Assembly: GCF_020696975.1 (NCBI RefSeq)
Contig: NZ_JAJGBK010000020.1
Coordinates: 1 to 64,000 of the forward strand
Length of the DNA: 64,000 bases
Direction of reading: 5' to 3'
Origin: Methanoculleus sp.
GTDB taxonomy: Archaea > Halobacteriota > Methanomicrobia > Methanomicrobiales > Methanoculleaceae
Each line of letters begins with the position of its first letter. The first letter of the stretch is position 1. The position numbers and the translations under genes are program-made. This document shows, one piece after another, positions 1 through 64,000 of the stretch. Under the pieces are notes generated by a model. The model was not told where the DNA came from. It searched no databases and saw nothing but the letters and a program-made list of their open reading frames with translations.

Positions 1-1583
1 GGGGCGGGCCCGGGATCTGGAACCGGGTCGGGAGTGGGAGCCGGCACGGTGTTCATGCTCCGGATCCCCGTCACCATCGCCCGTTCCCGGGTCTGGCTCA
101 CGTACCGGAACGCCTCATCGGATGTGCCTTTCGTCACCAGCACGATGATTGTGCCGCTGCCGCTTCTCCCGGTCCTCCCCTTTCGCTGGATGCTCCGGAT
201 CTCTGAAGGGACGGCCTCGTAAAAGATCACCATATCGGTCGAGGGGACATCGAGCCCTTCCTCGCCCACCGAGGTTGCGATCAGGCACTTGAACTCACCC
301 TCCCGGAACCGGGCGAGGCTCGCGATCTGCTCCTTCTGCGAGAGCCCCCGCTCCGCGTCCCGTGAGGCCTGGCCGACGAACCGCTCGCAGGCGATCCCGC
401 CTGCGGTGAGCGTATCGACGAGCGTCTGAACGGTGTCGCGGTAGGTGGCAAATACGATGATCCGGCTGTCGGGGTGCGCGGCAAGCTGCGCCCGCACCAG
501 CTCGCGGACGATTGAAGCCTTGGGGTGGAGTTCCTCCTTCCAGTTGCCGGCGACCTCGACGAGGTGCTGGTAGGCAGGATCGCCGACGAGGCGTTTGCTT
601 GCCTTGCTCGCTGCGCTCGACGCCCCTTCCGCGCCAAGCCGGGCGAGGTAGAGTTTGAGCGCCTCGCTGCCTTGCGTCTCGGCAAGCGAGATGGCGTGGC
701 GGAGTTTCATGCACTCCGCGTGCAGGGATGCCGCGATGAATGCCGAAGGGTCCCGTGTTCGTATACGCTGCTGGATCTGGGCGTTCAGGGCGTTTAACGC
801 CTTCATCGAGAGTTTGTCAGGTTTCGGGACGCGGAAGTTGAGGTTCGCGAGCCGGGTGAGGCGCGACTCCACGAGTCCCCTGAGAACAACGAGCGCTGCC
901 TGCAGTTCTTCGGGCAGATAGACGTCGACGTACTGGATATCGCGCTCGTGGATGTAGGGGCGAACATCCTCGTCGGTCTCGATCCGTGTCTCGACCGCCT
1001 CGATGTGGAGGTTCGTGCAGACCTCCTGCACCTTCATCTGGTCCCCTCCGGGAGAGGCGGTCATCGCGAGCAAGAGGGGCTTTTCTGCCGAGGTGCAGTA
1101 GTGCCCGGCAAGGAAGACGTAGGCGTAGTTTCCTACCCCCCGGTGGCACTCGTCCACGACCAGCAGCACGACGTCGGCGAGGCTGTATCTCCCCGCGAGG
1201 CAGTCGTTCTTGATCACCTGCGGAGTGGCGAAACAGATCCGGCATGCCGCCCAGGCCCTGGCCCGCTCTTCGGGGGGGGTGTCCCCGGTGAACATCGCAA
1301 AATCCGATTCCTGCGGCTCGGAACCTTCCTGGAAGAGCAGGAACTGCTTGAAAAAACGGAGATGCTGCTCAACCAGGGGTTTGGTGGGCGCGAGCATCAG
1401 CACCTTTCCCCGGTGGGAAAGGAGGCGGGATGCCGCGACCAGGAGGGCGACGGCCGTCTTCCCGAGGCCGGTCGGGAGGACGACCATCGTATTCGCGTCA
1501 AGCGCCCGAAGCGCAATCGAGAGCTGGTATCGCCGCTCCTCAATACTCTGTGGCCGGATCAGCGGGTGGGAGACGTAGTTCAT
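1..1583 (-). CDS. hef: Hef-type helicase/nuclease, helicase part only (cut by window edge)
   Basis: This ORF is open at the left edge and so is missing from the ORF track. I read about 527 residues from ATG 1583. Superfamily 2 helicase motifs are visible: Walker A LPTGLGKTA near residue 35, the DECH box in VVDECHRGVGNY near 130, and the C-terminal helicase motifs GEEGLDVP and QRKGRTGRSG near 460-490. A Pro/Asp-rich stretch (PAPTPDPVPDPGP) follows, which looks like the linker to a second domain. In archaea this architecture is Hef (helicase plus ERCC4-type nuclease, acting on stalled forks); the nuclease half would lie outside the window, so the Hef call is inference from the helicase. The start overlaps the glyS stop by 4 bases (ATGA), so the two are probably co-transcribed. 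Confidence 0.85.
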   Translation of the reverse strand, partial: MNYVSHPLIRPQSIEERRYQLSIALRALDANTMVVLPTGLGKTAVALLVAASRLLSHRGKVLMLAPTKPLVEQHLRFFKQFLLFQEGSEPQESDFAMFTGDTPPEERARAWAACRICFATPQVIKNDCLAGRYSLADVVLLVVDECHRGVGNYAYVFLAGHYCTSAEKPLLLAMTASPGGDQMKVQEVCTNLHIEAVETRIETDEDVRPYIHERDIQYVDVYLPEELQAALVVLRGLVESRLTRLANLNFRVPKPDKLSMKALNALNAQIQQRIRTRDPSAFIAASLHAECMKLRHAISLAETQGSEALKLYLARLGAEGASSAASKASKRLVGDPAYQHLVEVAGNWKEELHPKASIVRELVRAQLAAHPDSRIIVFATYRDTVQTLVDTLTAGGIACERFVGQASRDAERGLSQKEQIASLARFREGEFKCLIATSVGEEGLDVPSTDMVIFYEAVPSEIRSIQRKGRTGRSGSGTIIVLVTKGTSDEAFRYVSQTRERAMVTGIRSMNTVPAPTPDPVPDPGPA

Positions 1584-3310
1584 ACCCTGATTTCACGCAA
1601 TGTGGCGGTGCCGGTGATGAGTGCGGAGAGGATCTCCGGCAGCCGCTCGATCGGCACCCGGATCTGCTCCATGCTGTCGCGGTCCCTGACAGTCACAGTG
1701 TTGTCCTCAAGCGTATCGTAGTCGACCGTGACGGCAAAGGGTGTCCCTACCTCGTCCTGCCTCCGGTAACGCCGGCCGATAGCCCCGGAATCGTCATACT
1801 GGGCGAGTATGCGGCATTTCGTAAGCTGCTCAGTGATCGTCTGCGCGATGGTATCGAGGCCGTCCCGGGTCATAAGCGGGAAGACCGCGACCTGGATCGG
1901 TGCGACCGCCGGCGGGAGCCGGAGGACTTTCCGGATCTCGCCCTCGACCTCTTCCTCGGCGTAACTGTGCTCAAGCGCGACGTAGATCATACGGTCGATC
2001 CCGTATGACGGCTCGATAACATGGGGCATCACCTCTTCCCCGCGGACCTCCACCTCCTCCTCACGGATCTGGTAGAGGTCGCCGGGGATGAAGAACTCCT
2101 CGCCGTCGACGGTGACGCGGGCGCCCTCTTCTCCCGGCTCCGAGGTGGCCAGGGCATCCGCGATTGCCTTCGCCTTGCCGCGGAACCGGGGACCGAGCAC
2201 GCCCATGTCCGCGACGATCCGCCGCTTCATAACCCGTTTTGGCTCGTCGTAGGGGATGAAGACCGTCATGGAGGTGCCGGAGTGCCCGGCGTGCGACCGC
2301 AGATCGTAGTTGGTGCGGTCGGCGATGCCGACGATCTCGACCCACCCGAAGCGGTCGGAGTAGACCTCGGCGTCCCAGCAGTCGGTCGCGTAATGCGCCC
2401 GCTCGTCCGTCAGGTGCTGGCGGAACCGGAGTTTTGCCGGGTCCACGCCGATGGCGGTCAGGAGCTGGTGCGTGAGCGCAATGTAGTAGGCAACGTACTC
2501 GTTCGCGACGAGGCCCTCGTCCACGGCTGCGCGCATCGTGATCGCGGCCGGCTCCTGGCCGTCAAGCTGCCGCGCGATGGTGAGGAGGGGCACTTCGTAC
2601 TCTGCGTAACGGTGGAAGGCAGGGTGGTCCTTCTCGTTCGGGTTGACGAAGATCTCGGCCTCTGCCTGGGAGAACTCCCGCAGCCGGATCATGCCCTGGC
2701 GGGGGGAGATCTCGTTTCTGTAGGACTTCCCGATCTGGACGGCGCCGAAGGGAAGCTTGTCCCGGTAGAAGCGCAGGAGACGGGGAAAGTCGGTGAAGAT
2801 GCCCTGGGCGGTCTCGGGACGCAGATAGCCCTTCCGCTGCGATCCCGGACCGATGGTGGTCTCGAACATCAGGTTGAACGCAAAGACCCCCGCCTCACCC
2901 AGGCGTTCCTTGCATGAGGGGCAGGGCAGCTCGTAGAGCACTGCCTGGAGCGCCTCCGATGAGAGCGTACCTGCATTCTCGACGCCGTTCTCTTCTGCAA
3001 TATGATCTGCACGGAGGTATTCGCCGCAGTGCGGGCACTGCACCATCTTATCGGCAAACTCTTTCACATGACCGGATGCGACGAAGATTGCTTCGTTTCC
3101 AACTGTGGGGCATTCGATCTCGTAGTAGCCTTCCTGGAAGACGTAGAACGATCGCCAGAGGTTCTCGACGTTCCTCTTCATCATCGCTCCGAGCGGCCCG
3201 TAATCGATGAAACCGGCAACAGATCCGTATATCTCGGACGAAGGCCAGACAAAACCACGTCTTCTGGCCACTTCCATGACTTTTTCGTAAATATCGCTCG
3301 TCTCCGCCAT
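1580..3310 (-). CDS. glyS: Glycyl-tRNA synthetase (class II, alpha2 type)
   Basis: 576 residues, usual length for the archaeal/eukaryal alpha2 enzyme that charges tRNA-Gly. The N-terminus (EIYGSVAGFIDYGPLGAMMK) is the family signature. A zinc-ribbon-like insertion has CPHCGEY near 95 and CPSCKERL near 130. Class II motif 2 is seen in SYRNEISPRQGMIRLREFSQ, and motif 3 in EPSYGIDRMIYVALEHSY. The C-terminal anticodon-binding domain starts near 480 (PIQVAVFPLM). The ATG at 3310 lies about 30 bases from a TATA-like CTTTATTA on the minus strand, so the message may be nearly leaderless. hef overlaps its stop codon. Confidence 0.97.
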   Translation of the reverse strand: MAETSDIYEKVMEVARRRGFVWPSSEIYGSVAGFIDYGPLGAMMKRNVENLWRSFYVFQEGYYEIECPTVGNEAIFVASGHVKEFADKMVQCPHCGEYLRADHIAEENGVENAGTLSSEALQAVLYELPCPSCKERLGEAGVFAFNLMFETTIGPGSQRKGYLRPETAQGIFTDFPRLLRFYRDKLPFGAVQIGKSYRNEISPRQGMIRLREFSQAEAEIFVNPNEKDHPAFHRYAEYEVPLLTIARQLDGQEPAAITMRAAVDEGLVANEYVAYYIALTHQLLTAIGVDPAKLRFRQHLTDERAHYATDCWDAEVYSDRFGWVEIVGIADRTNYDLRSHAGHSGTSMTVFIPYDEPKRVMKRRIVADMGVLGPRFRGKAKAIADALATSEPGEEGARVTVDGEEFFIPGDLYQIREEEVEVRGEEVMPHVIEPSYGIDRMIYVALEHSYAEEEVEGEIRKVLRLPPAVAPIQVAVFPLMTRDGLDTIAQTITEQLTKCRILAQYDDSGAIGRRYRRQDEVGTPFAVTVDYDTLEDNTVTVRDRDSMEQIRVPIERLPEILSALITGTATLREIRV

Positions 3311-3339
3311 AGTCCTGCAATATACTTGAGCGCCCGTGC

Positions 3340-3347
3340 TAATAAAG
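3340..3347 (-). promoter_or_regulatory. TATA box of glyS-hef
   Basis: On the minus strand CTTTATTA lies about 30 bases before the glyS ATG, the right distance for an archaeal TATA box giving a very short leader. Confidence 0.5.
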
Positions 3348-3529
3348 AATGGTTCTCCTCCTGCAGGAGATCACAAATCTTTTAAAATTGGGCTGAAAGA
3401 GGGGACTTTTTTTCCGCAGTCGGTGATATCCCGGAAGATATGGTTACATCCACAAAAATGATCTTTCTCAACTGACAGATTATATGGTAAACTTTAAATG
3501 CTAGCGGTTGTAATGTAGGGAACGTTACG

Positions 3530-3556
3530 CCCCTATGAGGGGATAAGTTATATATA
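3530..3556 (+). promoter_or_regulatory. Promoter of the Cmi4-like gene with adjacent inverted repeat
   Basis: TTATATATA (3548-3556) is a strong TATA box, giving an expected start near 3580 and a roughly 40-base leader. Directly before it is the inverted repeat CCCCT-ATG-AGGGG (3530-3542), where TFB or a regulator would bind. The operator role is inference. The rest of the 311-base gap (3311-3621) holds only a second AT-rich stretch near 3490 (ACTTTAAATG). Confidence 0.55.
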
Positions 3557-3621
3557 CTCTTGGTCGTCATGGATGACCCTCCAGAACCAGACGGTGGAAT
3601 ACAGAATAGAGAGACACGGAC

Positions 3622-4230
3622 ATGGCAGAAGATACCCGCAAGCAGCAGCTCCTTGAGCTGTTCACGACCATCACGAACAAGAAGACGATCGTTGAGCCGA
3701 TGAGGAAGGTTCACGGTACGCTCCGGGATCGGGACGCCGTTGAGCGCGAGATTGCCCTGATCATGCGTGAGATCCTCGATCAGGGATATTTCAAGACCAA
3801 ACTTGCCCCACGGCAGCTTGCAAGGCTCGTGGTCGCGTACTACGACGGCAAGAACGATACGGAGATCGCGAGGGCGCTCGGTGATGAGAAGCTGAGCAAG
3901 ACCGTGGCACGTGCCCGGGTCCGGCTCAAACTCTTCAGGGAACTCGACTTCAAGATGCCGTTCGACCAGGGAACGATGACGGAGCTTCTTGATTCGGGAA
4001 AGACCATGAAGGAGATCAGCGAGGAACTTGACGTGAGCCCCTCCACACTTCGTGAGTACCGCCATGTGATCGAGCAGCAGAGAGACACCATTCTGGAACC
4101 GTACCTGGAACGGATCAGGGATGTGATGGAGGACCGTGACCTCTCCGAACAGATGACCCGTGGTGTCGCGAACGACGGTCTTAGCGAGGCGATCGACATC
4201 GCCGAAGCGATTGATATGGGGGAGTTCTAA
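3622..4230 (+). CDS. HTH protein resembling archaeal conditioned-medium-induced protein 4
   Basis: 202 residues, no membrane segment. It resembles from memory the archaeal family annotated as conditioned medium-induced protein 4 (Cmi4), known mainly in haloarchaea. Shared features are the central NDTEIARALG helix-turn-helix-like stretch near 82, the RVRLKLFRELDFKMPFD segment near 100, and a second HTH-like piece MKEISEELDVSPSTLREYRH near 135-155. The acidic C-terminus is also typical. A role in transcription control is inferred from the helices; no regulon is known to me. It is monocistronic, with its own TATA box upstream and a T-run at 4265-4270 downstream. The 227-residue minus-strand ORF across it is a shadow. 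Confidence 0.8.
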   Translation: MAEDTRKQQLLELFTTITNKKTIVEPMRKVHGTLRDRDAVEREIALIMREILDQGYFKTKLAPRQLARLVVAYYDGKNDTEIARALGDEKLSKTVARARVRLKLFRELDFKMPFDQGTMTELLDSGKTMKEISEELDVSPSTLREYRHVIEQQRDTILEPYLERIRDVMEDRDLSEQMTRGVANDGLSEAIDIAEAIDMGEF

Positions 4231-4264
4231 ACTCCCGCTCCACCTTCTGTAGCCCTACTGAACA

Positions 4265-4275
4265 TTTTTTAGTAT
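4265..4275 (+). promoter_or_regulatory. T-run and TATA-like element between two genes
   Basis: TTTTTTAGTAT sits 21-31 bases before the ATG at 4296 and 35 bases after the previous stop. It can serve as a U-rich terminator for the upstream gene and as a TATA box for a leaderless transcript of the next one. No Shine-Dalgarno sequence precedes 4296. Confidence 0.4.
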
Positions 4276-4295
4276 CGAGAATCGATCTCTTCTCC

Positions 4296-4970
4296 ATGAG
4301 GTTGACCTGGCTTGGCCACGCATGTTTCTGTCTTGAAGGATCGCAGACGATTCTCATTGATCCCTTCATCCCGGAGGGTTCGCTCCCCGTGGAGCCCGAT
4401 ATTGTTGCCGTGACGCATGCCCACGCGGATCACATGGGTGTTGCAGTGCAGTTAAAGAAGAAGACGGTTGCCGTCAACGAGGTGGCGAAGTACCTGGCGT
4501 CAAAGGGCGTTCCGGCCGAATCGATGAACATCGGCGGCAGCATCACGCTCGACGGCGTCCGGTTCACGATGACGCCCGCGCTCCACTCGTCTTGGCTTGA
4601 GGATGAAGGCATGGGCTTTTACGGCGGCACCGCAGCAGGGTTCGTCATCACGATGGACGGTATCCGCGTCTATCACGCCGGTGATACGGCGCTTTTTTCG
4701 GATATGCAGCTCGTTCGGGATCTCTACCGGCCGGACGTGGCGCTCCTACCCGTCGGCGGCCGCTTCACGATGGGGATCGAGGAGGCGATGATCGCGGCCC
4801 GGTACATCGGAGCGCGGCTGGCAATCCCGATGCACTATGATACGTTCCCCGCCATCCAGCAGGATGTCCAGGCCTTCAAGCAGGCCCTTGAGCGGACGAC
4901 GCCGATCAAGGTCAGGATTCTCGCCCCTGGCGAGAGCATCGAGCTCGGTCCTGAAGTATCAGAGGAGTGA
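4296..4970 (+). CDS. Metallo-beta-lactamase-fold hydrolase, UPF0173 family
   Basis: 224 residues, standard length for UPF0173 metal-dependent hydrolases. It begins with the typical MRLTWLGHACFCLEG. Metal ligands are visible as HAHADH (THAHADHMG near 40-48), a further His in ALHSSW near 100, Asp in YHAGDTALFSDM near 128, and a C-terminal His in PMHYDTFPAI near 180. The substrate is unknown in the family. No signal peptide or membrane segment. It appears leaderless. Confidence 0.9.
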   Translation: MRLTWLGHACFCLEGSQTILIDPFIPEGSLPVEPDIVAVTHAHADHMGVAVQLKKKTVAVNEVAKYLASKGVPAESMNIGGSITLDGVRFTMTPALHSSWLEDEGMGFYGGTAAGFVITMDGIRVYHAGDTALFSDMQLVRDLYRPDVALLPVGGRFTMGIEEAMIAARYIGARLAIPMHYDTFPAIQQDVQAFKQALERTTPIKVRILAPGESIELGPEVSEE

Positions 4971-5159
4971 GGGCCGGGAGCCCTTCCTACTCCGGCCTTC
5001 CCTGGAGCACCTGAGCGGGCGGAGTCACGGTGAGCGTATGCCAGACAGTTTTCCAGCAGTCCCGGCCGGGTCTCCGCTGGATCCTGCACAAGGTATATGT
5101 GGTCTCAAGCACGGAGTGGAGCCTCACCGGCACCCGGTGAGAATACCCACTATGAGGTG

Positions 5160-6128
5160 ATGGGAGTGGAAGAGAAGATGTTTACCCCCGGCGGCATAGA
5201 GCGTCTCCAGGCCACAAGCGATCGGGAGAACGTCCCGTATCCCCGCGGGGACGGGAAGGTCAAACTGGTGAACTCCGGCTGGCTGGCTGACCACCTCGAC
5301 GATAGCAACCTGACGATCATCGACGTCCAGCCGGATGTTCACGATTACATTCAGGAGCATATCCCCGGTGCTGTCTACCTGACCGAAGGGGTCCTGCGGG
5401 TATCCAACCGCGGCTTTCCAACCGCATACAGCCCGAACGCCTGTATCCAGGAATCGTTCCGGCGTGCGGGCCTTGAGGCTGGCTCTCCGGCCGTCGTCTA
5501 TACCTCCAAAGGCGCATTCTCCGGCCGGGGCGACGGGCTTGCACAGACGATGATGGCCTATACCCTGGCAAAGTACGGGCACGACACCGTGTATCTCCTC
5601 GATGGGGGGCTTGATGCATGGAAGAGTGAAGGTCTTGAGCTCTCGCAGGAATACCCCACTGTTGAGCCGTCCAGTTTTGTCGTCGGGGTTCGCGACGACT
5701 ACTCCATCGGCTACGAGGAGTTCCTGCGGGTCAAGGACAACGATGACGTAATTGTGCTCGACGCACGTCCGAAAAATGTCTACGAGGGGCGGGGACCCTG
5801 GCGGGTGGCGGGGCATATCCCCGGTGCTATCAGCCTGCCCTGGAGAAGCCTGATGGATGACGGGAACCCGGCGCGGTTCCGATCGAACGATGAACTCGAT
5901 ATGATCCTCGAAGATCACGGCGTCGATCGGAGCAAGACCGTCATCTGTACGTGCGGGACCGGTCGGGAGGCTACAAATGAGTTCGTCCTCTTAAAGTGGC
6001 TCTACCTCTACCCGAACGTCCGGCTCTATGAGGGTTCGTTCACGGAATGGGTTACACGCCCGGATAGTCCGGTCGTAGAAGGACCGGAACCACGAGAACG
6101 GAGAGTAGAGACGGCCCCCGCACGGTAG
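5160..6128 (+). CDS. Tandem rhodanese-domain sulfurtransferase
   Basis: Two rhodanese domains in about 322 residues. The second carries the active-site loop CTCGTGREAT with the expected cysteine, so it can accept sulfane sulfur. The first (NSGWLADHLDDSNLTIIDVQ onward) has TSKGAFSGRG where the cysteine loop should be and is probably structural, as in thiosulfate and 3-mercaptopyruvate sulfurtransferases. The ORF track starts at 5097, but the family match begins later. ATG 5160 is used here; ATG 5178, with GGGAGTGG about 8 bases upstream, is an equally good start. Cytoplasmic. It lies alone, with about 190 bases before it and a 500-base gap after it. Confidence 0.88.
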   Translation: MGVEEKMFTPGGIERLQATSDRENVPYPRGDGKVKLVNSGWLADHLDDSNLTIIDVQPDVHDYIQEHIPGAVYLTEGVLRVSNRGFPTAYSPNACIQESFRRAGLEAGSPAVVYTSKGAFSGRGDGLAQTMMAYTLAKYGHDTVYLLDGGLDAWKSEGLELSQEYPTVEPSSFVVGVRDDYSIGYEEFLRVKDNDDVIVLDARPKNVYEGRGPWRVAGHIPGAISLPWRSLMDDGNPARFRSNDELDMILEDHGVDRSKTVICTCGTGREATNEFVLLKWLYLYPNVRLYEGSFTEWVTRPDSPVVEGPEPRERRVETAPAR

Positions 6129-6184
6129 TCGGTGAGCGACCGGGCAACCGGTCAAAACCTTTATTTCACCTCAATCGGAAATGG

Positions 6185-6200
6185 AAATTTATAAATATTT
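6185..6200. promoter_or_regulatory. Strong orphan TATA element in a 509-base gap
   Basis: AAATTTATAAATATTT is one of the most AT-rich and TATA-like stretches of the window and is nearly symmetric. No recognisable gene follows. An 86-codon plus-strand ORF starts at 6212, about 20 bases on (possible leaderless gene), and a 132-codon minus-strand ORF overlaps it; neither resembles a family I know. The gap (6129-6637) also holds an imperfect hairpin around GCATG-CAGA-CATGC at 6511-6524. Confidence 0.4.
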
Positions 6201-6602
6201 GTCAGTACTAAATGGACCTAGAGAGATCTGGGTCCACGCAAGACACTTCCCCCCTTGACGTCGTCTTTTCGTGTATCCTCTTCTCTCTAAACCGCATTTA
6301 TTCTGAAATTGATCTGACCGCCAGGCAGGTCTTCCTCTCCGCGCTTTGCCACCCTCGCAATCGACATCTCTCACGCATACCGACCGCTGAGTTCTCTTCG
6401 CATGTCGCGGCATACGCCGTCCATACCCGGATGGTGGTGCTCCTCGGCTTCGCGGACCATTGCTTGAGTTAAGATCCGGCCCGTGACGGCAGATCACCTG
6501 TATCTGCGTCGCATGCAGACATGCCGCAACATATCCCGGTGAAGATGCCGCGTATATATACTCGCACCGTAGATCGGGGTAGACCATACGCCTCTGCCGA
6601 AT

Positions 6603-6628
6603 GTATATACCCTAACGGCGTCAACGCC
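6603..6628 (+). promoter_or_regulatory. Promoter and palindrome of the AbrB-PhoU regulator gene
   Basis: GTATATACC (6603-6611) is the TATA box, placed so that transcription would start near or at the ATG 6638. Between them lies the palindrome GGCGT-CA-ACGCC (6617-6628), which would overlap the polymerase footprint. Autoregulation by the AbrB-type domain encoded downstream is a guess. Confidence 0.45.
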
Positions 6629-6637
6629 TACTGATTC

Positions 6638-7645
6638 ATGGAGATCAGAAAGATCCAGATCACCGGAGGCTCGTCGTACATCGTATCCCTGCCAAAACAG
6701 TGGATCAAGTCTGAGAATATCCAGAAGAACGATCCTGTGGGGCTGATTGTGCAGCCTGACGGTTCGCTCCTGATCACCCCGAAGATAGGCAGAGAGTCGA
6801 TACAGCGGACCCGGGTCTTTGAGGTCGGGGCCACAACGGACCGCCCTTACCTTCTTCGCCTCCTTGTCGGGGCATACATCGCGGGATTCACGACTATCCG
6901 CCTAGAATCGAAGGAACGGCTGTCACCGTTCATCCGACAGCTGGTCAGGGAGTTCACGCAGATGGCGATCGGGCAGGAAGTGGTCGGAGAGACGGATACC
7001 TCGGTGACAATCAGAGATCTCCTCAACCCTGCCGAGATGCCGTTTGAGAACACCATCAAAAGGATGCATCTTTTGGCGCGGGGCATGCAGCAGGACGCGA
7101 TGACCGCCATACGAGGAAGGGATGCGGCTCTCGCAAAGGACGTCGTCGTGCGGGATACGGAAGTGGACCGGCTGCACTGGCTCGTTGCGCGGCAGGATAA
7201 TCTTATCCTGACCGATGCCATGCTCTCGCGCCGGATGAACATCCTGCCAAACCAGGCGGCGCATTACTTGCAGGTCAGCAGGATCATCGAGCGGATAGCT
7301 GACCACGCTACCCGGGTGGCGCAGAACGCTCCTGCCCTGATCGACCGCGAGATCGAGGCGGCGATGCTCGACCTCATGGACGAGGCGAGCACACTTGCCC
7401 TCGAGATCTTCTCGCGGAGCATGGAAGCGTTCCATACAGGCGATATCAGGAAGGCAAACGAGACGCTCCAGACGGTGCGCGACCTCGAGGAGAAGACCCG
7501 GGAGATCAATGCCCGGGCGCTCCGGTTGGAAGCGGTGGCGGCGATCCTCCTGGTGCAGATCGCAGAGAGTATCCGGCGGATCGGAGAATACTCCGGGGAC
7601 ATCTCCGAGAGCGTCATCAACTACGCCGTGGGAGAGGGAATCTGA
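6638..7645 (+). CDS. AbrB-PhoU domain regulator (phosphate-uptake regulator family)
   Basis: 335 residues. The N-terminus (MEIRKIQITGGSSYIVSLPK, residues 1-45) is a SpoVT/AbrB-type swapped-hairpin DNA-binding domain. The rest is helical and PhoU-like in two repeats, with RMHLLARGMQQDAM near 145 and RIIERIADHATRVAQN near 212 in the first, and ESIRRIGEYSGDISES near the end in the second; the E/D-rich motifs bind metal in PhoU proteins. This fusion is common in archaea, where it is annotated as a phosphate-uptake regulator. No pst genes are in the window; an anion-permease gene follows after 73 bases. The transcript is probably leaderless. A T8 run follows the stop. Confidence 0.9.
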   Translation: MEIRKIQITGGSSYIVSLPKQWIKSENIQKNDPVGLIVQPDGSLLITPKIGRESIQRTRVFEVGATTDRPYLLRLLVGAYIAGFTTIRLESKERLSPFIRQLVREFTQMAIGQEVVGETDTSVTIRDLLNPAEMPFENTIKRMHLLARGMQQDAMTAIRGRDAALAKDVVVRDTEVDRLHWLVARQDNLILTDAMLSRRMNILPNQAAHYLQVSRIIERIADHATRVAQNAPALIDREIEAAMLDLMDEASTLALEIFSRSMEAFHTGDIRKANETLQTVRDLEEKTREINARALRLEAVAAILLVQIAESIRRIGEYSGDISESVINYAVGEGI

Positions 7646-7662
7646 GGGGCCCGGGTGATCCC

Positions 7663-7670
7663 TTTTTTTT
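7663..7670 (+). terminator. T-run terminator after the AbrB-PhoU gene
   Basis: Eight consecutive T, 17 bases after the stop codon and preceded by a GC-rich stretch with GGGCCC. This fits an archaeal U-tract terminator, so the permease downstream probably has its own promoter or is reached by read-through. Confidence 0.5.
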
Positions 7671-7718
7671 GAGTGGACCGCAAATCCTCTCAGGACGCAC
7701 TCTCTTGCTGGTACTTCC

Positions 7719-8972
7719 ATGGGCACCTTCATTTCGCTCTTCGTTCTCATCATCGTCTTCCTCCTGATCGCGGTCCGAAAGGTGGGGAGCATTACCTTCC
7801 GCATCTGGCATGTGATGGCCCTTGGTGCGATCGCCGTCCTGGTGACGGGAGCGATCACCCCGGAGGATGCGCTTGCATCCATCAACCTTGACGTGATGCT
7901 CTTCCTCTTCTTCATGTTCGTGATCGGAGAGGCGCTCGCCAAGAGCGGCTACCTCTACCATCTCTCCCATCATCTCTTTGCCCGGGCAGAATCCGTCCGG
8001 CACCTGGTCCTTCTCATCCTCATCGGCGGCGGCGCACTCTCTGCGCTCCTGATGAACGATACGCTCGCGGTTGTCGGCACCCCCCTGATGCTCTACTTTG
8101 CCCGGCGGCACGGCATCTCCCCGAAACTTCTGCTTTTCGCACTCGCGTTTGCAGTCACGACGGGAAGCGTTGCAAGCCCCATCGGGAACCCACAGAACCT
8201 TCTTGTCGCGCTCGCGGGCGGTATCGAGAACCCGTTTATCACATTCCCTCTCTACCTGGCCATCCCCACGGTGATCTCTCTTCTGCTCGCTTTCTGGTTT
8301 CTCTGCCGGGCGTTCCCGGGTGACCTTAACGCCACCGCCCCGCTGGTTCACCGCGAGGAGGAGATCCTTGACCCTGCCCTTGCAGCCCTCGCCCGCCTCT
8401 CGCTCATCCTGCTCGTTCTCCTGATCGGGGCTAAAATCGTTGCGGCCATGCTTATCCCCGATCTCGATATCCGGCTGACATGGATCGCGGTCGTTGCGGC
8501 GCTTCCGGTCCTTCTTGGAAGCAGGCGGCGGATTGAGATCCTTTGTCGGATCGACTGGCCGACGCTGGCCTTCTTCGCCGGCCTCTTCGTCCTTATGGCG
8601 AGCGTCTGGCAGTCCGGGTTCTTCCAGCCGCTCATCGAGGGGAGTTCCCTGGACCTCACCGCCGTCCCGGTCATTGTTGTGATGGGCGTCATTATCTCCC
8701 AGTCTGTATCGAACGTTCCCTTCGTTGCCCTCTCCCTCCCCGTCCTCTCACATCTCGGGACCTCCACGGTGAGCATGATGGCGCTTGCGGCCGGCAGCAC
8801 CATCGCCGGGAATATGCTGATCCTCGGGGCGGCAAGCAACGTCATCATCATCCAGGGTGCGGAGAAGGGCGGCGAGACGCTGACGTTCTGGGAGTTCGCC
8901 CGGATCGGCATCCCGCTCACGCTTGCCCAGGCGGCGGTCTACGTGCTCTTCCTCTCCCTCCTCCCGGCATGA
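7719..8972 (+). CDS. SLC13/ArsB-type anion permease
   Basis: 417 residues with about eleven hydrophobic segments and no signal peptide. The arrangement fits the ion-transporter superfamily containing SLC13 (DASS), ArsB and CitM. The first repeat has SALLMNDTLAVVGTPL near 108-123 and a GSVASPIGNPQNLL loop near 150. The second has SQSVSNVPFVALSLP near 328 and AAGSTIAGNMLILGAASN near 355. Such paired asparagine-containing hairpin motifs bind substrate and sodium in the family. Whether the substrate is a dicarboxylate, sulfate, phosphate or arsenite cannot be read from the sequence. It is 73 bases downstream of the AbrB-PhoU regulator, which may suggest an inorganic anion. Confidence 0.85.
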   Translation: MGTFISLFVLIIVFLLIAVRKVGSITFRIWHVMALGAIAVLVTGAITPEDALASINLDVMLFLFFMFVIGEALAKSGYLYHLSHHLFARAESVRHLVLLILIGGGALSALLMNDTLAVVGTPLMLYFARRHGISPKLLLFALAFAVTTGSVASPIGNPQNLLVALAGGIENPFITFPLYLAIPTVISLLLAFWFLCRAFPGDLNATAPLVHREEEILDPALAALARLSLILLVLLIGAKIVAAMLIPDLDIRLTWIAVVAALPVLLGSRRRIEILCRIDWPTLAFFAGLFVLMASVWQSGFFQPLIEGSSLDLTAVPVIVVMGVIISQSVSNVPFVALSLPVLSHLGTSTVSMMALAAGSTIAGNMLILGAASNVIIIQGAEKGGETLTFWEFARIGIPLTLAQAAVYVLFLSLLPA

Positions 8973-8977
8973 GGGGT

Positions 8978-9898
8978 TCAGGGGCGGGAGGACTCCATAG
9001 ACCCCGGTTCCGCCCCGAGGTTCAGGTAGATTGAGCCGAACCTGACCGAAGCGACGGCGGCATGCTCGAAGGGCGGGGCAAAAACCTCGAGCACCTGCCC
9101 TCTGTGGTGCGTCTCTTCGGCAATCCCAAGGGCGAGGACGAAGTTCTCGGGGTCGTTGAAGGAGACCAGCCTTCCGGCGACCTCGCGCGGGTTCTTCATG
9201 TCGGGTAATCTGCCCTGGAGCCCGAGCCCGGAAAGCGGGATCTCCTGCCGCCTGCCTTCAGCAAAATACGCCGCGAAACACTCTTCGCGGTAGCGCCGCC
9301 GGCCGATTGCAGTCCGTGCGACGGCCGCAGATGCTACGGGGATCCGGTGGATCACCATCGCGGGGTGCCGGGAAAAGTTCGCAAGAAGTCGTTCGAGTTC
9401 CCGGCCGTGCTGGAGGGCGACGATGCGGGTAGGAAGGAGGAGATCGATCATCTGAACCTGGAACTCGATCCCCGCCCCGCCATAGATGATCCCGGGTGAG
9501 TCGATGACGGTGACGCCGGCCGAGAGTTCGGCAGCTCTCTCGGCAAGGCGCTTTGCCCCTGTCAGCATCTGGATGAAGTGGCCGCCTGGAGAGGTTGAAC
9601 CGACGAACCGGAGATAGGGCCGGCCGGGCGGTTCCGGCGTGCCGGGATAGAGGATCATCCCCTCGGTCGTCGGCGGACCGATCCGGGACTGCCCGGTGTC
9701 GCAGTCGACGTATGCTGTCCGCGTATGCGCTGCAGTCCTCTCGACGAGGTAGCGGCAGAACGTTGACTTCCCGCTGTCCGTCGCCCCGATAACGTATACG
9801 CGCTCGGGGGTGTCCGCCCGCAAAAGCGCCGCGGCGAGTTCCTCCCATCCTTTCCCGATGCTGATCATAAGGCCTCTTACGAGGGTATTATGGCTCAT
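8978..9898 (-). CDS. Clp1/Grc3-like polynucleotide 5'-hydroxyl kinase family protein
   Basis: 306 residues. Walker A is GATDSGKSTF near 38-47. A motif YVDCDTGQSRIGPP near 64-77 matches the Clp1/Grc3 family, where the Asp/Gln and the following lid region place the RNA 5' end and ATP. TVIDSPGIIYG near 130 is Walker-B-like. The family phosphorylates 5'-OH ends of RNA, and archaeal members are thought to act in RNA processing; that role is inferred here. The ATG at 9898 is used; an in-frame ATG ten codons on (MISIGKGWEE) is possible. It is convergent with the permease gene, with 5 bases between stop codons. Confidence 0.82.
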   Translation of the reverse strand: MSHNTLVRGLMISIGKGWEELAAALLRADTPERVYVIGATDSGKSTFCRYLVERTAAHTRTAYVDCDTGQSRIGPPTTEGMILYPGTPEPPGRPYLRFVGSTSPGGHFIQMLTGAKRLAERAAELSAGVTVIDSPGIIYGGAGIEFQVQMIDLLLPTRIVALQHGRELERLLANFSRHPAMVIHRIPVASAAVARTAIGRRRYREECFAAYFAEGRRQEIPLSGLGLQGRLPDMKNPREVAGRLVSFNDPENFVLALGIAEETHHRGQVLEVFAPPFEHAAVASVRFGSIYLNLGAEPGSMESSRP

Positions 9899-9985
9899 AG
9901 TTATAGTGCCTGACGTAACATTCTCGGAACCCTGTCCCCCGGATCCCTGCTGCCTGCAGGTGCTGGAGAGAGGCTTTATCTGGAG

Positions 9986-10004
9986 TGCCTGCCACTCGCA
10001 GGCA
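9986..10004 (+). promoter_or_regulatory. Hairpin ending on a start codon
   Basis: TGCCTGC-CACTC-GCAGGCA is a perfect 7-bp stem with a 5-base loop whose last base is the A of the ATG at 10004. No Shine-Dalgarno sequence precedes the gene. The stem could hide the start in the transcript or mark a protein-binding site just before a leaderless start. Confidence 0.45.
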
Positions 10005-10525
10005 TGAACGGAACGGCAGCCACCACAGAACCGGTGCCTGCGGCCCTCGGCAGGACGTTTCCCACCCTTATGGGCACGTCTCTCTCCGGCAGGGTCGTCA
10101 CCCTTCCCGACGATGCAGAAGGCGATCTCTCGCTCATCGTCCTCGTCTTTCTCGAGTCCGCATGGCCGATGACGGAGTCATGGAGCGGCCCCTTTGCCGG
10201 GGCGTTCACGGAAAACCCCCGGGTGACGACCTACCTGGTATCGGTCGTCGGCGACGGCCTCATCGGGAGGTCTCTTGCAGAGCGTATCCACGAGGGGCTG
10301 CGGGGCAGTGTCCCCCTCGCGAAGCACAACCTGGTGCTGACCGTCCCCGGGGACTTCGAGCGGTGCCGGCGGGCCTACGGGATCGACGATCCCTCCCTCG
10401 CCTACATCTACCTCGTGGACGAAGATGGCATCATCCGCTGGATGGAGAGAGGGACCACCACGCCGGAGGGGCTTCGTGGTCTGCTGGATACGGCACAGAC
10501 AATGCTCGAACCGCTCCTGGAGTGA
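10004..10525 (+). CDS. Thioredoxin-fold-like protein of unknown function
   Basis: 173 residues, acidic, no signal peptide. The layout (LGRTFPTLMGTSLSGRVVTL, then a hydrophobic LIVLVFLESAW strand, then SLAYIYLVDEDGIIRWMERG near 130-150) resembles thioredoxin/peroxiredoxin-fold proteins and more distantly ATP10-type proteins. There is no CxxC or peroxidatic cysteine at the expected site after the first strand; the only cysteine is in FERCRRAYGI. Redox activity is therefore unlikely and the function unknown. The start is set by the ATG at the end of a perfect hairpin. It is convergent with the next gene, 20 bases apart. Confidence 0.65.
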   Translation: MNGTAATTEPVPAALGRTFPTLMGTSLSGRVVTLPDDAEGDLSLIVLVFLESAWPMTESWSGPFAGAFTENPRVTTYLVSVVGDGLIGRSLAERIHEGLRGSVPLAKHNLVLTVPGDFERCRRAYGIDDPSLAYIYLVDEDGIIRWMERGTTTPEGLRGLLDTAQTMLEPLLE

Positions 10526-10545
10526 TGCGCGGCGCACCCCGGGGA

Positions 10546-11532
10546 CTACTTCTCGGGGTGCCGCGGCATGACGGCCGCGATGAGAGCAAGCAGGGGGCCG
10601 ATCACGATCCCGGCCCAGGTGGCGAGACCCAGGAGACCGAGCGCTGCCATGCCGACCCGCTCCCCGGCTCCGATCCGCGCCCGCAAGGCCACCCGAAGTG
10701 CCCCGATCCCGAGGAGGATGGGTATGAGCGCGAGGAGAAGGGTCAGGAGGAGGGCGGCGCCGGGGTCCGTTTCCACGGCCGCAATAGCCGTCTGCAGCAG
10801 CGTCATGCCGCCGCTCCCGATGAAGAGGAGGCCTGCGGCCGCCCCGAGGAGAGCGAAGGGGGAGAGCGGCCGGTGCCGCCGGAGTAGCAGCCCGACTCCT
10901 GCGGCGAGGACGGCGATCATCGGTGCGAGGATCAGAAGGAGAGGCTGCCCCTCGTGACGGTGGATGATCACGGCGTCGATCGGGATCCGGATCCACTCAA
11001 CAACGGTGTAGGTCTCGACAGAACCGAGCGCAAGAGCATAGTTCCCTCCCTCCCCCGGGGTGTAGACCGCGAGGGTGTAGTCCCCGGTTGCCGGTGCGGG
11101 CATATCGATCCGGGCGAGTGGATAGACTCTCGACGGCGTAAACGGCTCATACTCCGGTTGTCCGGGGAGTCTCCCCGGCACTGCCAGCGCACCGGCGCCC
11201 TCCGGGACCCCGACGTCCTGCGGGACCCTGCCCGAACTCTCGATGCCCGGTCCCGCGAGCACCATCCCGGGCGCAAACTCTCCCGCATGCGTGACCTGGA
11301 GCGTTGCGTGTATCCTCTCCCCTTCCTCCATGTGAAACCGGTAGTACCGGGCTGCAACCCCCCCGGGCAATGTATCGTAGATCACCCACGACTTTTCAGG
11401 GTCCTCGATGACGAACGCCGCACCCGGCGAGGACCCGTCCCGGGCGAAGAGGGGGACGTGGGCAAGAGCAGGTGTTGCGGTGAGGAGCATGGCGAGAAGA
11501 GCGACGGTCACCAGACGGGAGCCGGGTACCAT
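10546..11532 (-). CDS. Secreted-domain membrane protein of unknown function
   Basis: About 328 residues from ATG 11530-11532, chosen over the track start (11601) because GGGAGGGT lies just upstream and a signal peptide (TVALLAMLLTATPALA) follows at once. The mature N-terminal part (about residues 25-205) looks like an extracellular beta domain, with pieces (SWVIYDTLPGG, RYYRFHMEEGERI, GDYTLAVYTPG) that recall pre-peptidase C-terminal-like folds. The C-terminal 120 residues hold four or so hydrophobic helices separated by short Arg-rich loops. It ends PRHPEK. Likely a cell-envelope protein; no function recognised. Confidence 0.75.
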   Translation of the reverse strand: MVPGSRLVTVALLAMLLTATPALAHVPLFARDGSSPGAAFVIEDPEKSWVIYDTLPGGVAARYYRFHMEEGERIHATLQVTHAGEFAPGMVLAGPGIESSGRVPQDVGVPEGAGALAVPGRLPGQPEYEPFTPSRVYPLARIDMPAPATGDYTLAVYTPGEGGNYALALGSVETYTVVEWIRIPIDAVIIHRHEGQPLLLILAPMIAVLAAGVGLLLRRHRPLSPFALLGAAAGLLFIGSGGMTLLQTAIAAVETDPGAALLLTLLLALIPILLGIGALRVALRARIGAGERVGMAALGLLGLATWAGIVIGPLLALIAAVMPRHPEK

Positions 11533-11625
11533 GCTACCCTCCCGGGCTCCGGGGGTCCATAATGGTTCCGCACCCCCGGGTATCCGACCCTCCCCGGGCA
11601 CCGTCCGGGCCCAAAAAAAATTACA

Positions 11626-12114
11626 TTAGAGGTTCTTTAAGGCAACAATATCAGTCACGCCGGTCAGTTTCCAGATGTTCGAGCGCTCCTCGGAGGCAAT
11701 CGACTCGAGCGGTTCTTCGGGTTTATGGCCCAGCGCCGCAAGGATATTCTGTGAGAGGTTGTGCGCCCTGATCATACTCACGAACTTCTCCCTGATGATC
11801 TTCTTCTCGATCGCATCCTCAAGTTGCACCAGGTAGCCCTGCATGGTCACGAAGGTATAGCAGGAAAGATCGCTTGAATACTTCTCGATCTCGACGGAGA
11901 CATACGGGTGCTGCCGGAAGAGGTCGTTCTTTCTGCCGTACTTGGTCGCCAGGAAGTAGAGAAACTTTCCGTCGAAGACGTACAGGAACGGGGCGATATA
12001 GGGATACTTAGCACCCTGGAATGCAATGCGACTGATAAATCCTTCTTCAATGAGTTTGTCGTACTCCGTTTTATCCATATTTGGAATCTTCACAATCTCC
12101 ATCGGTATCCTCAT
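11626..12114 (-). CDS. Pyridoxamine 5'-phosphate oxidase-like (flavin-binding split barrel) protein
   Basis: 162 residues. The order of elements is that of the PPOX-like split beta-barrel: an N-terminal helix (YDKLIEEGFISRIAF), strands with YPYIAPFLYVFDGKFLYFLA near 38-57, HPYVSVEIEK near 70, and CYTFVTMQGYLVQLED near 84-99. Such proteins bind FMN, F420 or heme, and the cofactor cannot be fixed here. The start is ATG 12114, or ATG four codons on (12102). Its codon use is slightly more AT-rich than the neighbours. The 373-base gap upstream holds no recognisable gene; the plus-strand ORF across it looks spurious. Confidence 0.82.
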   Translation of the reverse strand: MRIPMEIVKIPNMDKTEYDKLIEEGFISRIAFQGAKYPYIAPFLYVFDGKFLYFLATKYGRKNDLFRQHPYVSVEIEKYSSDLSCYTFVTMQGYLVQLEDAIEKKIIREKFVSMIRAHNLSQNILAALGHKPEEPLESIASEERSNIWKLTGVTDIVALKNL

Positions 12115-12450
12115 ATTCCGGTAACCTGCGAGGGTTCATATATGTTTCCACAGGAGGTCGGACTTTCTCTCAAGAACGAGAAAAACTCCGAAAATCCAGA
12201 GGCTTATGAAAATTGCCACTTTAGTGCCGGGAAGATGGACTGCATGCTTTCCCGGGAGAGGTCTCCCTTTCTCTCTCCCATAATCCCCTACCCTGATCCG
12301 GGTGGTTTGGGCAGGTTTCTCCTCAACTCCCGCTCCTGGCCCCGGCCCCCTGAAGCAGTATCCCTGCTGGCGGGTATGCCGGCCGTGGCTGGCGGAGATC
12401 TGACGGCACCGGAAACGGTTTCACCGGAGAGCCTCTTTTTCTAAATGAAT

Positions 12451-12470
12451 AATATAATAATATTTATATT
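12451..12470 (+). promoter_or_regulatory. AT-rich promoter of the secreted DUF4352-like protein
   Basis: AATATAATAATATTTATATT lies 18-37 bases before the ATG at 12488 in an otherwise GC-rich context. It contains overlapping TATA candidates, so transcription would begin at or very near the start codon. Confidence 0.55.
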
Positions 12471-12487
12471 CTGTCACCAAAAGAAAA

Positions 12488-13783
12488 ATGGGCATGAGCA
12501 AGCCCTATGCGAACGCTCTAATTCTCCTTGGAATTGCCGTATCCACGGCATTCTTCCTCCTGGTGCCAGCCGTTGCCAGCCCCGTGCAAGGGCTCGCGGC
12601 GCTGAAATCCGGTGAGTTGCTCCAGTCCCCGCTCAGCGATCTTCTGTCGGCGGAAGTGGGGTTTGGATCTTCCGGCCTTCCATATGATGAGGGTGCCCCT
12701 GACCTGACCGCCGATACCGAGCCGGTAGCATCTGCTGAACCGGAGAATCCCAGCCAGCCCGCCGATCCGGTTTCCAGGGCCGACGCGCCTGCGGGTGGGG
12801 CCGGCAGTGACGACGAAGAACTGGCAGGGTTAATCGACGCCAACAGCGTCCCCCTGGTGAGACTCTCGATGGAGCATGCCCATGCTCTCTACCTGCAGGA
12901 TGCGGGTGCCGCCTCTGCCGCAGCGGGCGACCTGCATGCGCTCTCTGACAGGCTTCTTGACGAGGTGCAGCCGCTTCAGGTCTCCCCGGAACAGCAGCCC
13001 GTCAAGGATGAGTTCGTCCGGTCGCTCCTGGCCTACTCATCGGCAAGCGAGACGCTTGTCAACTCAACGGATGCCGGGACAGATTCTGTCCAGACTGCCT
13101 TCAGGGATCTGGATATAGCGTCGGAAAGCCTTGAGACGGTGAGCCAGCAGGCTGTCGAGGTGCAACCGGCCAGCATGGGTCTCTCCACGATGAGCGCCAC
13201 CAGCCTGGCGGCAGATGCGCCCGCGGTTCTAGCCGAGACCTACCCGGTCCCGGTCGCACCGCCAGAGGAGGCATTGCCCCTTGGCGAGCGCTACACCTAC
13301 GACGACCCATCAGGTGAGAACATGGTATCGCTGATCGCGGCGTCCACCCGGAACGCAACAGCATTCGAGGAGGTCTCGATCAACGCGACCCCGGTCCCGA
13401 CCAACGCGTCTCCGGCAAGAGTCGAGGCCGGTGATGGGCGAATGTTCCTCCTTGTCGCCATCCAGTCGACCAATCTCGGGCACAAGGGTGACTCTGACCT
13501 CTACACCATCGAGACTCCCGGACGGGAGGCGTTCACCCTCGAGTATCAGGGAGTGACGTTTGAATCCCTTGAGGTCCCGCCCTTCACCTCGCTTGGAGAG
13601 TCGTCCGGCAAAAAGCCGCTCGAGCGGTATGAGTCCACGGACGGCTACCTCTACTTTGATGTCCCTGCCACCTTTGATGTCTCCGGTGCGATCCTCAGGG
13701 CGGATCTCGGGGATGCCGGAACTCCTGCCTGGGATCTCGGGAGAGAACTCGGTGAGGAGCCCGACGATGCGGTTGCGGTCTAA
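12488..13783 (+). CDS. Secreted protein with C-terminal DUF4352-like domain
   Basis: 431 residues. A signal peptide is clear (ALILLGIAVSTAFFLLVPAVA, residues 10-30). Residues 60-130 are a Pro/Ala/Asp-rich linker, 130-215 look helical (LVRLSMEHAHALYLQD), and 260-431 form a beta-rich domain. In the latter, RMFLLVAIQSTNLGHKGDSD followed by TLEYQGVTFE is the style of the DUF4352/telokin-like immunoprotective domain family of secreted proteins. Function unknown; probably envelope-associated. It stands alone with a strong promoter and a T-run (13796-13801) after it. Confidence 0.75.
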   Translation: MGMSKPYANALILLGIAVSTAFFLLVPAVASPVQGLAALKSGELLQSPLSDLLSAEVGFGSSGLPYDEGAPDLTADTEPVASAEPENPSQPADPVSRADAPAGGAGSDDEELAGLIDANSVPLVRLSMEHAHALYLQDAGAASAAAGDLHALSDRLLDEVQPLQVSPEQQPVKDEFVRSLLAYSSASETLVNSTDAGTDSVQTAFRDLDIASESLETVSQQAVEVQPASMGLSTMSATSLAADAPAVLAETYPVPVAPPEEALPLGERYTYDDPSGENMVSLIAASTRNATAFEEVSINATPVPTNASPARVEAGDGRMFLLVAIQSTNLGHKGDSDLYTIETPGREAFTLEYQGVTFESLEVPPFTSLGESSGKKPLERYESTDGYLYFDVPATFDVSGAILRADLGDAGTPAWDLGRELGEEPDDAVAV

Positions 13784-13795
13784 CCCGCACCACCC

Positions 13796-13801
13796 TTTTT
13801 T
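13796..13801. terminator. T-run between convergent genes
   Basis: TTTTTT, 13 bases after the stop of the secreted protein and 7 bases before the stop of the convergent phosphodiesterase gene. Confidence 0.35.
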
Positions 13802-13807
13802 CTGCCG

Positions 13808-14305
13808 TTAAAGGGAGAGCAGTTCCACGTCCCGGGTCACCGTATCCAGCACGGCGATGGTGGGCCTGCCGGTCAGGTAACCGCAGGCCTCTCCGGGATT
13901 AACGACCAGCGTCCCCCCCAGGGTTCGGACCTCCGTCTGGTGGGTATGGCCGTGAACCACAACGTCGAAGGCCTTCCGCCCGATGAGCGCCTGCAGGAGT
14001 TCCCGATCATCGCCATGCAGCAGCCCGATCGTCATACCGCCGGCGGTGACCGCAGCAAACCCTCCCCGGAGGTCGAGGTGCTCGTGCTCGGCAAACCGTG
14101 CAGAAAGGAGATGGTGGTCTCCGTCGTTATTCCCGAGAACTCCAATCATGGGCGATTGCAGGTCGGCAAACCGGGGAATGACAAACGGTGAGACATAATC
14201 CCCCGCGTGAAGCGTCAGGTCTACCCGCTCGCTGTTCAGCTGCCTTATGGCCGCATCCACTACCTGGAGATTGTCATGGGTGTCGGAGAGGATCCCGATG
14301 CGCAT
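13808..14305 (-). CDS. YfcE/MJ0936-type metallophosphoesterase
   Basis: 165 residues from ATG 14305, preferred because the family begins MRIGILSDTHDN and GGAG lies 7 bases upstream; the track start adds 17 unsupported residues. Metal-binding motifs are all present: SDTHDN near 7-12, LHAGDYV near 37, LGNNDGDH near 62, LHGD near 97, and HGHTH near 118-122. The family hydrolyses phosphodiesters in vitro, and the biological substrate is usually unknown. Cytoplasmic. Confidence 0.92.
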   Translation of the reverse strand: MRIGILSDTHDNLQVVDAAIRQLNSERVDLTLHAGDYVSPFVIPRFADLQSPMIGVLGNNDGDHHLLSARFAEHEHLDLRGGFAAVTAGGMTIGLLHGDDRELLQALIGRKAFDVVVHGHTHQTEVRTLGGTLVVNPGEACGYLTGRPTIAVLDTVTRDVELLSL

Positions 14306-14519
14306 ATGCATCTCCTGACCGCCATCACCATATAATTGACTGTGGGCCTTCTGCATGACCGTCTGCCGGGCGCTCCGGGAGGTAGGCTCCCGGCTTTCCA
14401 GTACGCGCTTTCTGGCACAATATCTCCAGGATATCCCGAAGATTCCAGTATTTCCGGGTTTTTTGATCGAAAATTTTTATTCATCGATTGTCTGATACTG
14501 GAATAGGAGTCTGCTCTCA

Positions 14520-14569
14520 AGGCTGCACCGGGTCTGAGGCTTGATCCGGGCCCGGTGCATCGAGAGCCT
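14520..14569 (+). promoter_or_regulatory. Stem-loop leader before the 56-residue acidic protein
   Basis: Perfect inverted repeat TGCACCGGG (14524-14532) / CCCGGTGCA (14551-14559) with an 18-base loop, enclosed by AGGC (14520) / GCCT (14566). An AATTTTTATTC TATA-like element at about 14471-14481 would start a transcript near 14505, so the hairpin lies inside a leader of about 90 bases ending in GGAG and the ATG 14594. A riboregulator is possible; no known riboswitch is recognised. Confidence 0.5.
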
Positions 14570-14593
14570 GGAAGTAATTGATGGAGATACAAC

Positions 14594-14764
14594 ATGTGGG
14601 CGTATGTCAAACGTTCTGACGGCAAAACAGAAGAGCGAGAGTTTCCTGCAGGGGTGTATATCGAGATCGGCGATATCCTTGAGGACGGCTCGGTTATCAT
14701 CGATCTCCCGTATACTGACGATCTCGATGACGATGCGGAATCCCCGGACCTCTATGACGACTGA
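14594..14764 (+). CDS. Small acidic protein, 56 residues, unknown function
   Basis: Too short for the ORF track. It reads MWAYVKRSDGKTEEREFPAG... and ends DDAESPDLYDD. GGAG sits 7 bases before the ATG. The first half alternates like a small beta-barrel (EFPAGVYIEIGDI, DGSVIIDLPYTD), and the last 15 residues are nearly all Asp/Glu. Codon use matches neighbours, with third positions G/C-rich. It follows a structured leader and is convergent with the Usp-GNAT gene. No family recognised; could be a small regulator or nucleic-acid mimic, which is speculation. Confidence 0.7.
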   Translation: MWAYVKRSDGKTEEREFPAGVYIEIGDILEDGSVIIDLPYTDDLDDDAESPDLYDD

Positions 14765-14803
14765 GACTGGCGGCAGAGTGCGGGAGGGCGCCGTCCCTCC
14801 GGA

Positions 14804-16048
14804 CTATCGCCGGAACGGGCCGGCAGCACGGCGCATCGGCTGAACGTTTGCCCCTTCCATCTCACCAAGGGCAAACGCGAACCTTGACCGGATGGTCGGG
14901 GGAAGGTCGCTTTCTGGAATTGATACAAAGCCGTATGCTCCGTAGAACCCGACAAGGTTCCGGACCGAGTGCATGTACAGGGTATCATGCTGGCACGCCT
15001 CGACGAGTGCATCCATTGCCCTCCGGGCGTATCCTCTTCCCCGGAACCGGAGCGGAGTGAAGACGCCGTCAACCTCGTAGCCGTCCGGGTGCCGCCGGCA
15101 CCGGGCGACAGAGACGAGGGTCCCGTCCGCGAAGACCCCGAATACCCGGTCCGTCTCCGGATCCGCCTTCAACTGGTGATAGTCAAGCCAGATCTCCTCG
15201 GCGAGAGGGAACTCCTCCCTTCGCAGTTCCCGGGTTTCTATCTTGAGGCTAATCGGGATTGCCAGCACCAGCACCGGTGACCTTACGCATCCTGCGACCG
15301 CACTCGTGACGCTCCCGAGCGGGGCGCTCCCTGCGGCATCGCGTTTTCCGATGCGCGGGATGACGACTGCGGAGGCGTTGATCTCGTCTGCTACGGCACA
15401 GATGGTCCGTGCCGGGTCTCCGGTCCGCACCAGCACGTGGACCTCACGTTCTGTGGGTAAGAGGTCCTTACGGAGGAGAGCGAGCCGGTCGCCTGCTTCC
15501 TGCTCCGTCCCGGCATGCCCCGGTTCGATGACGTGCAGGAGCACCGCTGTTCCGTCTCCCGCACGATCTTTCAGGACAGAACGGACCTCCGGCGCCGTTG
15601 CCATAAGATCGGTCGGCACCAGCAGGTTTTCAAAGAGCGGCGGCCTGCCCCCTCCTGATTGCGGAACGATCAGGAGATGCACGAGCCGGGTGTCCCGGAG
15701 CACGGCGGCCGCGACGTTCCCGGAGAAGAGGTTTCGGAGCAGACCCTGATCCCGGACCCCCATCGCGATCAGGCCGGTGCCCGTATCAGCGGCTGCCCGG
15801 AGTATCCTCTCCGGGACATCCGTCCCGTCGTCTTCCGCGACCACGACCGTTACCATGAGGCCCTGCTGCTGCATTGATTCCTGCATCCGGCGGATCAGGC
15901 TCTCGTCGGGTGGAGGACCGGCCGATCGCCGGGCGTGAAAGAGAACGACCTCGCGGAGACCCGGGATCTCGGTGATTCGCTCTGTCATGACCATGGAGGC
16001 GGCAGAGAAGTCTGTCGGAATGAGCACTTTCGTGAACACCACTCTCAC
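14804..16048 (-). CDS. Fusion of two universal stress protein domains and a GNAT acetyltransferase
   Basis: 414 residues with three domains. Residues 1-130 are UspA-like (VLIPTDFSAAS start, ending VHLLIVPQ). Residues 137-265 are a second UspA-like domain (ENLLVPTDL start), with the nucleotide-binding loop in IPRIGKRDAAGSAPLGSVTS and a terminal SPVLVLAIP. Residues 270-414 are a GNAT N-acetyltransferase: VDGVFTPLRFRGRGYARRAM near 350 is the acetyl-CoA loop, and YGAYGF near 385 is the usual tail. Usp domains commonly bind ATP/AMP, so the fusion suggests acetylation tuned by nucleotides or stress; that is inference. The histidine-kinase gene ends one base before it, so they form an operon. Confidence 0.88.
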   Translation of the reverse strand: MRVVFTKVLIPTDFSAASMVMTERITEIPGLREVVLFHARRSAGPPPDESLIRRMQESMQQQGLMVTVVVAEDDGTDVPERILRAAADTGTGLIAMGVRDQGLLRNLFSGNVAAAVLRDTRLVHLLIVPQSGGGRPPLFENLLVPTDLMATAPEVRSVLKDRAGDGTAVLLHVIEPGHAGTEQEAGDRLALLRKDLLPTEREVHVLVRTGDPARTICAVADEINASAVVIPRIGKRDAAGSAPLGSVTSAVAGCVRSPVLVLAIPISLKIETRELRREEFPLAEEIWLDYHQLKADPETDRVFGVFADGTLVSVARCRRHPDGYEVDGVFTPLRFRGRGYARRAMDALVEACQHDTLYMHSVRNLVGFYGAYGFVSIPESDLPPTIRSRFAFALGEMEGANVQPMRRAAGPFRR

Positions 16049-16049
16049 C

Positions 16050-17366
16050 TCAGACTATCCGGTAACCCTCCGGCGGTACATGGATCACGAACGTCGCCCC
16101 CTCACCGGGTGTCCCCGTCTCCCGGATTGTCATGCCGGTGATGGAGAGGATCTCCCGAACAAGGAAGAGCCCGAGCCCGCCGCCGGCGCCGATGCCGTAC
16201 GCAAAGATCTTCTCTTTCTCCGTCTCGGGAATGCCCACACCGTCATCTTCGACGTAGATCGAGAGCCCGTCATCCCGGATCTGGTAGGTGATGACGATCT
16301 TTGAAACGGTCTTCCCGTGGCGGACAGCGTTCTCGATCAGGTTGGAGAAGACCTGATCGAGCATCGGGTCGGCGAAGACCTCGAGCCGCTCCACCCAGGA
16401 GCGGACCGAGATCCCGGGGAGCAGCAGGCGTGACGTCACATCCTGGATTACCCTCTGCAGGGGCTGCCAGCCCGGTGGCTGGAGACCGAGGTCCTGGTAG
16501 TCCCGGGTGATCTCCGCGCGGCGCTGCACGAGCCGGGCGTCCTCGGAGAGGCTGTCCAGGTACCGGCGAACGGCGGGGTCATCGAACTGCTGCTTTCCCT
16601 CGGTTATCCGGGCAAGGAGCCCCGAGACCGCTGCCATCAGGTCGTTCCGGGTGAGGCGCCCCAGCATGTTCAGTCTGGTGTTAGCCTCACGGAGCGCGTC
16701 TTCAGCGTTCTTCCGGGCGGTGATATCGATGATGGTCAGGACGACCCGTCCACCGGGGAGCCGGCCTCCTGATATGAGCACCTGCACGGCAGCCCCGTTG
16801 ACGTTCCGGAGGGTCGTCTCATACCCGTACACAGCCTCATCCCGATCAATCCTCGCCTTGAACTCGTCCCGGGTTTCGGGATCGTCGAGGAACCGGGTGA
16901 CGGGCTCTCCGATCATGTCGCGTATCGTGGAGCCGAGGAGGGTGGCACCCACGTAGTTAACCTCCTCGATGCGCGGCCCGGCCTCGTCCGGTGCAATGAT
17001 GAACGTCCCCGCCTCCGAGTGATCGAAGATACCACGGTAGCGTTCTTCCTGTTCCCGCAACCGGCGAGAGAGGAGTGATACGACGGCGCCGATGGCGACG
17101 AAGACTGCCACCCGCGAGAAGACGGCGACGAGCAGTTCTGTTCCTCCCCGGGCGAAGGGCAGGGTCATCACCAGGTATCCCGAGCTCAGAACGAGTGAGA
17201 AGACGATGCCGTGGCGGGGAAACCAGTAGGCGGCAAGCACGATTGGAAGGTACATCAGGTGCGGAAGGACGGTCGTGATGCCGGTCAAAAGTCCGACGGC
17301 GTTTGCGGCGAAGACGATAATGACTGATGCCGCAAGCAGGAGGAGGCGGGCATCATCTCCTGCCAT
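16050..17366 (-). CDS. Membrane sensor histidine kinase with altered H-box
   Basis: 438 residues. Three or four membrane helices occupy 1-105 (SVIIVFAANAVGLLTG and following). A PAS domain covers about 108-225 (EERYRGIFDHSEAGTFIIAP). A dimerisation segment is near 235-300, and a HATPase domain near 330-435 has an N box (SNLIENAVRHG), G1 (EDDGVGIP) and G2 (GGGLGLFLV). The dimerisation helix reads LGRLTRNDLMAAV, where methanogen kinases normally have TRHD: the phospho-accepting His is replaced by Asn (codon AAC). ATP binding looks intact but autophosphorylation at the usual site is not possible. It is the first gene of a pair with the Usp-GNAT fusion. Confidence 0.87.
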   Translation of the reverse strand: MAGDDARLLLLAASVIIVFAANAVGLLTGITTVLPHLMYLPIVLAAYWFPRHGIVFSLVLSSGYLVMTLPFARGGTELLVAVFSRVAVFVAIGAVVSLLSRRLREQEERYRGIFDHSEAGTFIIAPDEAGPRIEEVNYVGATLLGSTIRDMIGEPVTRFLDDPETRDEFKARIDRDEAVYGYETTLRNVNGAAVQVLISGGRLPGGRVVLTIIDITARKNAEDALREANTRLNMLGRLTRNDLMAAVSGLLARITEGKQQFDDPAVRRYLDSLSEDARLVQRRAEITRDYQDLGLQPPGWQPLQRVIQDVTSRLLLPGISVRSWVERLEVFADPMLDQVFSNLIENAVRHGKTVSKIVITYQIRDDGLSIYVEDDGVGIPETEKEKIFAYGIGAGGGLGLFLVREILSITGMTIRETGTPGEGATFVIHVPPEGYRIV

Positions 17367-17645
17367 TCTCGCGGACCGGCGCTGCCAGGGGATCAGACTC
17401 TTCGCCCCCCGTTGTAGATTCGGGGTGCAAACGGCCTTTGGGTGGTCCTGACCGGAGATGCTGCTCTACGGCATGTTCTCTGCATGGTTCCTATAAGGCG
17501 CTTTGGTTTCCGGGCCTTAAAATAGATCTGATCGCCGGGGCGGCGTATCCGGCGCCGGTGCTCTCCGTCCGCTCCTGCCGCGGGGGATCGAGGCCATGCA
17601 AAGGCATATGCCTCCCGTTCTGCTAAATACTGATCAGGGAAACCC

Positions 17646-19238
17646 ATGAAGATCTCACTCCTCCAGGTGAACACGGTTGTCGGTGATCTCGCCGGCAATG
17701 CCGACCGGATAGCGGCCGGCGTCGCGGAGGCGTCTCGTTACCGGCCGGACCTGATAGTCACCCCGGAGCTCTCCCTCCCCGGCTGCCCGCCCCGGGACCT
17801 GCTTCTTCAGACGGGATTCATTAGGAGGAGTCTCGCTGTTCTGGACGACCTGGCTGCCGATCTCTCCGGAGCGCCACCGGTGCTTGTCGGTTTTCCGGAG
17901 CCAAACCTCTCCGGCACCGGCAGACCGCTCTTCAACGCTGCCGCTCTCCTCCGGGATGGGGAGGTGGGGGAGATATTCCGAAAAACCTGCCTCTCGACGG
18001 GTGTCCTCGATGATGGCAGCTATTTTGAGCCGGCGGCCGGGGACTCCCGTATCCTCCGCCTCGGCGGGAAGGTGGTCGGGGTCTCTATCGGGGAGGAGGT
18101 CTGGCGCGGCGGCCCGGTGCCGGAGGTGATCGTGAACCTCTCCGTATCGCCGTTTGCCGCAGGTGTCCAGCGCCTGCGGGAGGAGACGCTCTCCCGGGTC
18201 GCGAAGGACCATCACGTCGCAATCGCTATGGTCAACCTCGTCGGCGGCAACGACGACCTGGTCTTTGATGGCCGGAGTTCGGCCTTCAGTGCCGACGGGG
18301 CCCTGGTAGCCCGCGGTGCGGCATTCGCTGAAGATATCGTGAACGTCAATCTCGCCGTCCCCGCTCCGCAGAGAGTCACTCCCGACGACCCGATGCCCGA
18401 ATCGGAGATCTGGCGGGCGCTGGTGCTCGGCACCCGCGACTATGTCCATAAGTGCGGCTTTGAGTCGGTCCACCTCGGGCTCTCCGGGGGGATTGACTCC
18501 TCGCTCGTAGCCGCAGTCGCCACCCGGGCGCTCGGCCCGGAGAACGTCCTCGGTGTGCTCCTCCCCTCCCCCTACACCTCCCTAGAAAGCATCGAGGATG
18601 CCCGGGAACTTGCAGAGAATCTCGGTATTCGGATAGAGTGCATCCCCATCACCCCGATGATGGAGGCGTTTAACGGGGCCCTTCGGGATATCTTTGCCGG
18701 CAGGCCCCACGACACCACCGAGGAGAACCTGCAGGCCAGGATCCGGGGGGCGGTCCTGATGGCCCTCTCGAACAAGTTCTGTTCCATGCTCCTCTCCACC
18801 GGGAACAAGTCGGAGGCCGCGGTCGGCTACTGCACCCTGTATGGGGATATGGCGGGGGGGCTCTCCGTGATCGCCGACGTCCCGAAGGGGATGGTCTACC
18901 GTATCAGCCGGTGGCTGAACAGGGAGCGCCCCATCATCCCCGAACGGGTACTGACGAAACCCCCCTCTGCGGAGCTCCGGCCCGGCCAGATTGACCAGGA
19001 AAGCCTCCCCCCCTACGACCTCCTCGACGCGATCCTCTACCGTCACATTGACCGTTATGAGTCGCCCGAAGAGATCATCGCCGCTGGATACCCTGCGGCA
19101 ACCGTCAATCAGGTCCTCCGGATGGTCCGATCGGCGGAGTTCAAGCGCCGGCAGGCTCCCCCCGCGCTCAGGGTGACCGGGCGGGCCTTCGGCACCGACT
19201 GGCATATGCCGATCGCCGCGAGGCCCTGGTGGCGCTGA
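17646..19238 (+). CDS. nadE: NAD+ synthetase with amidohydrolase-like domain lacking its cysteine
   Basis: 530 residues, the length of the two-domain glutamine-dependent enzyme that converts deamido-NAD to NAD. Residues 1-255 are a nitrilase-type glutaminase domain with the catalytic Glu (TPELSLPG) and Lys (FRKTCL). The cysteine normally found in the motif ICED/ICEDxW is Gly here (VSIGEEVW near 150), so ammonia release from glutamine should fail. Residues 265-530 are the synthetase, with the ATP loop LSGGIDSSLVA near 280 and LSTGNKSEAAVGYCTLYGD near 385-405. It would then use free ammonia, plentiful in many methanogens (inference). The glycosylase gene starts within its stop (TGATG). A weak CTAAATAC lies 15-22 bases before the ATG. 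Confidence 0.92.
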   Translation: MKISLLQVNTVVGDLAGNADRIAAGVAEASRYRPDLIVTPELSLPGCPPRDLLLQTGFIRRSLAVLDDLAADLSGAPPVLVGFPEPNLSGTGRPLFNAAALLRDGEVGEIFRKTCLSTGVLDDGSYFEPAAGDSRILRLGGKVVGVSIGEEVWRGGPVPEVIVNLSVSPFAAGVQRLREETLSRVAKDHHVAIAMVNLVGGNDDLVFDGRSSAFSADGALVARGAAFAEDIVNVNLAVPAPQRVTPDDPMPESEIWRALVLGTRDYVHKCGFESVHLGLSGGIDSSLVAAVATRALGPENVLGVLLPSPYTSLESIEDARELAENLGIRIECIPITPMMEAFNGALRDIFAGRPHDTTEENLQARIRGAVLMALSNKFCSMLLSTGNKSEAAVGYCTLYGDMAGGLSVIADVPKGMVYRISRWLNRERPIIPERVLTKPPSAELRPGQIDQESLPPYDLLDAILYRHIDRYESPEEIIAAGYPAATVNQVLRMVRSAEFKRRQAPPALRVTGRAFGTDWHMPIAARPWWR

Positions 19239-19918
19239 TGACAACACCCCTCACCGCCGACCTGCTCGATATCTATGGCGCCCTCTCTGCGGCCTTCGGC
19301 CACCAGCACTGGTGGCCGGCAGAGACGGCGTTTGAGACGATGATAGGCGCGATCCTCGCCCAGAACGTCTCCTGGACGAACGCGGCGCAGGCTGTCCGTA
19401 ACCTCGAAGGCGCCGGGATGCTTGACCCGCACCTGCTTGCCGCCGCCGATGCCGCCGATATCGCCCGTCTGATCATCCCTTCACGGTACTACAACCAGAA
19501 GGCGGAGCGGATCCGGGAGTTTTCCCGGGTCTACGTCACGGAGTTTGGCGCCGATCCTGCGGTGATGGCGGCCGTCGAGACCGGGGCCCTGCGCGAGCGC
19601 CTGCTCGCCCTCCGGGGTCTCGGGAAGGAGACGGTGGACTCCATACTGCTGTATGCCTGCAAAAAGCCGGTCTTCGTCGTCGACGCCTACACCCGGCGGA
19701 TATTCTCGCGTTACGGCCTCCTGCCTGAGGAGGCGTCTTATGACCGGACGCAGCTCCTCTTCTCGGAGAACCTCGCTCCTGATGTGGAACTCTTCAACGA
19801 TTACCACGCGCAGATCGTTCGTCTGGGAAACAACGTCTGCAAAAAGTCCCCGCTCTGTGATCGCTGTCCCATCCGGGAGGTCCGCGGCTCGCTTCGGTGC
19901 GCCGGCGCCCGGGCGTGA
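19238..19918 (+). CDS. HhH-GPD DNA glycosylase with iron-sulfur cluster (MagIII/EndoIII family)
   Basis: 226 residues from ATG 19238, which overlaps the nadE stop by one base. The helix-hairpin-helix is LRGLGKETVDSILLY near 125-140 and the catalytic Asp is in VFVVDAYTRR near 149. The Lys of bifunctional endonuclease III (GRKTA) is Glu here (GKETV), as in 3-methyladenine glycosylases, so a monofunctional base-removing glycosylase is likely. C-terminal cysteines NVCKKSPLCDRCP plus a last SLRC form a 4Fe-4S loop, with a longer last spacing than the classic C-x6-C-x2-C-x5-C. No Shine-Dalgarno sequence is obvious; coupling to nadE is likely. Confidence 0.88.
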   Translation: MTTPLTADLLDIYGALSAAFGHQHWWPAETAFETMIGAILAQNVSWTNAAQAVRNLEGAGMLDPHLLAAADAADIARLIIPSRYYNQKAERIREFSRVYVTEFGADPAVMAAVETGALRERLLALRGLGKETVDSILLYACKKPVFVVDAYTRRIFSRYGLLPEEASYDRTQLLFSENLAPDVELFNDYHAQIVRLGNNVCKKSPLCDRCPIREVRGSLRCAGARA

Positions 19919-19926
19919 CGATACGA

Positions 19927-20106
19927 TCACTTTTTTCGGTAGATGTTCAGCCCGATCTTGATCTCCTCGTGCTCCGGCACCGAGACGTTACCTTCGGTTG
20001 AGGCGATCGTTATCGACTTTCCGCTCTTTGATTCGCCGAACTCTCTTTTGAGGTCCACGCGTATGGTGAGGATGTCTCCCTCGACTGCCATATCGATGTT
20101 CTTCAT
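19927..20106 (-). CDS. Small conserved protein (MKNIDM... family), 59 residues
   Basis: From ATG 20106 the protein reads MKNIDMAVEGDILTIRVDLK and ends in IKIGLNIYRKK. This matches from memory a small uncharacterised family found in bacteria and archaea, with the motif SGKSITIASTEGN in the middle. It is predicted to be an all-beta single domain without membrane segment. The track start (20139) adds 11 residues before the conserved region. No function is known. It is convergent with the glycosylase gene, 8 bases apart. Confidence 0.75.
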   Translation of the reverse strand: MKNIDMAVEGDILTIRVDLKREFGESKSGKSITIASTEGNVSVPEHEEIKIGLNIYRKK

Positions 20107-20388
20107 GCTTATCAATCGCATGCCCGGAAAGATATGCACTTTGATCGGTCAGGCAGGTGTATATGCGGTTGCCGGGGTGGTCGGGAAAGAGCCGGCCGAA
20201 CGATGCGGTGGCAAAGCAATCTGGCCTTACGCTGAACCCGCGCCCACGGGCAGACCCGGGCGGGTGACGATTATTGAGGCCGGTCCCACTGGAGCCACGA
20301 TCCGGCTATTACGGGTTAAGTAGCTCTGATTCACCTTAACCAAGAAAGCAATCATTAAATAATTGGCTCTCATTCCCTTAATTTAGGT

Positions 20389-20589
20389 ATGACAGGCAAA
20401 ATCAAGCGTATGATTGATATAATCATCGAGAAACGGTCGAACGGAAACGAAGTATTAAAGAACACGACCCGGACAAAGTTGATCATCAAGGGGTACAATC
20501 CGGATCGCTGGACATTGCAGTCCGAGGACGACCCGGCAAAGATTGCAGAACTCAAGCAGATCGCCCGCGATATGGGCATTGAGCTCTAG
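20389..20589 (+). CDS. Small basic protein, 66 residues, upstream of the FIST gene
   Basis: MTGKIKRMIDIIIEKRSNGN... has a basic amphipathic N-terminal helix and an acidic helical C-terminus (KIAELKQIARDMGIEL) around a strand TKLIIKGYNP. TATA-like ATTAAATAATTGG lies about 28-40 bases upstream, so the transcript is almost leaderless. Its stop codon is inside the Shine-Dalgarno region (AGGAGG) of the FIST gene, ten bases from that start, so the two are translationally linked. I know no characterised homologue. Confidence 0.72.
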   Translation: MTGKIKRMIDIIIEKRSNGNEVLKNTTRTKLIIKGYNPDRWTLQSEDDPAKIAELKQIARDMGIEL

Positions 20590-20599
20590 GAGGTTTTTT

Positions 20600-21706
20600 A
20601 TGAGTGTTACTACCGCTTCTACAACGGCATCATCGATCGAACAGGCTGTCGACGATATTAGAGAGCAGTGCAACGGAATCTCCCCAAAGATGGTGCTCTT
20701 CTTTGCCTCCTCACGGTATGATCCGGTGTTGATCAGCAGAGCGATGCATGACGCCTTTTCGGAGGCGCAGGTCCTCGGCTGCTCGACTGCCGGGGAGATC
20801 ATCAGCGGCCGGGTCATGAAAGACTCGATCGTGGCGATGGCGTTCGACGAGCGCACCATCGAAGGTATTGCATGCAGTCTCGTCTCCGACGTCACCTCCC
20901 CGGATTCGCTTGCAGATGCAGTCCGGGAGCTTGAAGACGAGATCGGTACCCCGCTTGACGAACTCGATTTCCAGCAATACGTGGGAATCATTCTGATCGA
21001 CGGGTTGAGCGGTTCGGAGGAGCGGGTGATGGACAGGCTCGGGGATCTCACCGACGTGACGTTCATCGGCGGATCTGCAGGTGACGATCTCAAGTTCCAA
21101 TCAACCCACGTCTACCTGGACGGGAAGGCATACACCAACGCGGCCGTGCTTGCCCTTTTAAAGCCCGTCGGCGAGTTCGATATCATCAAGACCCAGAGTT
21201 TCAAACCCCTGGAGATCACCCTTGTGCCGACAAAAGTGAACGAAGATCGCCGGGAGGTCATGGAATTCAACGACATGCCCGCACCCCTCGCCTACGCCCG
21301 GGCGCTCGGTGTCTCCGTCGAGGAAGCGCCAAAGAGGTTCATGCACAACCCTGTCGGGCTCGTGACCGGCGATGACTTCTTCGTCCGGAGTCCCCGGCAG
21401 ATCGAAGGCGACAGCATCCTCTTCTACTGCATGGTCAAGGAAGGGATGGAACTCGCGCTGCTGGAGTCGACGGACATCGTCGCGGACACCAGGAGAGCCG
21501 TCGACGAGAAGGTCCGACAACTGGGCGGGGCCTCTGCCCTCATCAACTTCCACTGTATCCTGCGGGCGCTGGAACTCGAGGAGAAGGGGCAGGATGGGGC
21601 ATATGGCTCGCTCTTCACTGATATCCCGACGATCGGGTTCTCCACCTACGGCGAGGAGTACATCGGGCATATCAACCAGACCTCGACGATGTTGATCTTC
21701 AAATAA
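20600..21706 (+). CDS. FIST-domain sensor protein (FIST_N + FIST_C)
   Basis: 368 residues from ATG 20600, preferred over the track start because AGGAGG lies 8 bases upstream. FIST_N spans about 35-220, with VLGCSTAGEIISGRV near 57 and FIGGSAGDDLKFQ near 155. FIST_C spans about 225-365, with PVGLVTGDDFFVRSP near 255 and a final GFSTYGEEYIGHINQ. FIST proteins are cytoplasmic small-ligand sensors that usually act with kinases, chemotaxis or nucleotide-signalling proteins; no direct partner adjoins here except the 66-residue protein. A T5 run follows the stop. Confidence 0.92.
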   Translation: MSVTTASTTASSIEQAVDDIREQCNGISPKMVLFFASSRYDPVLISRAMHDAFSEAQVLGCSTAGEIISGRVMKDSIVAMAFDERTIEGIACSLVSDVTSPDSLADAVRELEDEIGTPLDELDFQQYVGIILIDGLSGSEERVMDRLGDLTDVTFIGGSAGDDLKFQSTHVYLDGKAYTNAAVLALLKPVGEFDIIKTQSFKPLEITLVPTKVNEDRREVMEFNDMPAPLAYARALGVSVEEAPKRFMHNPVGLVTGDDFFVRSPRQIEGDSILFYCMVKEGMELALLESTDIVADTRRAVDEKVRQLGGASALINFHCILRALELEEKGQDGAYGSLFTDIPTIGFSTYGEEYIGHINQTSTMLIFK

Positions 21707-21783
21707 CCTCTTTTTGGACAATAACAAACACTATCCCGGTTCTCAGCCAACAGCGTAATAGCAGTATCGGGTTTTGTGACGCA

Positions 21784-23595
21784 ATGGATGCAAAACATAG
21801 TGTTCTTGAGAAATTCTTTGGATATACGTCATTCCTCCCCCACCAGGAGGGGATCATCGATGCCGTCCTTTCCGGGCGGGACGTCCTTGCCGTCATGGCG
21901 ACTGGGGGTGGGAAGTCCCTCTGCTACCAGCTCCCGGCCCTGGTCTTCGGAGGGCTTACGGTCGTTGTCTCGCCGCTCATCGCCCTGATGAAGGACCAGG
22001 TCGACAGCCTCCGGGCAAACGGCGTCCCGGCGGCGACGATCAACAGTTCACTTGGCTACGGGGAACGGCGGATCATCGAACGGGTGATCCTCGAAGGCCG
22101 TATCCGGATCCTCTACGTCTCTCCCGAGCGGGCCGTCCAGCCGTTCTTTCTCTCGCTTCTCTCACAGGCAAACGTCCGGCTCATCGCGATCGACGAGGCG
22201 CACTGCATCTCCATGTGGGGGCACAACTTCCGGCCCGAATACCGCCGGCTCCGGGTGCTCAAGGAGCGGTTTCCCGCGGTTCCCGTCATCGCCCTGACCG
22301 CGACAGCCATCCCCACCGTCCAGGACGACATCGCGGGCGAGCTCGCTCTCTCGAACCCGGCCCGGTTCGTCGGGAGTTTCAACCGCAAAAACCTCACCTA
22401 CCGGGTGGTGCCGAAGGCCCACTACTTCCAGAGGCTTGTTGCCTACTTAAGCGAGCACCGGGACGATGCCGGTATCATCTACTGCTTCTCGCAGAAGGCA
22501 ACGGAAGACCTCGCGGCAAAACTCCAGAGCAAAGGCTTCTCAGCCCTCCCCTACCATGCCGGCCTTTCTGATGCCGTTCGTGCGGAGCACCAGGAGGCCT
22601 TCTCCCACGGCGACGCCACGATCATCTGCGCCACCGTCGCCTTCGGCATGGGCATCGATAAGCCCGACGTCCGGTTCGTCATTCATACTGACCTCCCGAA
22701 GGATCTCGAGTCCTACTACCAGGAGACCGGCAGAGCGGGCAGAGACGGGGAGCCGGCCGACTGCATCCTCTTCTACAGCCGGGGCGACTACGGCACGATC
22801 AGGTATCTCATCGAGAAGGAGTGCGCCGATGCGGGTCATAAGGACGTCGCCTACCGTAAAGCAGGGGCGATGCTCGACTACTGCGAGACGACCGGATGCC
22901 GGAGGAAGTTCCTGCTCACCTACTTCGGCGAGGCCTATTCAGAGGAGCGGTGCGGGGGGTGCGACCGGTGCGAGACGCCGGTGAAGGTCTTTGACGGGAC
23001 GGCTGTTGCGTCCACGATCATTGCCTGCACACGTGAGGTAGGTGAGCGGTTCGGGGCAGGCTACATCGCCGACGTGCTGACCGGGTCGAGGAGCGGAAGG
23101 ATCCGCGAGAACGGGCACGACACCCTCCCCGCCTATAACTCCGGTGGGGGCTACACCCGCGACCAGTGGCTGCTCTTCATCCAGGATATGGTCCAAAGAG
23201 GGTTCATCACATCGACCGGTGGCCGCTACCCGGTCCTCGTGTTAAACGATCGGAGCCGGGCTGTCCTTGCAGGTGATCTTGTGGTCCCGCTCACAGAACC
23301 GCAGCCGGAGGGTATCCTCGCCCCGGAAGTCGAGGACGACTACGACGAGGCTCTTTTCGCGAGGCTCCGCCGGCTCCGGAAGATCCTCGCCGACCTCGAT
23401 CACGTGCCGCCGTTCGTCGTCTTCCCCGACCGTAGCCTCAAGGAGATGGCGAAGCGCTATCCCCGCACCGGTGTCGAGTTCCTCCGGATCCACGGCGTCA
23501 GCGAGGCGAAACTGCAACGCTACGGCAGGAAATTCCTCGATGCCATCGATAAGCACTGTACCGAGCAGGGGATCGGATCGAACCGCCGTTGCTGA
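21784..23595 (+). CDS. recQ: RecQ-type ATP-dependent DNA helicase
   Basis: 603 residues, bacterial-RecQ length. Walker A is MATGGGKSLCYQLP near 38-51. The DEAH box (IDEAHCISMWGHNFRPEYR) is near 136-155, and ALTATA is motif III. Motif VI is QETGRAGRDG near 315. An RQC zinc module follows (GCRRKFLLTYF, then RCGGCDRCE near 370-395), a winged-helix part near 410-490, and an HRDC domain in the last 80 residues (EALFARLRRLRKILAD). It unwinds DNA 3' to 5' in repair. RecQ of this bacterial layout in a methanogen may reflect old transfer; its base composition matches the neighbours. Confidence 0.95.
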   Translation: MDAKHSVLEKFFGYTSFLPHQEGIIDAVLSGRDVLAVMATGGGKSLCYQLPALVFGGLTVVVSPLIALMKDQVDSLRANGVPAATINSSLGYGERRIIERVILEGRIRILYVSPERAVQPFFLSLLSQANVRLIAIDEAHCISMWGHNFRPEYRRLRVLKERFPAVPVIALTATAIPTVQDDIAGELALSNPARFVGSFNRKNLTYRVVPKAHYFQRLVAYLSEHRDDAGIIYCFSQKATEDLAAKLQSKGFSALPYHAGLSDAVRAEHQEAFSHGDATIICATVAFGMGIDKPDVRFVIHTDLPKDLESYYQETGRAGRDGEPADCILFYSRGDYGTIRYLIEKECADAGHKDVAYRKAGAMLDYCETTGCRRKFLLTYFGEAYSEERCGGCDRCETPVKVFDGTAVASTIIACTREVGERFGAGYIADVLTGSRSGRIRENGHDTLPAYNSGGGYTRDQWLLFIQDMVQRGFITSTGGRYPVLVLNDRSRAVLAGDLVVPLTEPQPEGILAPEVEDDYDEALFARLRRLRKILADLDHVPPFVVFPDRSLKEMAKRYPRTGVEFLRIHGVSEAKLQRYGRKFLDAIDKHCTEQGIGSNRRC

Positions 23596-23696
23596 TGAGT
23601 TCTGATCCGGGTTCAAATTCCGGTACGGTGCCGCCGATCATTCTCAACTCGATGCGTTAATGAGCATGGAGCACCAATGCGAAATGTATCGGCACT

Positions 23697-24665
23697 ATGC
23701 GGCTCATATCATGGAACGTGGATCTCTTCCGCTCCGGTTTAAAGAGCGTGGAGAAGAAAGTTGAAGCAGTCTGCCAGCACTCGCCGGATATCGTCGCCTT
23801 CCAGGAGGTGACGGACCGGGCTCTGCCGCTTTTCCGGGAGGAACTGGAGAATTACGGGTTGATCTACTCCGTTGACAGCCTTGCCCTGGTGGAGATTGCG
23901 CGGGTGGCCTACATGGCCGAGCGGTTGAACGAGCTCCGCGCGAGAAACGCGAACGATCCTTTCCAGTTCGCGTACAGCGTCTCCCGGCTCTCGGAGCAGT
24001 GCTCGCCGGCCGGCGAAGCAAAGGACTTCGGATGCCTGATAGCCAGCAGGTATCCCCTGACCCCCCTTAACCCGCTCGACTTCGACATCCCGTGGAAGCA
24101 GCGGGCGGTCTCTGCCGTCATCAGCGCACCCAGAGGCGAGTTCGAACTCCACAACGTCCACGTGCCCACGGCGATAGGTGGCCGGAGGAACGAGATCGTC
24201 AAGGCAGAGACGCTGGTCGGGATATACCGGCGCCTTGCCGCGAGGTCCATGAGACCGCGGATCCTCTGCGGAGACCTTCACATCCCGGAGGCGGAACTCT
24301 CCGACGGGACAGTCGTTCCCTTCTACAAGGATATCCTCCCGAACGAGAACTATACCACTGGGGTCTCCGAGACTGACGAGTATCTCGGCCGCCCGAGAAA
24401 GTGGTGGTACAACGCTGAGATGAATGTCCTTTCCGGCCTTGAAGAGTACGACCTCCCCGACATCTTCCGGAAGCTGCACGGTTACCGGGCGAGGGAGTAC
24501 AGCTGGTGTCCTGACCGCGGGCCCGAGGACGTCCCGAAGTGCAAGCGCTACGATCACATCTTTGGGTCCATGCGCCTGAACCCGACGGCATGCTGGTACC
24601 TGCATGACCTGCGAGGGCAGGGATTGAGCGACCACTCCGCCGTCGTGGCGGACTTTGAGCCGTGA
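23697..24665 (+). CDS. Endonuclease/exonuclease/phosphatase-family protein
   Basis: 322 residues. It starts with the EEP signature MRLISWNVDLFRSG and has VAFQEVTD near 36, LHNVHVP near 157, GDLHIPE near 197 (usual GDFN position), and the C-terminal SDHSAVVADF. These are the metal and catalytic residues of the DNase I/exonuclease III fold. The middle has an unusual helical insertion near 70-105, and the C-terminal third contains several Trp and Tyr residues not typical of exonuclease III. The substrate may be DNA, RNA or a phosphoester. No signal peptide. Confidence 0.82.
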   Translation: MRLISWNVDLFRSGLKSVEKKVEAVCQHSPDIVAFQEVTDRALPLFREELENYGLIYSVDSLALVEIARVAYMAERLNELRARNANDPFQFAYSVSRLSEQCSPAGEAKDFGCLIASRYPLTPLNPLDFDIPWKQRAVSAVISAPRGEFELHNVHVPTAIGGRRNEIVKAETLVGIYRRLAARSMRPRILCGDLHIPEAELSDGTVVPFYKDILPNENYTTGVSETDEYLGRPRKWWYNAEMNVLSGLEEYDLPDIFRKLHGYRAREYSWCPDRGPEDVPKCKRYDHIFGSMRLNPTACWYLHDLRGQGLSDHSAVVADFEP

Positions 24666-24829
24666 TTGTCCGGCGCCTGAAACCCCCCGCCCCCTTCTGC
24701 CGGCACCTTACCCGATCCGATCCCGGGTATGCCTGGACGATCGGTCCTGGCGCACTCTGCCCCGTACGAGCGGCATGGCGTTGGGTCACAGCCCCGGGGG
24801 CTGCTACCGGAGCCGTTTTCCAGCAGGAG

Positions 24830-24840
24830 ACTTATAAACC
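24830..24840 (+). promoter_or_regulatory. TATA box of the PPOX-like gene
   Basis: ACTTATAAACC lies 32-42 bases before the ATG at 24872, good spacing for an archaeal promoter with a short leader. Confidence 0.5.
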
Positions 24841-24871
24841 TGCAGTTGAGAGAATATAGTGGTGAAGACTG

Positions 24872-25276
24872 ATGGTTGCACTTACTGAAGAGATGAAGAT
24901 GGCGTTTCGGACGATGAAGGCCTTCCCGGTCGCCACGGCCTCAAAGGACGGGTGGCCGAACGTGGTGCCGATCGGGTTCGTCGAGCTCGTCGATGATGAG
25001 ACGATCTGGATTGCGGACAACTTCATGAAGAAGACGCTGGCAAACGTCCAGGAGAACCCGAAGGTCTCCATCTACGTCTGGGGGCCCGAGACGAAGGGCT
25101 GCTTCCAGGTCAAGGGCGACGTCGAGATCAGGACCAGCGGGCCGGAGTTTGAGAAGATGCAGTTTACCGTCCACTCGAAGATGGCGAAGGCTCCGGCAAA
25201 GAGTCTCCTCATCATGAAGATCCGCGAGGTCTACGAGTGTTCTCCCGGCGCAAAGGCCGGGGAGAAGATCCTTTAA
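24872..25276 (+). CDS. PPOX-type FMN-binding split-barrel protein
   Basis: 134 residues. It has the pattern MKAFPVATASKDGWPNVVPI near 15-34, then TIWIADNFMKKTLANVQENP near 48-67, VSIYVWGP, and CFQVKGDVEI near 82-91, all typical of small pyridoxamine 5'-phosphate oxidase-like flavin-binding proteins common in methanogens. The FMN cofactor is inferred from the family. It is followed by TTTTTT (25278-25283). Confidence 0.88.
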   Translation: MVALTEEMKMAFRTMKAFPVATASKDGWPNVVPIGFVELVDDETIWIADNFMKKTLANVQENPKVSIYVWGPETKGCFQVKGDVEIRTSGPEFEKMQFTVHSKMAKAPAKSLLIMKIREVYECSPGAKAGEKIL

Positions 25277-25277
25277 C

Positions 25278-25283
25278 TTTTTT
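25278..25283 (+). terminator. T-run after the PPOX-like gene
   Basis: Six T immediately after the stop codon (TAACTTTTTTCTG), a likely archaeal U-tract terminator. Confidence 0.4.
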
Positions 25284-25478
25284 CTGCGGGATCTCTGTCG
25301 GGATCTGCCATGGGCAGTATCCACGGCCTTCTCCCAGGTTCTCTTGTGCCGCAGGCGACTACCCACCCACAGATTTCCGTTGGCTATTGCCACTGGGGGA
25401 GGCGGATCGCGGGGAGGGGGGAGCATCCCCCTCCCCTATCTCCACTCCTAAACTGATGTCTACAACCCCACCCCACCC

Positions 25479-25613
25479 GGCCTTCGGCCTCCTCAGTCGC
25501 ACCTAGCGGTGCTCAAACTCCTGCCGTTCCGGCAGTCGCAACTCGCACCTGCGGTGCTCGAACTCTGCTCCTCGAAACCCTGCGGGTTTCTCGAACTCCG
25601 TCCTTTCAGGACG
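25479..25613. repeat. Array of short hairpins joined by TCGAACTC linkers
   Basis: Six consecutive perfect hairpins occupy 135 bases: GGCC-TTC-GGCC, GCACC-TAGC-GGTGC, CTGCCG-TTC-CGGCAG, GCACC-TGC-GGTGC, GAAACCC-TGC-GGGTTTC and CGTCCT-TTC-AGGACG. Stems differ in sequence, but loops are TTC or TGC and the linkers are TCAAACTC, TCGCAACTC, TCGAACTCTGCTCCTC and TCGAACTC. The array lies in the 575-base gene-free gap 25277-25851. Degenerate relatives are seen at 26775, 27614, 45676 and 46001. This resembles no REP/BIME family that I can name. The ORFs across it are products of the repeat. Confidence 0.85.
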
Positions 25614-25670
25614 TCGTTCTCCGGAGCATCGTTCCCCACACCTCGGGGCGGGGGCAGTGCATGGCGATAT

Positions 25671-25690
25671 CCCCACGGTCCACTGTACGG
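25671..25690. repeat. Dispersed intergenic repeat CCACGGTCCACTGT, copy 1
   Basis: CCCCACGGTCCACTGTACGG. Related copies are at 27633-27650 and 62400-62421, all between genes; CCTCCACTGTACG near 45510 is a partial match. The shared core is CCACGGTCCAC(T/G)GT. Confidence 0.55.
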
Positions 25691-25851
25691 GACTTTTCAC
25701 GAACCCAAACGGTTCTGGCGATCACCTAAAGAGGCCAGGATCAACCAACCATCTTCCATACGTTCGCGCACCGCCTCGTGGATAGCCCGCCTCCCGGTTC
25801 CGCACATTTTTCCCGCACCGGAGCCAACGCTTCATCCGGAAACGGTGAAAA

Positions 25852-26526
25852 ATGAAGATTACTGCAGTTGTGGGAAGCCCACGGGGGATGAGAAGCAGGA
25901 CAAGAAGGCTTGCAGGCTTCGTGCTTGCCGGGGCCAAAGACGCCGGGGCCGAGGTCGACATCATCGAGATCGCCGATCTGCGGATCACCCCCTGCACGGC
26001 CTGCGAGAGCTGCAGCCTGGACGGGAAGTGCGTCTTTGCCGACGATCTCTCCGTCGCATACGACCGGATGCTGGATGCCGACGGGCTGGTGCTCGCCTCG
26101 CCGGTCTACGTCGACAGCGTCAGCGGCCAGATGAAGATCTTCATCGACCGGCTGGCGGACGCGATGCACTACCAGGCCTTCGCCGGGAAATACGGCTGCA
26201 GTGTGGCGACCACCGGGGTCTCGGGAGGCGACGCGGTCGCCGGCTACCTGAACCACGTGCTCAACTACTTCGGGGTGACGACGGTCGGGGGGATGAGCGT
26301 CGCACTCGATGACGATGCGGAGGCGCTCGACCGGGCGGAAGACGCGGCACGCGAGCTCGGGAGGCGGCTCGTCCGCGCCATCGACGAACGGCCGCAGTAC
26401 CCGGACCAGGAGGCCGAGATGGCAGAGAACCGGGAGTACTTTGCCGGTATAGTGCGGACGAACCGCGACTGGCGGCCGGACGAATACGAGCGGTGGGTCC
26501 GGGCGGGCTGGATCAGGGAGGAGTGA
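25852..26526 (+). CDS. Iron-sulfur flavoprotein (Isf family)
   Basis: 224 residues. The flavodoxin-like FMN loop is VVGSPRGMRSRTRRL near 5-19. A compact cysteine motif CTACESCSLDGKC near 47-59 (C-x2-C-x2-C-x5-C) is that of methanogen iron-sulfur flavoproteins, which carry FMN and a 4Fe-4S cluster and move electrons from ferredoxin, with proposed roles against O2 or peroxide. ASPVYVDSVSGQMKIFIDR near 83-101 is the second flavin-contact region. The C-terminal 50 residues (REYFAGIVRTNRDWRPDEY) are a common Isf tail. It stands alone in a repeat-rich region. Confidence 0.9.
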   Translation: MKITAVVGSPRGMRSRTRRLAGFVLAGAKDAGAEVDIIEIADLRITPCTACESCSLDGKCVFADDLSVAYDRMLDADGLVLASPVYVDSVSGQMKIFIDRLADAMHYQAFAGKYGCSVATTGVSGGDAVAGYLNHVLNYFGVTTVGGMSVALDDDAEALDRAEDAARELGRRLVRAIDERPQYPDQEAEMAENREYFAGIVRTNRDWRPDEYERWVRAGWIREE

Positions 26527-26567
26527 GACGGCGGCTGTGATGATCTCAAGCACTATCGTTATCGAGT

Positions 26568-26843
26568 TCACGAGTCTGAGCGTCGCGGTGGTGGAGTGTT
26601 TTGGGCATAGGCGAACTCAAAAACCTCGCGGCCCCGGAAGAGCGTGTGGCCGTAGCGCCAAACTACGTAGCTGCTATAGGGAAAGAAGAAGACGAGCGAC
26701 ATGAAGATTATTGAAACTTTCAGATTGTTCTTGAAGTTGTCCCAAAACGCTGTTGCCGGAAGAGGGACACCTTCGCGCCTGATGGTGCTCGAGCTCCGGC
26801 CCTTCAGCCCTTCGGCACTCTCGAAGACCTTCGGTCTTCTCAC
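26568..26843 (-). pseudogene. ORF remnant of a membrane protein merged with repeat sequence
   Basis: The 91-codon ORF reads as repeat-derived sequence in its first 30 residues (VFESAEGLKGRSSSTIRREG), then changes to protein-like, AT-richer sequence with one hydrophobic helix (LKVSIIFMSLVFFFPYSSYV) and a charged tail. It lacks its own start signal and lies just downstream of a membrane-protein gene on the same strand. It looks like the 3' end of a lost gene; a small real gene starting at the internal Met (MSLVFFFPYSSYV) is the alternative. Confidence 0.35.
26775..26839. repeat. Degenerate copy of the short-hairpin array
   Basis: GCGCC-TGAT-GGTGC is followed by TCGAGCTC (26789-26796, the linker of the main array with one change), then a decayed unit, then the perfect hairpin GAAGACC-TTC-GGTCTTC (26823-26839), whose TTC loop is as in the main array. 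Confidence 0.6.
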
Positions 26844-26882
26844 GGTCGCTTCCGCTCACGCTTCGAAGATTATAGCATGCTC

Positions 26883-27476
26883 CTAAGAATTACGATCATC
26901 TGCTGGCATGAGAGCCAATGCGATGTAACACAGCCCGATGACCGGCATCAGTATGAGCAAGTAAATAATCTCCAGTCCGGAGATAACAGCCCATGACGTC
27001 CGGAGCGGGAACAGAACAGCGCGAACTACGGCGTAACAACTGAAGACTGCGTAGATACTGATCAATGCCGGGATAATCATAACAACAGTGGCTGCAATCC
27101 GTTTTGACGCGGAATATGCCCCGAAAAAACCCACGGAGGTTATCGGGAGAAGCACGAGAGGAATATACAGGAATTCCATTATATACATTCCTCCAGAAAT
27201 CATGACAAGTGGTCCTATGACGGTGATAACGATCAGGACGATGGTATGGGGAATTCCGAGGTACCATTTCTTTGATCTGTTCTGGATATTCTTCAGGACC
27301 AGAACTGTTCCCGCCAGGGATACGAAGCCGAAAGCAGTCGGAACAAGACCCCAGAACCAATTCATATTTGGCGGGACAGGTAGAGGGGGTCCCAATAAGA
27401 CCAGAAGATAAAAGTTTACAAAGAAAAAGTAGATCGCTGAACTGCACAACAGCGGGATGGCGAGATTGTTCCTCAT
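26883..27476 (-). CDS. Six-helix membrane protein of unknown function
   Basis: 197 residues from ATG 27476, preferred over the track start because AAGGAG lies 7 bases before it. Six or so hydrophobic segments are visible: SAIYFFFVNFYLLVLL, a second near 45 (GLVPTAFGFVSLAGTVLVL), HTIVLIVITVIGPLVMIS, MEFLYIPLVLLPITSVGFF, VVMIIPALISIYAVFSCYAV and IIYLLILMPVIGLCYIALAL. Loops are short, with no conserved motif. Its AT content is clearly higher than the genes around it, which suggests recent acquisition. No family recognised. Confidence 0.7.
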   Translation of the reverse strand: MRNNLAIPLLCSSAIYFFFVNFYLLVLLGPPLPVPPNMNWFWGLVPTAFGFVSLAGTVLVLKNIQNRSKKWYLGIPHTIVLIVITVIGPLVMISGGMYIMEFLYIPLVLLPITSVGFFGAYSASKRIAATVVMIIPALISIYAVFSCYAVVRAVLFPLRTSWAVISGLEIIYLLILMPVIGLCYIALALMPADDRNS

Positions 27477-27613
27477 AACGTGCTCCTTAAATAATTGGAT
27501 GCTTTTCAATCGGTAAGATTTATCGATCTATCGGATTTGTTGAATCCCCACCAGTTGGTTCTCGAAAGTCACACTCATGGGGCACTCCGAGACACGGCTT
27601 CCCCCCGGGTATC

Positions 27614-27650
27614 GCACCTGGTGGTGCGCAGGCCACCACGGTCCACTGTC
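27614..27650. repeat. Hairpin unit beside CCACGGTCCACTGT repeat, copy 2
   Basis: GCACC-TGGT-GGTGC (27614-27627) is one unit of the hairpin family. Six bases on is CACCACGGTCCACTGTCGGG, the second copy of the other dispersed repeat. The two families co-occur at this site and in the 25.5-25.7 kb gap. The remaining gap (27477-27821) shows no gene. Confidence 0.55.
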
Positions 27651-27821
27651 GGGAGACATGCCGAGGGAAAAGGCCGATCCCGGGGACAAACCGGGTCAGC
27701 ACCGCCCTCATCGGGGCAGGGAAAGACCGGAACAGGGTTTCAACAGAGCGGAGCTATCCGCTTCTTGAAGGGTGAAATGGCTGGAAATTGCCAAATTTGA
27801 AAAACTGCACAAAATCGTGAG

Positions 27822-27906
27822 CGCCGGGAGGGAGATTTGAACTCCCGAGGTGCCAGGCACCAGTGGCTTTCAAGGCCACCGCCTTCCCGGACTAGACTAT
27901 CCCGGC
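27822..27906 (-). tRNA. tRNA-Ser (anticodon TGA)
   Basis: On the minus strand an 85-base cloverleaf folds: acceptor GCCGGGA/TCCCGGC, discriminator G, D arm with TAGTCCGG, anticodon stem GTGGC/GCCAC around CTTGAAA (anticodon TGA), a long variable arm built on GGTGCC/GGCACC, and T arm GGGAG-TTCAAAT-CTCCC. The long variable arm fits serine, and TGA reads UCN codons. No CCA is encoded. The repeat-rich region lies on its 3' side. Confidence 0.93.
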
Positions 27907-27945
27907 TCGCCTTAACCTATTGGTCGTGGGACAAAAAAAGGTTGT

Positions 27946-29028
27946 TCATCCCCGTCGGGCGAGGACGACTACAACAAGCCCGAGGAGTGCCAGGGCCACC
28001 GGGAGTGGTGCAGCCTGGGCGGGGGTGGGGGTCGCGTCCCCGAAGAGAGCGGGCGCAGCCTGGCTCACCCTGACCGATTCGGCGTTCGCGGCCGAGATCT
28101 GGACCGTTCCGCTGTCGTTGTAACTCATGGGATAGACCTTGACATAGACCACGCCTCCCCGCGCCGCAAACTCTGCGGTCTCGGGTTCGAGCAGGCCTTT
28201 GTTGTTCACTTTATGGAACCGCTCATCCTCGTCGATGTACTCGACCACCCAGTCGATCCCGGCCGAGGTCGCGATCGTCACCGTGCCGCTCCGGGTATCG
28301 ATCTCAAAGTATGCCGGGGCGGATCGTGTGGCGGGAGCACTGGCGGATATCCCCGGGGTCTCCGTGGGAGTCGGCGCACCGCTTACCACAAAGTCCCGGG
28401 TATCGATGTAGCCCCTGGTATCGGCGAAGGTGACCTTGTATGAGCCTCCGCTGGAGATGGGCACCGCCGTGCCGAATCCGCCGTTTGCATCAGTGCTGAT
28501 GAACTCCGGCCCATAGACGATGAAACCGTCATGCTCTACCTGGATCTGCACGCCCGAACTGCCGATGCCGCTGACCGCCCCCTGGAGGTCGAGATATCCG
28601 TCGAAGTCCTGGTTGAGCGGGGAGTTCACCGTGAGACTTCCGGACCGGTCGACCAGGGTGACGATCTGCCGGATGGTCGAACTGCCGCCGAAGGTGGTCT
28701 GCGTGGGATCGATGAGCTCAATCGTGTACAATCCTGCAGCAAGACCGCTGGTCTCGAACGTCGCGGAGAACGACCCGTCCTGCTGCACGACGATCGTCTT
28801 GCGGTCCACTTCGCGCTTCGAGTGCTGGGCATAGTACAGGACAACCTCCGTGCTGAACCCGGGGTTGAGCGAAGGTTTTGTGAGCCCTTTCGTGATCGTG
28901 GTGCCCGTGACCTCGAGCGGTTCGCCGACGTTCACTGTCTGTGGAGCACTGATTGCGACGTACGCAGCTGATGCCGTACCAACAAGCAGCATCGCAGCGA
29001 TGACCGTCAGCCATGCGATCCTTTTCAT
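27946..29028 (-). CDS. Surface protein with signal peptide and C-terminal membrane anchor
   Basis: 360 residues. The signal peptide is AWLTVIAAMLLVGTASA (5-21). Residues 22-225 form two or three Ig-like beta modules (APQTVNVGEPLEVTGTTI, then SGSLTVNSPLNQDFDGYLDL), the layout of methanogen S-layer-related surface proteins. A Pro/Thr linker (PTPTETPG) precedes a C-terminal beta domain (AYFEIDTRSGTVTIATSAG). The tail TPTPAQAAPLPVALALLGLV followed by VVVLARRG is a Pro-rich stalk, membrane helix and basic stop, typical of anchored archaeal surface proteins. Function beyond the envelope is unknown. Confidence 0.85.
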   Translation of the reverse strand: MKRIAWLTVIAAMLLVGTASAAYVAISAPQTVNVGEPLEVTGTTITKGLTKPSLNPGFSTEVVLYYAQHSKREVDRKTIVVQQDGSFSATFETSGLAAGLYTIELIDPTQTTFGGSSTIRQIVTLVDRSGSLTVNSPLNQDFDGYLDLQGAVSGIGSSGVQIQVEHDGFIVYGPEFISTDANGGFGTAVPISSGGSYKVTFADTRGYIDTRDFVVSGAPTPTETPGISASAPATRSAPAYFEIDTRSGTVTIATSAGIDWVVEYIDEDERFHKVNNKGLLEPETAEFAARGGVVYVKVYPMSYNDSGTVQISAANAESVRVSQAAPALFGDATPTPAQAAPLPVALALLGLVVVVLARRG

Positions 29029-29056
29029 ACCAGTACATCAACGAATATGAGGTATA

Positions 29057-30043
29057 ATGCTATCCAAATCAATCGAGAAGCCGCTGGCGTCCTGGCGGGG
29101 GAAAGACCGTTACGATGGGCAGATCCTCGATACGCTGACGATAATCTTTCGGAGCGGCGGATGCTCCTGGAACCGGTGCCGTATGTGCGGCTACCGGCAC
29201 GAACGCTACCTGGCCCTCCCCCGGGATGAGCTCGCCGACCGGCTGATCCGCCAGGTCCGCTGGGTGAAAGAGAACTTCCGGGACGAGGATTACCAGATGC
29301 TGAAGATCTTCACGTCAGGGAGTTTCTTCGATCCCGATGAGGTCCCCCTCGCCGCCCGGCGCGCAGTTGCGGAGGCGTTCCGGGGCAAACTCGTGATCGC
29401 CGAGACGCGGCCCGAATACGTCGACGCGGAGGCGCTCCGGGAGTTTCGGGAGGGTATCGATACCGGCGCCTGGTCTAGACCGCTCTCTATCGCCGTGGGC
29501 CTTGAGACCACGAACGACGCCATCCGGGAGAAAAGCATCGACAAAGGGTTCACATATGCCGACTTTCTCAGTGCCGCAGAGGTTGCACACACTGCAGGTG
29601 CCGGCGTCAAGGCCTACCTCTTGATGAAGCCGCCGTTCCTGACCGAGCGCGAGGCGCGTGACGACATGGTGCGCTCCATTAAGGACGTCGCTTCTATCGC
29701 GGACAGCATCTCCATGAACCTCTGCACCGTCCAGAGCAGGACCGAGGTCGAGCGCCTCTGGAACCAGCACGCCTATCGCCCGCCGTACCTCTGGAGCGTC
29801 CTTGACGTGCTGATCGGCTCCCCGGTGCATGTCCTCTGCGACCCTGTCGGCGGCGGGCAGGTCCGGGGGCCTCACAACTGCGGCGCCTGCGACGCCCCGA
29901 TCGTGAAAGGGATCGGCGACTACTCGCTGACCGGGGATGTGGGGCTCCTGCGTGCCCTTGCGGAGACGGAGTGCGGGTGCAAAGAAGAGTGGGAGTTTGT
30001 GCTGGACCGGGAAGAGCCGTTCTGTATGCCGCTCACCCGCTAA
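29057..30043 (+). CDS. raSEA: Archaeosine synthesis radical SAM enzyme RaSEA
   Basis: 328 residues. The radical SAM cluster motif is GGCSWNRCRMCGYRHER near 35-51 (C-x4-C-x2-C, the unusual spacing of this TIGR01210-type family). SGSFFDPDEVP near 90 and LSIAVGLETTNDAIREKSID near 143-162 are further family signatures. The C-terminal cysteines (PHNCGACDAP, then ECGCKEEW) are also conserved. RaSEA works with ArcS to turn the lysine-adduct preQ0 intermediate at position 15 of tRNA into archaeosine. Its end overlaps the convergent LOR/SDH gene by 4 bases. Confidence 0.93.
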   Translation: MLSKSIEKPLASWRGKDRYDGQILDTLTIIFRSGGCSWNRCRMCGYRHERYLALPRDELADRLIRQVRWVKENFRDEDYQMLKIFTSGSFFDPDEVPLAARRAVAEAFRGKLVIAETRPEYVDAEALREFREGIDTGAWSRPLSIAVGLETTNDAIREKSIDKGFTYADFLSAAEVAHTAGAGVKAYLLMKPPFLTEREARDDMVRSIKDVASIADSISMNLCTVQSRTEVERLWNQHAYRPPYLWSVLDVLIGSPVHVLCDPVGGGQVRGPHNCGACDAPIVKGIGDYSLTGDVGLLRALAETECGCKEEWEFVLDREEPFCMPLTR

Positions 30044-31269
30044 CACTTCTCCTGTTCTTCGAGTTGCTCACAGAGCAGCGGGAGGAACGTCCCGGCGTCG
30101 CTGACGACGCCGATGGCCTGCGTTGTGCCCCGGTCCATCAGTTTCGTCACCGATGCCGGGTTGATATCGACGCAGACGGTCTTGACGTACGAGGGAAGGC
30201 AGTTCCCGACGGCGATGGAGTGGAGGAGTGTTCCTACCATCAGCACCATCCCGACATCATGGATGTGGTGGCGCATGGCGTCCTGCGCTACGACGACATC
30301 CGTGATTGTATCGGGAAGCGGTCCGTCGTCACGGATGGAGCCGGCAAGCACGAACGGGATGCCCTTCTTCACGCATTCATACATGATCCCGCCGGTGACG
30401 ACCCCCTGGTCGACCGCGTTCTTGATGGACCCGGCACGCATGATCTCGCTGATAGCGCGGATGTGGTGCTTGTGCCCGCCGGTGATGAGTGTGCCTGTCT
30501 TGACGTCCATCCCGAGCGACGTGCCGAAGAGGTTGGACTCGATATCGTGGGTGGCAAGCGCATTTCCTGCGAAGAGCACGTCGATATAGCCTTCGTGGAT
30601 CATCCTGGCAAGGGCGTCGGCCGCTCCTGTGTGCACGATTGCCGGGCCGCCGACGAGCGCGATCTTCCCTCCCTTCTTCTTCAGCTTCAGGATCTCGCGG
30701 GCAATCTTTTCGATGATCGCCTCGCTCGGCCGTTCTGAAGAGACGGTGCCGTGCATGAACTCGAACGTGCTTACCTTCCGTGGCCGCTCGGGGTAGACTA
30801 CCCGAACCCCTGCCTCGCTGACGACGACGGCGTCGCCGGCCTTGATCTTCGAGATCGGGGTGCAGAACGCCCGTTTTGCCTTCTCATCGACGACGATATG
30901 GCAATCCATCTCGATGCGCTCGACGGGCAGCCACTCATCCTGGTATTTCACGAAGGTCGGGTGGTTGGTCGTCGAGTAGAAGCCCTTGGGAAGGATCCGG
31001 TCGCCCTCTGCCGGTACGAGGGTGACGTCGTCGATCTCGGGGGAGCGTGCGCCGAGCCGGTGCAGCTCGGAGAGGATGGCGTCGAGCTGCCATTCGGTTG
31101 GTGCGGCCACCCGGAGCCGCGCATAACTTGTGTCCGTCTTCTGCTTCCCGACATTGAACGTGAGGATCTCGAATTCTCCCCCCATATCCATGATCCTGTC
31201 AAACACCAGGGTCATGATGCCTGAGTCGATGATATGGCCCTCTAGTTCGATTTCCCGGCAGCAATCCAT
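30040..31269 (-). CDS. LOR/SDH-family enzyme (TIGR00300; archaeal ornithine cyclodeaminase type)
   Basis: About 409 residues from ATG 31269, chosen because the family begins REIELEGHIIDSGIM; the track start adds 30 residues of poor quality. The N-terminal 170 residues are the LOR/SDH bifunctional-enzyme conserved domain (GGEFEILTFNVGKQKTDTSY). The C-terminal half binds a dinucleotide (KKGGKIALVGGPAIVHTGA near 200-218) and carries FAGNALATHDIESNLFGTSL and TGGHKHHIRAISEI. Methanogen members are reported as NAD-linked ornithine cyclodeaminases; that activity is taken from the family. No operon partner is close. Confidence 0.85.
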   Translation of the reverse strand: MDCCREIELEGHIIDSGIMTLVFDRIMDMGGEFEILTFNVGKQKTDTSYARLRVAAPTEWQLDAILSELHRLGARSPEIDDVTLVPAEGDRILPKGFYSTTNHPTFVKYQDEWLPVERIEMDCHIVVDEKAKRAFCTPISKIKAGDAVVVSEAGVRVVYPERPRKVSTFEFMHGTVSSERPSEAIIEKIAREILKLKKKGGKIALVGGPAIVHTGAADALARMIHEGYIDVLFAGNALATHDIESNLFGTSLGMDVKTGTLITGGHKHHIRAISEIMRAGSIKNAVDQGVVTGGIMYECVKKGIPFVLAGSIRDDGPLPDTITDVVVAQDAMRHHIHDVGMVLMVGTLLHSIAVGNCLPSYVKTVCVDINPASVTKLMDRGTTQAIGVVSDAGTFLPLLCEQLEEQEKC

Positions 31270-31568
31270 GTATAGGGGTTGGTGATAGTCCGATAATACA
31301 GTTTCCCCGCATGTCTGCTCCCCCGGAACGCCACCTCTGCCACCGGTCTGCGACGACATTCCCCCCGGGGAGTATCGCCGTCCATTGTCTCCATTGGCGC
31401 AACGGCCGGCGGGTTGAATGAGCGCTACATCCGCGGTGCCGAGGGGGTGGGTTTTGAGAAGACCAAACGCCCTGGGTGAGATAACGGGACTTCTGCCATC
31501 AAATGGGGGAGATGCGGCGGTGCAGTGATTCCGGTAACGGTGTTATGGAGCCGGGCGCACCCCGGGTT

Positions 31569-32174
31569 TTATTCACTCCGCTTCCGGCAGAGGTACCCTT
31601 GCACCAGCGCCAGTTCCTCGCGCGTGTTGATGTTGAAGACGAGCCTCTGGTCGTGCAGGAGGAGCCGCAGTTCTTCCTCCGGGCCGTCGAGGCCTCCGGC
31701 CGTCAGGATGTTGATCCCGGCGGGGCAGGCCGGGATGCCGTCGATCACTTCCATATACTGCGTGCGGCAGCCGTGCTCTCGATAGAGCTCGCGGGGGACC
31801 CACGTGGAGCATGCCGGCACTCCTGCCCGGGACCAGGCGTCCTCGACGCCGGTGATGATCTCGGGCGCAAGGCAGGGGAGGTCGGATACGCAGGTAAAGA
31901 AGGGTGTTCCAGCCTCCGCGAGATCTATTGCCGCTGCACGGATATCCTCGACGTAACCGAGCCCTTCGGCCTCATACAGGGTGATCCCCTGTGCCCGGCA
32001 CCAGTTCTTGGTGAACGGTGTCTTGTGCGAGGCGACCACGACCACATCGTGCCCCGCGGATGCGAAGGCGTCGATGACATACGAGAGCATCGGCTTAGCA
32101 CAGATCGTGACCAGCGGCTTTTCGCCCATTCGGAGCCGCGATCCCTCTCCCCCGGCCATGATCAGGGCAAGCAT
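31569..32174 (-). CDS. cobY: Adenosylcobinamide-phosphate guanylyltransferase CobY
   Basis: 201 residues, the archaeal non-orthologous replacement of CobU. The nucleotidyltransferase loop is LIMAGGEGSRLRMGEKPLV at the N-terminus, with the metal-binding region SDLPCLAPEII near 97. It transfers GMP from GTP to adenosylcobinamide phosphate in the nucleotide-loop part of cobalamin synthesis. It overlaps the cobD end by 13 bases, supporting the assignment. A 299-base gap without visible gene follows (31270-31568). Confidence 0.88.
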   Translation of the reverse strand: MLALIMAGGEGSRLRMGEKPLVTICAKPMLSYVIDAFASAGHDVVVVASHKTPFTKNWCRAQGITLYEAEGLGYVEDIRAAAIDLAEAGTPFFTCVSDLPCLAPEIITGVEDAWSRAGVPACSTWVPRELYREHGCRTQYMEVIDGIPACPAGINILTAGGLDGPEEELRLLLHDQRLVFNINTREELALVQGYLCRKRSE

Positions 32175-33160
32175 GCTTCGAGCGCCTCGATGAGTTGTCT
32201 GTTCTCCTCGTGAGTCCGTACGGCCACCCGAATGTGGCGGGGAAGCCCGAACGACCGGCAGTCGCGGACGAGGATGCCGCGCGAGAAGAGCCGGTCGACA
32301 AGCACCTCCGCTTCCAGCGGGACCTCTATTAAGATATAATTTGCAGACGCAGGCTCATAGGTGAGGCCAAGTTCCTTCAGCCGGCCGGAGAGCCAGTCTC
32401 GCTCCATGGCGATTCTCTCCCGCGACTCTTCGAGTCTGTCATAGTGCCGGAAGGCCTCGATCGCGAACGACTCGGCGAACGCGTTGACCGTCCAGGGGAG
32501 GCGGACCGTCTCTATCCTCTCGATGAGTTCGGGCGTGCCGAACCCGTAGCCGAACCTGATGCCCGGCACAGCGAAGCTCTTTGTCAGGGAGCGCAGGACA
32601 AAGAGGTTCTCGTGCGAGACGTCGGCAAGGCTCTGACGCGGATCGGCGAGTTCGATGAAGGCTTCATCGAGGAAGAGGCAGGCTCCCTCTCCGGCGATTC
32701 CGTCAAGCAACTGGAGAACTTCCGGACGGGTATAAAGCCTTCCTGTAGGGTTGTTCGGATTGCAGAGGAACCGGACCGCTGCCCCACTCTCGCAGGTGAC
32801 ACACTGCGCACCGGCCAGCATGACTGCCATCTCGTACTCGGCAAACGTCGGCGGTTTGATGCAGGCGGCATCCCCATCCCCGAGCATGGCAAGACAGAAC
32901 GCGCGGATCAGTTCGACGGATCCGTTGCCGACGGCGACCTCTGTCGCATCATGCCCGAACGTCCTGCCGATCACCTCTCTGAGCATCTCATACCGGTCGT
33001 CCGGGTAGTCTTTCAGCGTCGAAGGGTCCGGCATCCAGGGTATTTCCGGGGGGTAAGGATTAATATTAGCGCTAAAATCGAGTAATTCGCCTCTTGCCCG
33101 GTTGTGATGCCAGCGCACCCGACCGCCATGTTCCATCCTTCTGGGGAGGTTATCTCTCAT
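32162..33160 (-). CDS. cobD: L-threonine-O-3-phosphate decarboxylase (CobD-type PLP enzyme)
   Basis: 332 residues, PLP fold type I near histidinol-phosphate aminotransferase. The N-terminus (HGGRVRWHHNRARGELLDFS) and ANINPYPPEIP near 31-41 are CobD hallmarks. NPNNPTGRLY near 132, LDEAFIEL near 163, the PLP lysine in SLTKSFAVPGIRFGY near 190, and a C-terminal Arg (HIRVAVRT) are present. CobD makes (R)-1-amino-2-propanol phosphate for the cobalamin linker. Overlap with cobY favours CobD over HisC. Confidence 0.85.
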   Translation of the reverse strand: MRDNLPRRMEHGGRVRWHHNRARGELLDFSANINPYPPEIPWMPDPSTLKDYPDDRYEMLREVIGRTFGHDATEVAVGNGSVELIRAFCLAMLGDGDAACIKPPTFAEYEMAVMLAGAQCVTCESGAAVRFLCNPNNPTGRLYTRPEVLQLLDGIAGEGACLFLDEAFIELADPRQSLADVSHENLFVLRSLTKSFAVPGIRFGYGFGTPELIERIETVRLPWTVNAFAESFAIEAFRHYDRLEESRERIAMERDWLSGRLKELGLTYEPASANYILIEVPLEAEVLVDRLFSRGILVRDCRSFGLPRHIRVAVRTHEENRQLIEALEACLP

Positions 33161-33240
33161 ATCTGTGGCAACTCTTTGAGGATACGTTGTCGGCTGCTAT
33201 CCATAAAACCGTTATGTCGGGCAGCATTCCGTTTCAAAAG

Positions 33241-33343
33241 GTATTTATACCATACGGGTAGTATTATGGCTTATCTGATGCAGTCAGACAAAAAGATTGC
33301 GATTGTCTGACAAATGGCTGACTTCAGGCTGCCAAATGTCAGA
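33241..33343 (+). promoter_or_regulatory. Promoter and multi-repeat operator before RHH-ftsZ
   Basis: TATTTATACC (33241-33250) is the TATA box. Downstream are TCAGACAA (33284-33291), its inverted partner TTGTCTGA (33303-33310), TCTGACA (33306-33312) and TGTCAGA (33337-33343). These are repeated TGTC(T/A)GA half-sites in both orientations, covering the presumed leader of the operon. RHH proteins bind such repeats, so autoregulation is a reasonable guess. Confidence 0.5.
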
Positions 33344-33360
33344 TATGAGTGATTGAGATG

Positions 33361-33537
33361 ATGGATCGGATAACTATCAGATTGCCCCGGCAGCAGGTTG
33401 AGATGCTCGAGAGGCTGGTGGAGGCTGGCGAGTTCCCTACAGTATCGGAGGCTGTGCGGTACTCGGTCAGGGCGCTTCTTGAAAGGCATGGAAACCGTGT
33501 TCTACGCGAGGCCGACCAGATTTCATTCCAAGTTTAG
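33361..33537 (+). CDS. Ribbon-helix-helix regulator upstream of ftsZ
   Basis: 58 residues from ATG 33361 (track starts at GTG 33349), with GAGTGAT about 7 bases upstream. [20 protein letters not shown] is the strand-helix start of an RHH (CopG-like) DNA-binding protein, followed by [20 protein letters not shown] as the second helix. It ends 10 bases before the ftsZ start, its last codons overlapping ftsZ's Shine-Dalgarno sequence (AGGAGG), so it is co-translated with ftsZ. It may control division genes. Confidence 0.88.
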
Positions 33538-33547
33538 GAGGTATGCA

Positions 33548-34669
33548 ATGCAGACGATCATCAACGAGGCGTTGAAACACGCAGAACGTGAAAAGTACCT
33601 GAAGACGGACTCGGTTGAGGAAGACGATATCCTCGGCCAGCCACGGATTGTCATCGTAGGATGTGGTGGTGCAGGCAACAACACCATCAACCGCCTGTAC
33701 CATATGCAGGTGAGCGGCGCGGAGACGATTGCGATCAATACGGACAAGCAGCACCTGGACATGATCCAGGCTGACAAGAGGGTGCTTGTCGGCAAATCGC
33801 TTACAAAAGGCCTTGGAGCCGGTGGGTTTCCGGACGTCGGCAGACGGGCGGCCGAGATGGCCCGGCCGACCCTTGAAGGTCTGCTCGCGGACGCTGACCT
33901 TGTCTTCATAACTGCCGGTATGGGTGGGGGCACCGGTACCGGAACCGCTCCGGTCGTCGCTCAGATCGCAAAAGAGCAGGGAGCGATCGTCGTCGGCATG
34001 GTCAGTTACCCGTTCCAGGTCGAGAAGGCACGGCTTCTCCGGGCAGAAGAGGGGCTTGAAGCGCTCTCCGCCTCTGCCGACTCGGTGATTGTGCTCGACA
34101 ACAACCGTCTCATCAAGTACGTGCCGAACCTCCCGCTCGGCCAGGCATTCTCGGTCATGGACCAGCTCATCGCGGAGACCGTCAAGGGCATCAGCGAGAC
34201 GATCACGGAGCCTTCGCTCATTAACATCGACTACGCAGACGTGCGTGCCATCATGAGCAAGGGTGGGGTCGCCGTGATGCTCGTCGGCGAGAGCAAACAG
34301 CAGAACAAGGCTGAGAGCGTCGTCCACGAGTGCCTCAACCACCCCCTGCTGGACATCGACTACCGGGGAGCGACAGGGAGCCTCATCCACATCACGGGCG
34401 GCAACGACCTGACCCTCCAGGACGCCGAAGAGATAGCAAGTTCACTGACCTACGAACTCGACCCCCATGCAGACGTCATCTGGGGAGCGCGGGTGAACAG
34501 CGATTACGAAGGAAGAGTTCGCGTCATGGCGGTCATGACCGGGGTTAAAAGTGCACAGATCCTCGGAAGCCACCGTGCCTACGAACCGGTGCCGCAGCGG
34601 TCCAGCGCACCTACCGGCAGGCGCATGGTCAGGGATGAAACGAGCGGGCATCTTATCGACTTCCTCTAA
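33548..34669 (+). CDS. ftsZ: Cell-division GTPase FtsZ
   Basis: 373 residues from ATG 33548, with AGGAGGT 6 bases upstream; the track start at 33398 is in the wrong context. The GTP-binding sequence [17 protein letters not shown] near 37-53 and the tubulin signature [15 protein letters not shown] near 125-139 are intact. The T7 loop region ([16 protein letters not shown]) near 225-240 supplies the residues for GTP hydrolysis in the filament. A short archaeal C-terminal tail ([11 protein letters not shown]) replaces the bacterial FtsA-binding end. It forms the division ring. Confidence 0.97.
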
Positions 34670-35024
34670 TCCCCCCTATACTCTCTTTATATCTTTTCGC
34701 GTGGAATCGGTTCCCGGCAGCCTGCCCTCCGGCCCTCTACGAAATACTTAATAGTACAGATGACGTTTGAATTATAGACGTTCTTGTATAATCCCTCCAG
34801 CACGGGGTGTATTGTGCAGGGCGCAGAACCTGCGGGTCTGCGGTTGCCAAGTACCGGGGTTGAACACATGAGCAGACAGATGAATGACGGTCTCGATTGC
34901 GAGTCCGAGAAACGTCTTTTCTTGTGGAGTAGCCGCTACATAAGCCTCCGGTATCCCTGCAGCGCATGGAGCGGTCCTGCTGGTGGGGTATGAGACAGGT
35001 ACCGAATATGAGGATTGGTAGAGA
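34670..35024 (+). other. 355-base gap with promoter and hairpins before the coiled-coil gene
   Basis: TATA-like ACTTAATA lies near 34746. A transcript from there would have a leader of about 250 bases with several short stems, for example GCAGA/TCTGC around ACCTGCGGG near 34822-34842. GACGTT occurs twice around a TATA-like TTGAATTATAG (34763-34781). No known RNA family is recognised and the 69-codon ORF looks incidental. The start of the next gene has little Shine-Dalgarno sequence (GGATTGGTAGAGA). Confidence 0.35.
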
Positions 35025-35885
35025 ATGTTGAACGATCTGATTGAGAAGAGAAAAAAAGTCCTTGCGGAGTCTGAACAGCACAAAGACCGGCGCAACGAAT
35101 TGAACGCGCTCGCCAGCAAAAACGCCCGGGAACGCAACGCCTTAAACACCCAGACCCGCGAATTCGTCGAGGAGGCGCAGCAGCATAAAGAGCAGCGGGA
35201 TAAGATCAACGAGGACGTTCAGGCGCTGAAAGACCAGAGGAACGAGTACAACGACAAGGCCAACGCGCTCTTCGATGAGATAGAGGCCTTCAAGAAGGAG
35301 CACGGCAACCTCCGGAACCGGGGCATCAAGGAACTGCAGAAGCAGATCGAGCACCTGGAGTTCAAGCAGCAGACCGAGGTCTACAGCACCGACAAAGAGC
35401 GCGAACTGATCGAGAAGATCAAGCAGTTGAAGGCGGCGGCAAAGGATCAGGAGGCCGAGTTCGAGCAGAACAAGGAGATGCGGACGAAACTCACTGACGC
35501 GCGCGAGTTTCGGAGGCTGGCTTCCGAGATCCACAAGGAGGTCACCGAGAAGGCTGAGGCGGCCCAGCAGCACCACGACCTGATGGTGGAGGCATACCGG
35601 AAAGCCGATAAGTCTCGTGAGGAGGCTGACCTAGCCCACCAGCAGTTTGTTGAAGCCCAGGAGGCGGCGGATGAAGAGCACAAGCAGTTCATTGCCTGCC
35701 AGAAGGAACTCCGGGATTATGACAAGGTGATCTCGGGTCTGCGGAAGAAGACCAAGAAGACCAAAGTCACCAAGGAACAGAAGGCCGTCCGGAAAGAGGC
35801 GGAGCGCGTCTTCCAGCAGTTCCGTGACGGTGAGAAGATCACGACCGACGATCTGCTCCTGCTTCAGCGTGCAAAACTCATTTAA
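35025..35885 (+). CDS. Archaeal long coiled-coil protein
   Basis: 286 residues, nearly all predicted helix, rich in Glu, Lys, Gln and Asn. Heptad-like patterns run from LIEKRKKVLAESEQHKDRRN at the start to EERVFQQ-type segments near the end. The central GNLRNRGIKELQKQIEHLEF near 95-115 is a short less regular stretch, and the C-terminus has KKTKKTKVTKEQKAVRKEAE and DGEKITTDDLLLLQR. This is a conserved euryarchaeal protein, sometimes annotated as phosphoserine-phosphatase-like because of weak matches; I see no phosphatase motif. A role as a structural or ribosome-linked protein is only possible. TTTTTT follows the stop. Confidence 0.85.
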   Translation: MLNDLIEKRKKVLAESEQHKDRRNELNALASKNARERNALNTQTREFVEEAQQHKEQRDKINEDVQALKDQRNEYNDKANALFDEIEAFKKEHGNLRNRGIKELQKQIEHLEFKQQTEVYSTDKERELIEKIKQLKAAAKDQEAEFEQNKEMRTKLTDAREFRRLASEIHKEVTEKAEAAQQHHDLMVEAYRKADKSREEADLAHQQFVEAQEAADEEHKQFIACQKELRDYDKVISGLRKKTKKTKVTKEQKAVRKEAERVFQQFRDGEKITTDDLLLLQRAKLI

Positions 35886-35888
35886 TAC

Positions 35889-35894
35889 TTTTTT
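35889..35894 (+). terminator. T-run after the coiled-coil gene
   Basis: Six T (ATACTTTTTTCC), 3 bases after the stop codon. A TATA box for the next gene (TTATTTAATA, about 35910-35919) follows at once. Confidence 0.4.
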
Positions 35895-35943
35895 CCACCT
35901 TCGCTGCAAATTATTTAATAGATCTGAGGCGATGTTCTATTGC

Positions 35944-37068
35944 ATGGCAAAGGAGCGGACGCTTGTCCTCTGTGTCGATCGTGATGACGATCTCGGGTTT
36001 AAAGCCCGGGTTGAAGGTCCCATCGTAGGCAGAGAGGCATGCCTCCATGCGGCAACGTCCCTTGGTCTGGCCGACTCTGAAGACTCCGACGTCAACGCGA
36101 TCTTCGAGACGATCAAACTCTATGACGAACTTGTCGGGAGGGGGGAAGAGGTTGCCGTCGCTGTCATATGCGGTAACCACATGAACCTGCTCGACGGGGA
36201 CCGGCGGATAGCCTCCAGTCTCGACGCGATTCTCATGGCTACGAATGTCACCAACTGTATTCTGGTGACGGACGGCGCTGAGGACGAGTATGTCCTTCCG
36301 ATCATCCAGTCCCGGGTGCCGGTCAGCAGCGTGCGGAGGGTCGTGGTCAACCAGATGCCGAACCTCGAAGGGACGTACTATATCCTCAAGCGGCTCCTGG
36401 ATGACCCGAAGGTCTCAAAGCTCGTGCTCGTGCCGCTTGGTCTTGCCATGCTCCTCTACGCAGTGGGATACCTGCTGGGATACCCCGAAGGCGCAACCAT
36501 CGTCGTTGTCGGTGTCGTCGGCACCTACCTGCTCTTCAAGGGCATGGGGATCGACGAGGTCTTCGGTTACCTGATCGGATCGCTACGAACGTCGCTGCAT
36601 GGCGGCAGATTCACCTTCGTCTCGTACATCACTGCAATACTGCTGGGGATCGTCGGGGTTATCCTCGGGCTGACGAGTCTTTTAGAATACTATACCTCTT
36701 TCGGTCTCTTCTTCCAGATCCTGGCGTTTATATACGGCGCCATTGCCTGGTTCACTGCCGCCGGCCTCGTCGCATCGGTGGGAAAGATCATCGATGTCTT
36801 CTTAAACGAACGAGAGGCGATCCGGCGGGTGGTCGCCCTGCCGTTCTTTGTGCTTGCCATAGGAGCCATCGCCTACGGGGCAAGCATCTACATCCTCTCG
36901 ATCAGCGAGATCCCCGGATTCCCGATCGCGGACGATGTCGGTGTGAGATACATCATCTTCGCCACCATCGGTGGACTCTTCTGCGCCTTCCTCGGCGTCT
37001 ACCTCCAGTCGCTCCTCGGGCGGTGGGGGGATGAGCGTGAGCTGGTTGCGCTGAAGAGAGGGGCATGA
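35944..37068 (+). CDS. DUF373-family membrane protein
   Basis: 374 residues from ATG 35944 (MAKERTLVLC), placed about 25-34 bases after TTATTTAATA, so the transcript is probably leaderless; ATG 35932 is the alternative. The N-terminal 150 residues form a soluble alpha/beta domain with LVLCVDRDDDLGFKA and LVTDGAEDEYVLPIIQSRVP, the archaeal DUF373 signatures. The C-terminal part has six or seven membrane helices (YAVGYLLGYPEGATIVVVGV onward). The Asp-rich first motif hints at a metal or nucleotide site. Function unknown. Confidence 0.88.
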   Translation: MAKERTLVLCVDRDDDLGFKARVEGPIVGREACLHAATSLGLADSEDSDVNAIFETIKLYDELVGRGEEVAVAVICGNHMNLLDGDRRIASSLDAILMATNVTNCILVTDGAEDEYVLPIIQSRVPVSSVRRVVVNQMPNLEGTYYILKRLLDDPKVSKLVLVPLGLAMLLYAVGYLLGYPEGATIVVVGVVGTYLLFKGMGIDEVFGYLIGSLRTSLHGGRFTFVSYITAILLGIVGVILGLTSLLEYYTSFGLFFQILAFIYGAIAWFTAAGLVASVGKIIDVFLNEREAIRRVVALPFFVLAIGAIAYGASIYILSISEIPGFPIADDVGVRYIIFATIGGLFCAFLGVYLQSLLGRWGDERELVALKRGA

Positions 37069-37077
37069 GTCAACCCC

Positions 37078-37308
37078 TTATTTCTCAACGACGTAGCGGA
37101 TGAAGCGTTTCGGCCCGATACTGACGATATTAAGGAGCATCGCAAGGATATGGATGGGGCTCAGGCGGTACTTTCCCATCTCGCGGTACCGCCGCAGCGA
37201 TGCAATGATGGGGCGGTCAACCTGGACGAGCCTCCGCGAGGGCTGGTACGATCTCGTACTGCACGGGCTCCCGGCCACAAACGCAGCCGGGAAGTGAGCC
37301 GCGGTCAT
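37078..37308 (-). CDS. Small basic ORF, possibly a gene remnant
   Basis: 76 codons. The last 50 residues (VDRPIIASLRRYREMGKYRL, then SPIHILAMLLNIVSIGPKRF) look protein-like and carry typical codon choice, but the first 25 do not, and there is no Shine-Dalgarno sequence or TATA box at the start. It could be the 3' remnant of a longer gene or a small gene starting at an internal codon. Unrecognised. The gap up to 37463 shows no other gene. Confidence 0.35.
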   Translation of the reverse strand: MTAAHFPAAFVAGSPCSTRSYQPSRRLVQVDRPIIASLRRYREMGKYRLSPIHILAMLLNIVSIGPKRFIRYVVEK

Positions 37309-37463
37309 ACCGCTGCCTCTCCAGAAAGATTGTATTCCCTACAGGCTGTTTTGAGAATGCCGATGTCCCGTCAAGGACGCTCTAACGCTGTACTCGGGAT
37401 ACCTACAGGTAACGCCGGGATGTCGCCTCCGCAGGCCGACGCACAGATGACCGTTCTCCAGGG

Positions 37464-37907
37464 TTAAGCGAAGTATCCAAGACCCTCGGGGAAGTCACTG
37501 ATATTCTCGTAGTGTCTGGTATCCTGCGGGGTGATGATGGTGAGCGAGGGAATAGTCACGCCGAACCGGTGTGCAGGGAACCAGTATGACCCCTGCCCGT
37601 AGTCTTCCGACGCGTTGTCCACGTATACTTCGATGCGGGCGAGATCGAGACGCTCAACCCTTGCGTCGTTGAAGTTCAGTACATTCAGCGCCTTCTGTTT
37701 CAGGTCGGCTTTTCCAAGGAGGAGTACGAGGAGACCGATGCCCCCGTCGATCGTATAGTTCATGGTGATGAGGGCATCCCCCTTCTCCAGCTGGATGGTG
37801 ACATCTTTGACCGTGATGTAACTGTATCGCCCCTCCCCTCCTGCCGCTACAGGAACGATGAGAGCGGAGATCAGCATCAGCACCATGCCGAGCGTCACCC
37901 ATTTCAT
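37464..37907 (-). CDS. Secreted protein of unknown function, 147 residues
   Basis: Signal peptide MKWVTLGMVLMLISALIVPV with cleavage near VAAGG. The mature part is one beta-rich domain (YITVKDVTIQLEKGDALITM near 30-50). Its second half has LDLARIEVYVDNASEDYGQG and FPAHRFGVTIPSLTIITPQ. One weak hydrophobic stretch (GIGLLVLLLG) lies inside. No cysteines. TTTTATGA on the minus strand about 28-35 bases before the ATG is a likely TATA box. Looks like an envelope protein of methanogens; function unknown. Confidence 0.72.
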   Translation of the reverse strand: MKWVTLGMVLMLISALIVPVAAGGEGRYSYITVKDVTIQLEKGDALITMNYTIDGGIGLLVLLLGKADLKQKALNVLNFNDARVERLDLARIEVYVDNASEDYGQGSYWFPAHRFGVTIPSLTIITPQDTRHYENISDFPEGLGYFA

Positions 37908-38147
37908 ACTACAATAATTATAGAAGGGGTCATAAAACCTTTATGGTCAATCCTGGGCCTGAGAGGCATTATACGAGAATATCGCCCGGATCGCCCTCAA
38001 AAGGACGGGTTTTAGGGTACCCTTGCAACCTGTAGCGCGGCAGCGGGTATCCCGGTGTGGTTTAGGACGGCCTGAACTGGACGAGGAGCGGGGGAAAACC
38101 GCTCGCCGTCGTCTTCAAAAGCACGTTAAAATTGGTGATGTAAGATC

Positions 38148-38423
38148 TCACTTTGCATGAGCGAGAACGATCTCGATACTTGAGACGTTCGTCTTCCCCG
38201 TATCGGTGTCAATCATCTCGGTCGATGTGAAGATCTCTTTCTTGTTCACGTTCTCTAAGAATCGGTTGAGTGCGATCTCTGCCGTATCGACTGCGCGTGA
38301 GATCGCCTTCCCCCGGGCCTTGATCGCGACCTCCTCTGCTCCGTTGTTGAACTGGGTGACCACCGCGAGCACGTAATTCATGACTGGTTTGTTTCCAACG
38401 AATACTGTGTTATCCTTTATCAT
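38148..38423 (-). CDS. albA: Alba chromatin protein
   Basis: 91 residues, standard Alba size. [20 protein letters not shown] opens the family fold, [20 protein letters not shown] near 36-55 is the DNA-binding loop and helix with the lysine region acetylated in Sulfolobus Alba (family knowledge), and [12 protein letters not shown] is the last strand. It binds double-stranded DNA and RNA. It is the last gene of the minus-strand run, 13 bases after asd. Confidence 0.95.
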
Positions 38424-38436
38424 TAGCCCACCTCGT

Positions 38437-39459
38437 CTAAAGATACTTCCTCGAGTATATCAGTTCTGCGTTGAGGACGGATGCGCCTGCAGCCCCACGG
38501 ATGGTGTTGTGCCCGAGCGCAACGAACCGCAACCCTTCCCGAATTCTCCCGACAGAGACGGTCATGCCCCGCCCCCGGTTACGGTCAAGCCGTGGCTGCG
38601 GACGGTCATTCTGGTCGAGGAGCTCAATTGCCTTTGCCGGCTGTAAGGGTAGATTGCTTAAGGGTGACTTAAAGGTTGCGTAAACTTTTTTCACCTCATC
38701 GACTGGCTCCTTCACGTCGACCCAGACTGCAATGGTGTGCCCGTCGATGACGGGAACTCGGTGACAGCTCGCGCTCACGCGGAACGGAGCTGGGATCACC
38801 TCGGAGCCGTTGAACGTTCCCATGATCTTGATCGTCTCCGTCTCTATCTTCTCCTCCTCGGAGCCGATGTAGGGGACAACGTTGTCGTAGATGTCCATGG
38901 CGGAGACGCCGCTAAACCCGCCTCCCGAGATTGCCTGCATGGTTGCGGCACGAACATCGTGGAACTCGAACGATCTGAGGGGTGCAAGGGCCAGTGCAAG
39001 GACGATCGTGGAGCAGTTCGGGTTGGTCACAATGAACCCCCCACGCCCGCGGTCCCGCTGGACGTCGATCAGCCCCAGGTGATCCGGGTTGACCTCAGGG
39101 ATCACCAGCGGGACGTCGGGGTCCATGCGATGCGACCGGGCGTTGCTGCAGACACCGATGCCTGCGTCGGCGATCGCGGTCTCAAGAGGCGTTGCCACAT
39201 CCGCGGGCAGTGCCGAGAAGACAAGGTCACAGTCTTTGACGCTCTCGACGGTTGTGGGAGTGACGACAATATCACTGACGCTCTCCGGGTACGGCGCATC
39301 CAGGCGCCAGTTGACCACCCTGCCATACGGTTTTCCTGCACTCCGTTCAGAAGCGGTGAGAGCCTTGAGATGAAACCAGGGATGATCCGCTAAAAGCTGA
39401 ACGAAGCGCTGTCCCACCGCACCTGTGGCACCAAGCACTCCTACATTAATCATAGACAA
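38437..39459 (-). CDS. asd: Aspartate-semialdehyde dehydrogenase
   Basis: 340 residues. NADP-binding loop [18 protein letters not shown] near 5-22; catalytic Cys in [16 protein letters not shown] near 150; [12 protein letters not shown] near 185; and the general base His in [14 protein letters not shown] near 230. It reduces aspartyl phosphate to aspartate semialdehyde for lysine, threonine and methionine. The start is ATG 39459 (MSMINVG) or two codons later. It follows the ferredoxin gene by 39 bases in the dap run; TTTTAATA upstream could give an extra promoter. Confidence 0.96.
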
Positions 39460-39498
39460 AATATCTGTAGTGTAGGTGGTATTAAAAGAGATGGTTTT

Positions 39499-39672
39499 TT
39501 ATTCCATCGATATTGCTTCAGACGGGCACTCGTCGACGCAGGTCTCGCAATCGACGCAGAGATCGACGTCTATCTTTGCCTTGCCGTCTTCCATCTGAAT
39601 CGCGGAAGCCGGACAGATGTCCACACAGGTCTCACAGGCGGTACACTTCTCAATATCAACAATTGCTGGCAC
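39499..39672 (-). CDS. 2[4Fe-4S] ferredoxin (GTG start)
   Basis: 57 residues, absent from the ORF track. Reading from GTG 39672 with GGAGGA just upstream gives MPAIVDIEKCTACETCVDIC..., with two clusters: CTACETCVDICP and CVDCETCVDECP, each C-x2-C-x2-C-x3-C-P. It ends EAISME. A small soluble electron carrier. It lies between dapB (95 bases) and asd (39 bases) in the lysine run; a link to that pathway is unproven. Confidence 0.93.
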   Translation of the reverse strand: MPAIVDIEKCTACETCVDICPASAIQMEDGKAKIDVDLCVDCETCVDECPSEAISME

Positions 39673-39767
39673 TTTTTCTCCTCCAAATTACGCTACGAGT
39701 ATATCAACATAATTTACAAGGGTATCAAAAATAAGTTTTGCTTCTCCAGATGGAACGGGCGCACCAC

Positions 39768-40526
39768 TCACAGTCCAAGGACTTCCTGCATGGAGTGGAT
39801 GCGTGGCTCCTTTCCGGAGACCCACCGGGCGGCCCGGACCGCGCCCTGCGCGAAGATTGCCCGGTCGTAGGCCCTATGAGAGATCTCGATGCACTCAAAG
39901 TTTCCTGCGAAGAGGACCGCATGATCGCCGACGATATCGCCGCCGCGGATGACGTGCACCCCGATCTCATCCTTCCGCTCGGTCTCGCCGACGCGGCCGT
40001 AGGCTTTCTCGCGGTTCCCGAGTTCCTGGTCAAGGATCTCGAGGATGGTCTTTGCCGTGCCGCTCGGGGCATCCTTCTTGTGGCGGTGGTGGGCCTCGGT
40101 GACCTCGATATCGTAGTCGCCAAGCTCGCGGGCGGCCTCCCGCACGAGTTTCCAGAAGATATTGACGCCGACAGAGAAGTTGCTCGATATCACCGCGGGG
40201 ACGTTTCCTTCGACGGCGGCCCGGATTGCTTCCCGCTGTTCGGGGGAGAACCCTGTCGTCCCGACGATGAGCGCCACGTTGTTCCTGGCTGCCGCCTTGA
40301 TGTTCTCGACCGCAGCGGCGGCAACGGTGAAGTCGATGAGGACGTCGGGCTTCTTCTCTTTCAGGAACTCATCGATCCGGTCAGCAACGACCACTTCCTT
40401 CCCAAAGATCGCCCCTTCCCGTATGTCGATGCCACCAACGAGTTCCATATCCGGGGCTTCAACGACGATCCGGCCGATGTTGGTCCCCATGCGGCCCAGG
40501 GCCCCGGCGATGACGACTTTAATCAT
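39768..40526 (-). CDS. dapB: 4-hydroxy-tetrahydrodipicolinate reductase
   Basis: 252 residues. NAD(P)-binding loop VVIAGALGRMGTNIGRIV at the N-terminus; IVGTTGFSPEQ near 93; SSNFSVGVNIFWKLV near 120; and the family motif EAHHRHKKDAPSGTA near 147-161 with catalytic His and Lys. It reduces the DapA product on the way to lysine. Its start overlaps the dapA end by 8 bases. Confidence 0.96.
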   Translation of the reverse strand: MIKVVIAGALGRMGTNIGRIVVEAPDMELVGGIDIREGAIFGKEVVVADRIDEFLKEKKPDVLIDFTVAAAAVENIKAAARNNVALIVGTTGFSPEQREAIRAAVEGNVPAVISSNFSVGVNIFWKLVREAARELGDYDIEVTEAHHRHKKDAPSGTAKTILEILDQELGNREKAYGRVGETERKDEIGVHVIRGGDIVGDHAVLFAGNFECIEISHRAYDRAIFAQGAVRAARWVSGKEPRIHSMQEVLGL

Positions 40527-41394
40527 AGTTTGCCAGCACCTTTCTCAGTTGTTCCGTCTTCTGTCCGTCCAATTCGTCGAGCGGGAGCCGCACGGGACCC
40601 GCGGCCATGCCGAGGAGTTCCACTGCTTTCTTCACGGGGATGGGGTTTGTGTCAATAAACATCGCCCGCATAAGGGGAGCGAGCTCGTAGTGCAGGTCAT
40701 CTGCGCGGGCAAGGTCGCCTGCCCGGAAGGCTTCGTACATCTGCACCATCCGGCCGGGGTCGACGTTTGCGGCAACCGAGATCACGCCCGCTCCCCCCAG
40801 GGCAAGGACGGGGAGTGTCATGGCATCGTCCCCGGAGAGCACGATGAAGTCCTCGTCCCGGGTCTCTTCGATGATGCGGGAGATCTGGGTGATGTCGCCG
40901 CTGGCCTCCTTGATCCCGACGATGTTCGGGTGTCTCGCCAGTTCCGCCACCAGGTCGGGCTGGAGGTTCTGCCCCGTCCGGCCGGGGACGTTGTAGAGGA
41001 TGATCGGGAGATCAAGGTCGGCGAGGCTCGTGAAATGCTTGATGAGCCCGGAGCGGTTCGGCTTGTTGTAGTACGGGCTGATGACGAGAGCCCCGTCGGC
41101 ACCCACATCCTTTGCCGACCGGGTCAGGCGGATCGCCTCGGCGGTGTTGTTCGACCCGGTCCCGGCGAGCACCGGCACCCGTCCGTTGACAACCTCGACG
41201 GCCTCTCCGATCACCTGTTCGTGCTCCTCGAACGTGAGCGTCGCGGACTCCCCGGTCGACCCGCAGGGCACGATACCGTGGACTCCACGTTGAAGCAATG
41301 ACTCAATGTTGGACCGTAATCCTTCAAGATCGAGACTCGACCCGGAGTCCCGGTGAAAAGGAGTAATGATTGCCGGAAGGATTCCCTCAAACAT
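40519..41394 (-). CDS. dapA: 4-hydroxy-tetrahydrodipicolinate synthase
   Basis: 291 residues. MFEGILPAIITPFHRDSG is the classic start. GIVPCGSTGESATLTFEEH near 38-56 binds the keto acid, the Tyr in LYNVPGRTG near 130 and the Schiff-base Lys in VGIKEASGDI near 160 are present. It condenses pyruvate with aspartate semialdehyde. It lies between rps17e (11 bases before) and dapB (overlapping). Confidence 0.97.
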   Translation of the reverse strand: MFEGILPAIITPFHRDSGSSLDLEGLRSNIESLLQRGVHGIVPCGSTGESATLTFEEHEQVIGEAVEVVNGRVPVLAGTGSNNTAEAIRLTRSAKDVGADGALVISPYYNKPNRSGLIKHFTSLADLDLPIILYNVPGRTGQNLQPDLVAELARHPNIVGIKEASGDITQISRIIEETRDEDFIVLSGDDAMTLPVLALGGAGVISVAANVDPGRMVQMYEAFRAGDLARADDLHYELAPLMRAMFIDTNPIPVKKAVELLGMAAGPVRLPLDELDGQKTEQLRKVLANYD

Positions 41395-41404
41395 ATAGTG
41401 AGGT

Positions 41405-41593
41405 TTACCGCTTCCTGGTATTTATCTTTCTTGAGATGTATCCGGCGACCCTGTTCCGGACGTACTTGCTCTCGATTACGGCAACTTCGGAGACAGCGTG
41501 TTTGTTCTCTTCAAAGTCTCCGCTGAACCGATCACGGTGCTTGACGATGAGTTCCTCGCCGAGGTTCTTGATATACGATGGTTTAATTCCCAT
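41405..41593 (-). CDS. rps17e: Ribosomal protein S17e
   Basis: 62 residues, the archaeal short form: MGIKPSYIKNLGEELIVKHR, then FEENKHAVSEVAVIESKYVR and a basic NTRKR end. Part of the small ribosomal subunit in archaea and eukaryotes. It is linked to dapA downstream and thiN upstream (12 bases), a conserved euryarchaeal neighbourhood as far as I recall. Confidence 0.96.
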   Translation of the reverse strand: MGIKPSYIKNLGEELIVKHRDRFSGDFEENKHAVSEVAVIESKYVRNRVAGYISRKINTRKR

Positions 41594-41605
41594 GTGGACC
41601 TTCCC

Positions 41606-42157
41606 TTACAATTGTGCATAGGTAATGCGATTTGACAGTTTAAGAATATTTTGTGCGACCATGACCGGATCCTCCGCAAAGACCCGGATCATCGGCTCGA
41701 TTCCCATGGCCCCCCGGTCGTAGATGACGTCGGGCACGCCTTCCTTACAGCAGGAGGCGATACCCCAGTCCATCGTCTCCACACCCGGCGGCTCTTTTGC
41801 CCGGTCAAAGGAGCAGACCTCGAAGAGGAGGTTTTCGAGCTCCGGGAGGAGCGCCTCGGAGAAGCGGATGTTTGCCGCGCTCCGGACGCGGGAGTCAAAG
41901 CGCATGGCCGTGAGAACGGTCCGGGCTACGTTGCTGCTTGCGCCGAACGCGATCTTCCCGACGGGGTGGACCGTATCGCCGAGCCTCACGATCCGGCCGA
42001 GGATTCCGGCCACGTCGTCCTTGCTCCGCGCGTCGGGCAGGGCGTAGACGATGTTCATTCCGACCTCCGGGATGAGCCGGGCGTCCATCCGTTCGGCAAG
42101 GAGCATTACCGCCTCGTTCAGGCGGTCGATCACCCTCCCGCGCTCTTCGTCTGTCAT
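41606..42157 (-). CDS. Stand-alone ThiN-type thiamine-phosphate synthase
   Basis: 183 residues from ATG 42157, with GAGGGG upstream; the track start adds 21 residues. LIPEVGMNIVYALPDARSKD near 25-44 and GKIAFGASSNVARTVLTAMR near 67-86 are ThiN family signatures. CSFDRAKEPPGVETMDWGIA and the Asp-Arg of VIYDRGAMGIEPMIRVF lie in the C-terminal half. ThiN joins the pyrimidine and thiazole phosphates in archaea; many ThiN are fused to ThiD and this one is single, where some act as regulators instead. Confidence 0.85.
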   Translation of the reverse strand: MTDEERGRVIDRLNEAVMLLAERMDARLIPEVGMNIVYALPDARSKDDVAGILGRIVRLGDTVHPVGKIAFGASSNVARTVLTAMRFDSRVRSAANIRFSEALLPELENLLFEVCSFDRAKEPPGVETMDWGIASCCKEGVPDVIYDRGAMGIEPMIRVFAEDPVMVAQNILKLSNRITYAQL

Positions 42158-42197
42158 GGTCGTACCCCTCAATCCTCGCGCCATATATGGGTTATGC

Positions 42198-42746
42198 TCA
42201 GGCGAGATCGAGCTCGCCACGAACCTCCGTGAGCCCGTCTATTGCGAGGCGGTAGAACGTCTCCGTCTCCATAAGAGCCTCGATCATCCGGATCCTCTGC
42301 CGCTCGCACCCGGCGGCAAACGACTTCTCCTTGAACTTCTTCTTCACCGTCCGGGGCGTGACCTCGCCGATCGCCCCGCCCTTCACCAGGGCGCAGGCGA
42401 TGATCAGGCCCGAGACGCTGTCCGCCGCCTGGAGCGCGATCTCGACCGGGCGTTCGTAATCGGAGGTGAGCATATGGTTGTGGCGTCTGACAATCTCCGC
42501 GATCTCCTCTGAGACGCCGTTCTCGACGAGGATCCGGGCGCCTTCGATGCCGTGCCGGTCCATATCTCCGCCGACGAGGTCGTAGTCGATGTCGTGCAGA
42601 AGGCCGATGATCTCCCACGTCGGAGCATCCTCGCCGAGGTGCTCTGCGACCTTCTTCATGATCGCCGCCGTGGCATGGCTGTGTACGATATGCGACGGCG
42701 ACGCCACGTAGCGCCGGAGCAAGGCCAGTGCCTCGTCTCTCTCCAT
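42198..42746 (-). CDS. HD-domain hydrolase
   Basis: 182 residues from ATG 42746; the long track ORF upstream is spurious. Metal ligands: VHSHATAAIMKKVAEH near 20-35 (first His), GLLHDIDYDLVGGDM near 47-61 (HD), and RHNHML near 88-93, then ADSVSGLI near 108 (last Asp). The family includes nucleotide and phosphodiester hydrolases; the substrate is unknown. No Shine-Dalgarno sequence, and CTTATACC about 30 bases upstream suggests a leaderless transcript. It is the first gene of the run ending in alba. Confidence 0.87.
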   Translation of the reverse strand: MERDEALALLRRYVASPSHIVHSHATAAIMKKVAEHLGEDAPTWEIIGLLHDIDYDLVGGDMDRHGIEGARILVENGVSEEIAEIVRRHNHMLTSDYERPVEIALQAADSVSGLIIACALVKGGAIGEVTPRTVKKKFKEKSFAAGCERQRIRMIEALMETETFYRLAIDGLTEVRGELDLA

Positions 42747-42852
42747 GCGGGAAGGGTTATCGACCGCGGGGTATAAGGTTGTGGGTCTTCTGCATCGGCC
42801 CGGAAGCCAGGCCGGGGATAGAGATATACCTGCTCGTATCCCACCTCTGTGC

Positions 42853-43035
42853 ATGAATCTACGGGTCCTTGAGGTGCTGGCCGCGCTCGGATGCCTTGTA
42901 CTGTTTATCCTGCTGCTGGTAATGCTGCCCGGGCTGATGGCGGGGATGGAAGGGTTGTCGTATGTCATGGCGCTGGTCGTCTTTATCGCCGTGCTCAGCA
43001 CCGCGGGTTATATGATCGACAAAGTGACCGCCTGA
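42853..43035 (+). CDS. Small two-helix membrane protein, 60 residues
   Basis: From ATG 42853 (MNLRVLEVLAALGCLVLFIL) there are two hydrophobic helices, residues 6-27 and 37-55, joined by GLMAGMEGLS, ending MIDKVTA. GATATACC lies about 24-31 bases before the ATG, a good position for a leaderless start, which is the reason for this start over the track's 42745. Unknown function. Confidence 0.62.
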   Translation: MNLRVLEVLAALGCLVLFILLLVMLPGLMAGMEGLSYVMALVVFIAVLSTAGYMIDKVTA

Positions 43036-43151
43036 GCGGTCCCGGTCAGTATCTTTTCGTTGAGCAACTTCTTCGTGCGGCACATTCTTAGAATGTCAAC
43101 TCCTCCATAGGTGGAGTCGCAGACCGCACCCTGCGGGTTGGGGCGGTCTCC

Positions 43152-43835
43152 TCATTTCAGCTGCGTACCCACGTAGGTCTCCGGCACCTGGATCTTTACG
43201 TGGTAGGCATCGATGCACCGGGTATTGATGACGAAGTAGTAGTCGCGATATCCCTCGTAGAACGTGCTCGTCCACTGTTCCTTCCTGCGGTCGGGCTCGT
43301 CCTTCATCCCCCTGAAGTCGGGGAAGTTGAGGGTGAAGATCCGGACGAACCGGTTGGGGTCCTGTGCGTCCATGACCTGGCAGTTGAAGAACGGGATCTC
43401 GTCGTTTGATGTCGTGACGTCGGAGTAGTCGAGCCGCCAGATGGGGGATGGGACCCGGACGATCCCGGTCGTCCCCGAATACTGCCCGTCGATCGTCGCG
43501 TAGGTCACCCACCGGGTGGTGCCGGGCATGGTCCCCGGCGGCGGGGTGGTCAGGTTCCGGTGGACCGTCTCTCCGGTCGGGACCTGATAGGTCGCGGGGT
43601 CGACAAACTTGATCCCCTGCGGCTTCCCGTCCCAGGTGGGGACCGGGGTGGGGGTCGGCACCGTGGTCGCGGGGGGCACCGTGGGCGTCCACGCCGGGGT
43701 AAGCGTCGGCTCCGGCTCTTCGGTGCCCCATGGTCCCGGGAGTTCGCCGGTCGCCGCCGGCTTGATCACCAGGGCTACCAGGAGGACGACCGCGATAGCC
43801 AGAACAACGTATATGAAATCCTGTTTCTCAGCCAT
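43152..43835 (-). CDS. Membrane-anchored extracellular protein of unknown function
   Basis: 227 residues. One N-terminal membrane anchor (FIYVVLAIAVVLLVALVI, residues 7-24), then a Pro/Thr-rich stalk (TPAWTPTVPPATTVPTPTPV), then a globular part from about 75 with aromatic-rich segments (SPIWRLDYSDV, FVRIFTLNFPDFRGMKDEPD and GYRDYYFVINTRCIDAYHVK). Two or three cysteines (FFNCQV, TRCIDA) may pair. Likely outside the cell and anchored; no family recognised. It is divergent from the archaellin genes. Confidence 0.75.
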   Translation of the reverse strand: MAEKQDFIYVVLAIAVVLLVALVIKPAATGELPGPWGTEEPEPTLTPAWTPTVPPATTVPTPTPVPTWDGKPQGIKFVDPATYQVPTGETVHRNLTTPPPGTMPGTTRWVTYATIDGQYSGTTGIVRVPSPIWRLDYSDVTTSNDEIPFFNCQVMDAQDPNRFVRIFTLNFPDFRGMKDEPDRRKEQWTSTFYEGYRDYYFVINTRCIDAYHVKIQVPETYVGTQLK

Positions 43836-44195
43836 ACTCTGTTCCTGCCTCTCTTAAGATAAGTCCCGTCTGTGCGGCCCTGCCCTGTCCTTTACCCTCC
43901 GTAGCGGGGGGACCGGGGGATAAATTCCGCGGAGAAATATTATTTCCCCATTCCGGCGCATAACGGAACCTATTTTTCTCTTCCATTAGGTTTGCACTTC
44001 CGGATAAAAATACTTGTCTAAAGTCTCACGAGGCCGACAAATGCCTCCTTATGTCGATTCATTCCTCAAATAACACTGTGAAAAACCTTCATTAGATTAG
44101 ATAGTTTATTATACTAGTTAATGCATATACTTCAAAGAACCGTATTGATCTGGATGAATGTTTCATCCAGGCTCGGTAAATGGAGGAAACGTTTT
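43836..44195 (+). promoter_or_regulatory. Archaellin promoter region
   Basis: 360 bases without a gene, much richer in A and T toward its 3' end. GTTTATTATACT (about 44105-44116) is the best TATA box; transcription would start near 44135, leaving a leader of about 60 bases with GGAGG at 44182-44186. A GC-rich imperfect repeat (CCTCCGTAGCGG / CCGCGGAG) lies at about 43896-43943. The track start at 44121 lies inside this leader. Confidence 0.5.
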
Positions 44196-44789
44196 ATGAG
44201 TAAAATGGTGAGAAATGAAGATGCGTTCACCGGTCTTGAAGCCGCGATCGTCCTGATCGCGTTCATCGTCGTGGCCGCAGTCTTCTCGTACGTCATTCTC
44301 GGCGCCGGGTTCTTCACAACCCAGAAGAGCCAGGAAGTCGTCCACACCGGTGTGGCTCAGACGAGCTCGACGCTCGAGATATCCGGGCCGGTCATCGCTC
44401 AGGCATCGAGTACGGCCAACCTCGGCAATGTACAGTTCTACCTGCAGATTGCGGCCGGCGGAACGTCGGTCGACATGAGGAAAGTAACCTACACGGTAGC
44501 GACAACGGAGCACATCGTAACCTACGTCGATCAGGATGGTACCGGTACCCACAAGGTAATACGGACCCCGGTCGGGCAACAGGTCACCGACGACCATATG
44601 CTCGAGAAGCACGAGATGGTCATGATCACGATCCCGCTGACCGGGGCCGATGAGTTTGTGGGTGATAATATACTCACGCCGAACACCCCGTTCAACATCG
44701 ATATCAAGCCGGATATCGGTGCCGCACTCGGGATGACGAAGGTCGTGCCCCCGTCGTTGCTTAAAGACCGCAGCTACGAGCTGTACTGA
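44196..44789 (+). CDS. arlB1: Archaellin 1
   Basis: 197 residues from ATG 44196, which has GGAGG 9 bases upstream. The class III signal peptide is MSKMVRNEDA followed by the hydrophobic FTGLEAAIVLIAFIVVAAVF; a prepilin-type peptidase (not in the window) would cut just before or near FTGLE. After the helix, GAGFFTTQKSQEVVHTGVAQ is the standard archaellin start of the beta domain. It is the filament subunit. The next archaellin shares nearly the same first 50 residues; beta domains differ. Confidence 0.96.
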   Translation: MSKMVRNEDAFTGLEAAIVLIAFIVVAAVFSYVILGAGFFTTQKSQEVVHTGVAQTSSTLEISGPVIAQASSTANLGNVQFYLQIAAGGTSVDMRKVTYTVATTEHIVTYVDQDGTGTHKVIRTPVGQQVTDDHMLEKHEMVMITIPLTGADEFVGDNILTPNTPFNIDIKPDIGAALGMTKVVPPSLLKDRSYELY

Positions 44790-44800
44790 GGTGATGAAAC

Positions 44801-45430
44801 ATGAGATCTTTAATCAAGCATGATGATGCATTCACCGGGCTCGAGGCCGCGATCGTGTTGATCGCGTTCATCGTCGTGGCCGCGGTGTTCTCATACGTGG
44901 TGCTCGGCGCCGGCTTCTTCACGACCCAGAAGAGTCAGGAAGTCGTCCACACAGGTGTACAGCAGGCAAGTTCCAGCATGGAGGTTATCGGTAACGTCTA
45001 CGGCGTAGCGACGACCGCATCGGAAAACCTGGCGTATGTCCAGTTCACCGTCGGCAACACGGCCGGCGGCACCGCGCTTGACGTCAGCAAGATGGTTGTC
45101 TCCTACCTCGATGGAGAGACAAGGTCCGCGGATGTTGAATTCGTGGACGATGAAGATGGCGATACCCTGAAGGAAACGTTGAAATCGGCATCGGCATCCA
45201 TGGATGGAACTGCTGGCAATATGGGTAAGTGGGGTATCATCGAGAAGGTCAACGCAAACGACAACGATGTCCTTGAACCCGGCGAGCAGTTCGTCATCGG
45301 GGTCTCGACGCCGACGACCCTGACGGCAAACACGCCGTTCTCGGTTAACCTGCAGCCCTCCGTGGGTGCGGTCTTCGCACTGCAGAAGACTCTCCCGCCG
45401 GCGCTCCACAGGGTGAACATTCTCTACTAA
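44801..45430 (+). CDS. arlB2: Archaellin 2
   Basis: 209 residues. The N-terminus after the short leader is virtually that of archaellin 1 (DDAFTGLEAAIVLIAF..., GFFTTQKSQEVVHTGVQQ). The outer domain is different and more acidic (DVEFVDDEDGDTLKETLKSA near 105-125). AGGTGATG lies 5 bases before the start, 11 bases after the first archaellin. A T7 run after the stop suggests that the two form a unit apart from the motor genes 3 kb on. Confidence 0.96.
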   Translation: MRSLIKHDDAFTGLEAAIVLIAFIVVAAVFSYVVLGAGFFTTQKSQEVVHTGVQQASSSMEVIGNVYGVATTASENLAYVQFTVGNTAGGTALDVSKMVVSYLDGETRSADVEFVDDEDGDTLKETLKSASASMDGTAGNMGKWGIIEKVNANDNDVLEPGEQFVIGVSTPTTLTANTPFSVNLQPSVGAVFALQKTLPPALHRVNILY

Positions 45431-45434
45431 TCTC

Positions 45435-45441
45435 TTTTTTT
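45435..45441 (+). terminator. T-run after the archaellin genes
   Basis: Seven T right after the stop (TAATCTCTTTTTTTCTC). It separates the abundant archaellin message from the following 717-base gap. Confidence 0.55.
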
Positions 45442-46147
45442 CTCAGGGTTCCAATACCGGACGACTCGACCCGGCAGCGGCAACCCACGCAGGGTAGATA
45501 GACAACGCCCCTCCACTGTACGCGTTGTGATTGTCACGGCATCCGCCGTTGCAAGGAGATTATCTGGGCGGGGTTTTTCTCATTTTATCATGGTTTCCAT
45601 GCGGGGGGAGGAGTTTAAGCATCGTTAGGCGCAGGGATCACAAAGTCCGGTCGATGAGTCCAGGGAGCCCCCTTCGCACCTGACGGTGTTCGAGTTCCAG
45701 GCCGTCCTGTTCGTCGCACTTCGCAGCCTCGCGTCTTTCCTGTGGGGTCGTGAAACCGTTCTTAAATTGCCTTGTGATTGAAGATCTGGATAGTAAGGCA
45801 TTCCGGAGTGTTGGGCGTTCCCCGCCCGTTCGCTGATATGACTTCCATCGGGAATCGGCGAGCGGGGACGGCTGGCGGTTGGCCGGGGGTTTCAAAAAAT
45901 TCAAAGAATTTCGAGATGCGAATGTAGTGAGCGTGAGCACAAAAGGCGCGAGGACGCGATCGGGGGGCGCACCCTGCGGAACGGCGGGTGCATGAGCACC
46001 GCACCTCGCGGTGGGGTGCCCCCTCTCCCCCGAGGGCACATCATCTACCGTTTCTGTCGATAACCATTATTTTGCGTCGTGAGGAGTCAGGGTGAGCTTG
46101 GACGATCCCCCTTCGCGTTTTCGCGATTTCAGGCAAAAAAGAATGCG
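45442..46147. repeat. Gene-free gap with hairpin-family copies
   Basis: No convincing gene; the 133-codon minus-strand ORF is low-complexity and repeat-derived. GCACC-TGAC-GGTGT with TCGAGTTC after it (45676-45697) is a copy of the hairpin-plus-linker unit of 25.5 kb. CACC-TCGC-GGTG (46002-46013) is another. ACAACGC/GCGTTGT flanks CCTCCACTGTAC near 45503-45529, a partial copy of the second dispersed repeat. Confidence 0.5.
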
Positions 46148-48070
46148 TTAGAGATTTTCCAGCCCTGAAACTCCGATACAGTTCTGGTAGAGCGTCTCGA
46201 CGAGGGGTATCCAGAGCGGATAGCCGTTGAACTTCGCCACGGAGTAGAAAAAGACCATCATCAACTGCCACGCGAACGGCACGGCGACGAGGAGGAGCAG
46301 GACTGCTGCAATCCAGGTGTCCGGGATGCCGAACCGTTTCCTTGCCACGATGAGGATGAGGGTCACGGCAAGCAGTACGAATGTGATCTGCGTGAAGAAC
46401 ATTGTGTAACCGGCATACAGGCCGTCGTAGGGCTGGATAAGCATCATGGCGACAAGCAGCGCCGGAGCGGAGACAGCAACGACGGCGATCTGCCACAACG
46501 TCCTCCGCTTCGGGTCAATAGTCCCGTTCAGGCGCGATATGGCGTAGACCCCGAGCAGCCCTGCGGGAAGGTAGAAGGGAGCGAGGTAGCGGATGTCCGG
46601 GACGATGCCGTGGCTGGCGTTCAGCCCCGGAAGGCTCCGGGCATAGGCGACCCAGACGGCGCAGGCTATGGCGACGAGGAAGGCCGCCACCGCGAGATGT
46701 GGTGGGCGCTCGCCCCTCCGGCAGTCCAGGTAGAGCACCGGGAGCAGGACGAGCGCAAGGACAATCAGCGGCGAGACCGCGACGAGGCTCATGTTCCCGG
46801 ATGCTGGGGCAAAGAGGATGCCGAAGATATCGCCGGGCAGGGTTGAGAACGATGGGGAGAAGTGGTTCGCAAGAACCGAGAGGAACCCTGATAAACCTCC
46901 CGACGGCGCCGGCACCGACTGGACGACACCGTTTACCGCCTCGCCCGCACCGATGATCTCCTCTCCTGAGGCACCGGCGAGGAGCCGCTTCTCGTAGACG
47001 TAGAATGCGGGCACCAGGGGATTCCCGGTCACGAGGGCGTTGTTTACGAGGAGCGGGAGGGCCCCCGCGAGCGTGGCAAGGGGTGCGCAGAGCACCCTTA
47101 TCGCTTCTATCAGGGGCTGCTCCAGGAGGCCGCGGGAGATCTGGAGCCCGATGTAGTAGAGCGCGGCAACGACGAAGACCGTAAACCCGACCTCCGGCCT
47201 CGCCCACGCGAGCAGCCCGATGAACGCAAACCCGAGGGCGGCATCTCTGAGGCCTCCGTACCGGATGTGGCGCACCAGAAAGAGGATGACCGCCGCGGTC
47301 ATTGCTATCAGCAGTATATGGTCCTTTGCGTTCGATGCCCAGAAGACATAGGATGAACAGGAGATGCAGGCGATCGTCCCGAAGATTGAGAACCAGGTAT
47401 CCTCGAAGAGGATCCTGCAGGTGAGGTGGATCATCACCGCAAGCGCGGCAAAAAGAAGGTGATTGGTGAAGATCACCGCTGCGGTCTCCACGGGTGCATC
47501 CGGGGCTGTGAGCGGCCACGGGTAGTAGAGGGCAAGGTTTGCGAGCAGTCCTAAGAATGCCGCGCCGATGATAAGCCAGGTCCACCGGACCCCGCGCCAC
47601 CGGGCGTACTCCGGCCGATAGGCGTCGACCAGCACTGCCATCGCGACCGGGAGTATCGACCAGAGGAATATGATGACCAGCCTGAACTGGTCGCCGAAGA
47701 GCCCGAAGAGCCAGAGGGCGGGAAGCGAGAGGACGGGGAGCATCATCGTATAGCCGAGGAGGTTATGGCGTGCCTGGAAGTAGGGCCCCGGCGTCCCATT
47801 CAGGAATGTGCCGTACTTCCCCTCGTTCACGATGATCTGGTGTCCCTCACCAAGTTGGTGAAGCTGGTTGACTGTGATCCACTCGTCGTTCAAGAAGAGC
47901 GCCGGATTCGAGAACGTCATGGTGAAGAAGAGCGCGAAGAGGAAGATGAGCACCGGTATGAGGTTCCTGTTCAAAAAACAGGATATCTGACCCTGCTCTG
48001 GAGGACTCTGATTGTTGCTCTCCTGATCTTGCTGAACCTTCTTTGTTGACTTTTGTCGTTGCGAACTCAT
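46148..48070 (-). CDS. Large membrane protein resembling GT-C/PMT-type glycosyltransferases
   Basis: 640 residues with about 13 hydrophobic segments. After a Gln/Ser/Lys-rich cytoplasmic tail (SSQRQKSTKKVQQDQESNNQ) and the first helix comes an acidic loop NPALFLNDEWITVNQLHQLG near 55-75; a D-E pair in the first outer loop is the usual metal/lipid-sugar site of GT-C enzymes. A long loop near 360-400 (GNPLVPAFYVYEKRLL) is on the opposite side. The function (perhaps archaellin or surface-protein glycosylation, given the neighbours) is inference; no sugar can be named. Confidence 0.62.
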   Translation of the reverse strand: MSSQRQKSTKKVQQDQESNNQSPPEQGQISCFLNRNLIPVLIFLFALFFTMTFSNPALFLNDEWITVNQLHQLGEGHQIIVNEGKYGTFLNGTPGPYFQARHNLLGYTMMLPVLSLPALWLFGLFGDQFRLVIIFLWSILPVAMAVLVDAYRPEYARWRGVRWTWLIIGAAFLGLLANLALYYPWPLTAPDAPVETAAVIFTNHLLFAALAVMIHLTCRILFEDTWFSIFGTIACISCSSYVFWASNAKDHILLIAMTAAVILFLVRHIRYGGLRDAALGFAFIGLLAWARPEVGFTVFVVAALYYIGLQISRGLLEQPLIEAIRVLCAPLATLAGALPLLVNNALVTGNPLVPAFYVYEKRLLAGASGEEIIGAGEAVNGVVQSVPAPSGGLSGFLSVLANHFSPSFSTLPGDIFGILFAPASGNMSLVAVSPLIVLALVLLPVLYLDCRRGERPPHLAVAAFLVAIACAVWVAYARSLPGLNASHGIVPDIRYLAPFYLPAGLLGVYAISRLNGTIDPKRRTLWQIAVVAVSAPALLVAMMLIQPYDGLYAGYTMFFTQITFVLLAVTLILIVARKRFGIPDTWIAAVLLLLVAVPFAWQLMMVFFYSVAKFNGYPLWIPLVETLYQNCIGVSGLENL

Positions 48071-48710
48071 TATAACCGCCCGGATAACGTGTACGAGGAG
48101 TAAATCTACTGTTCAGTATTTTAGGATCCGCTAATTTTAATATCTTCTCAAATACTTCCTTTTACAAATGCGGAATGTATATATTGTATATTGGGTTGCA
48201 GTCCGGGGCGGCATCCATCTCCCCCAAAGAACGCTGGAACCCTGGACTCGATGCCGATAGGCGGCGTCCGAAGCGCGAGAGACTCCTGGTTTAATGCCAG
48301 GCTACATCCTTTCACCACATCAGCATCAGTTTTGATGCACCCAATTGAAGTGAATACTTTCTGCTAGCCGGGGATGCATGCGTTGCTTTCGCAAGTGGTA
48401 CGGTTGCACCGACCCCGGGGAGACCGGCAGCGAATAGTGCGCCCCGGCACATGCCCGGGAGATGCAGTTGGGCCCGAACCGGGGAGGCTAACTCTGGCTT
48501 CAACAAACAATGGTCAATAAGGGCCCCGCCCGCTCTCCTGCCGGATACCTTTGAGTGGTGCGTGGCCGGGCCCCGGGCCATATTCGAGCGTTCATGAGTT
48601 TTTAAACCCAACAGGCTGCACAGAACAAACGGAAGCTGCCAAGACGCCAGGAAAAACATTATCCACATAAGAAAACTTTATAGTCAATGACATAGATATA
48701 ATCTGATATT
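48071..48710. other. 640-base gap with dense hairpins and two promoters
   Basis: TGTATATATTGTATATTGG at about 48177-48195 is a strong TATA region with no gene after it. Downstream are several hairpins: CCTGG/CCAGG with a 7-base loop near 48287, GCATC/GATGC near 48323, CCGGGG/CCCCGG enclosing TTGC-TTTC-GCAA near 48367-48423, and CCCCGGCACATGCCCGGG near 48443. CTTTATAG (48676-48683) is the promoter of the arl motor genes. The 118-codon minus-strand ORF looks spurious. A structured non-coding RNA is possible; I do not recognise RNase P or SRP RNA in it. Confidence 0.45.
48676..48683 (+). promoter_or_regulatory. TATA box of the arlDE-J/cheF operon
   Basis: CTTTATAG, 28-35 bases before the ATG 48711, so the long operon transcript would be leaderless. 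A second AT stretch (AGATATAATCTG) is closer to the start. Confidence 0.5.
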
Positions 48711-49496
48711 ATGGTGGGGGTAGATCAGGCTCAGATTGATAAAATACTCTCCGGCGCATCCTCAGAGGACCCGGAGGCCCGTCTCGATACACTTGAGAGG
48801 GAGCTGGACTTTGTCAAGACCTCGATCAAGCGGCTGCTCATAGATCTCAGAGAGCGGATGAACGAACTGGACAATCCGTTCACGAGCGCCGCCGCATCCT
48901 ACTCGGCAAACCGGTTCGAGCCGCCGGATGTTGCCGGGGATGCCGCGGATGAGGATTCGGTACCGGACGATACAGCCGATATAGTTGGTCCGGAGATTGG
49001 TGCAGGAGAGGAAGTCGCCGGCCTCGTCGACGGCCTCTTCCCGGCCGACCTCGGAACGGCTTTCCCCCCTGCGGGCGGCGCGATCGCTTTAGCGCAGGAG
49101 AAACCCGCGGGAAAACTCAAACTCCAGATGGTCCACCGGCTTTTTGCGTGGGTGAACCAGGGGTGCGGCAAGTATGGGCACGAGCGCATGATAATCATGA
49201 TCGATGCCTACCGATCGATGGGCTATATCAACGAGGACGTCTCCGAGCAGATCCGGGAGATCATGCGGATGGTTCCCGAGACCCGCAGAGACGTCGCGGA
49301 GATCGGCCCAAACGAGTTTGTCTCAGAACTCTATGTCTTAAACCGGATCCTGGATCCCGACGATGCAACGCTTGATAGGGACATGATCGAAGTGATGATG
49401 CTTGCTCACCGCCGCCCGGGAGAGCAAGGCGTCGGGGCACCTTCGCGGGAACGGGATGCCGGTGACACCTGGATCGAGTTGCTGGACAGGATATGA
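48711..49496 (+). CDS. Archaellum accessory protein with FlaD/E-type domain
   Basis: 261 residues. The N-terminal 65 residues are helical with coiled-coil character (DTLERELDFVKTSIKRLLID, LRERMNELDNP), a FlaC-like feature. An acidic low-complexity linker spans 70-130. The domain near 140-190 (HRLFAWVNQGCGKYGHERMI, then YRSMGYINEDVSEQI) matches the FlaD/E family pattern W-x-G-x-Y-x-G-x-I-x-E-x-V. FlaC/D/E proteins form the cytoplasmic ring that connects CheF to the motor (from work on other archaea). It is first in the motor operon. Confidence 0.85.
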   Translation: MVGVDQAQIDKILSGASSEDPEARLDTLERELDFVKTSIKRLLIDLRERMNELDNPFTSAAASYSANRFEPPDVAGDAADEDSVPDDTADIVGPEIGAGEEVAGLVDGLFPADLGTAFPPAGGAIALAQEKPAGKLKLQMVHRLFAWVNQGCGKYGHERMIIMIDAYRSMGYINEDVSEQIREIMRMVPETRRDVAEIGPNEFVSELYVLNRILDPDDATLDRDMIEVMMLAHRRPGEQGVGAPSRERDAGDTWIELLDRI

Positions 49497-49499
49497 TGG

Positions 49500-49997
49500 A
49501 TGTCGAGTGAAACCTTCACCACAGCGATGTTCCTCATCGCTGCCATCATCTCGGCCGGGGTGCTTGTTAACGCAACGTTTCCGGTAATCTACACTCTCTC
49601 CAGCACGATATCGTCGTCGTCCCATAACGTAGACGAGCGGCTGAGCACAGACGTGAAGATCATCACGACGTATGCCAGCGATGGGGGCAACAATGCCAGC
49701 ATATGGATAAAAAACATTGGTACCGGCCGGATCGCCGATGCCGACATCCGGCAGGCCGATGTCTTCCTCGGGCCCCTGAACAACTTTGTCAGGCTCGACC
49801 TGATATCAGGCCCGCCGCAATCGGAGAACCAGTGGAGTTACACGATCATCAAGGACACCAACAACTACTGGGACCCCGGCGAGACACTCCATATCAGCGC
49901 AAAGACCGAGATCCCGGCGAAAAAGGGGGTCGTCTACTTCCAGTTTGTCCTCCCCACAGGGCTCTCCCGGTCGACTACGTTCACCGCGAGTGATTAA
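49500..49997 (+). CDS. arlF: Archaellum stator-associated protein ArlF (FlaF)
   Basis: 165 residues. One N-terminal hydrophobic helix (TTAMFLIAAIISAGVLVNAT, about 7-26), then a beta-sandwich-like pseudoperiplasmic domain with VKIITTYASDGGNNASIWIK and ETLHISAKTEIPAKKGVVYF. FlaF is known to bind the S-layer and FlaG, anchoring the motor. The start is 3 bases after the preceding stop. Confidence 0.9.
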   Translation: MSSETFTTAMFLIAAIISAGVLVNATFPVIYTLSSTISSSSHNVDERLSTDVKIITTYASDGGNNASIWIKNIGTGRIADADIRQADVFLGPLNNFVRLDLISGPPQSENQWSYTIIKDTNNYWDPGETLHISAKTEIPAKKGVVYFQFVLPTGLSRSTTFTASD

Positions 49998-49999
49998 CC

Positions 50000-50470
50000 A
50001 TGGGCGCAGGGTCTCTCGTCGCGTCTGCCATCGGCATCCTCCTCCTGGTTTTCACGGCCTACGTCCTGATCGGCGGCACCCTTGCCACCACGGAGGTGAT
50101 GGTCGAGGCGCAGGGCAACCTCATTGTGCACCAGGAAGCCCGTATGCGAACCGCAATCGAGATCCAGAACATGACAATCGACGACCGGACCCTCTATGTC
50201 GAGGTGAAGAACACCGGTAGCGAGCCGATCGTCGATATCCCGGCTACCGACGTCTTCCTTCTGAACGAGGGAGTCCCGGCCCATATCCCCTATGGCATCG
50301 CCGGGTGGGACTGGGAGAACATAGACCCTGACGACATCCATCCGGGCGAACTCGACCCCGGTGAAACCCTCAATATCTCGGTTGAATTCGGGGAAACCCG
50401 TCCCGGGTGGGTCCAGATCGTCACCCCGAACGGGGTCACCAGTTCAGCATACATAAACTCAGGTGAATGA
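50000..50470 (+). CDS. arlG: Archaellum stator-associated protein ArlG (FlaG)
   Basis: 156 residues. N-terminal helix SAIGILLLVFTAYVLIGGTL, then a beta domain (TAIEIQNMTIDDRTLYVEVK, and EPIVDIPATDVFLLNEG) similar in layout to the preceding ArlF, as expected for the FlaF-FlaG pair. It is linked to ArlF by 2 bases and to arlH by a 4-base overlap (ATGA). Confidence 0.9.
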   Translation: MGAGSLVASAIGILLLVFTAYVLIGGTLATTEVMVEAQGNLIVHQEARMRTAIEIQNMTIDDRTLYVEVKNTGSEPIVDIPATDVFLLNEGVPAHIPYGIAGWDWENIDPDDIHPGELDPGETLNISVEFGETRPGWVQIVTPNGVTSSAYINSGE

Positions 50471-51210
50471 CAATGAACACGAGCGAAGACGCAGATAGTG
50501 GTATCCTCGAGAAGCCCGACATTCTCTCGACCGGGAACACCGAGCTCGACAAGAAGATTGCCGACGGCCTCCCGCTTTCGTCGCTCACCCTCATCGAGGG
50601 CGAGAACGACACCGGCAAGAGCGTGCTCACCCAGCAGATCATCTGGGGAGCCTTAAAGCAGGGGTTCAACGTCGACCTCTTCTCGACCGAGAACACGAGC
50701 AAGAGTTTCCTCTCCCAGATGGAGTCGATGAGCCTTGATATCTCCGACTACTTTGCCTGGGGCTACCTCCGTGTCTTTCCCATGCACGTCGTCGGGTTCG
50801 AGTGGACGAAGGACAAGATGCAGGGAACACTTGAGCGGATGATTCACTACATGGAGCAGAGCAAAGCGCAGGTGATCGTCATCGACTCGCTCACCCTCTT
50901 CACCGAGTACGCCAAGCAGGACACGGTCCTCACCTTCTTCACCAACTGCAAGAACCTCGTCGATCACGGCAAGACCATCCTGATCACCCTGCACACCTAC
51001 GCCTTCGTCGAGGACTCCCTTGTCCGGATCCGCTCGATCTGCGACGCTCACCTCTTCATGAAGAAGGCGCTCGTCGGGGGCAAGTATGTCATGATGCTCG
51101 AGGTCGTCAAGGTCCGCGGCGCGCGAAAGACCACAGGAAACATCATCAGCTTCGAGGTCCACCCCGGGTACGGCATCAAGATCATCCCTGTCTCGGTTGC
51201 GAAGGTGTAA
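50467..51210 (+). CDS. arlH: Archaellum ATPase-regulator ArlH (FlaH)
   Basis: 247 residues, RecA/KaiC-like. Walker A is IEGENDTGKSVLTQQII near 42-58, and a Walker-B-like VIVIDSLTLFTEYAKQD near 135-151. ArlH binds ATP and docks on ArlI to control motor assembly or switching. SLTLIEGENDTGKSVL lacks no expected residue. The start is ATG 50467, overlapping the arlG stop. Confidence 0.95.
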   Translation: MTMNTSEDADSGILEKPDILSTGNTELDKKIADGLPLSSLTLIEGENDTGKSVLTQQIIWGALKQGFNVDLFSTENTSKSFLSQMESMSLDISDYFAWGYLRVFPMHVVGFEWTKDKMQGTLERMIHYMEQSKAQVIVIDSLTLFTEYAKQDTVLTFFTNCKNLVDHGKTILITLHTYAFVEDSLVRIRSICDAHLFMKKALVGGKYVMMLEVVKVRGARKTTGNIISFEVHPGYGIKIIPVSVAKV

Positions 51211-51213
51211 GAG

Positions 51214-53067
51214 ATGGGATCGGCGCTGGAAGCAACGGTAACCCTCCCCTTCGAGCCCGAGTTCATCGATGAAGGGAACGACTGCTACAACAACGTGGAG
51301 TCCTGCGCGCTCTACCGGATGCTCCCGGCAAACGCCCGGGACTACGTCAAGGCGAGTCCTCACCTTCTTGAGTATCTCCATATCCTGCCGGTCAACACCG
51401 TCGGGATCCCGCTCTTCCTCTCGGAACTGAAGCGGGATTTAAAATCGATGGAGAACCCGAACATCATCTACCCGGTGAACGAGACAACGTTCATCCACAT
51501 CTTCCCGGACCCGGACGATGTCCGGAACTGGTACATCCCGATCGAACCGGCGTTCCTCCACTCCGTAAAAGAGATCCTCCCGGTGATCGAAGCGAAGTTG
51601 ATCGACATGATCGACGCCCTCGAGGAGGAGCCCGTGACCGAGAAGGCACGTATCGAGGTGCTCAAAAACTTCATCCGGCAGCTCGTGTATGTCCAGCAGC
51701 CGGGTGAGGTGATCGATGAGTCCCTGCTGGCCGGTGGGACGGCAAAAGACTGGAAAAACCGGATCAAAACTTTCCTCACCTCCGATATCGGTGCGCCGGC
51801 AAAACCGAAGACCTCTGGCCGCCCCGAACTTGCAGATGGGCGGCTCATCCTCTCGCAACAGGAGTACAAGGCGCTTGAGTATATGTTGGTCCGCGACAAG
51901 ATCGAGATGGGGACCCTCAAACCGTTTCTCTCCGACAGGTATATCGAAGATATCACCTGCGACGGCGTCGGGCCGATCTTCATCGAGCATAAGATCTTTA
52001 AGGGTTTAAAATCGGTTGTCGGATTCCGTGACTCAGCGGAACTCGATGCCTTCGTCATCAAACTTGCCGAGCGGATCAAACGGCCGTTGACCTACCGGAG
52101 CCCCATCGTGGACGCGACCCTCCCCGACGGCTCGCGTATCAACATCGTTTACGGGACCGAGATCAGCAAGCACGGGAGCAACTTCACCATCCGTAAGGTA
52201 AACGAGGTCCCCCTGAGCATCCTGCAGATCATCGAGAGCGGGGCATGCAACTACATGATGGCCGCCTACCTCTGGATCTGCCTTGAGTACGGCATGTCGA
52301 TATTCGTCTCCGGCGAGACCGCGAGCGGCAAGACGACGACCTTAAACGCCCTCACGACCTTCCTCCCGCCCGAGAACAAGATCGTCACCATCGAGGATAC
52401 CCCGGAACTGACGGTCCCCCACAGGAACTGGACCCGCGAGGTCGCGAAAGCCAAGGGGAAGGGCGAAGGCGAAGGAGCCGAAGTCACCATGTTCGACCTC
52501 CTGAAATCCGCCCTCCGTCAGCGTCCGAACCGGATCCTGGTCGGTGAGATTCGTGGTGTGGAAGGCTCCGTCGCCTTCTCCGCAATGCAGACCGGCCACC
52601 CTGTCATGAGCACTTTCCACGCTGCGTCGGTCGAGAAACTGATCCAGCGTCTCTGTGGTGACCCGATCAATATCCCCAAGACCTACGTCGACAACTTAAA
52701 CCTGGTCATCATCCAGAGCGCCGTAAAACTCCCCCAGGGAGAGACCGTCCGGCGGATGCTCAGCGTCAACGAGCTCGTGGGCTATGACCCCGAGACCCAG
52801 GGATTCTCCTTCATGGCGACATTCATCTGGGACCCGGCGACCGACACCTTCACCTTCACCGGGAAAGGGAGCAGTTACCTCCTTGAGAACAAGATCGCAA
52901 CGATGCTCGGTATCCCTGAACACCGGCGGCCCGAAATCTATGACGAGGTCGAGAAACGGGCCAAAATCCTCGAACGGCTTCATAAGGCAGGGTACACCCA
53001 GTTCTGGGACCTCTTCCACATGACCACGAAGATCAAGAAGCAAGGGTTGCTCAATATCGAGGTGTGA
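51214..53067 (+). CDS. arlI: Archaellum motor ATPase ArlI (FlaI)
   Basis: 617 residues, a little longer than usual because of an extended N-terminal region (about 1-210). The type IV secretion-like ATPase core includes DRYIEDITCDGVGPIFIEHK near 245, Walker A (VSGETASGKTTTLNAL near 370), the Asp box (TIEDTPEL near 394), Walker B (ILVGEIRGVEGSVAFSAMQT near 440) and the His box (GHPVMSTFHAASVEKLIQRL near 462). It powers filament assembly and rotation. Overlaps arlJ by 4 bases. Confidence 0.97.
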   Translation: MGSALEATVTLPFEPEFIDEGNDCYNNVESCALYRMLPANARDYVKASPHLLEYLHILPVNTVGIPLFLSELKRDLKSMENPNIIYPVNETTFIHIFPDPDDVRNWYIPIEPAFLHSVKEILPVIEAKLIDMIDALEEEPVTEKARIEVLKNFIRQLVYVQQPGEVIDESLLAGGTAKDWKNRIKTFLTSDIGAPAKPKTSGRPELADGRLILSQQEYKALEYMLVRDKIEMGTLKPFLSDRYIEDITCDGVGPIFIEHKIFKGLKSVVGFRDSAELDAFVIKLAERIKRPLTYRSPIVDATLPDGSRINIVYGTEISKHGSNFTIRKVNEVPLSILQIIESGACNYMMAAYLWICLEYGMSIFVSGETASGKTTTLNALTTFLPPENKIVTIEDTPELTVPHRNWTREVAKAKGKGEGEGAEVTMFDLLKSALRQRPNRILVGEIRGVEGSVAFSAMQTGHPVMSTFHAASVEKLIQRLCGDPINIPKTYVDNLNLVIIQSAVKLPQGETVRRMLSVNELVGYDPETQGFSFMATFIWDPATDTFTFTGKGSSYLLENKIATMLGIPEHRRPEIYDEVEKRAKILERLHKAGYTQFWDLFHMTTKIKKQGLLNIEV

Positions 53068-54668
53068 CGGTGTTTGAGGATGTTACCGAACGGTTGCGGT
53101 CGGCGAACCAGGGGAAGATGCCGTTTGAGGAGCAGGTCGAGGCTCTCTACGATCTCCGGTCTTACATCCTCGAGAACAAGAAGATGGAGCAGGACCTGCT
53201 CTTTATGTACACCTACATGGCCGCGATCACCACGGCATCCGTAACCCGGCCTGAGATCTTCCAGTTCACTTCAGAACGGTTCGAGTACATCCCCTCGCGC
53301 TACATCGCAAAGGTGCAGCGTCTGGTCGGCGGATGGGGCCATAGTTATGCCAGTGGCCTCCGGGCAATCGCTGAGAGGTGTCGGAACGGCACCCTCCAGA
53401 GCATGCTCAACCGCTACGCAAACGCTATCGACTCCGGTGTCCCTGATGATGACTTCATCGGCACGGAACTCTCGAGTATCAGGAGTATCTACCGGAACAC
53501 GTTCGAACAGGGGATCGAGCTCCTGAAGAAGTGGGGCGACGCCTACATCGCAATGCTTCTCTCGGCCGCACTCGTTGCCATCATCCTCATGATATCGGTG
53601 GCCATTTACGCTCCCGAAGGGATAGAAGCGACACTGAACACTTCCTACTTCATCATCCTCGTGATATCGGTCTTCGGCCTCGTGATCATGTACCGCGCCG
53701 TTCCCGACGACCCACGCACGCACGGGCTCGCCGATATCTGCTCAAAGGAGCAGGGTATCATCAGGAGGCTTGAACGCCTGGTCGTCCCGATCGTCGCCGC
53801 AATCACGCTTGTGCTCATCCTCCTTGGTGTCAACGCCGGTATCATCTTCCTGCTTGCCGGCCTGCTCCTGATGCCCCTCGGGATCATCGGCTACATCGAC
53901 GACGCGAACGTTGTCAACCGCGACAACGATTTCGCAACATTCATCCGGAGTCTCGGGTCGGTGATGGGTGGCAAGGGCATCACCACCGGCGACGCGCTTC
54001 AGGAGGTGGACCGAAAGTCGCTCCCCTATCTCGAGCCGTTCATCAACTCGGTCTCATCGAAACTGAACCTCGGGCTCGATGAGGCCGGGAGCTGGAAGAA
54101 GTTCATCGGCGAGACCGGCAGTTACCTGATCTACAAGTACATGAACATCTTCCGCGACGCAGTGACCCTCGGCGGGTCTCCTGATGCGATCGGGAAGATC
54201 GTCGGTTCGTCGATGCTTGAGCAGGTGCTGCTCAGAAGAAAGCGCGACATGATGGTGAAGGGGTTCGTCGTCCTGCTGGTGCCGATGCACGCGGCTATGA
54301 TCGGGATATTTGTCTTCCTCTTTGAGATCCTTCTCGCCATGTCCTATGCGGTGAAGGAAGTGATGGATCACTTTGCAGAGACTTCGGCAGCGCTCACGGG
54401 AGGTTCATCCACGATCGGCGGTTCTTCGATAGGTTCCTTAAACATCTTCGTAAACTTCCCGGAAGACACGATGCGGACCTACGTGGTAACGATCCTCTTA
54501 ATGCTGACCGTTGCAAACATGCTTGCAGGAAAGATTGTCATGGGCGGTGACCGGTACCTGTACTACTTCTTTGCAAGCCTGCTCTGTGTCGCCACCGGGT
54601 TCATCTACATCGTTGCACCGATCGTCGTGAACGCATTCTTCACCATTCCAGCATTTGTGGGGGTGTAA
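53064..54668 (+). CDS. arlJ: Archaellum membrane platform ArlJ (FlaJ)
   Basis: 534 residues. The start is GTG 53064 (or GTG 53070, reading MFEDVTERL), overlapping the arlI stop. It has a T2SF/FlaJ layout: helices near 160-210 (AMLLSAALVAIILMISVAIY, FIILVISVFGLVIMYRAV), 240-275, then the cytoplasmic domain with FIRSLGSVMGGKGITTGDAL, and final helices near 400-430 and 475-530. It is the membrane core on which ArlI acts. Confidence 0.95.
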   Translation: MTVFEDVTERLRSANQGKMPFEEQVEALYDLRSYILENKKMEQDLLFMYTYMAAITTASVTRPEIFQFTSERFEYIPSRYIAKVQRLVGGWGHSYASGLRAIAERCRNGTLQSMLNRYANAIDSGVPDDDFIGTELSSIRSIYRNTFEQGIELLKKWGDAYIAMLLSAALVAIILMISVAIYAPEGIEATLNTSYFIILVISVFGLVIMYRAVPDDPRTHGLADICSKEQGIIRRLERLVVPIVAAITLVLILLGVNAGIIFLLAGLLLMPLGIIGYIDDANVVNRDNDFATFIRSLGSVMGGKGITTGDALQEVDRKSLPYLEPFINSVSSKLNLGLDEAGSWKKFIGETGSYLIYKYMNIFRDAVTLGGSPDAIGKIVGSSMLEQVLLRRKRDMMVKGFVVLLVPMHAAMIGIFVFLFEILLAMSYAVKEVMDHFAETSAALTGGSSTIGGSSIGSLNIFVNFPEDTMRTYVVTILLMLTVANMLAGKIVMGGDRYLYYFFASLLCVATGFIYIVAPIVVNAFFTIPAFVGV

Positions 54669-54669
54669 T

Positions 54670-55791
54670 ATGAGAGAAAACATACGTCGTCCGCTCCTGT
54701 TCCTGATCACTGTCGGTACAGGCTCCCTGATCATCATCGTCGATGCCTCCATCGAGGTTATCGTCGCAGGCACCGTACTCGCGGGATTTCTCGCGCTCGT
54801 CGTCACCGGGGCGCTCAATCTTGCTGAACTAAGACCATCCAGACTGCGCTCCGCGCTGCGGGAGGGAAGGAAGGAAAAAGCATCAGTTGAGGTATCTGAA
54901 ACGAAAAAACCTGATGCAACGGCACAAAAACCATCCCTCGTTCAGAAACTCGCAGCCACCGAGATCAATCTGCCCGGCATGCTTGGCACCTTCGTAGCAT
55001 CGATTCGGGAGACGATCACGCATGCCCGCGCTCCAGAGGGCGAAAAGCAAAGGCGGATCGCAAAGGTCGATGCCATGCTCGATCAGGCTGTCGATGGCAC
55101 GGTCCCCGAACAGGCCGCAAAGGATACCGGGGGTACGGTCGATCCCCTCGCCTCGCTTGCGGATCTCGATTTCGACTCTCTGGAGGACCTCGACCTCGAC
55201 GGCGAATCATCCGGCCCCGGGATGGCGTTTGAGTCCGATGGACTTTCCCTCCTCTCCGGGGAAGAGGCAGACGCGGTATCGGAGATCCTCAAGACGCACC
55301 AGGACGACCTTGATGACCTCAACCTGACGGCCGGCATCGACTTCTCTGGAGACGCGGGCGATGATTCCCGCCACGATGGCCCGCCCGCGACGCTTCCGTC
55401 GATAGCCGCTGACGCTCCCGGGCTGCCCGAAGGCGAAAAACCGGATATGAGTCTGCTGCTCGATGAGGACCTCTCCGCACTCGATGGTCTGGATCTCGAT
55501 GAGATCCAGATCGAGGGCGAGGAGCATGAGGAGGCCGATGCAAAAGAGCCTGTTCTCGACGAGACGATCCTTGAGGAGCTGGAGGAGAAGCCGGAGGAAG
55601 ACTTTGACATGGTCTCCTTCGCGTCCGGCGGCGCTGTTGACGACGACCTGATCGCTGAACTCAAGTCCGAGGTAAAGCAGAAGAAGTTTGTGGAGGACAT
55701 CAGCCTGGTTCGCGAGTTGAAGGGAGAAAAATACCTTGCAAAAGACCTTGCAGCGGAACTTGAGGATGTCCTCGTGGCGATGAAATCATAA
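54670..55791 (+). CDS. Acidic membrane protein of unknown function in the archaellum operon
   Basis: 373 residues from ATG 54670 (MRENIRRPLLF), 1 base after the arlJ stop, with GGGGGTG upstream. Two membrane helices lie at 8-50 (LLFLITVGTGSLIIIVDASI, VIVAGTVLAGFLALVVTGAL). Then comes a basic region (RSALREGRKEKA), a long acidic low-complexity middle (LADLDFDSLEDLDLDGESSG; LSALDGLDLDEIQIEGEEHE) and a more conserved-looking C-terminus (LIAELKSEVKQKKFVEDISL onward). Operon position between the motor platform and CheF suggests a motor or signalling partner; I know no characterised homologue. Confidence 0.82.
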   Translation: MRENIRRPLLFLITVGTGSLIIIVDASIEVIVAGTVLAGFLALVVTGALNLAELRPSRLRSALREGRKEKASVEVSETKKPDATAQKPSLVQKLAATEINLPGMLGTFVASIRETITHARAPEGEKQRRIAKVDAMLDQAVDGTVPEQAAKDTGGTVDPLASLADLDFDSLEDLDLDGESSGPGMAFESDGLSLLSGEEADAVSEILKTHQDDLDDLNLTAGIDFSGDAGDDSRHDGPPATLPSIAADAPGLPEGEKPDMSLLLDEDLSALDGLDLDEIQIEGEEHEEADAKEPVLDETILEELEEKPEEDFDMVSFASGGAVDDDLIAELKSEVKQKKFVEDISLVRELKGEKYLAKDLAAELEDVLVAMKS

Positions 55792-55828
55792 TGATAGTCT
55801 ACGACGGAATAATGCTACAGGGGTGAAG

Positions 55829-56635
55829 ATGAAATCGGTTCCGGTAAAAGTCGAGCATGAAGGCAAATGGGTTCCGACGACGATGGGCATCGGTGAGGAT
55901 CGTATCCGCATCGATGCTCCTCTTGGTTGCGAGATTCCCTATAAATCCATGGTCGACCTTGAAGAGAAGAAGAACCAGGTGATGATCGCCACCGGTGTGA
56001 ATGCGGAGAAGATTTACCGGATTGCATCGGTTGAGAAGGTTCTCTCGGTCTTAAAGAAGTTCGTCATCACACAATGCAGCGCCTACCGGTTAAACGCTTT
56101 CTTCATGTCGCCTGCAATCCGCGGGGGGGTGCTCGTTCAGGATGCCCGGTGGGATAAAGGAGTCATTGCCGTCATGAAGACCGGCATCTGGTTCGTCAGC
56201 CAGGATACCCAGGTCTGCATCCCTCTTGATGATGTGGCCGACATCGAACTCACATCCCGGGAGATCCAGGAGAAGAACCTTGATGTCGTGAAGATCGACC
56301 ACCTCGTCGAGAACGAGGTCGTGACGAGTTTTGTTCTCTGCCCGTTGACGACACTCCAGGTCCTCTACAACTTCCTCAAAGAGGCGACGCATGACTATGA
56401 GGTCAATGAGGAGATCGATCCCCTGACCGGGCAGGTGGCCATGCTGGTCTACAGCGGAATGGATTCGGGTGCAATCGAGAACATGCTTCAACTCTCTCAC
56501 AAAGACCTCGACGCCGTCTATGAACAACTCCTCAGCAAGGGCTTTGCCGAGGTACTCTACGTCAGAAAAGAGGTGCAGTTGACGGCGAAAGGGGTCAGAT
56601 ACATCTCTAATGCAATGAAATCCTCAACGGGTTAA
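55829..56635 (+). CDS. cheF: Archaeal chemotaxis adaptor CheF
   Basis: 268 residues from ATG 55829 (GTG 55823 in the track also possible). MKSVPVKVEHEGKWVPTTMG begins the family. Features include EDRIRIDAPLGCEIPYKSMV near 25-44, a C-terminal winged-helix-like part (EEIDPLTGQVAMLVYSGMDS) and an end QLTAKGVRYISNAMKS. CheF binds phosphorylated CheY and the ArlCDE ring, linking chemotaxis to the motor in haloarchaea. It closes the motor operon, 37 bases after the acidic membrane protein. Confidence 0.92.
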   Translation: MKSVPVKVEHEGKWVPTTMGIGEDRIRIDAPLGCEIPYKSMVDLEEKKNQVMIATGVNAEKIYRIASVEKVLSVLKKFVITQCSAYRLNAFFMSPAIRGGVLVQDARWDKGVIAVMKTGIWFVSQDTQVCIPLDDVADIELTSREIQEKNLDVVKIDHLVENEVVTSFVLCPLTTLQVLYNFLKEATHDYEVNEEIDPLTGQVAMLVYSGMDSGAIENMLQLSHKDLDAVYEQLLSKGFAEVLYVRKEVQLTAKGVRYISNAMKSSTG

Positions 56636-56662
56636 TGAAACTACTTATTCAGAATAATAAAA

Positions 56663-56672
56663 ACTATATACC
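56663..56672 (+). promoter_or_regulatory. TATA box of the che operon
   Basis: ACTATATACC, 33-42 bases before the cheY ATG 56705, in a 69-base AT-rich gap after cheF. The chemotaxis genes thus have their own promoter. Confidence 0.55.
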
Positions 56673-56704
56673 CTTTTCTCCAAATAATCAATGAGTGGTG
56701 TTCG

Positions 56705-57067
56705 ATGGGGAAAATCCTGATCGTCGATGATACAATGTTTATGAGAACACTGTTGAAGAATATCCTCTTCTCCGGCGGGCACGACATCGTTGGTGAGGCG
56801 GCGGACGGAACGGAGGCTCTTGCCAAATACCAGGAATTGAAGCCCGACCTCGTCACGATGGACGTCGTCATGCCGAAGATGAATGGGATCGAGGCGCTCA
56901 AGGCCATCAAGGCTGCCGACCCGTCTGCAAAGGTCATTATGTGCACGGCAGTCGGCCAGGAACAGATGGTCAAACTTGCCGTCAAGAGCGGGGCGAGAGG
57001 TTACATCGTCAAACCGTTCCAGGCTCCAAAGGTTCTTGAAGAAGTCAAAAACGTCCTCAGTGCGTGA
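56705..57067 (+). CDS. cheY: Chemotaxis response regulator CheY
   Basis: 120 residues, a single receiver domain. The acidic pair is in LIVDDTMFMR, the phospho-accepting Asp in LVTMDVVMPKMNG near 54, the Thr in IMCTAVGQEQ near 82, and the Lys in YIVKPFQAPKVL near 104. When phosphorylated by CheA it binds CheF at the archaellum motor. The ATG follows GTGGTG. CheB starts 2 bases after its stop. Confidence 0.96.
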   Translation: MGKILIVDDTMFMRTLLKNILFSGGHDIVGEAADGTEALAKYQELKPDLVTMDVVMPKMNGIEALKAIKAADPSAKVIMCTAVGQEQMVKLAVKSGARGYIVKPFQAPKVLEEVKNVLSA

Positions 57068-57069
57068 CC

Positions 57070-58104
57070 ATGATACGGGTTCTGATCGTCGACGACTCAC
57101 TCTTTATCCGGACCATCCTACGGGATATGCTCAAAGGCAGTCCGGACATCGAGATTGTCGGGACGGCAGTCAACGGCATCGATGCCCTTGCAAAGATATC
57201 GGATCTAAGACCCGACGTCATTACCCTCGACATCGAGATGCCCAGGATGGGCGGTCTCGCGGTACTCGAAGCGCTCAAAGAGAGAAGTTCCCGGCCGAAG
57301 GTGATCGTCCTGAGCACGCTGACGTCCCGGCAGGCCGACATGACCCACCGTGCGCTCCGTCTTGGAGCAGACGACTTTATGCTCAAGCCGAGGGATGTCC
57401 CGAACGTCAGAGGGATTGAGAGAGAACTCGTCCAGAAGATCCGAAATCTGTTCTCACTTCCTGAATTCGTGAAATCTCCGGTGCCCCGGAGGAAAGAGGC
57501 CGATACGGTTGTGCTGATAGGTTCGTCGGCAGGAGGGCCCCCGATGCTCGATACGCTTCTCTCCGCACTCCCGGCAGACCTGCCGGCAGCGGTCGTCGTC
57601 ACCCAGCACATGCCCGAGGGGTTCACCGCATCGCTTGCCGAGCGCCTGAACCGCGTCTCGCCCCTGCCGGTGAAGGAGACCGCCAACGGAGACACCCTGC
57701 AGAAAGGGGTGGTCCTGGTATCAAAAGCCGGGCACCACACCGTGATCTCGGGGGAATATGCAGGTGTCGGGAGAAACTACGGACGGATTGTCCATTCGAC
57801 GGCCCCCCCTCTCCATGCGGTCCGGCCTGCCGTCGACAAGACCTTCACCTCCGCAGCGCACGTCTTCGGTCCGCGTACCGTCTCGGTGATCCTCTCGGGG
57901 ATGGGAAGCGACGGTGGCGAGGGAACACTCGCAGTGAAGGCTGCAGGTGGCACCACGATGGTCTGCGCCGAAGAGGATTGTCTCGTATACGGGATGGCGC
58001 GGTCTGCCCTTGCCAGGGACTGTGTCGATAAGGTGGTTCCACTCAGGGGCTTAGCACACGAGATCGCGAGAGCTGTCAGTCGGTTTGAGGTCAACCATGT
58101 TTGA
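57070..58104 (+). CDS. cheB: Receptor methylesterase/deamidase CheB
   Basis: 344 residues from ATG 57070 (the track uses GTG 57064). Receiver domain 1-120 with LIVDDSLFIRTILR and the phospho-Asp in VITLDIEMPRMGG. The methylesterase domain starts near 155. Its catalytic triad is visible as Ser in LIGSSAGGPPMLD, His in TQHMPEGFTASLA and Asp in SGMGSDGGEGTLA. It removes methyl groups from receptors. Overlaps cheA by 8 bases. Confidence 0.96.
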   Translation: MIRVLIVDDSLFIRTILRDMLKGSPDIEIVGTAVNGIDALAKISDLRPDVITLDIEMPRMGGLAVLEALKERSSRPKVIVLSTLTSRQADMTHRALRLGADDFMLKPRDVPNVRGIERELVQKIRNLFSLPEFVKSPVPRRKEADTVVLIGSSAGGPPMLDTLLSALPADLPAAVVVTQHMPEGFTASLAERLNRVSPLPVKETANGDTLQKGVVLVSKAGHHTVISGEYAGVGRNYGRIVHSTAPPLHAVRPAVDKTFTSAAHVFGPRTVSVILSGMGSDGGEGTLAVKAAGGTTMVCAEEDCLVYGMARSALARDCVDKVVPLRGLAHEIARAVSRFEVNHV

Positions 58105-60061
58105 CGAAGAGGTATACCGGAAGTTGTTCGTTGAGGAGTCGCGGGAGAACCACGAGAACATCGTGAATAATCTTCTTGCTCTAGAGAGCGGAGAAGATCA
58201 GCAGACTGCCATTGATGAGATCTTCCGGTCTGCGCATACGCTTAAGGGAATGTCCGCATCGATGGGCTTTGATGCAATGGAGCACCTCTGCCACTCAATG
58301 GAAGACATCTTCTCGCTCATCCGCAATGGCCAGCAGGAGGTGAATGCATCTCTCACTGACCTTCTGCTGACCTGCACCGATACGATTGAGGGAATGCTGG
58401 ACGCTATCGAAGCGGGAGGAACACCGTCGGATGCGCAGTCCGCGAACCTGGTGCAGGAACTCCGGGCATTTATAGAAGATAGCCCGGATGAACAGGAAGT
58501 GCCCGGAGAGGAGGTGCCTGTGAAACCGGCAGAAGAGTCCGATGGACGTCCGGCCTACACATTGTCAATCGCTGTCGACCCGTCCTGCACCATGAAGGAT
58601 GTCCGGGCCATGCTGCTTCTGCAGAACCTCGAAGAGCTCGGGACGATCCTCTCGACAACCCCCTCCCGTGAACTCGTTGAGGACGGGAAGTTCGACGGAT
58701 CGTTTGAGGTCCTCATCGAGAGCGAAGCAGGAGAGGATGCGCTCAGGACCGTCGCTTCAGGCACTGAGATCTCTCTTCTTGGTCTCTCTCCTCTGTCTTC
58801 AACGACGGCAGGGGCGAAAACCCCAACGCCCGGGCCGACTCCGGTATGCCAGGGGGACTCTCCGGTAGAACCCCGGGCAGAACTGCCGTCACCGCAGGTG
58901 CAAAGGCCAGTGAAGAGTGAGAAGAGCCGGGAGATCAAGAATATCCGGGTTGACATCCAGCGACTCGACCGGATGATGAATCTGGTCGAGGACCTGGTCA
59001 TCAACCGTGGACGGCTTGAGCAGATCGCAAATAAGCACGGCATCAAGGAGTTCGACGAGGCGCTGAACATGGTCGGCCGTTCGGTCTCCGATCTCCAGAA
59101 CCTCATGATGGGGATCCGGATGATGCCGCTCGAACGCATCTTCAATCGCCTTCCCCGGGTCGTGCGGGATGTGGCGAACCACGACGGAAAGGAGGTCGAG
59201 TTTGTCATCGAGGGTGGTGAGACCGAACTTGACCGGAGCATGATGGACGGTCTCTCCGACCCGCTCCTGCACATCATCCGAAACGCTGTGAACCACGGTA
59301 TAGAGACACCTGATGTCCGCGAAGCCGGTGGAAAACCGCCGAAAGGGCTGCTGCGACTGACGGCACGCAGGGATAAGGATAACGTCATCATCGAGATTGA
59401 AGACGATGGTGCCGGCATCAACCCCGAAAAACTCCGGAAGAAGGCCGTTGAGAGGGATCTCATGACGCCGGAGGCAGCCGCGACCGCAACCAAAGAAGAA
59501 CTCGTCAACCTGCTCTTCGAGCCGGGGTTCAGCACGGCTGAGACCATCACCGACATCAGCGGCAGGGGTGTTGGGCTTGATGTGGTCAAAAAGACGATTG
59601 AATCCCTCAAAGGAACGATCAAAGTCGAGTCCGAGATGGGCAGGGGGACGAAATTCGAACTGGTCCTCCCCCCGACGATGGCAATCATCGATGTCATGAT
59701 GGTGCAGATCAACGGGATGCGGTGCGCTATTCCCATTAGCAACGTCGTCGAGGTGGCGCAGACGAGGCCGGAGGCAGTTCACCGGATCGGCAACAGTGAG
59801 GCGATCCTGCTTCGTGACCAGATCCTTCCCATGCACCGCCTGGAGGATATGTTCGGCCAGGCGCAGAAGAGCGATACGCTGGTTGTGCTGCAGAATAACG
59901 GTAAAAAATGCTGTATCGTCGTTGACACCGTGGACGGCCAGCAGGAGGTTGTGGTCAAACCGCTCTCCCGGCTTGCCGGCAACTGCCGCGGGATAAGCGG
60001 GATTACCATCCCCGGAGATGGCGACGTTGTTCCGGTACTCGACGTAAACACAATGGTTTAA
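58097..60061 (+). CDS. cheA: Chemotaxis histidine kinase CheA
   Basis: 654 residues from ATG 58097 with GAGGT upstream. P1 has the phospho-His in RSAHTLKGMSASMGF near 45. The P2-like domain near 155-230 (AYTLSIAVDPSCTMKDVRAM) is the CheY/CheB docking unit. P3 dimerisation is near 280-340 (NIRVDIQRLDRMMNLVEDLV). P4 ATP-binding has IIRNAVNHGIETP, IEDDGAGINPEKL and DISGRGVGLDVV. P5 (AIIDVMMVQINGMRCAIPIS onward) is the CheW-like coupling domain. It senses receptor state and phosphorylates CheY and CheB. Confidence 0.97.
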   Translation: MFDEEVYRKLFVEESRENHENIVNNLLALESGEDQQTAIDEIFRSAHTLKGMSASMGFDAMEHLCHSMEDIFSLIRNGQQEVNASLTDLLLTCTDTIEGMLDAIEAGGTPSDAQSANLVQELRAFIEDSPDEQEVPGEEVPVKPAEESDGRPAYTLSIAVDPSCTMKDVRAMLLLQNLEELGTILSTTPSRELVEDGKFDGSFEVLIESEAGEDALRTVASGTEISLLGLSPLSSTTAGAKTPTPGPTPVCQGDSPVEPRAELPSPQVQRPVKSEKSREIKNIRVDIQRLDRMMNLVEDLVINRGRLEQIANKHGIKEFDEALNMVGRSVSDLQNLMMGIRMMPLERIFNRLPRVVRDVANHDGKEVEFVIEGGETELDRSMMDGLSDPLLHIIRNAVNHGIETPDVREAGGKPPKGLLRLTARRDKDNVIIEIEDDGAGINPEKLRKKAVERDLMTPEAAATATKEELVNLLFEPGFSTAETITDISGRGVGLDVVKKTIESLKGTIKVESEMGRGTKFELVLPPTMAIIDVMMVQINGMRCAIPISNVVEVAQTRPEAVHRIGNSEAILLRDQILPMHRLEDMFGQAQKSDTLVVLQNNGKKCCIVVDTVDGQQEVVVKPLSRLAGNCRGISGITIPGDGDVVPVLDVNTMV

Positions 60062-60073
60062 GTGAGGTTTTTC

Positions 60074-60688
60074 ATGGAACTTGATCCGATTCAGAAAGAT
60101 GCACTTGCAGAATTCGGTAACATTGGTGCAGCCCATGCGGCGACAACCCTTTCGCAGATGTTGATGAGCCCTATCGAGATGACGGTGCCGGAGGTGCAGG
60201 CCGTTGATATCGCCGAGATGCATAATTGCATCAGTAACGAGATCTCGGCAATGGTCGTCTTCCAGATCCAGGGAGAGGTCATGGACGGGGGTTATATCGT
60301 CGTCAGCATGCCCCGGGAAACCATCATTCAATTGACGAACCAGATGCTCGGCACCACCGATGCCGACCGCGAGATCAACGAGATGGACCAGAGTGCCGCA
60401 ATCGAGATCGGGAATATCATGATATCGGCATTCCTGGATGCGACCGCTGAGTTGCTCGGTATCGTTATGCTGCCGTCCCCGCCGGCACTGGCCATCGATA
60501 TGGGGCATGCGGCGTTTGAGTCCATTGTTGCACAGATGGCCGGCGATGTGAACGATGTTCTGATCTTCAACACGGAACTCACAAGTAAGGCGCCTCCCGT
60601 CTACGGGAGCATCTACATGCTTCCGAACCCCGACCTCATGCAACAGTTATCCTCCATGCTGGAGCGCCTGATGGAGCCGCTCACGTAG
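60074..60688 (+). CDS. cheC: CheY-P phosphatase CheC
   Basis: 204 residues from ATG 60074, preferred to the GTG 60062 because GAGGT lies just before. Both pseudo-symmetric active helices are present: ALAEFGNIGAAHAATTLSQM near 10 and AAIEIGNIMISAFLDATAEL near 110, each with the E-x2-N pair needed for dephosphorylating CheY. CheC commonly works with CheD, which follows after 17 bases. Confidence 0.95.
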   Translation: MELDPIQKDALAEFGNIGAAHAATTLSQMLMSPIEMTVPEVQAVDIAEMHNCISNEISAMVVFQIQGEVMDGGYIVVSMPRETIIQLTNQMLGTTDADREINEMDQSAAIEIGNIMISAFLDATAELLGIVMLPSPPALAIDMGHAAFESIVAQMAGDVNDVLIFNTELTSKAPPVYGSIYMLPNPDLMQQLSSMLERLMEPLT

Positions 60689-60705
60689 TCAACCTCCGGG
60701 ATAGC

Positions 60706-61197
60706 ATGGATAACAACTTTTTCGATGAGGAGAAGGGGGTAATCCTCGGTCTTGGTGAATACCGGGTAGGAACGTGCCCGATGGGAACGATCGGGCTTGG
60801 CTCCTGCATCGCGCTCATTCTGCACGACCGGTGTAGATCCCTTGCCGGGTTCGCCCACATTATGCTCCCGGAGAGCCGCGGAAAGATCGACCGGCCCGGC
60901 AAGTTTGCGGACACCGCCACAAGCACCCTCCTTGAGGAGATGGAGAGGCTCGGGAGCACGAGATTCTCGATTAGCGCAAGTGTTGTCGGCGGTGCGAGCA
61001 TGTTCGAATATTCAGCAAATTCACTGAATATCGGCGAGAGAAACGCCGCAGCCGTCAAAGACCTGCTTCACAAACTGGGTATCCGGATTGAGCACGAAGA
61101 GACCGGCGGAAAGGTTGGACGGTCCGTATACTACTGGCCGGAGGGAAAGGGCCGCCTCTTCATTAAGAGAGCTGACGGGACATGCACCGAAATCTGA
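60706..61197 (+). CDS. cheD: Receptor glutamine deamidase CheD
   Basis: 163 residues. Catalytic Cys in TIGLGSCIALILHD near 28, His in AGFAHIMLPES near 45, and the following Thr region near TATSTLLEEME. FSISASVVGGASMFEYS near 88 and IRIEHEETGGKVGRSVYYWP near 125 complete the family pattern. It deamidates receptor glutamines and is stimulated or trapped by CheC. Its end overlaps the next gene by 16 bases. Confidence 0.95.
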   Translation: MDNNFFDEEKGVILGLGEYRVGTCPMGTIGLGSCIALILHDRCRSLAGFAHIMLPESRGKIDRPGKFADTATSTLLEEMERLGSTRFSISASVVGGASMFEYSANSLNIGERNAAAVKDLLHKLGIRIEHEETGGKVGRSVYYWPEGKGRLFIKRADGTCTEI

Positions 61198-62357
61198 TCC
61201 TCTTTATTGTTGCGGCCTTCCTCCTCATTCCTGCCTCGTCGGCTCTCTATGTCGAGGAGCCCGATTTTTATACGGGTATTGCATCGGCCGGAGTAAAAGA
61301 CATAACGAACGGCCTGTATGGGGATGTCATCTTTGCAACCGACTACGGCATCTCCATCTACACGGCAAACGGCACCTGGTATTCTGTCAATCCAAGGCAC
61401 CCGGGAGAGACGGCCTACGGCGAGTTCGTTCACCTCGACGCTATGGTGACCGCGATCGCCCTCGATGCAGGGGGTTACCTCTGGATCGGGTATCCGAACG
61501 GGCTGCAGGTCGGAGACGAGACAGGATACCGGATCATCTCCGATCAGGCTTTTCTTAAGAACCGCAACATCAACTGCATAACACGGTGGGGGGACGAGAT
61601 GTGGATCGCCACCGGGCGGGCAGGCCTCCATCGCTACCACGACGGCAACTGGACGTGGTACAAGCCGTTCGGGCCCGAAGGCCTTGAGTGCCATACCGTC
61701 GTGAGCATGGCGGTCGATGCCGCGAGCGATGCTCTCGTCATCGGATCCGAGAAGGAAGGCATCCAGGTAATCAAGAACCGGTCTGGGGAGATCTGTTTTG
61801 AGCAGGTTGCCTACCACGGTGAACCGGTTCGGGGAATCTCTGATGTGCGGATAAACCCGTTCGGGGGCGTATACCTCTTCAACCATACGACGGTTCTTGG
61901 GTATACACCTGATGGAGAAGTCGTCCCGGTCCTCGGTGCCGGGAACCTGAGTGCGTTCCCGGTCACGATCAACGATCTCGCGGCAACGCCCGGGGGGATG
62001 CTCCTCGTCGCATCCACAAACGGGATATACGGATGGAACGGCTCGAGTGTCACCCTGCATGTTACGTCGGGAGATGGGATTCGCTCGAACGCCGTCAAGA
62101 AACTCTTCGTCGATGCCAGCGGAAGATGCTGGTTTGTTGTCCCCAGAAACGTGGGCTACATCCCGCTGATAGCGGGCTCACCCTCCCTTGATCTCTCCGC
62201 CGTTTCGACGCAGACGCCGGAAGTGCTGGAGACCACCCTGCCCCGGACCCCGGCGCCGGAGGTGACACCCGGAGAGTCTCAGGAGGTGCTTGAGAATGCG
62301 TGGGCGTCTCTTGTGGGATGGTTCGGATCGGTGGTCGGCCGGGTGAGCGGGGAATGA
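61182..62357 (+). CDS. Secreted two-component-regulator-type beta-propeller protein
   Basis: 391 residues. Signal peptide LILFIVAAFLLIPASSA (5-21). Propeller-like repeats follow: GVKDITNGLYGDVIFATDYG, AIALDAGGYLWIGYPNGLQV, CITRWGDEMWIATGRAGLHR, MAVDAASDALVIGSEKEGIQ, INDLAATPGGMLLVASTNGI and KLFVDASGRCWFVVPRN, each with the xLWIGTxxGL-type signature in some form, as in Reg_prop sensors. The Pro/Thr-rich C-terminus (PRTPAPEVTPGESQ) may attach it to the surface; a weak hydrophobic end (WASLVGWFGSVVGRV) could insert. Its overlap with cheD suggests a link with sensing; inference only. Confidence 0.8.
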   Translation: MHRNLILFIVAAFLLIPASSALYVEEPDFYTGIASAGVKDITNGLYGDVIFATDYGISIYTANGTWYSVNPRHPGETAYGEFVHLDAMVTAIALDAGGYLWIGYPNGLQVGDETGYRIISDQAFLKNRNINCITRWGDEMWIATGRAGLHRYHDGNWTWYKPFGPEGLECHTVVSMAVDAASDALVIGSEKEGIQVIKNRSGEICFEQVAYHGEPVRGISDVRINPFGGVYLFNHTTVLGYTPDGEVVPVLGAGNLSAFPVTINDLAATPGGMLLVASTNGIYGWNGSSVTLHVTSGDGIRSNAVKKLFVDASGRCWFVVPRNVGYIPLIAGSPSLDLSAVSTQTPEVLETTLPRTPAPEVTPGESQEVLENAWASLVGWFGSVVGRVSGE

Positions 62358-62399
62358 GACCCGGATCGGGAAATGGCTTCGATCATCCCTGACGTGGAT

Positions 62400-62421
62400 C
62401 CCCACGGTCCACGGTATTGGG
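62400..62421. repeat. Dispersed intergenic repeat CCACGGTCCAC, copy 3
   Basis: TCCCACGGTCCACGGTATTGGG lies between the propeller and the Rli1 genes (convergent). It matches copies at 25671 and 27633. Confidence 0.5.
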
Positions 62422-62484
62422 CTTTTGCCTCGCTTCTAAGGTGTAACTGTTTGTAAATGGCAGGTGTAATACACCTGCACCCCT

Positions 62485-64000
62485 TTACGACTTCGAGATC
62501 TCCGCGTAGTAATAGTCCCCGGCGGCGATCTGCTCCCTGTCCAGGAACGATCCCGGTTTGTTGATCCGCGGCCTCCCGCTCTTGTCCCGGCGGAAGGTGA
62601 TCCCGAGCTCGTGAAGGAACCGGTTCATGCCCGGCGCCATATCGAACGGCCCTGCAGCCTTGCCGTGGATGCCCGGCTCGCCCTCGAAGACCAGGATCCG
62701 GTCGCTGATCATATCGATGACGTAGATGTCGTGGTCGATCACGAGGGTGCTCGCGTCGCGCCCTTCGGCGTGCTTCCGGATCATGCGTGAGATCTTCACC
62801 CGCTGCTCCACATCGAGGTGGGCGCTCGGTTCGTCCAGGATATAGAGGTCGGCGTCGCGGGAGAGGCAGATCGCGATCGCCACGCGTTGGAGTTCCCCGC
62901 CGGAGAGCGTGTTCACCGGCGCCTGCAGGAGTTGCGAAAGGGAGAGGGGCTCTAAGATCTCGTGCTGGTAGTACGATGTGTCGAACTTCGTCGTCGTCTG
63001 CCGGAGGACTTCCTCGACGGTCGCCTCTGTGTCGCCTTTGATATACTGCGGCTTATACGAGATCCGCACCCGGGTATCCATCGCCCCAGTATCGGGCTCG
63101 AGCACCCCGGCAAGGAGCTGGGCGAACGTGCTCTTCCCGATACCGTTCGCCCCGAGGACCCCGAGGACCTCGCCGCTCCGGATCTCCCCGCCGTCGACGG
63201 TGAGCGAGAACTGTTCAAAGCGTTTCGCCATCGCCGGGAACTCAAGCAGCACCTCCCGGTCCGCGTCGGCGGCGTGGGCCCGGGTCTCGAACGTCACCGC
63301 ATACGTCCTGAACCTGACGTTCTCCTCCGGGAGGAAGCCTTCCAGGTACTGGTTAATCCCCACCCGGACGCCCTTCGGGTGAGTGATGACACCGAAGACC
63401 GCCGGTTCACCGTAGGCGATATGCACGGTGTCGGCAAGCATGTCGAGGATGGCGAGGTCGTGCTCGACGATCACGACCGGCCGCTCCAGGGCGAGTTCCC
63501 GGATCAGGTTCGCCGCGGCCATCCGCTGGTAGACATCGAGATACGGCGTGATCTCGTCAAGGAAGTAGAAGTCGGCGTCGCGGGCGAGGCAGGCGGTGAT
63601 CGCCACCCGCTGGAGTTCGCCGCCGGAGAGGGTTCCGATCGGCCGGTCGATGACCGCCGCAAGTGAGAGCCGGTCGATGTAATAGTCGAGTTTCCCGCGC
63701 TCATCGGTGGTCGCGAGGAGGTCGCGCACCGACCCGGTGAAGACCTTCGGGATCTGGTCGATGTACTGCGGTTTTACGGCGACTTTGACGTTCTTCTGCG
63801 AGAGCACCTGGAGGTAGTCGAAGAGTTCGGTCCCCTGGTAGAGGTCGAGGACATCCTTCCAGGAGACCTCGGCGTCGGTCCTTCCCAGGTTCGGGACGAG
63901 CGTGCCCGAGAGGATCTTCACCGACGTGCTCTTGCCGATACCGTTCGGACCCAGAATCCCGGTGACCTTCCCCTCGACGGGGATCGGGAGACCGTAGAGG
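62485..64000 (-). CDS. Ribosome recycling ATPase ABCE1/Rli1 (cut by window edge)
   Basis: About 505 residues are in the window; the N-terminal Fe-S domain lies beyond position 64000. Both ATPase halves are present: NBD1 with GPNGIGKST, signature LSGGELQRVAI and Walker-B region FLDEITPYLDVYQRMA (usually DEPSSYLD); NBD2 with LGANGIGKSTFAQLLAG, LSGGELQRVAIAICLS and LDEPSAHLDVEQR. The hinge between them and the C-terminal region (GMNRFLHELGITFRRDKSGR) fit the family. It splits post-termination ribosomes. ORF track start at 63921 is artificial. Confidence 0.95.
   Translation of the reverse strand, partial: LYGLPIPVEGKVTGILGPNGIGKSTSVKILSGTLVPNLGRTDAEVSWKDVLDLYQGTELFDYLQVLSQKNVKVAVKPQYIDQIPKVFTGSVRDLLATTDERGKLDYYIDRLSLAAVIDRPIGTLSGGELQRVAITACLARDADFYFLDEITPYLDVYQRMAAANLIRELALERPVVIVEHDLAILDMLADTVHIAYGEPAVFGVITHPKGVRVGINQYLEGFLPEENVRFRTYAVTFETRAHAADADREVLLEFPAMAKRFEQFSLTVDGGEIRSGEVLGVLGANGIGKSTFAQLLAGVLEPDTGAMDTRVRISYKPQYIKGDTEATVEEVLRQTTTKFDTSYYQHEILEPLSLSQLLQAPVNTLSGGELQRVAIAICLSRDADLYILDEPSAHLDVEQRVKISRMIRKHAEGRDASTLVIDHDIYVIDMISDRILVFEGEPGIHGKAAGPFDMAPGMNRFLHELGITFRRDKSGRPRINKPGSFLDREQIAAGDYYYAEISKS

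Follow-up and report, generated by a model that had tools for sequence, protein, structure and literature searches.

Mobile palindromes a few tens of nucleotides long are known from organelle genomes. The GC clusters of yeast mitochondria, such as GC42, are about 42 nt long, form hairpins, have short direct repeats at their ends, are polymorphic for presence or absence, and merge into larger clusters; they encode no enzyme, and their mechanism of spread is unsolved (PMC4478555). The palindromic repeats of Volvox mitochondria and plastids and the hairpin-forming elements of sponges are about 50 nt long, have loops of 3 to 5 nt, and are inserted into each other; these elements and the double-hairpin elements of Allomyces form double or multiple tandem hairpins and are mostly intergenic (PMC2670323, PMC2800124). 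In the archaeon Methanoculleus marisnigri, tandem satellites have been listed, by length only, as families of 45 and 51 nt (PMC6749651). Here, we analyzed a hairpin array in a 64,000-nt stretch of Methanoculleus DNA (NZ_JAJGBK010000020.1, positions 1 to 64,000), the whole of which is called the window. A first-pass annotation of the window could name no described family for the array. This holds for the open-access literature, in which we found no description of such units in Methanoculleus.

Results

The first-pass annotation had placed six perfect hairpins, joined by near-identical linkers, at 25479-25613. All six are present in the window: GGCC-TTC-GGCC (25479-25489), GCACC-TAGC-GGTGC (25499-25512), CTGCCG-TTC-CGGCAG (25521-25535), GCACC-TGC-GGTGC (25545-25557), GAAACCC-TGC-GGGTTTC (25574-25590), and CGTCCT-TTC-AGGACG (25599-25613). 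Their folding is far beyond chance. As RNA, the array had a z score of -5.6 on either strand relative to dinucleotide shuffles, and as DNA, it had a z score of -5.1; 0 of 200 shuffles folded as well. However, the GGCC hairpin is part of the element around the array rather than of the array itself, and a seventh stem, formed by TGCTCC (25566-25571) and GGAGCA (25623-25628) and seen in the DNA fold, encloses the last two hairpins. The linkers are indeed near constant, but two of them alternate: linker A, TCRNRCTC, and linker B, TCGYW followed by NYTC. With up to two mismatches, the linker pattern GGTGCTCGARYTC occurred 32 times in the window versus 8.5 times expected.

The repeating unit has the consensus (N)YTC-hairpin 1-TCRNRCTC-hairpin 2-TCGYW, a length of 44 to 49 nt, and stems of 5 to 8 bp. 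The array is made of three copies of this unit (46, 45, and 48 nt), which together form a 139-nt insert on the forward strand (25495-25633). Unit 1 (25495-25540, forward strand) reads AGTC-GCACC/GGTGC-TCAAACTC-CTGCCG/CGGCAG-TCGCA and was matched by a covariance model of the unit at 25496-25541 (E = 6e-19). Unit 2 (25541-25633, forward strand), which is 45 nt long without its insert, reads ACTC-GCACC/GGTGC-TCGAACTC-TGCTCC...GGAGCA-TCGTT. Its second hairpin is interrupted; the model match at 25542-25622 (E = 6.5e-14) includes the inserted stretch, and the nested stem was found by script. The interruption is unit 3 (25571-25618, forward strand; 48 nt), which reads CTC-GAAACCC/GGGTTTC-TCGAACTC-CGTCCT/AGGACG-TCGTT. 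This nesting of copy 3 in the second hairpin of copy 2 is why the outer, seventh stem had been missed. Minus unit 3, this hairpin would read TGCTCC-TCC-GGAGCA, and an uninterrupted TGCTCC-TAC-GGAGCA is found at locus L003 of the window genome. The nested layout recurs in 11 other places. Nine of the 12 composites have identical spacing of 2 and 9 nt, and the outer stems of the composites begin with TGCTCC, CGCTCC, GGTTCC, or CGTTC, the partner arm covarying to match each time.

All 139 nt lie within a MITE-like element of 318 bp, here called element A (25368-25685, no strand assigned), which has imperfect terminal inverted repeats (left, CACAGATTTCCGTTGGCTATTGCCA; right, TGGCGATATCCCCACGGTCCACTG); the array stands between its CTCCTC and CCCC. 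In genome G011 (L103), the orthologous element A is array free and reads GGCCTTCGGCCTCCTC^CCCCGCCCC (CTCCTC^CCCCGCCCC), with exactly the window insert missing. The same genes, 91% and 86% identical, neighbor both loci. Because other species carry other elements at this site, both gain and loss of the window insert are possible.

Filled and empty states were also found elsewhere. After the stop codon of a gene that ends at about 6291, a standalone array is present in G003, G004, and G006, and the site is empty in the window genome and G011; in this array, G004 alone has an extra 49-nt unit in a hairpin arm. G004 also has a hairpin loop occupied by a 44-nt unit, CGGACG-TTC[GCACC...TCGCA]TTC-CGTCCG, with the loop TTC doubled. 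The empty counterpart, CGGACG-TTC-CGTCCG, is present in G006 and at a third locus (L263), and G006, empty at the orthologous site, has a copy of the 44-nt unit with one mismatch at a different locus. No donor for the 44- or 49-nt unit was found within three mismatches in the fragmented assembly of G004. For both G004 units, two other genomes or loci show the empty state, which makes gain the simpler explanation; across genomes that differ by about 7 to 15% in their genes, the choice between gain and loss rests on parsimony at few sites. Further differences of unit size separate L133 from L130 (46 nt), L132 from L129 (47 nt), L237 from L203 (48 nt), and L212 from L071 (46 nt), and another occurs in L074 (48 nt).

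Once duplicates had been removed, 11 of the 23 hairpin-bearing indels measured 44 to 49 nt and one measured 94 nt, the remainder not being unit sized; among hairpin-free indels, 2 of 35 fell within 44 to 49 nt. The right end of an insert is TCGYW, and the adjoining target starts with pyrimidines. TTC was doubled in two events, other junctions had no clear duplication, and the two ends of the unit, YTC and TCGYW, do not form an inverted repeat. Units insert singly beside a short run of pyrimidines (YYC), both in intergenic DNA and in MITE-like elements, behind another unit to give tandem arrays, and within the hairpins of resident units to give nested arrays. Comparisons across species show gains or losses of single units, in steps of 44 to 49 nt. 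The earlier proposal of a mobile mini-repeat is supported by filled and empty orthologous sites and by the peak of unit-sized indels, and mobility of the units is well supported.

The arrays might instead be old and inherited, with homologous recombination and slippage at their conserved linkers as the main cause of growth and shrinkage and with no real mobility. Conserved linkers could recombine with one another and thereby remove or duplicate units, giving part of the size peak; several hairpin indels of 30 to 42 nt have their ends in shared linker sequence (L264/L194), and L058 contains 29-bp tandem arrays. However, insertions occurred where no unit had resided, after a stop codon and in element A, other insertions are nested in loops, and the events are scattered over many loci. 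We consider this explanation quite unlikely.

Many copies, the window's among them, stand at fixed points of element A, which raises the possibility that the hairpins are part of A and spread only along with it. Standalone arrays without A already contradict this, and the orthologous A element occurs both with and without units. Furthermore, G013 has 2 recognizable A ends versus 159 units by the covariance model, and therefore the units are independent of A. Spread as a mere part of A is scarcely credible.

Several observations concern the host elements themselves. Element A, with lengths of about 100 to 320 bp, was also seen in L074, L075, L076, L093, and L107. Its ends are imperfect inverted GTGGACCGTGGGGATATCGCCA and CACGGATTTCC..GGATATCGCCA; 33 are recognizable in G003 and 2 in G013. 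The right end in the window has 0 mismatches to the end pattern, which occurs 2 to 33 times per genome. A second palindromic host element with the ends CTCACGCGAAG / CTTCGCGTGAG likewise bears hairpin units (L062, 7600-8050; L074, 5190-5510; L104 in G003; and L237). Window positions 25277-25851 and the orthologous gaps in G003, G004, G006, and G011 are an insertion hotspot with contents that vary by species: A with the array, A without it, A in inverted order, a CACGCGAAG element, or a 3.6-kb stretch whose sequence resembles that of an operon for an ABC transporter and binding protein. At L058 (positions 1-290; G012:C50), the 29-bp tandem array contains hairpin 1 and the 5' arm alone of hairpin 2 (CTCCGCTCCTCGCACCTTCGGTGCTCGAA), and it looks as if repeated loop insertions shed their 3' arms.

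The stems had been described as variable between constant linkers and loops. They do vary, but as a small covarying vocabulary, and the loops vary too (TTC, TGC, TAAC, TGAC, and TATC). Hand-picked units were 98% paired, with a covariation score of 0.76 versus 0.26, counts that are partly circular because the units had been chosen for pairing. Two further comparisons were chosen to avoid this circularity. Hairpins abutted linker A on both sides at 16 of 906 sites versus 0 of about 4,200 control sites. In alignments of homologous copies, for which one copy alone was selected for its hairpin and some of which are paralogous, two-sided changes in array hairpins preserved pairing in 57 cases and broke it in 13; for other hairpins, the numbers were 132 and 108. 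By this test of compensatory changes, the stems covary. Either whole-hairpin exchange through the linkers or template switching from arm to arm could explain the covariation; template switching is documented to generate compensatory changes and to invert loops (PMC8794818). When orthologous arrays were compared, a single inverted loop (GAA/TTC) was observed.

Gene context bears on two other suggestions of the first-pass annotation, that the repeat extends genes and that it is a structured RNA module. The repeated peptides EFEHR and ELEHHQARR come from short open reading frames (ORFs) through the repeat, and just 4 of 32 clusters in the G003 sequence overlap long ORFs, two of these at the very start only; gene extension is not supported by these counts. 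An apparently in-frame 90-nt insertion in G006 was dropped as a candidate, with no clear gene frame across it. In a small sample with genes called by ORF length alone, the 27 placed intergenic clusters of G003 lay in 14 tandem, 11 convergent, and 2 divergent gaps (baseline, 104, 54, and 54, respectively). The convergent excess was not significant (P = 0.11), and the clusters in tandem gaps were on the same strand as the gene in 7 cases and on the opposite strand in 7. Such placement is expected of insertions that are tolerated away from promoters and does not fit a terminator or a 3' RNA signal.

Nevertheless, the arrays could be functional RNA or terminator/attenuator elements kept by selection on structure. 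Their strong folding and covariation and their preference for the 3' sides of genes over divergent promoters agree with such a role, the pairing score of hand-picked units being discounted in part for circularity. However, there is no preferred orientation in tandem gaps, no T-run follows the array hairpins in the window sequence, and in a search of the window with Rfam 15, a tRNA-Ser was the sole match and the array did not match at the gathering score. More than 100 copies per genome and empty alleles in sister species also argue against an RNA module. An intrinsic terminator was rejected on the 7:7 orientation relative to the upstream gene and the missing T-run, and a role maintained for RNA structure is, in our judgment, very improbable.

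The covariance model found the unit to be abundant in Methanoculleus and found nothing convincing in 14 other Methanomicrobiales, which had 0 to 5 matches (best E, about 1e-3). Most Methanoculleus genomes carry 60 to >150 units. At least 137 matches were obtained in each of 13 genomes and 60 to 98 in each of four others; the window genome had 80, and G013 had 159. Scoring covered 150 candidates per genome and their neighbors, and the high counts are therefore lower bounds. An unselected 200-kb stretch of G003 held 17 units, which extrapolates to about 220 per genome, and 384 kb of the window genome held 9. G002, G007, G014, G018, G031, and G033 are array poor (0 to 18 units), and three of these genomes are small (1.9 Mb). 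In an exact-pattern search of 85,462 species, the matches listed were from Methanoculleus or from metagenome-assembled genomes labeled Methanomicrobiales or Euryarchaeota, except for one Arthrobacter contig, which is probably a chance match. Viral, phage, and plasmid collections contained no matching record, and a viral or plasmid origin was rejected on these zero matches.

Within the window, relatives of the unit were scored with the same model. Of those named in advance, three are real: a decayed unit at 26772-26820 (E = 7.9e-13), which is followed in the sequence by the hairpin GAAGACC-TTC-GGTCTTC (together 26772-26838); a decayed unit at 45673-45722 (E = 1.5e-11); and a remnant at 27611-27646 (E = 0.0029), in which hairpin 1 adjoins an element A end (ccacggtccactgt). 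These are on the forward strand. The relative reported near 46001 is weak, a possible remnant on the reverse strand (45964-46017) that is not significant (E = 0.23). A decayed unit that had not been noted earlier lies on the reverse strand at 45913-45952 (E = 4.6e-5).

We also searched for enzymes that could move the units. Of 21 Methanoculleus genomes, 18 lacked Y1_Tnp (PF01797), among them that of the window and the complete, array-rich G003, with positive controls, and two of the three carriers, G002 and G014, are array poor (0 to 6 units). REP-type mobilization is therefore unlikely, and REP/RAYT mobilization was rejected since most carriers of the unit lack Y1. Reverse transcriptase (PF00078) was absent from 20 of 21 genomes; retrotransposition was rejected because the enzyme is found in 1 genome only. 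Cas1 was present in 20 of 21 genomes irrespective of unit copy number, array-poor genomes included, and as a nearly ubiquitous protein, it is uninformative as a candidate mover. The cas1 genes fall into two groups, with E values of about 1e-100 and about 1e-50, the latter occurring in nearly every genome of the genus; cas1 loci include G000:C1:174745 and G000:C22:78837.

A serious rival is that the units are nonautonomous and are moved in trans by a dedicated, hypothetical recombinase. Such an enzyme would read the hairpins together with the YTC/TCG ends, much as IS200/IS605 and REPs are recognized by Y1/HUH enzymes. Constant ends and insertions of unit size are compatible with it, as are a possible YTC repeat of 3 nt, the pyrimidine side of the target, and the strong copy number differences between species. 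However, the distributions of Y1 and reverse transcriptase described above do not favor it, Cas1 does not track copy number, and no coding element with unit ends was seen. We regard a dedicated recombinase as unlikely but worth serious consideration. From the distribution of Y1, reverse transcriptase, and Cas1, we infer that a host process acting on extruded hairpins is the likelier mover.

Discussion

With a probability of roughly 0.7, we interpret the array as a cluster of minimal mobile DNA units of 44 to 49 bp that are spread by a host process acting on hairpins. Such a process would act on extruded single-stranded hairpins. A nuclease might cut at the hairpins, with repair following, or, during replication, synthesis might switch to the template of another copy where the two share YTC/TCG linker ends. 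Switching from arm to arm would keep the stems perfect during drift and can invert loops. Nesting would be explained if the hairpins themselves were the sites of breakage or switching. The two hairpins of a unit may be free to differ in sequence provided that they pair. The units look selfish or neutral, and a cellular function is not required. More tentatively, and with somewhat less than even odds, they may constitute a new class of mobile DNA of ~46 bp in cellular chromosomes, one without a dedicated transposase that would spread by hairpin-directed repair or template switching and use its own hairpins as landing sites, giving rise to nested arrays and to covarying stems that mimic conserved RNA structure.

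Covarying stems by themselves are no proof of a functional RNA; here, they belong to DNA that looks selfish and that one species has and the next lacks. Methanoculleus species are methane-producing archaea, and the units occupy up to >100 places per genome with no known transposase that explains their movement. For palindromes of this size and habit, how they spread is a question unsolved in organelles. In an archaeal chromosome that has at least 100 copies and clean empty sites but neither Y1 nor reverse transcriptase, it would become open to testing, since such cells can be cultured and deeply sequenced. The array-poor genomes could help to identify genes whose presence follows copy number.

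Among described elements, bacterial REPs and REPINs are likewise high-copy, intergenic, nonautonomous palindromes, but theirs is a conserved palindrome tagged with GTAG or CGTC, and in REPINs two such palindromes are paired in inverted orientation (PMC3116915, PMC3733652). In contrast, the units have two different hairpins in direct H1-H2 order, variable stems, YTC and TC[AG] flanks, and no tag, and most of their carriers lack Y1/RAYT. MITEs are also short, nonautonomous, and intergenic, and host element A resembles one, but the unit is far shorter and has no terminal inverted repeats. The Volvox, sponge, and Allomyces elements differ in sequence and belong to eukaryotic organelles, and they are not known to alternate hairpins with two constant linkers. 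The 45- and 51-nt satellites of M. marisnigri are from the same genus and near the unit in length, and by length alone, the basis of this comparison, they may be identical with it. Yeast GC clusters share with the units a length of 30 to 50 nt (here, 44 to 49 nt with two hairpins) and presence or absence at orthologous sites. Their ends carry direct repeats of 2 to 3 nt; here, TTC was doubled in two events, and the other junctions had no clear repeat. They differ in being organellar and in having conserved stems and variable loops, whereas here the stems covary. This likeness is one of habit only, with common descent neither claimed nor expected, and our best reading by analogy is that the units would work as mitochondrial GC clusters do.
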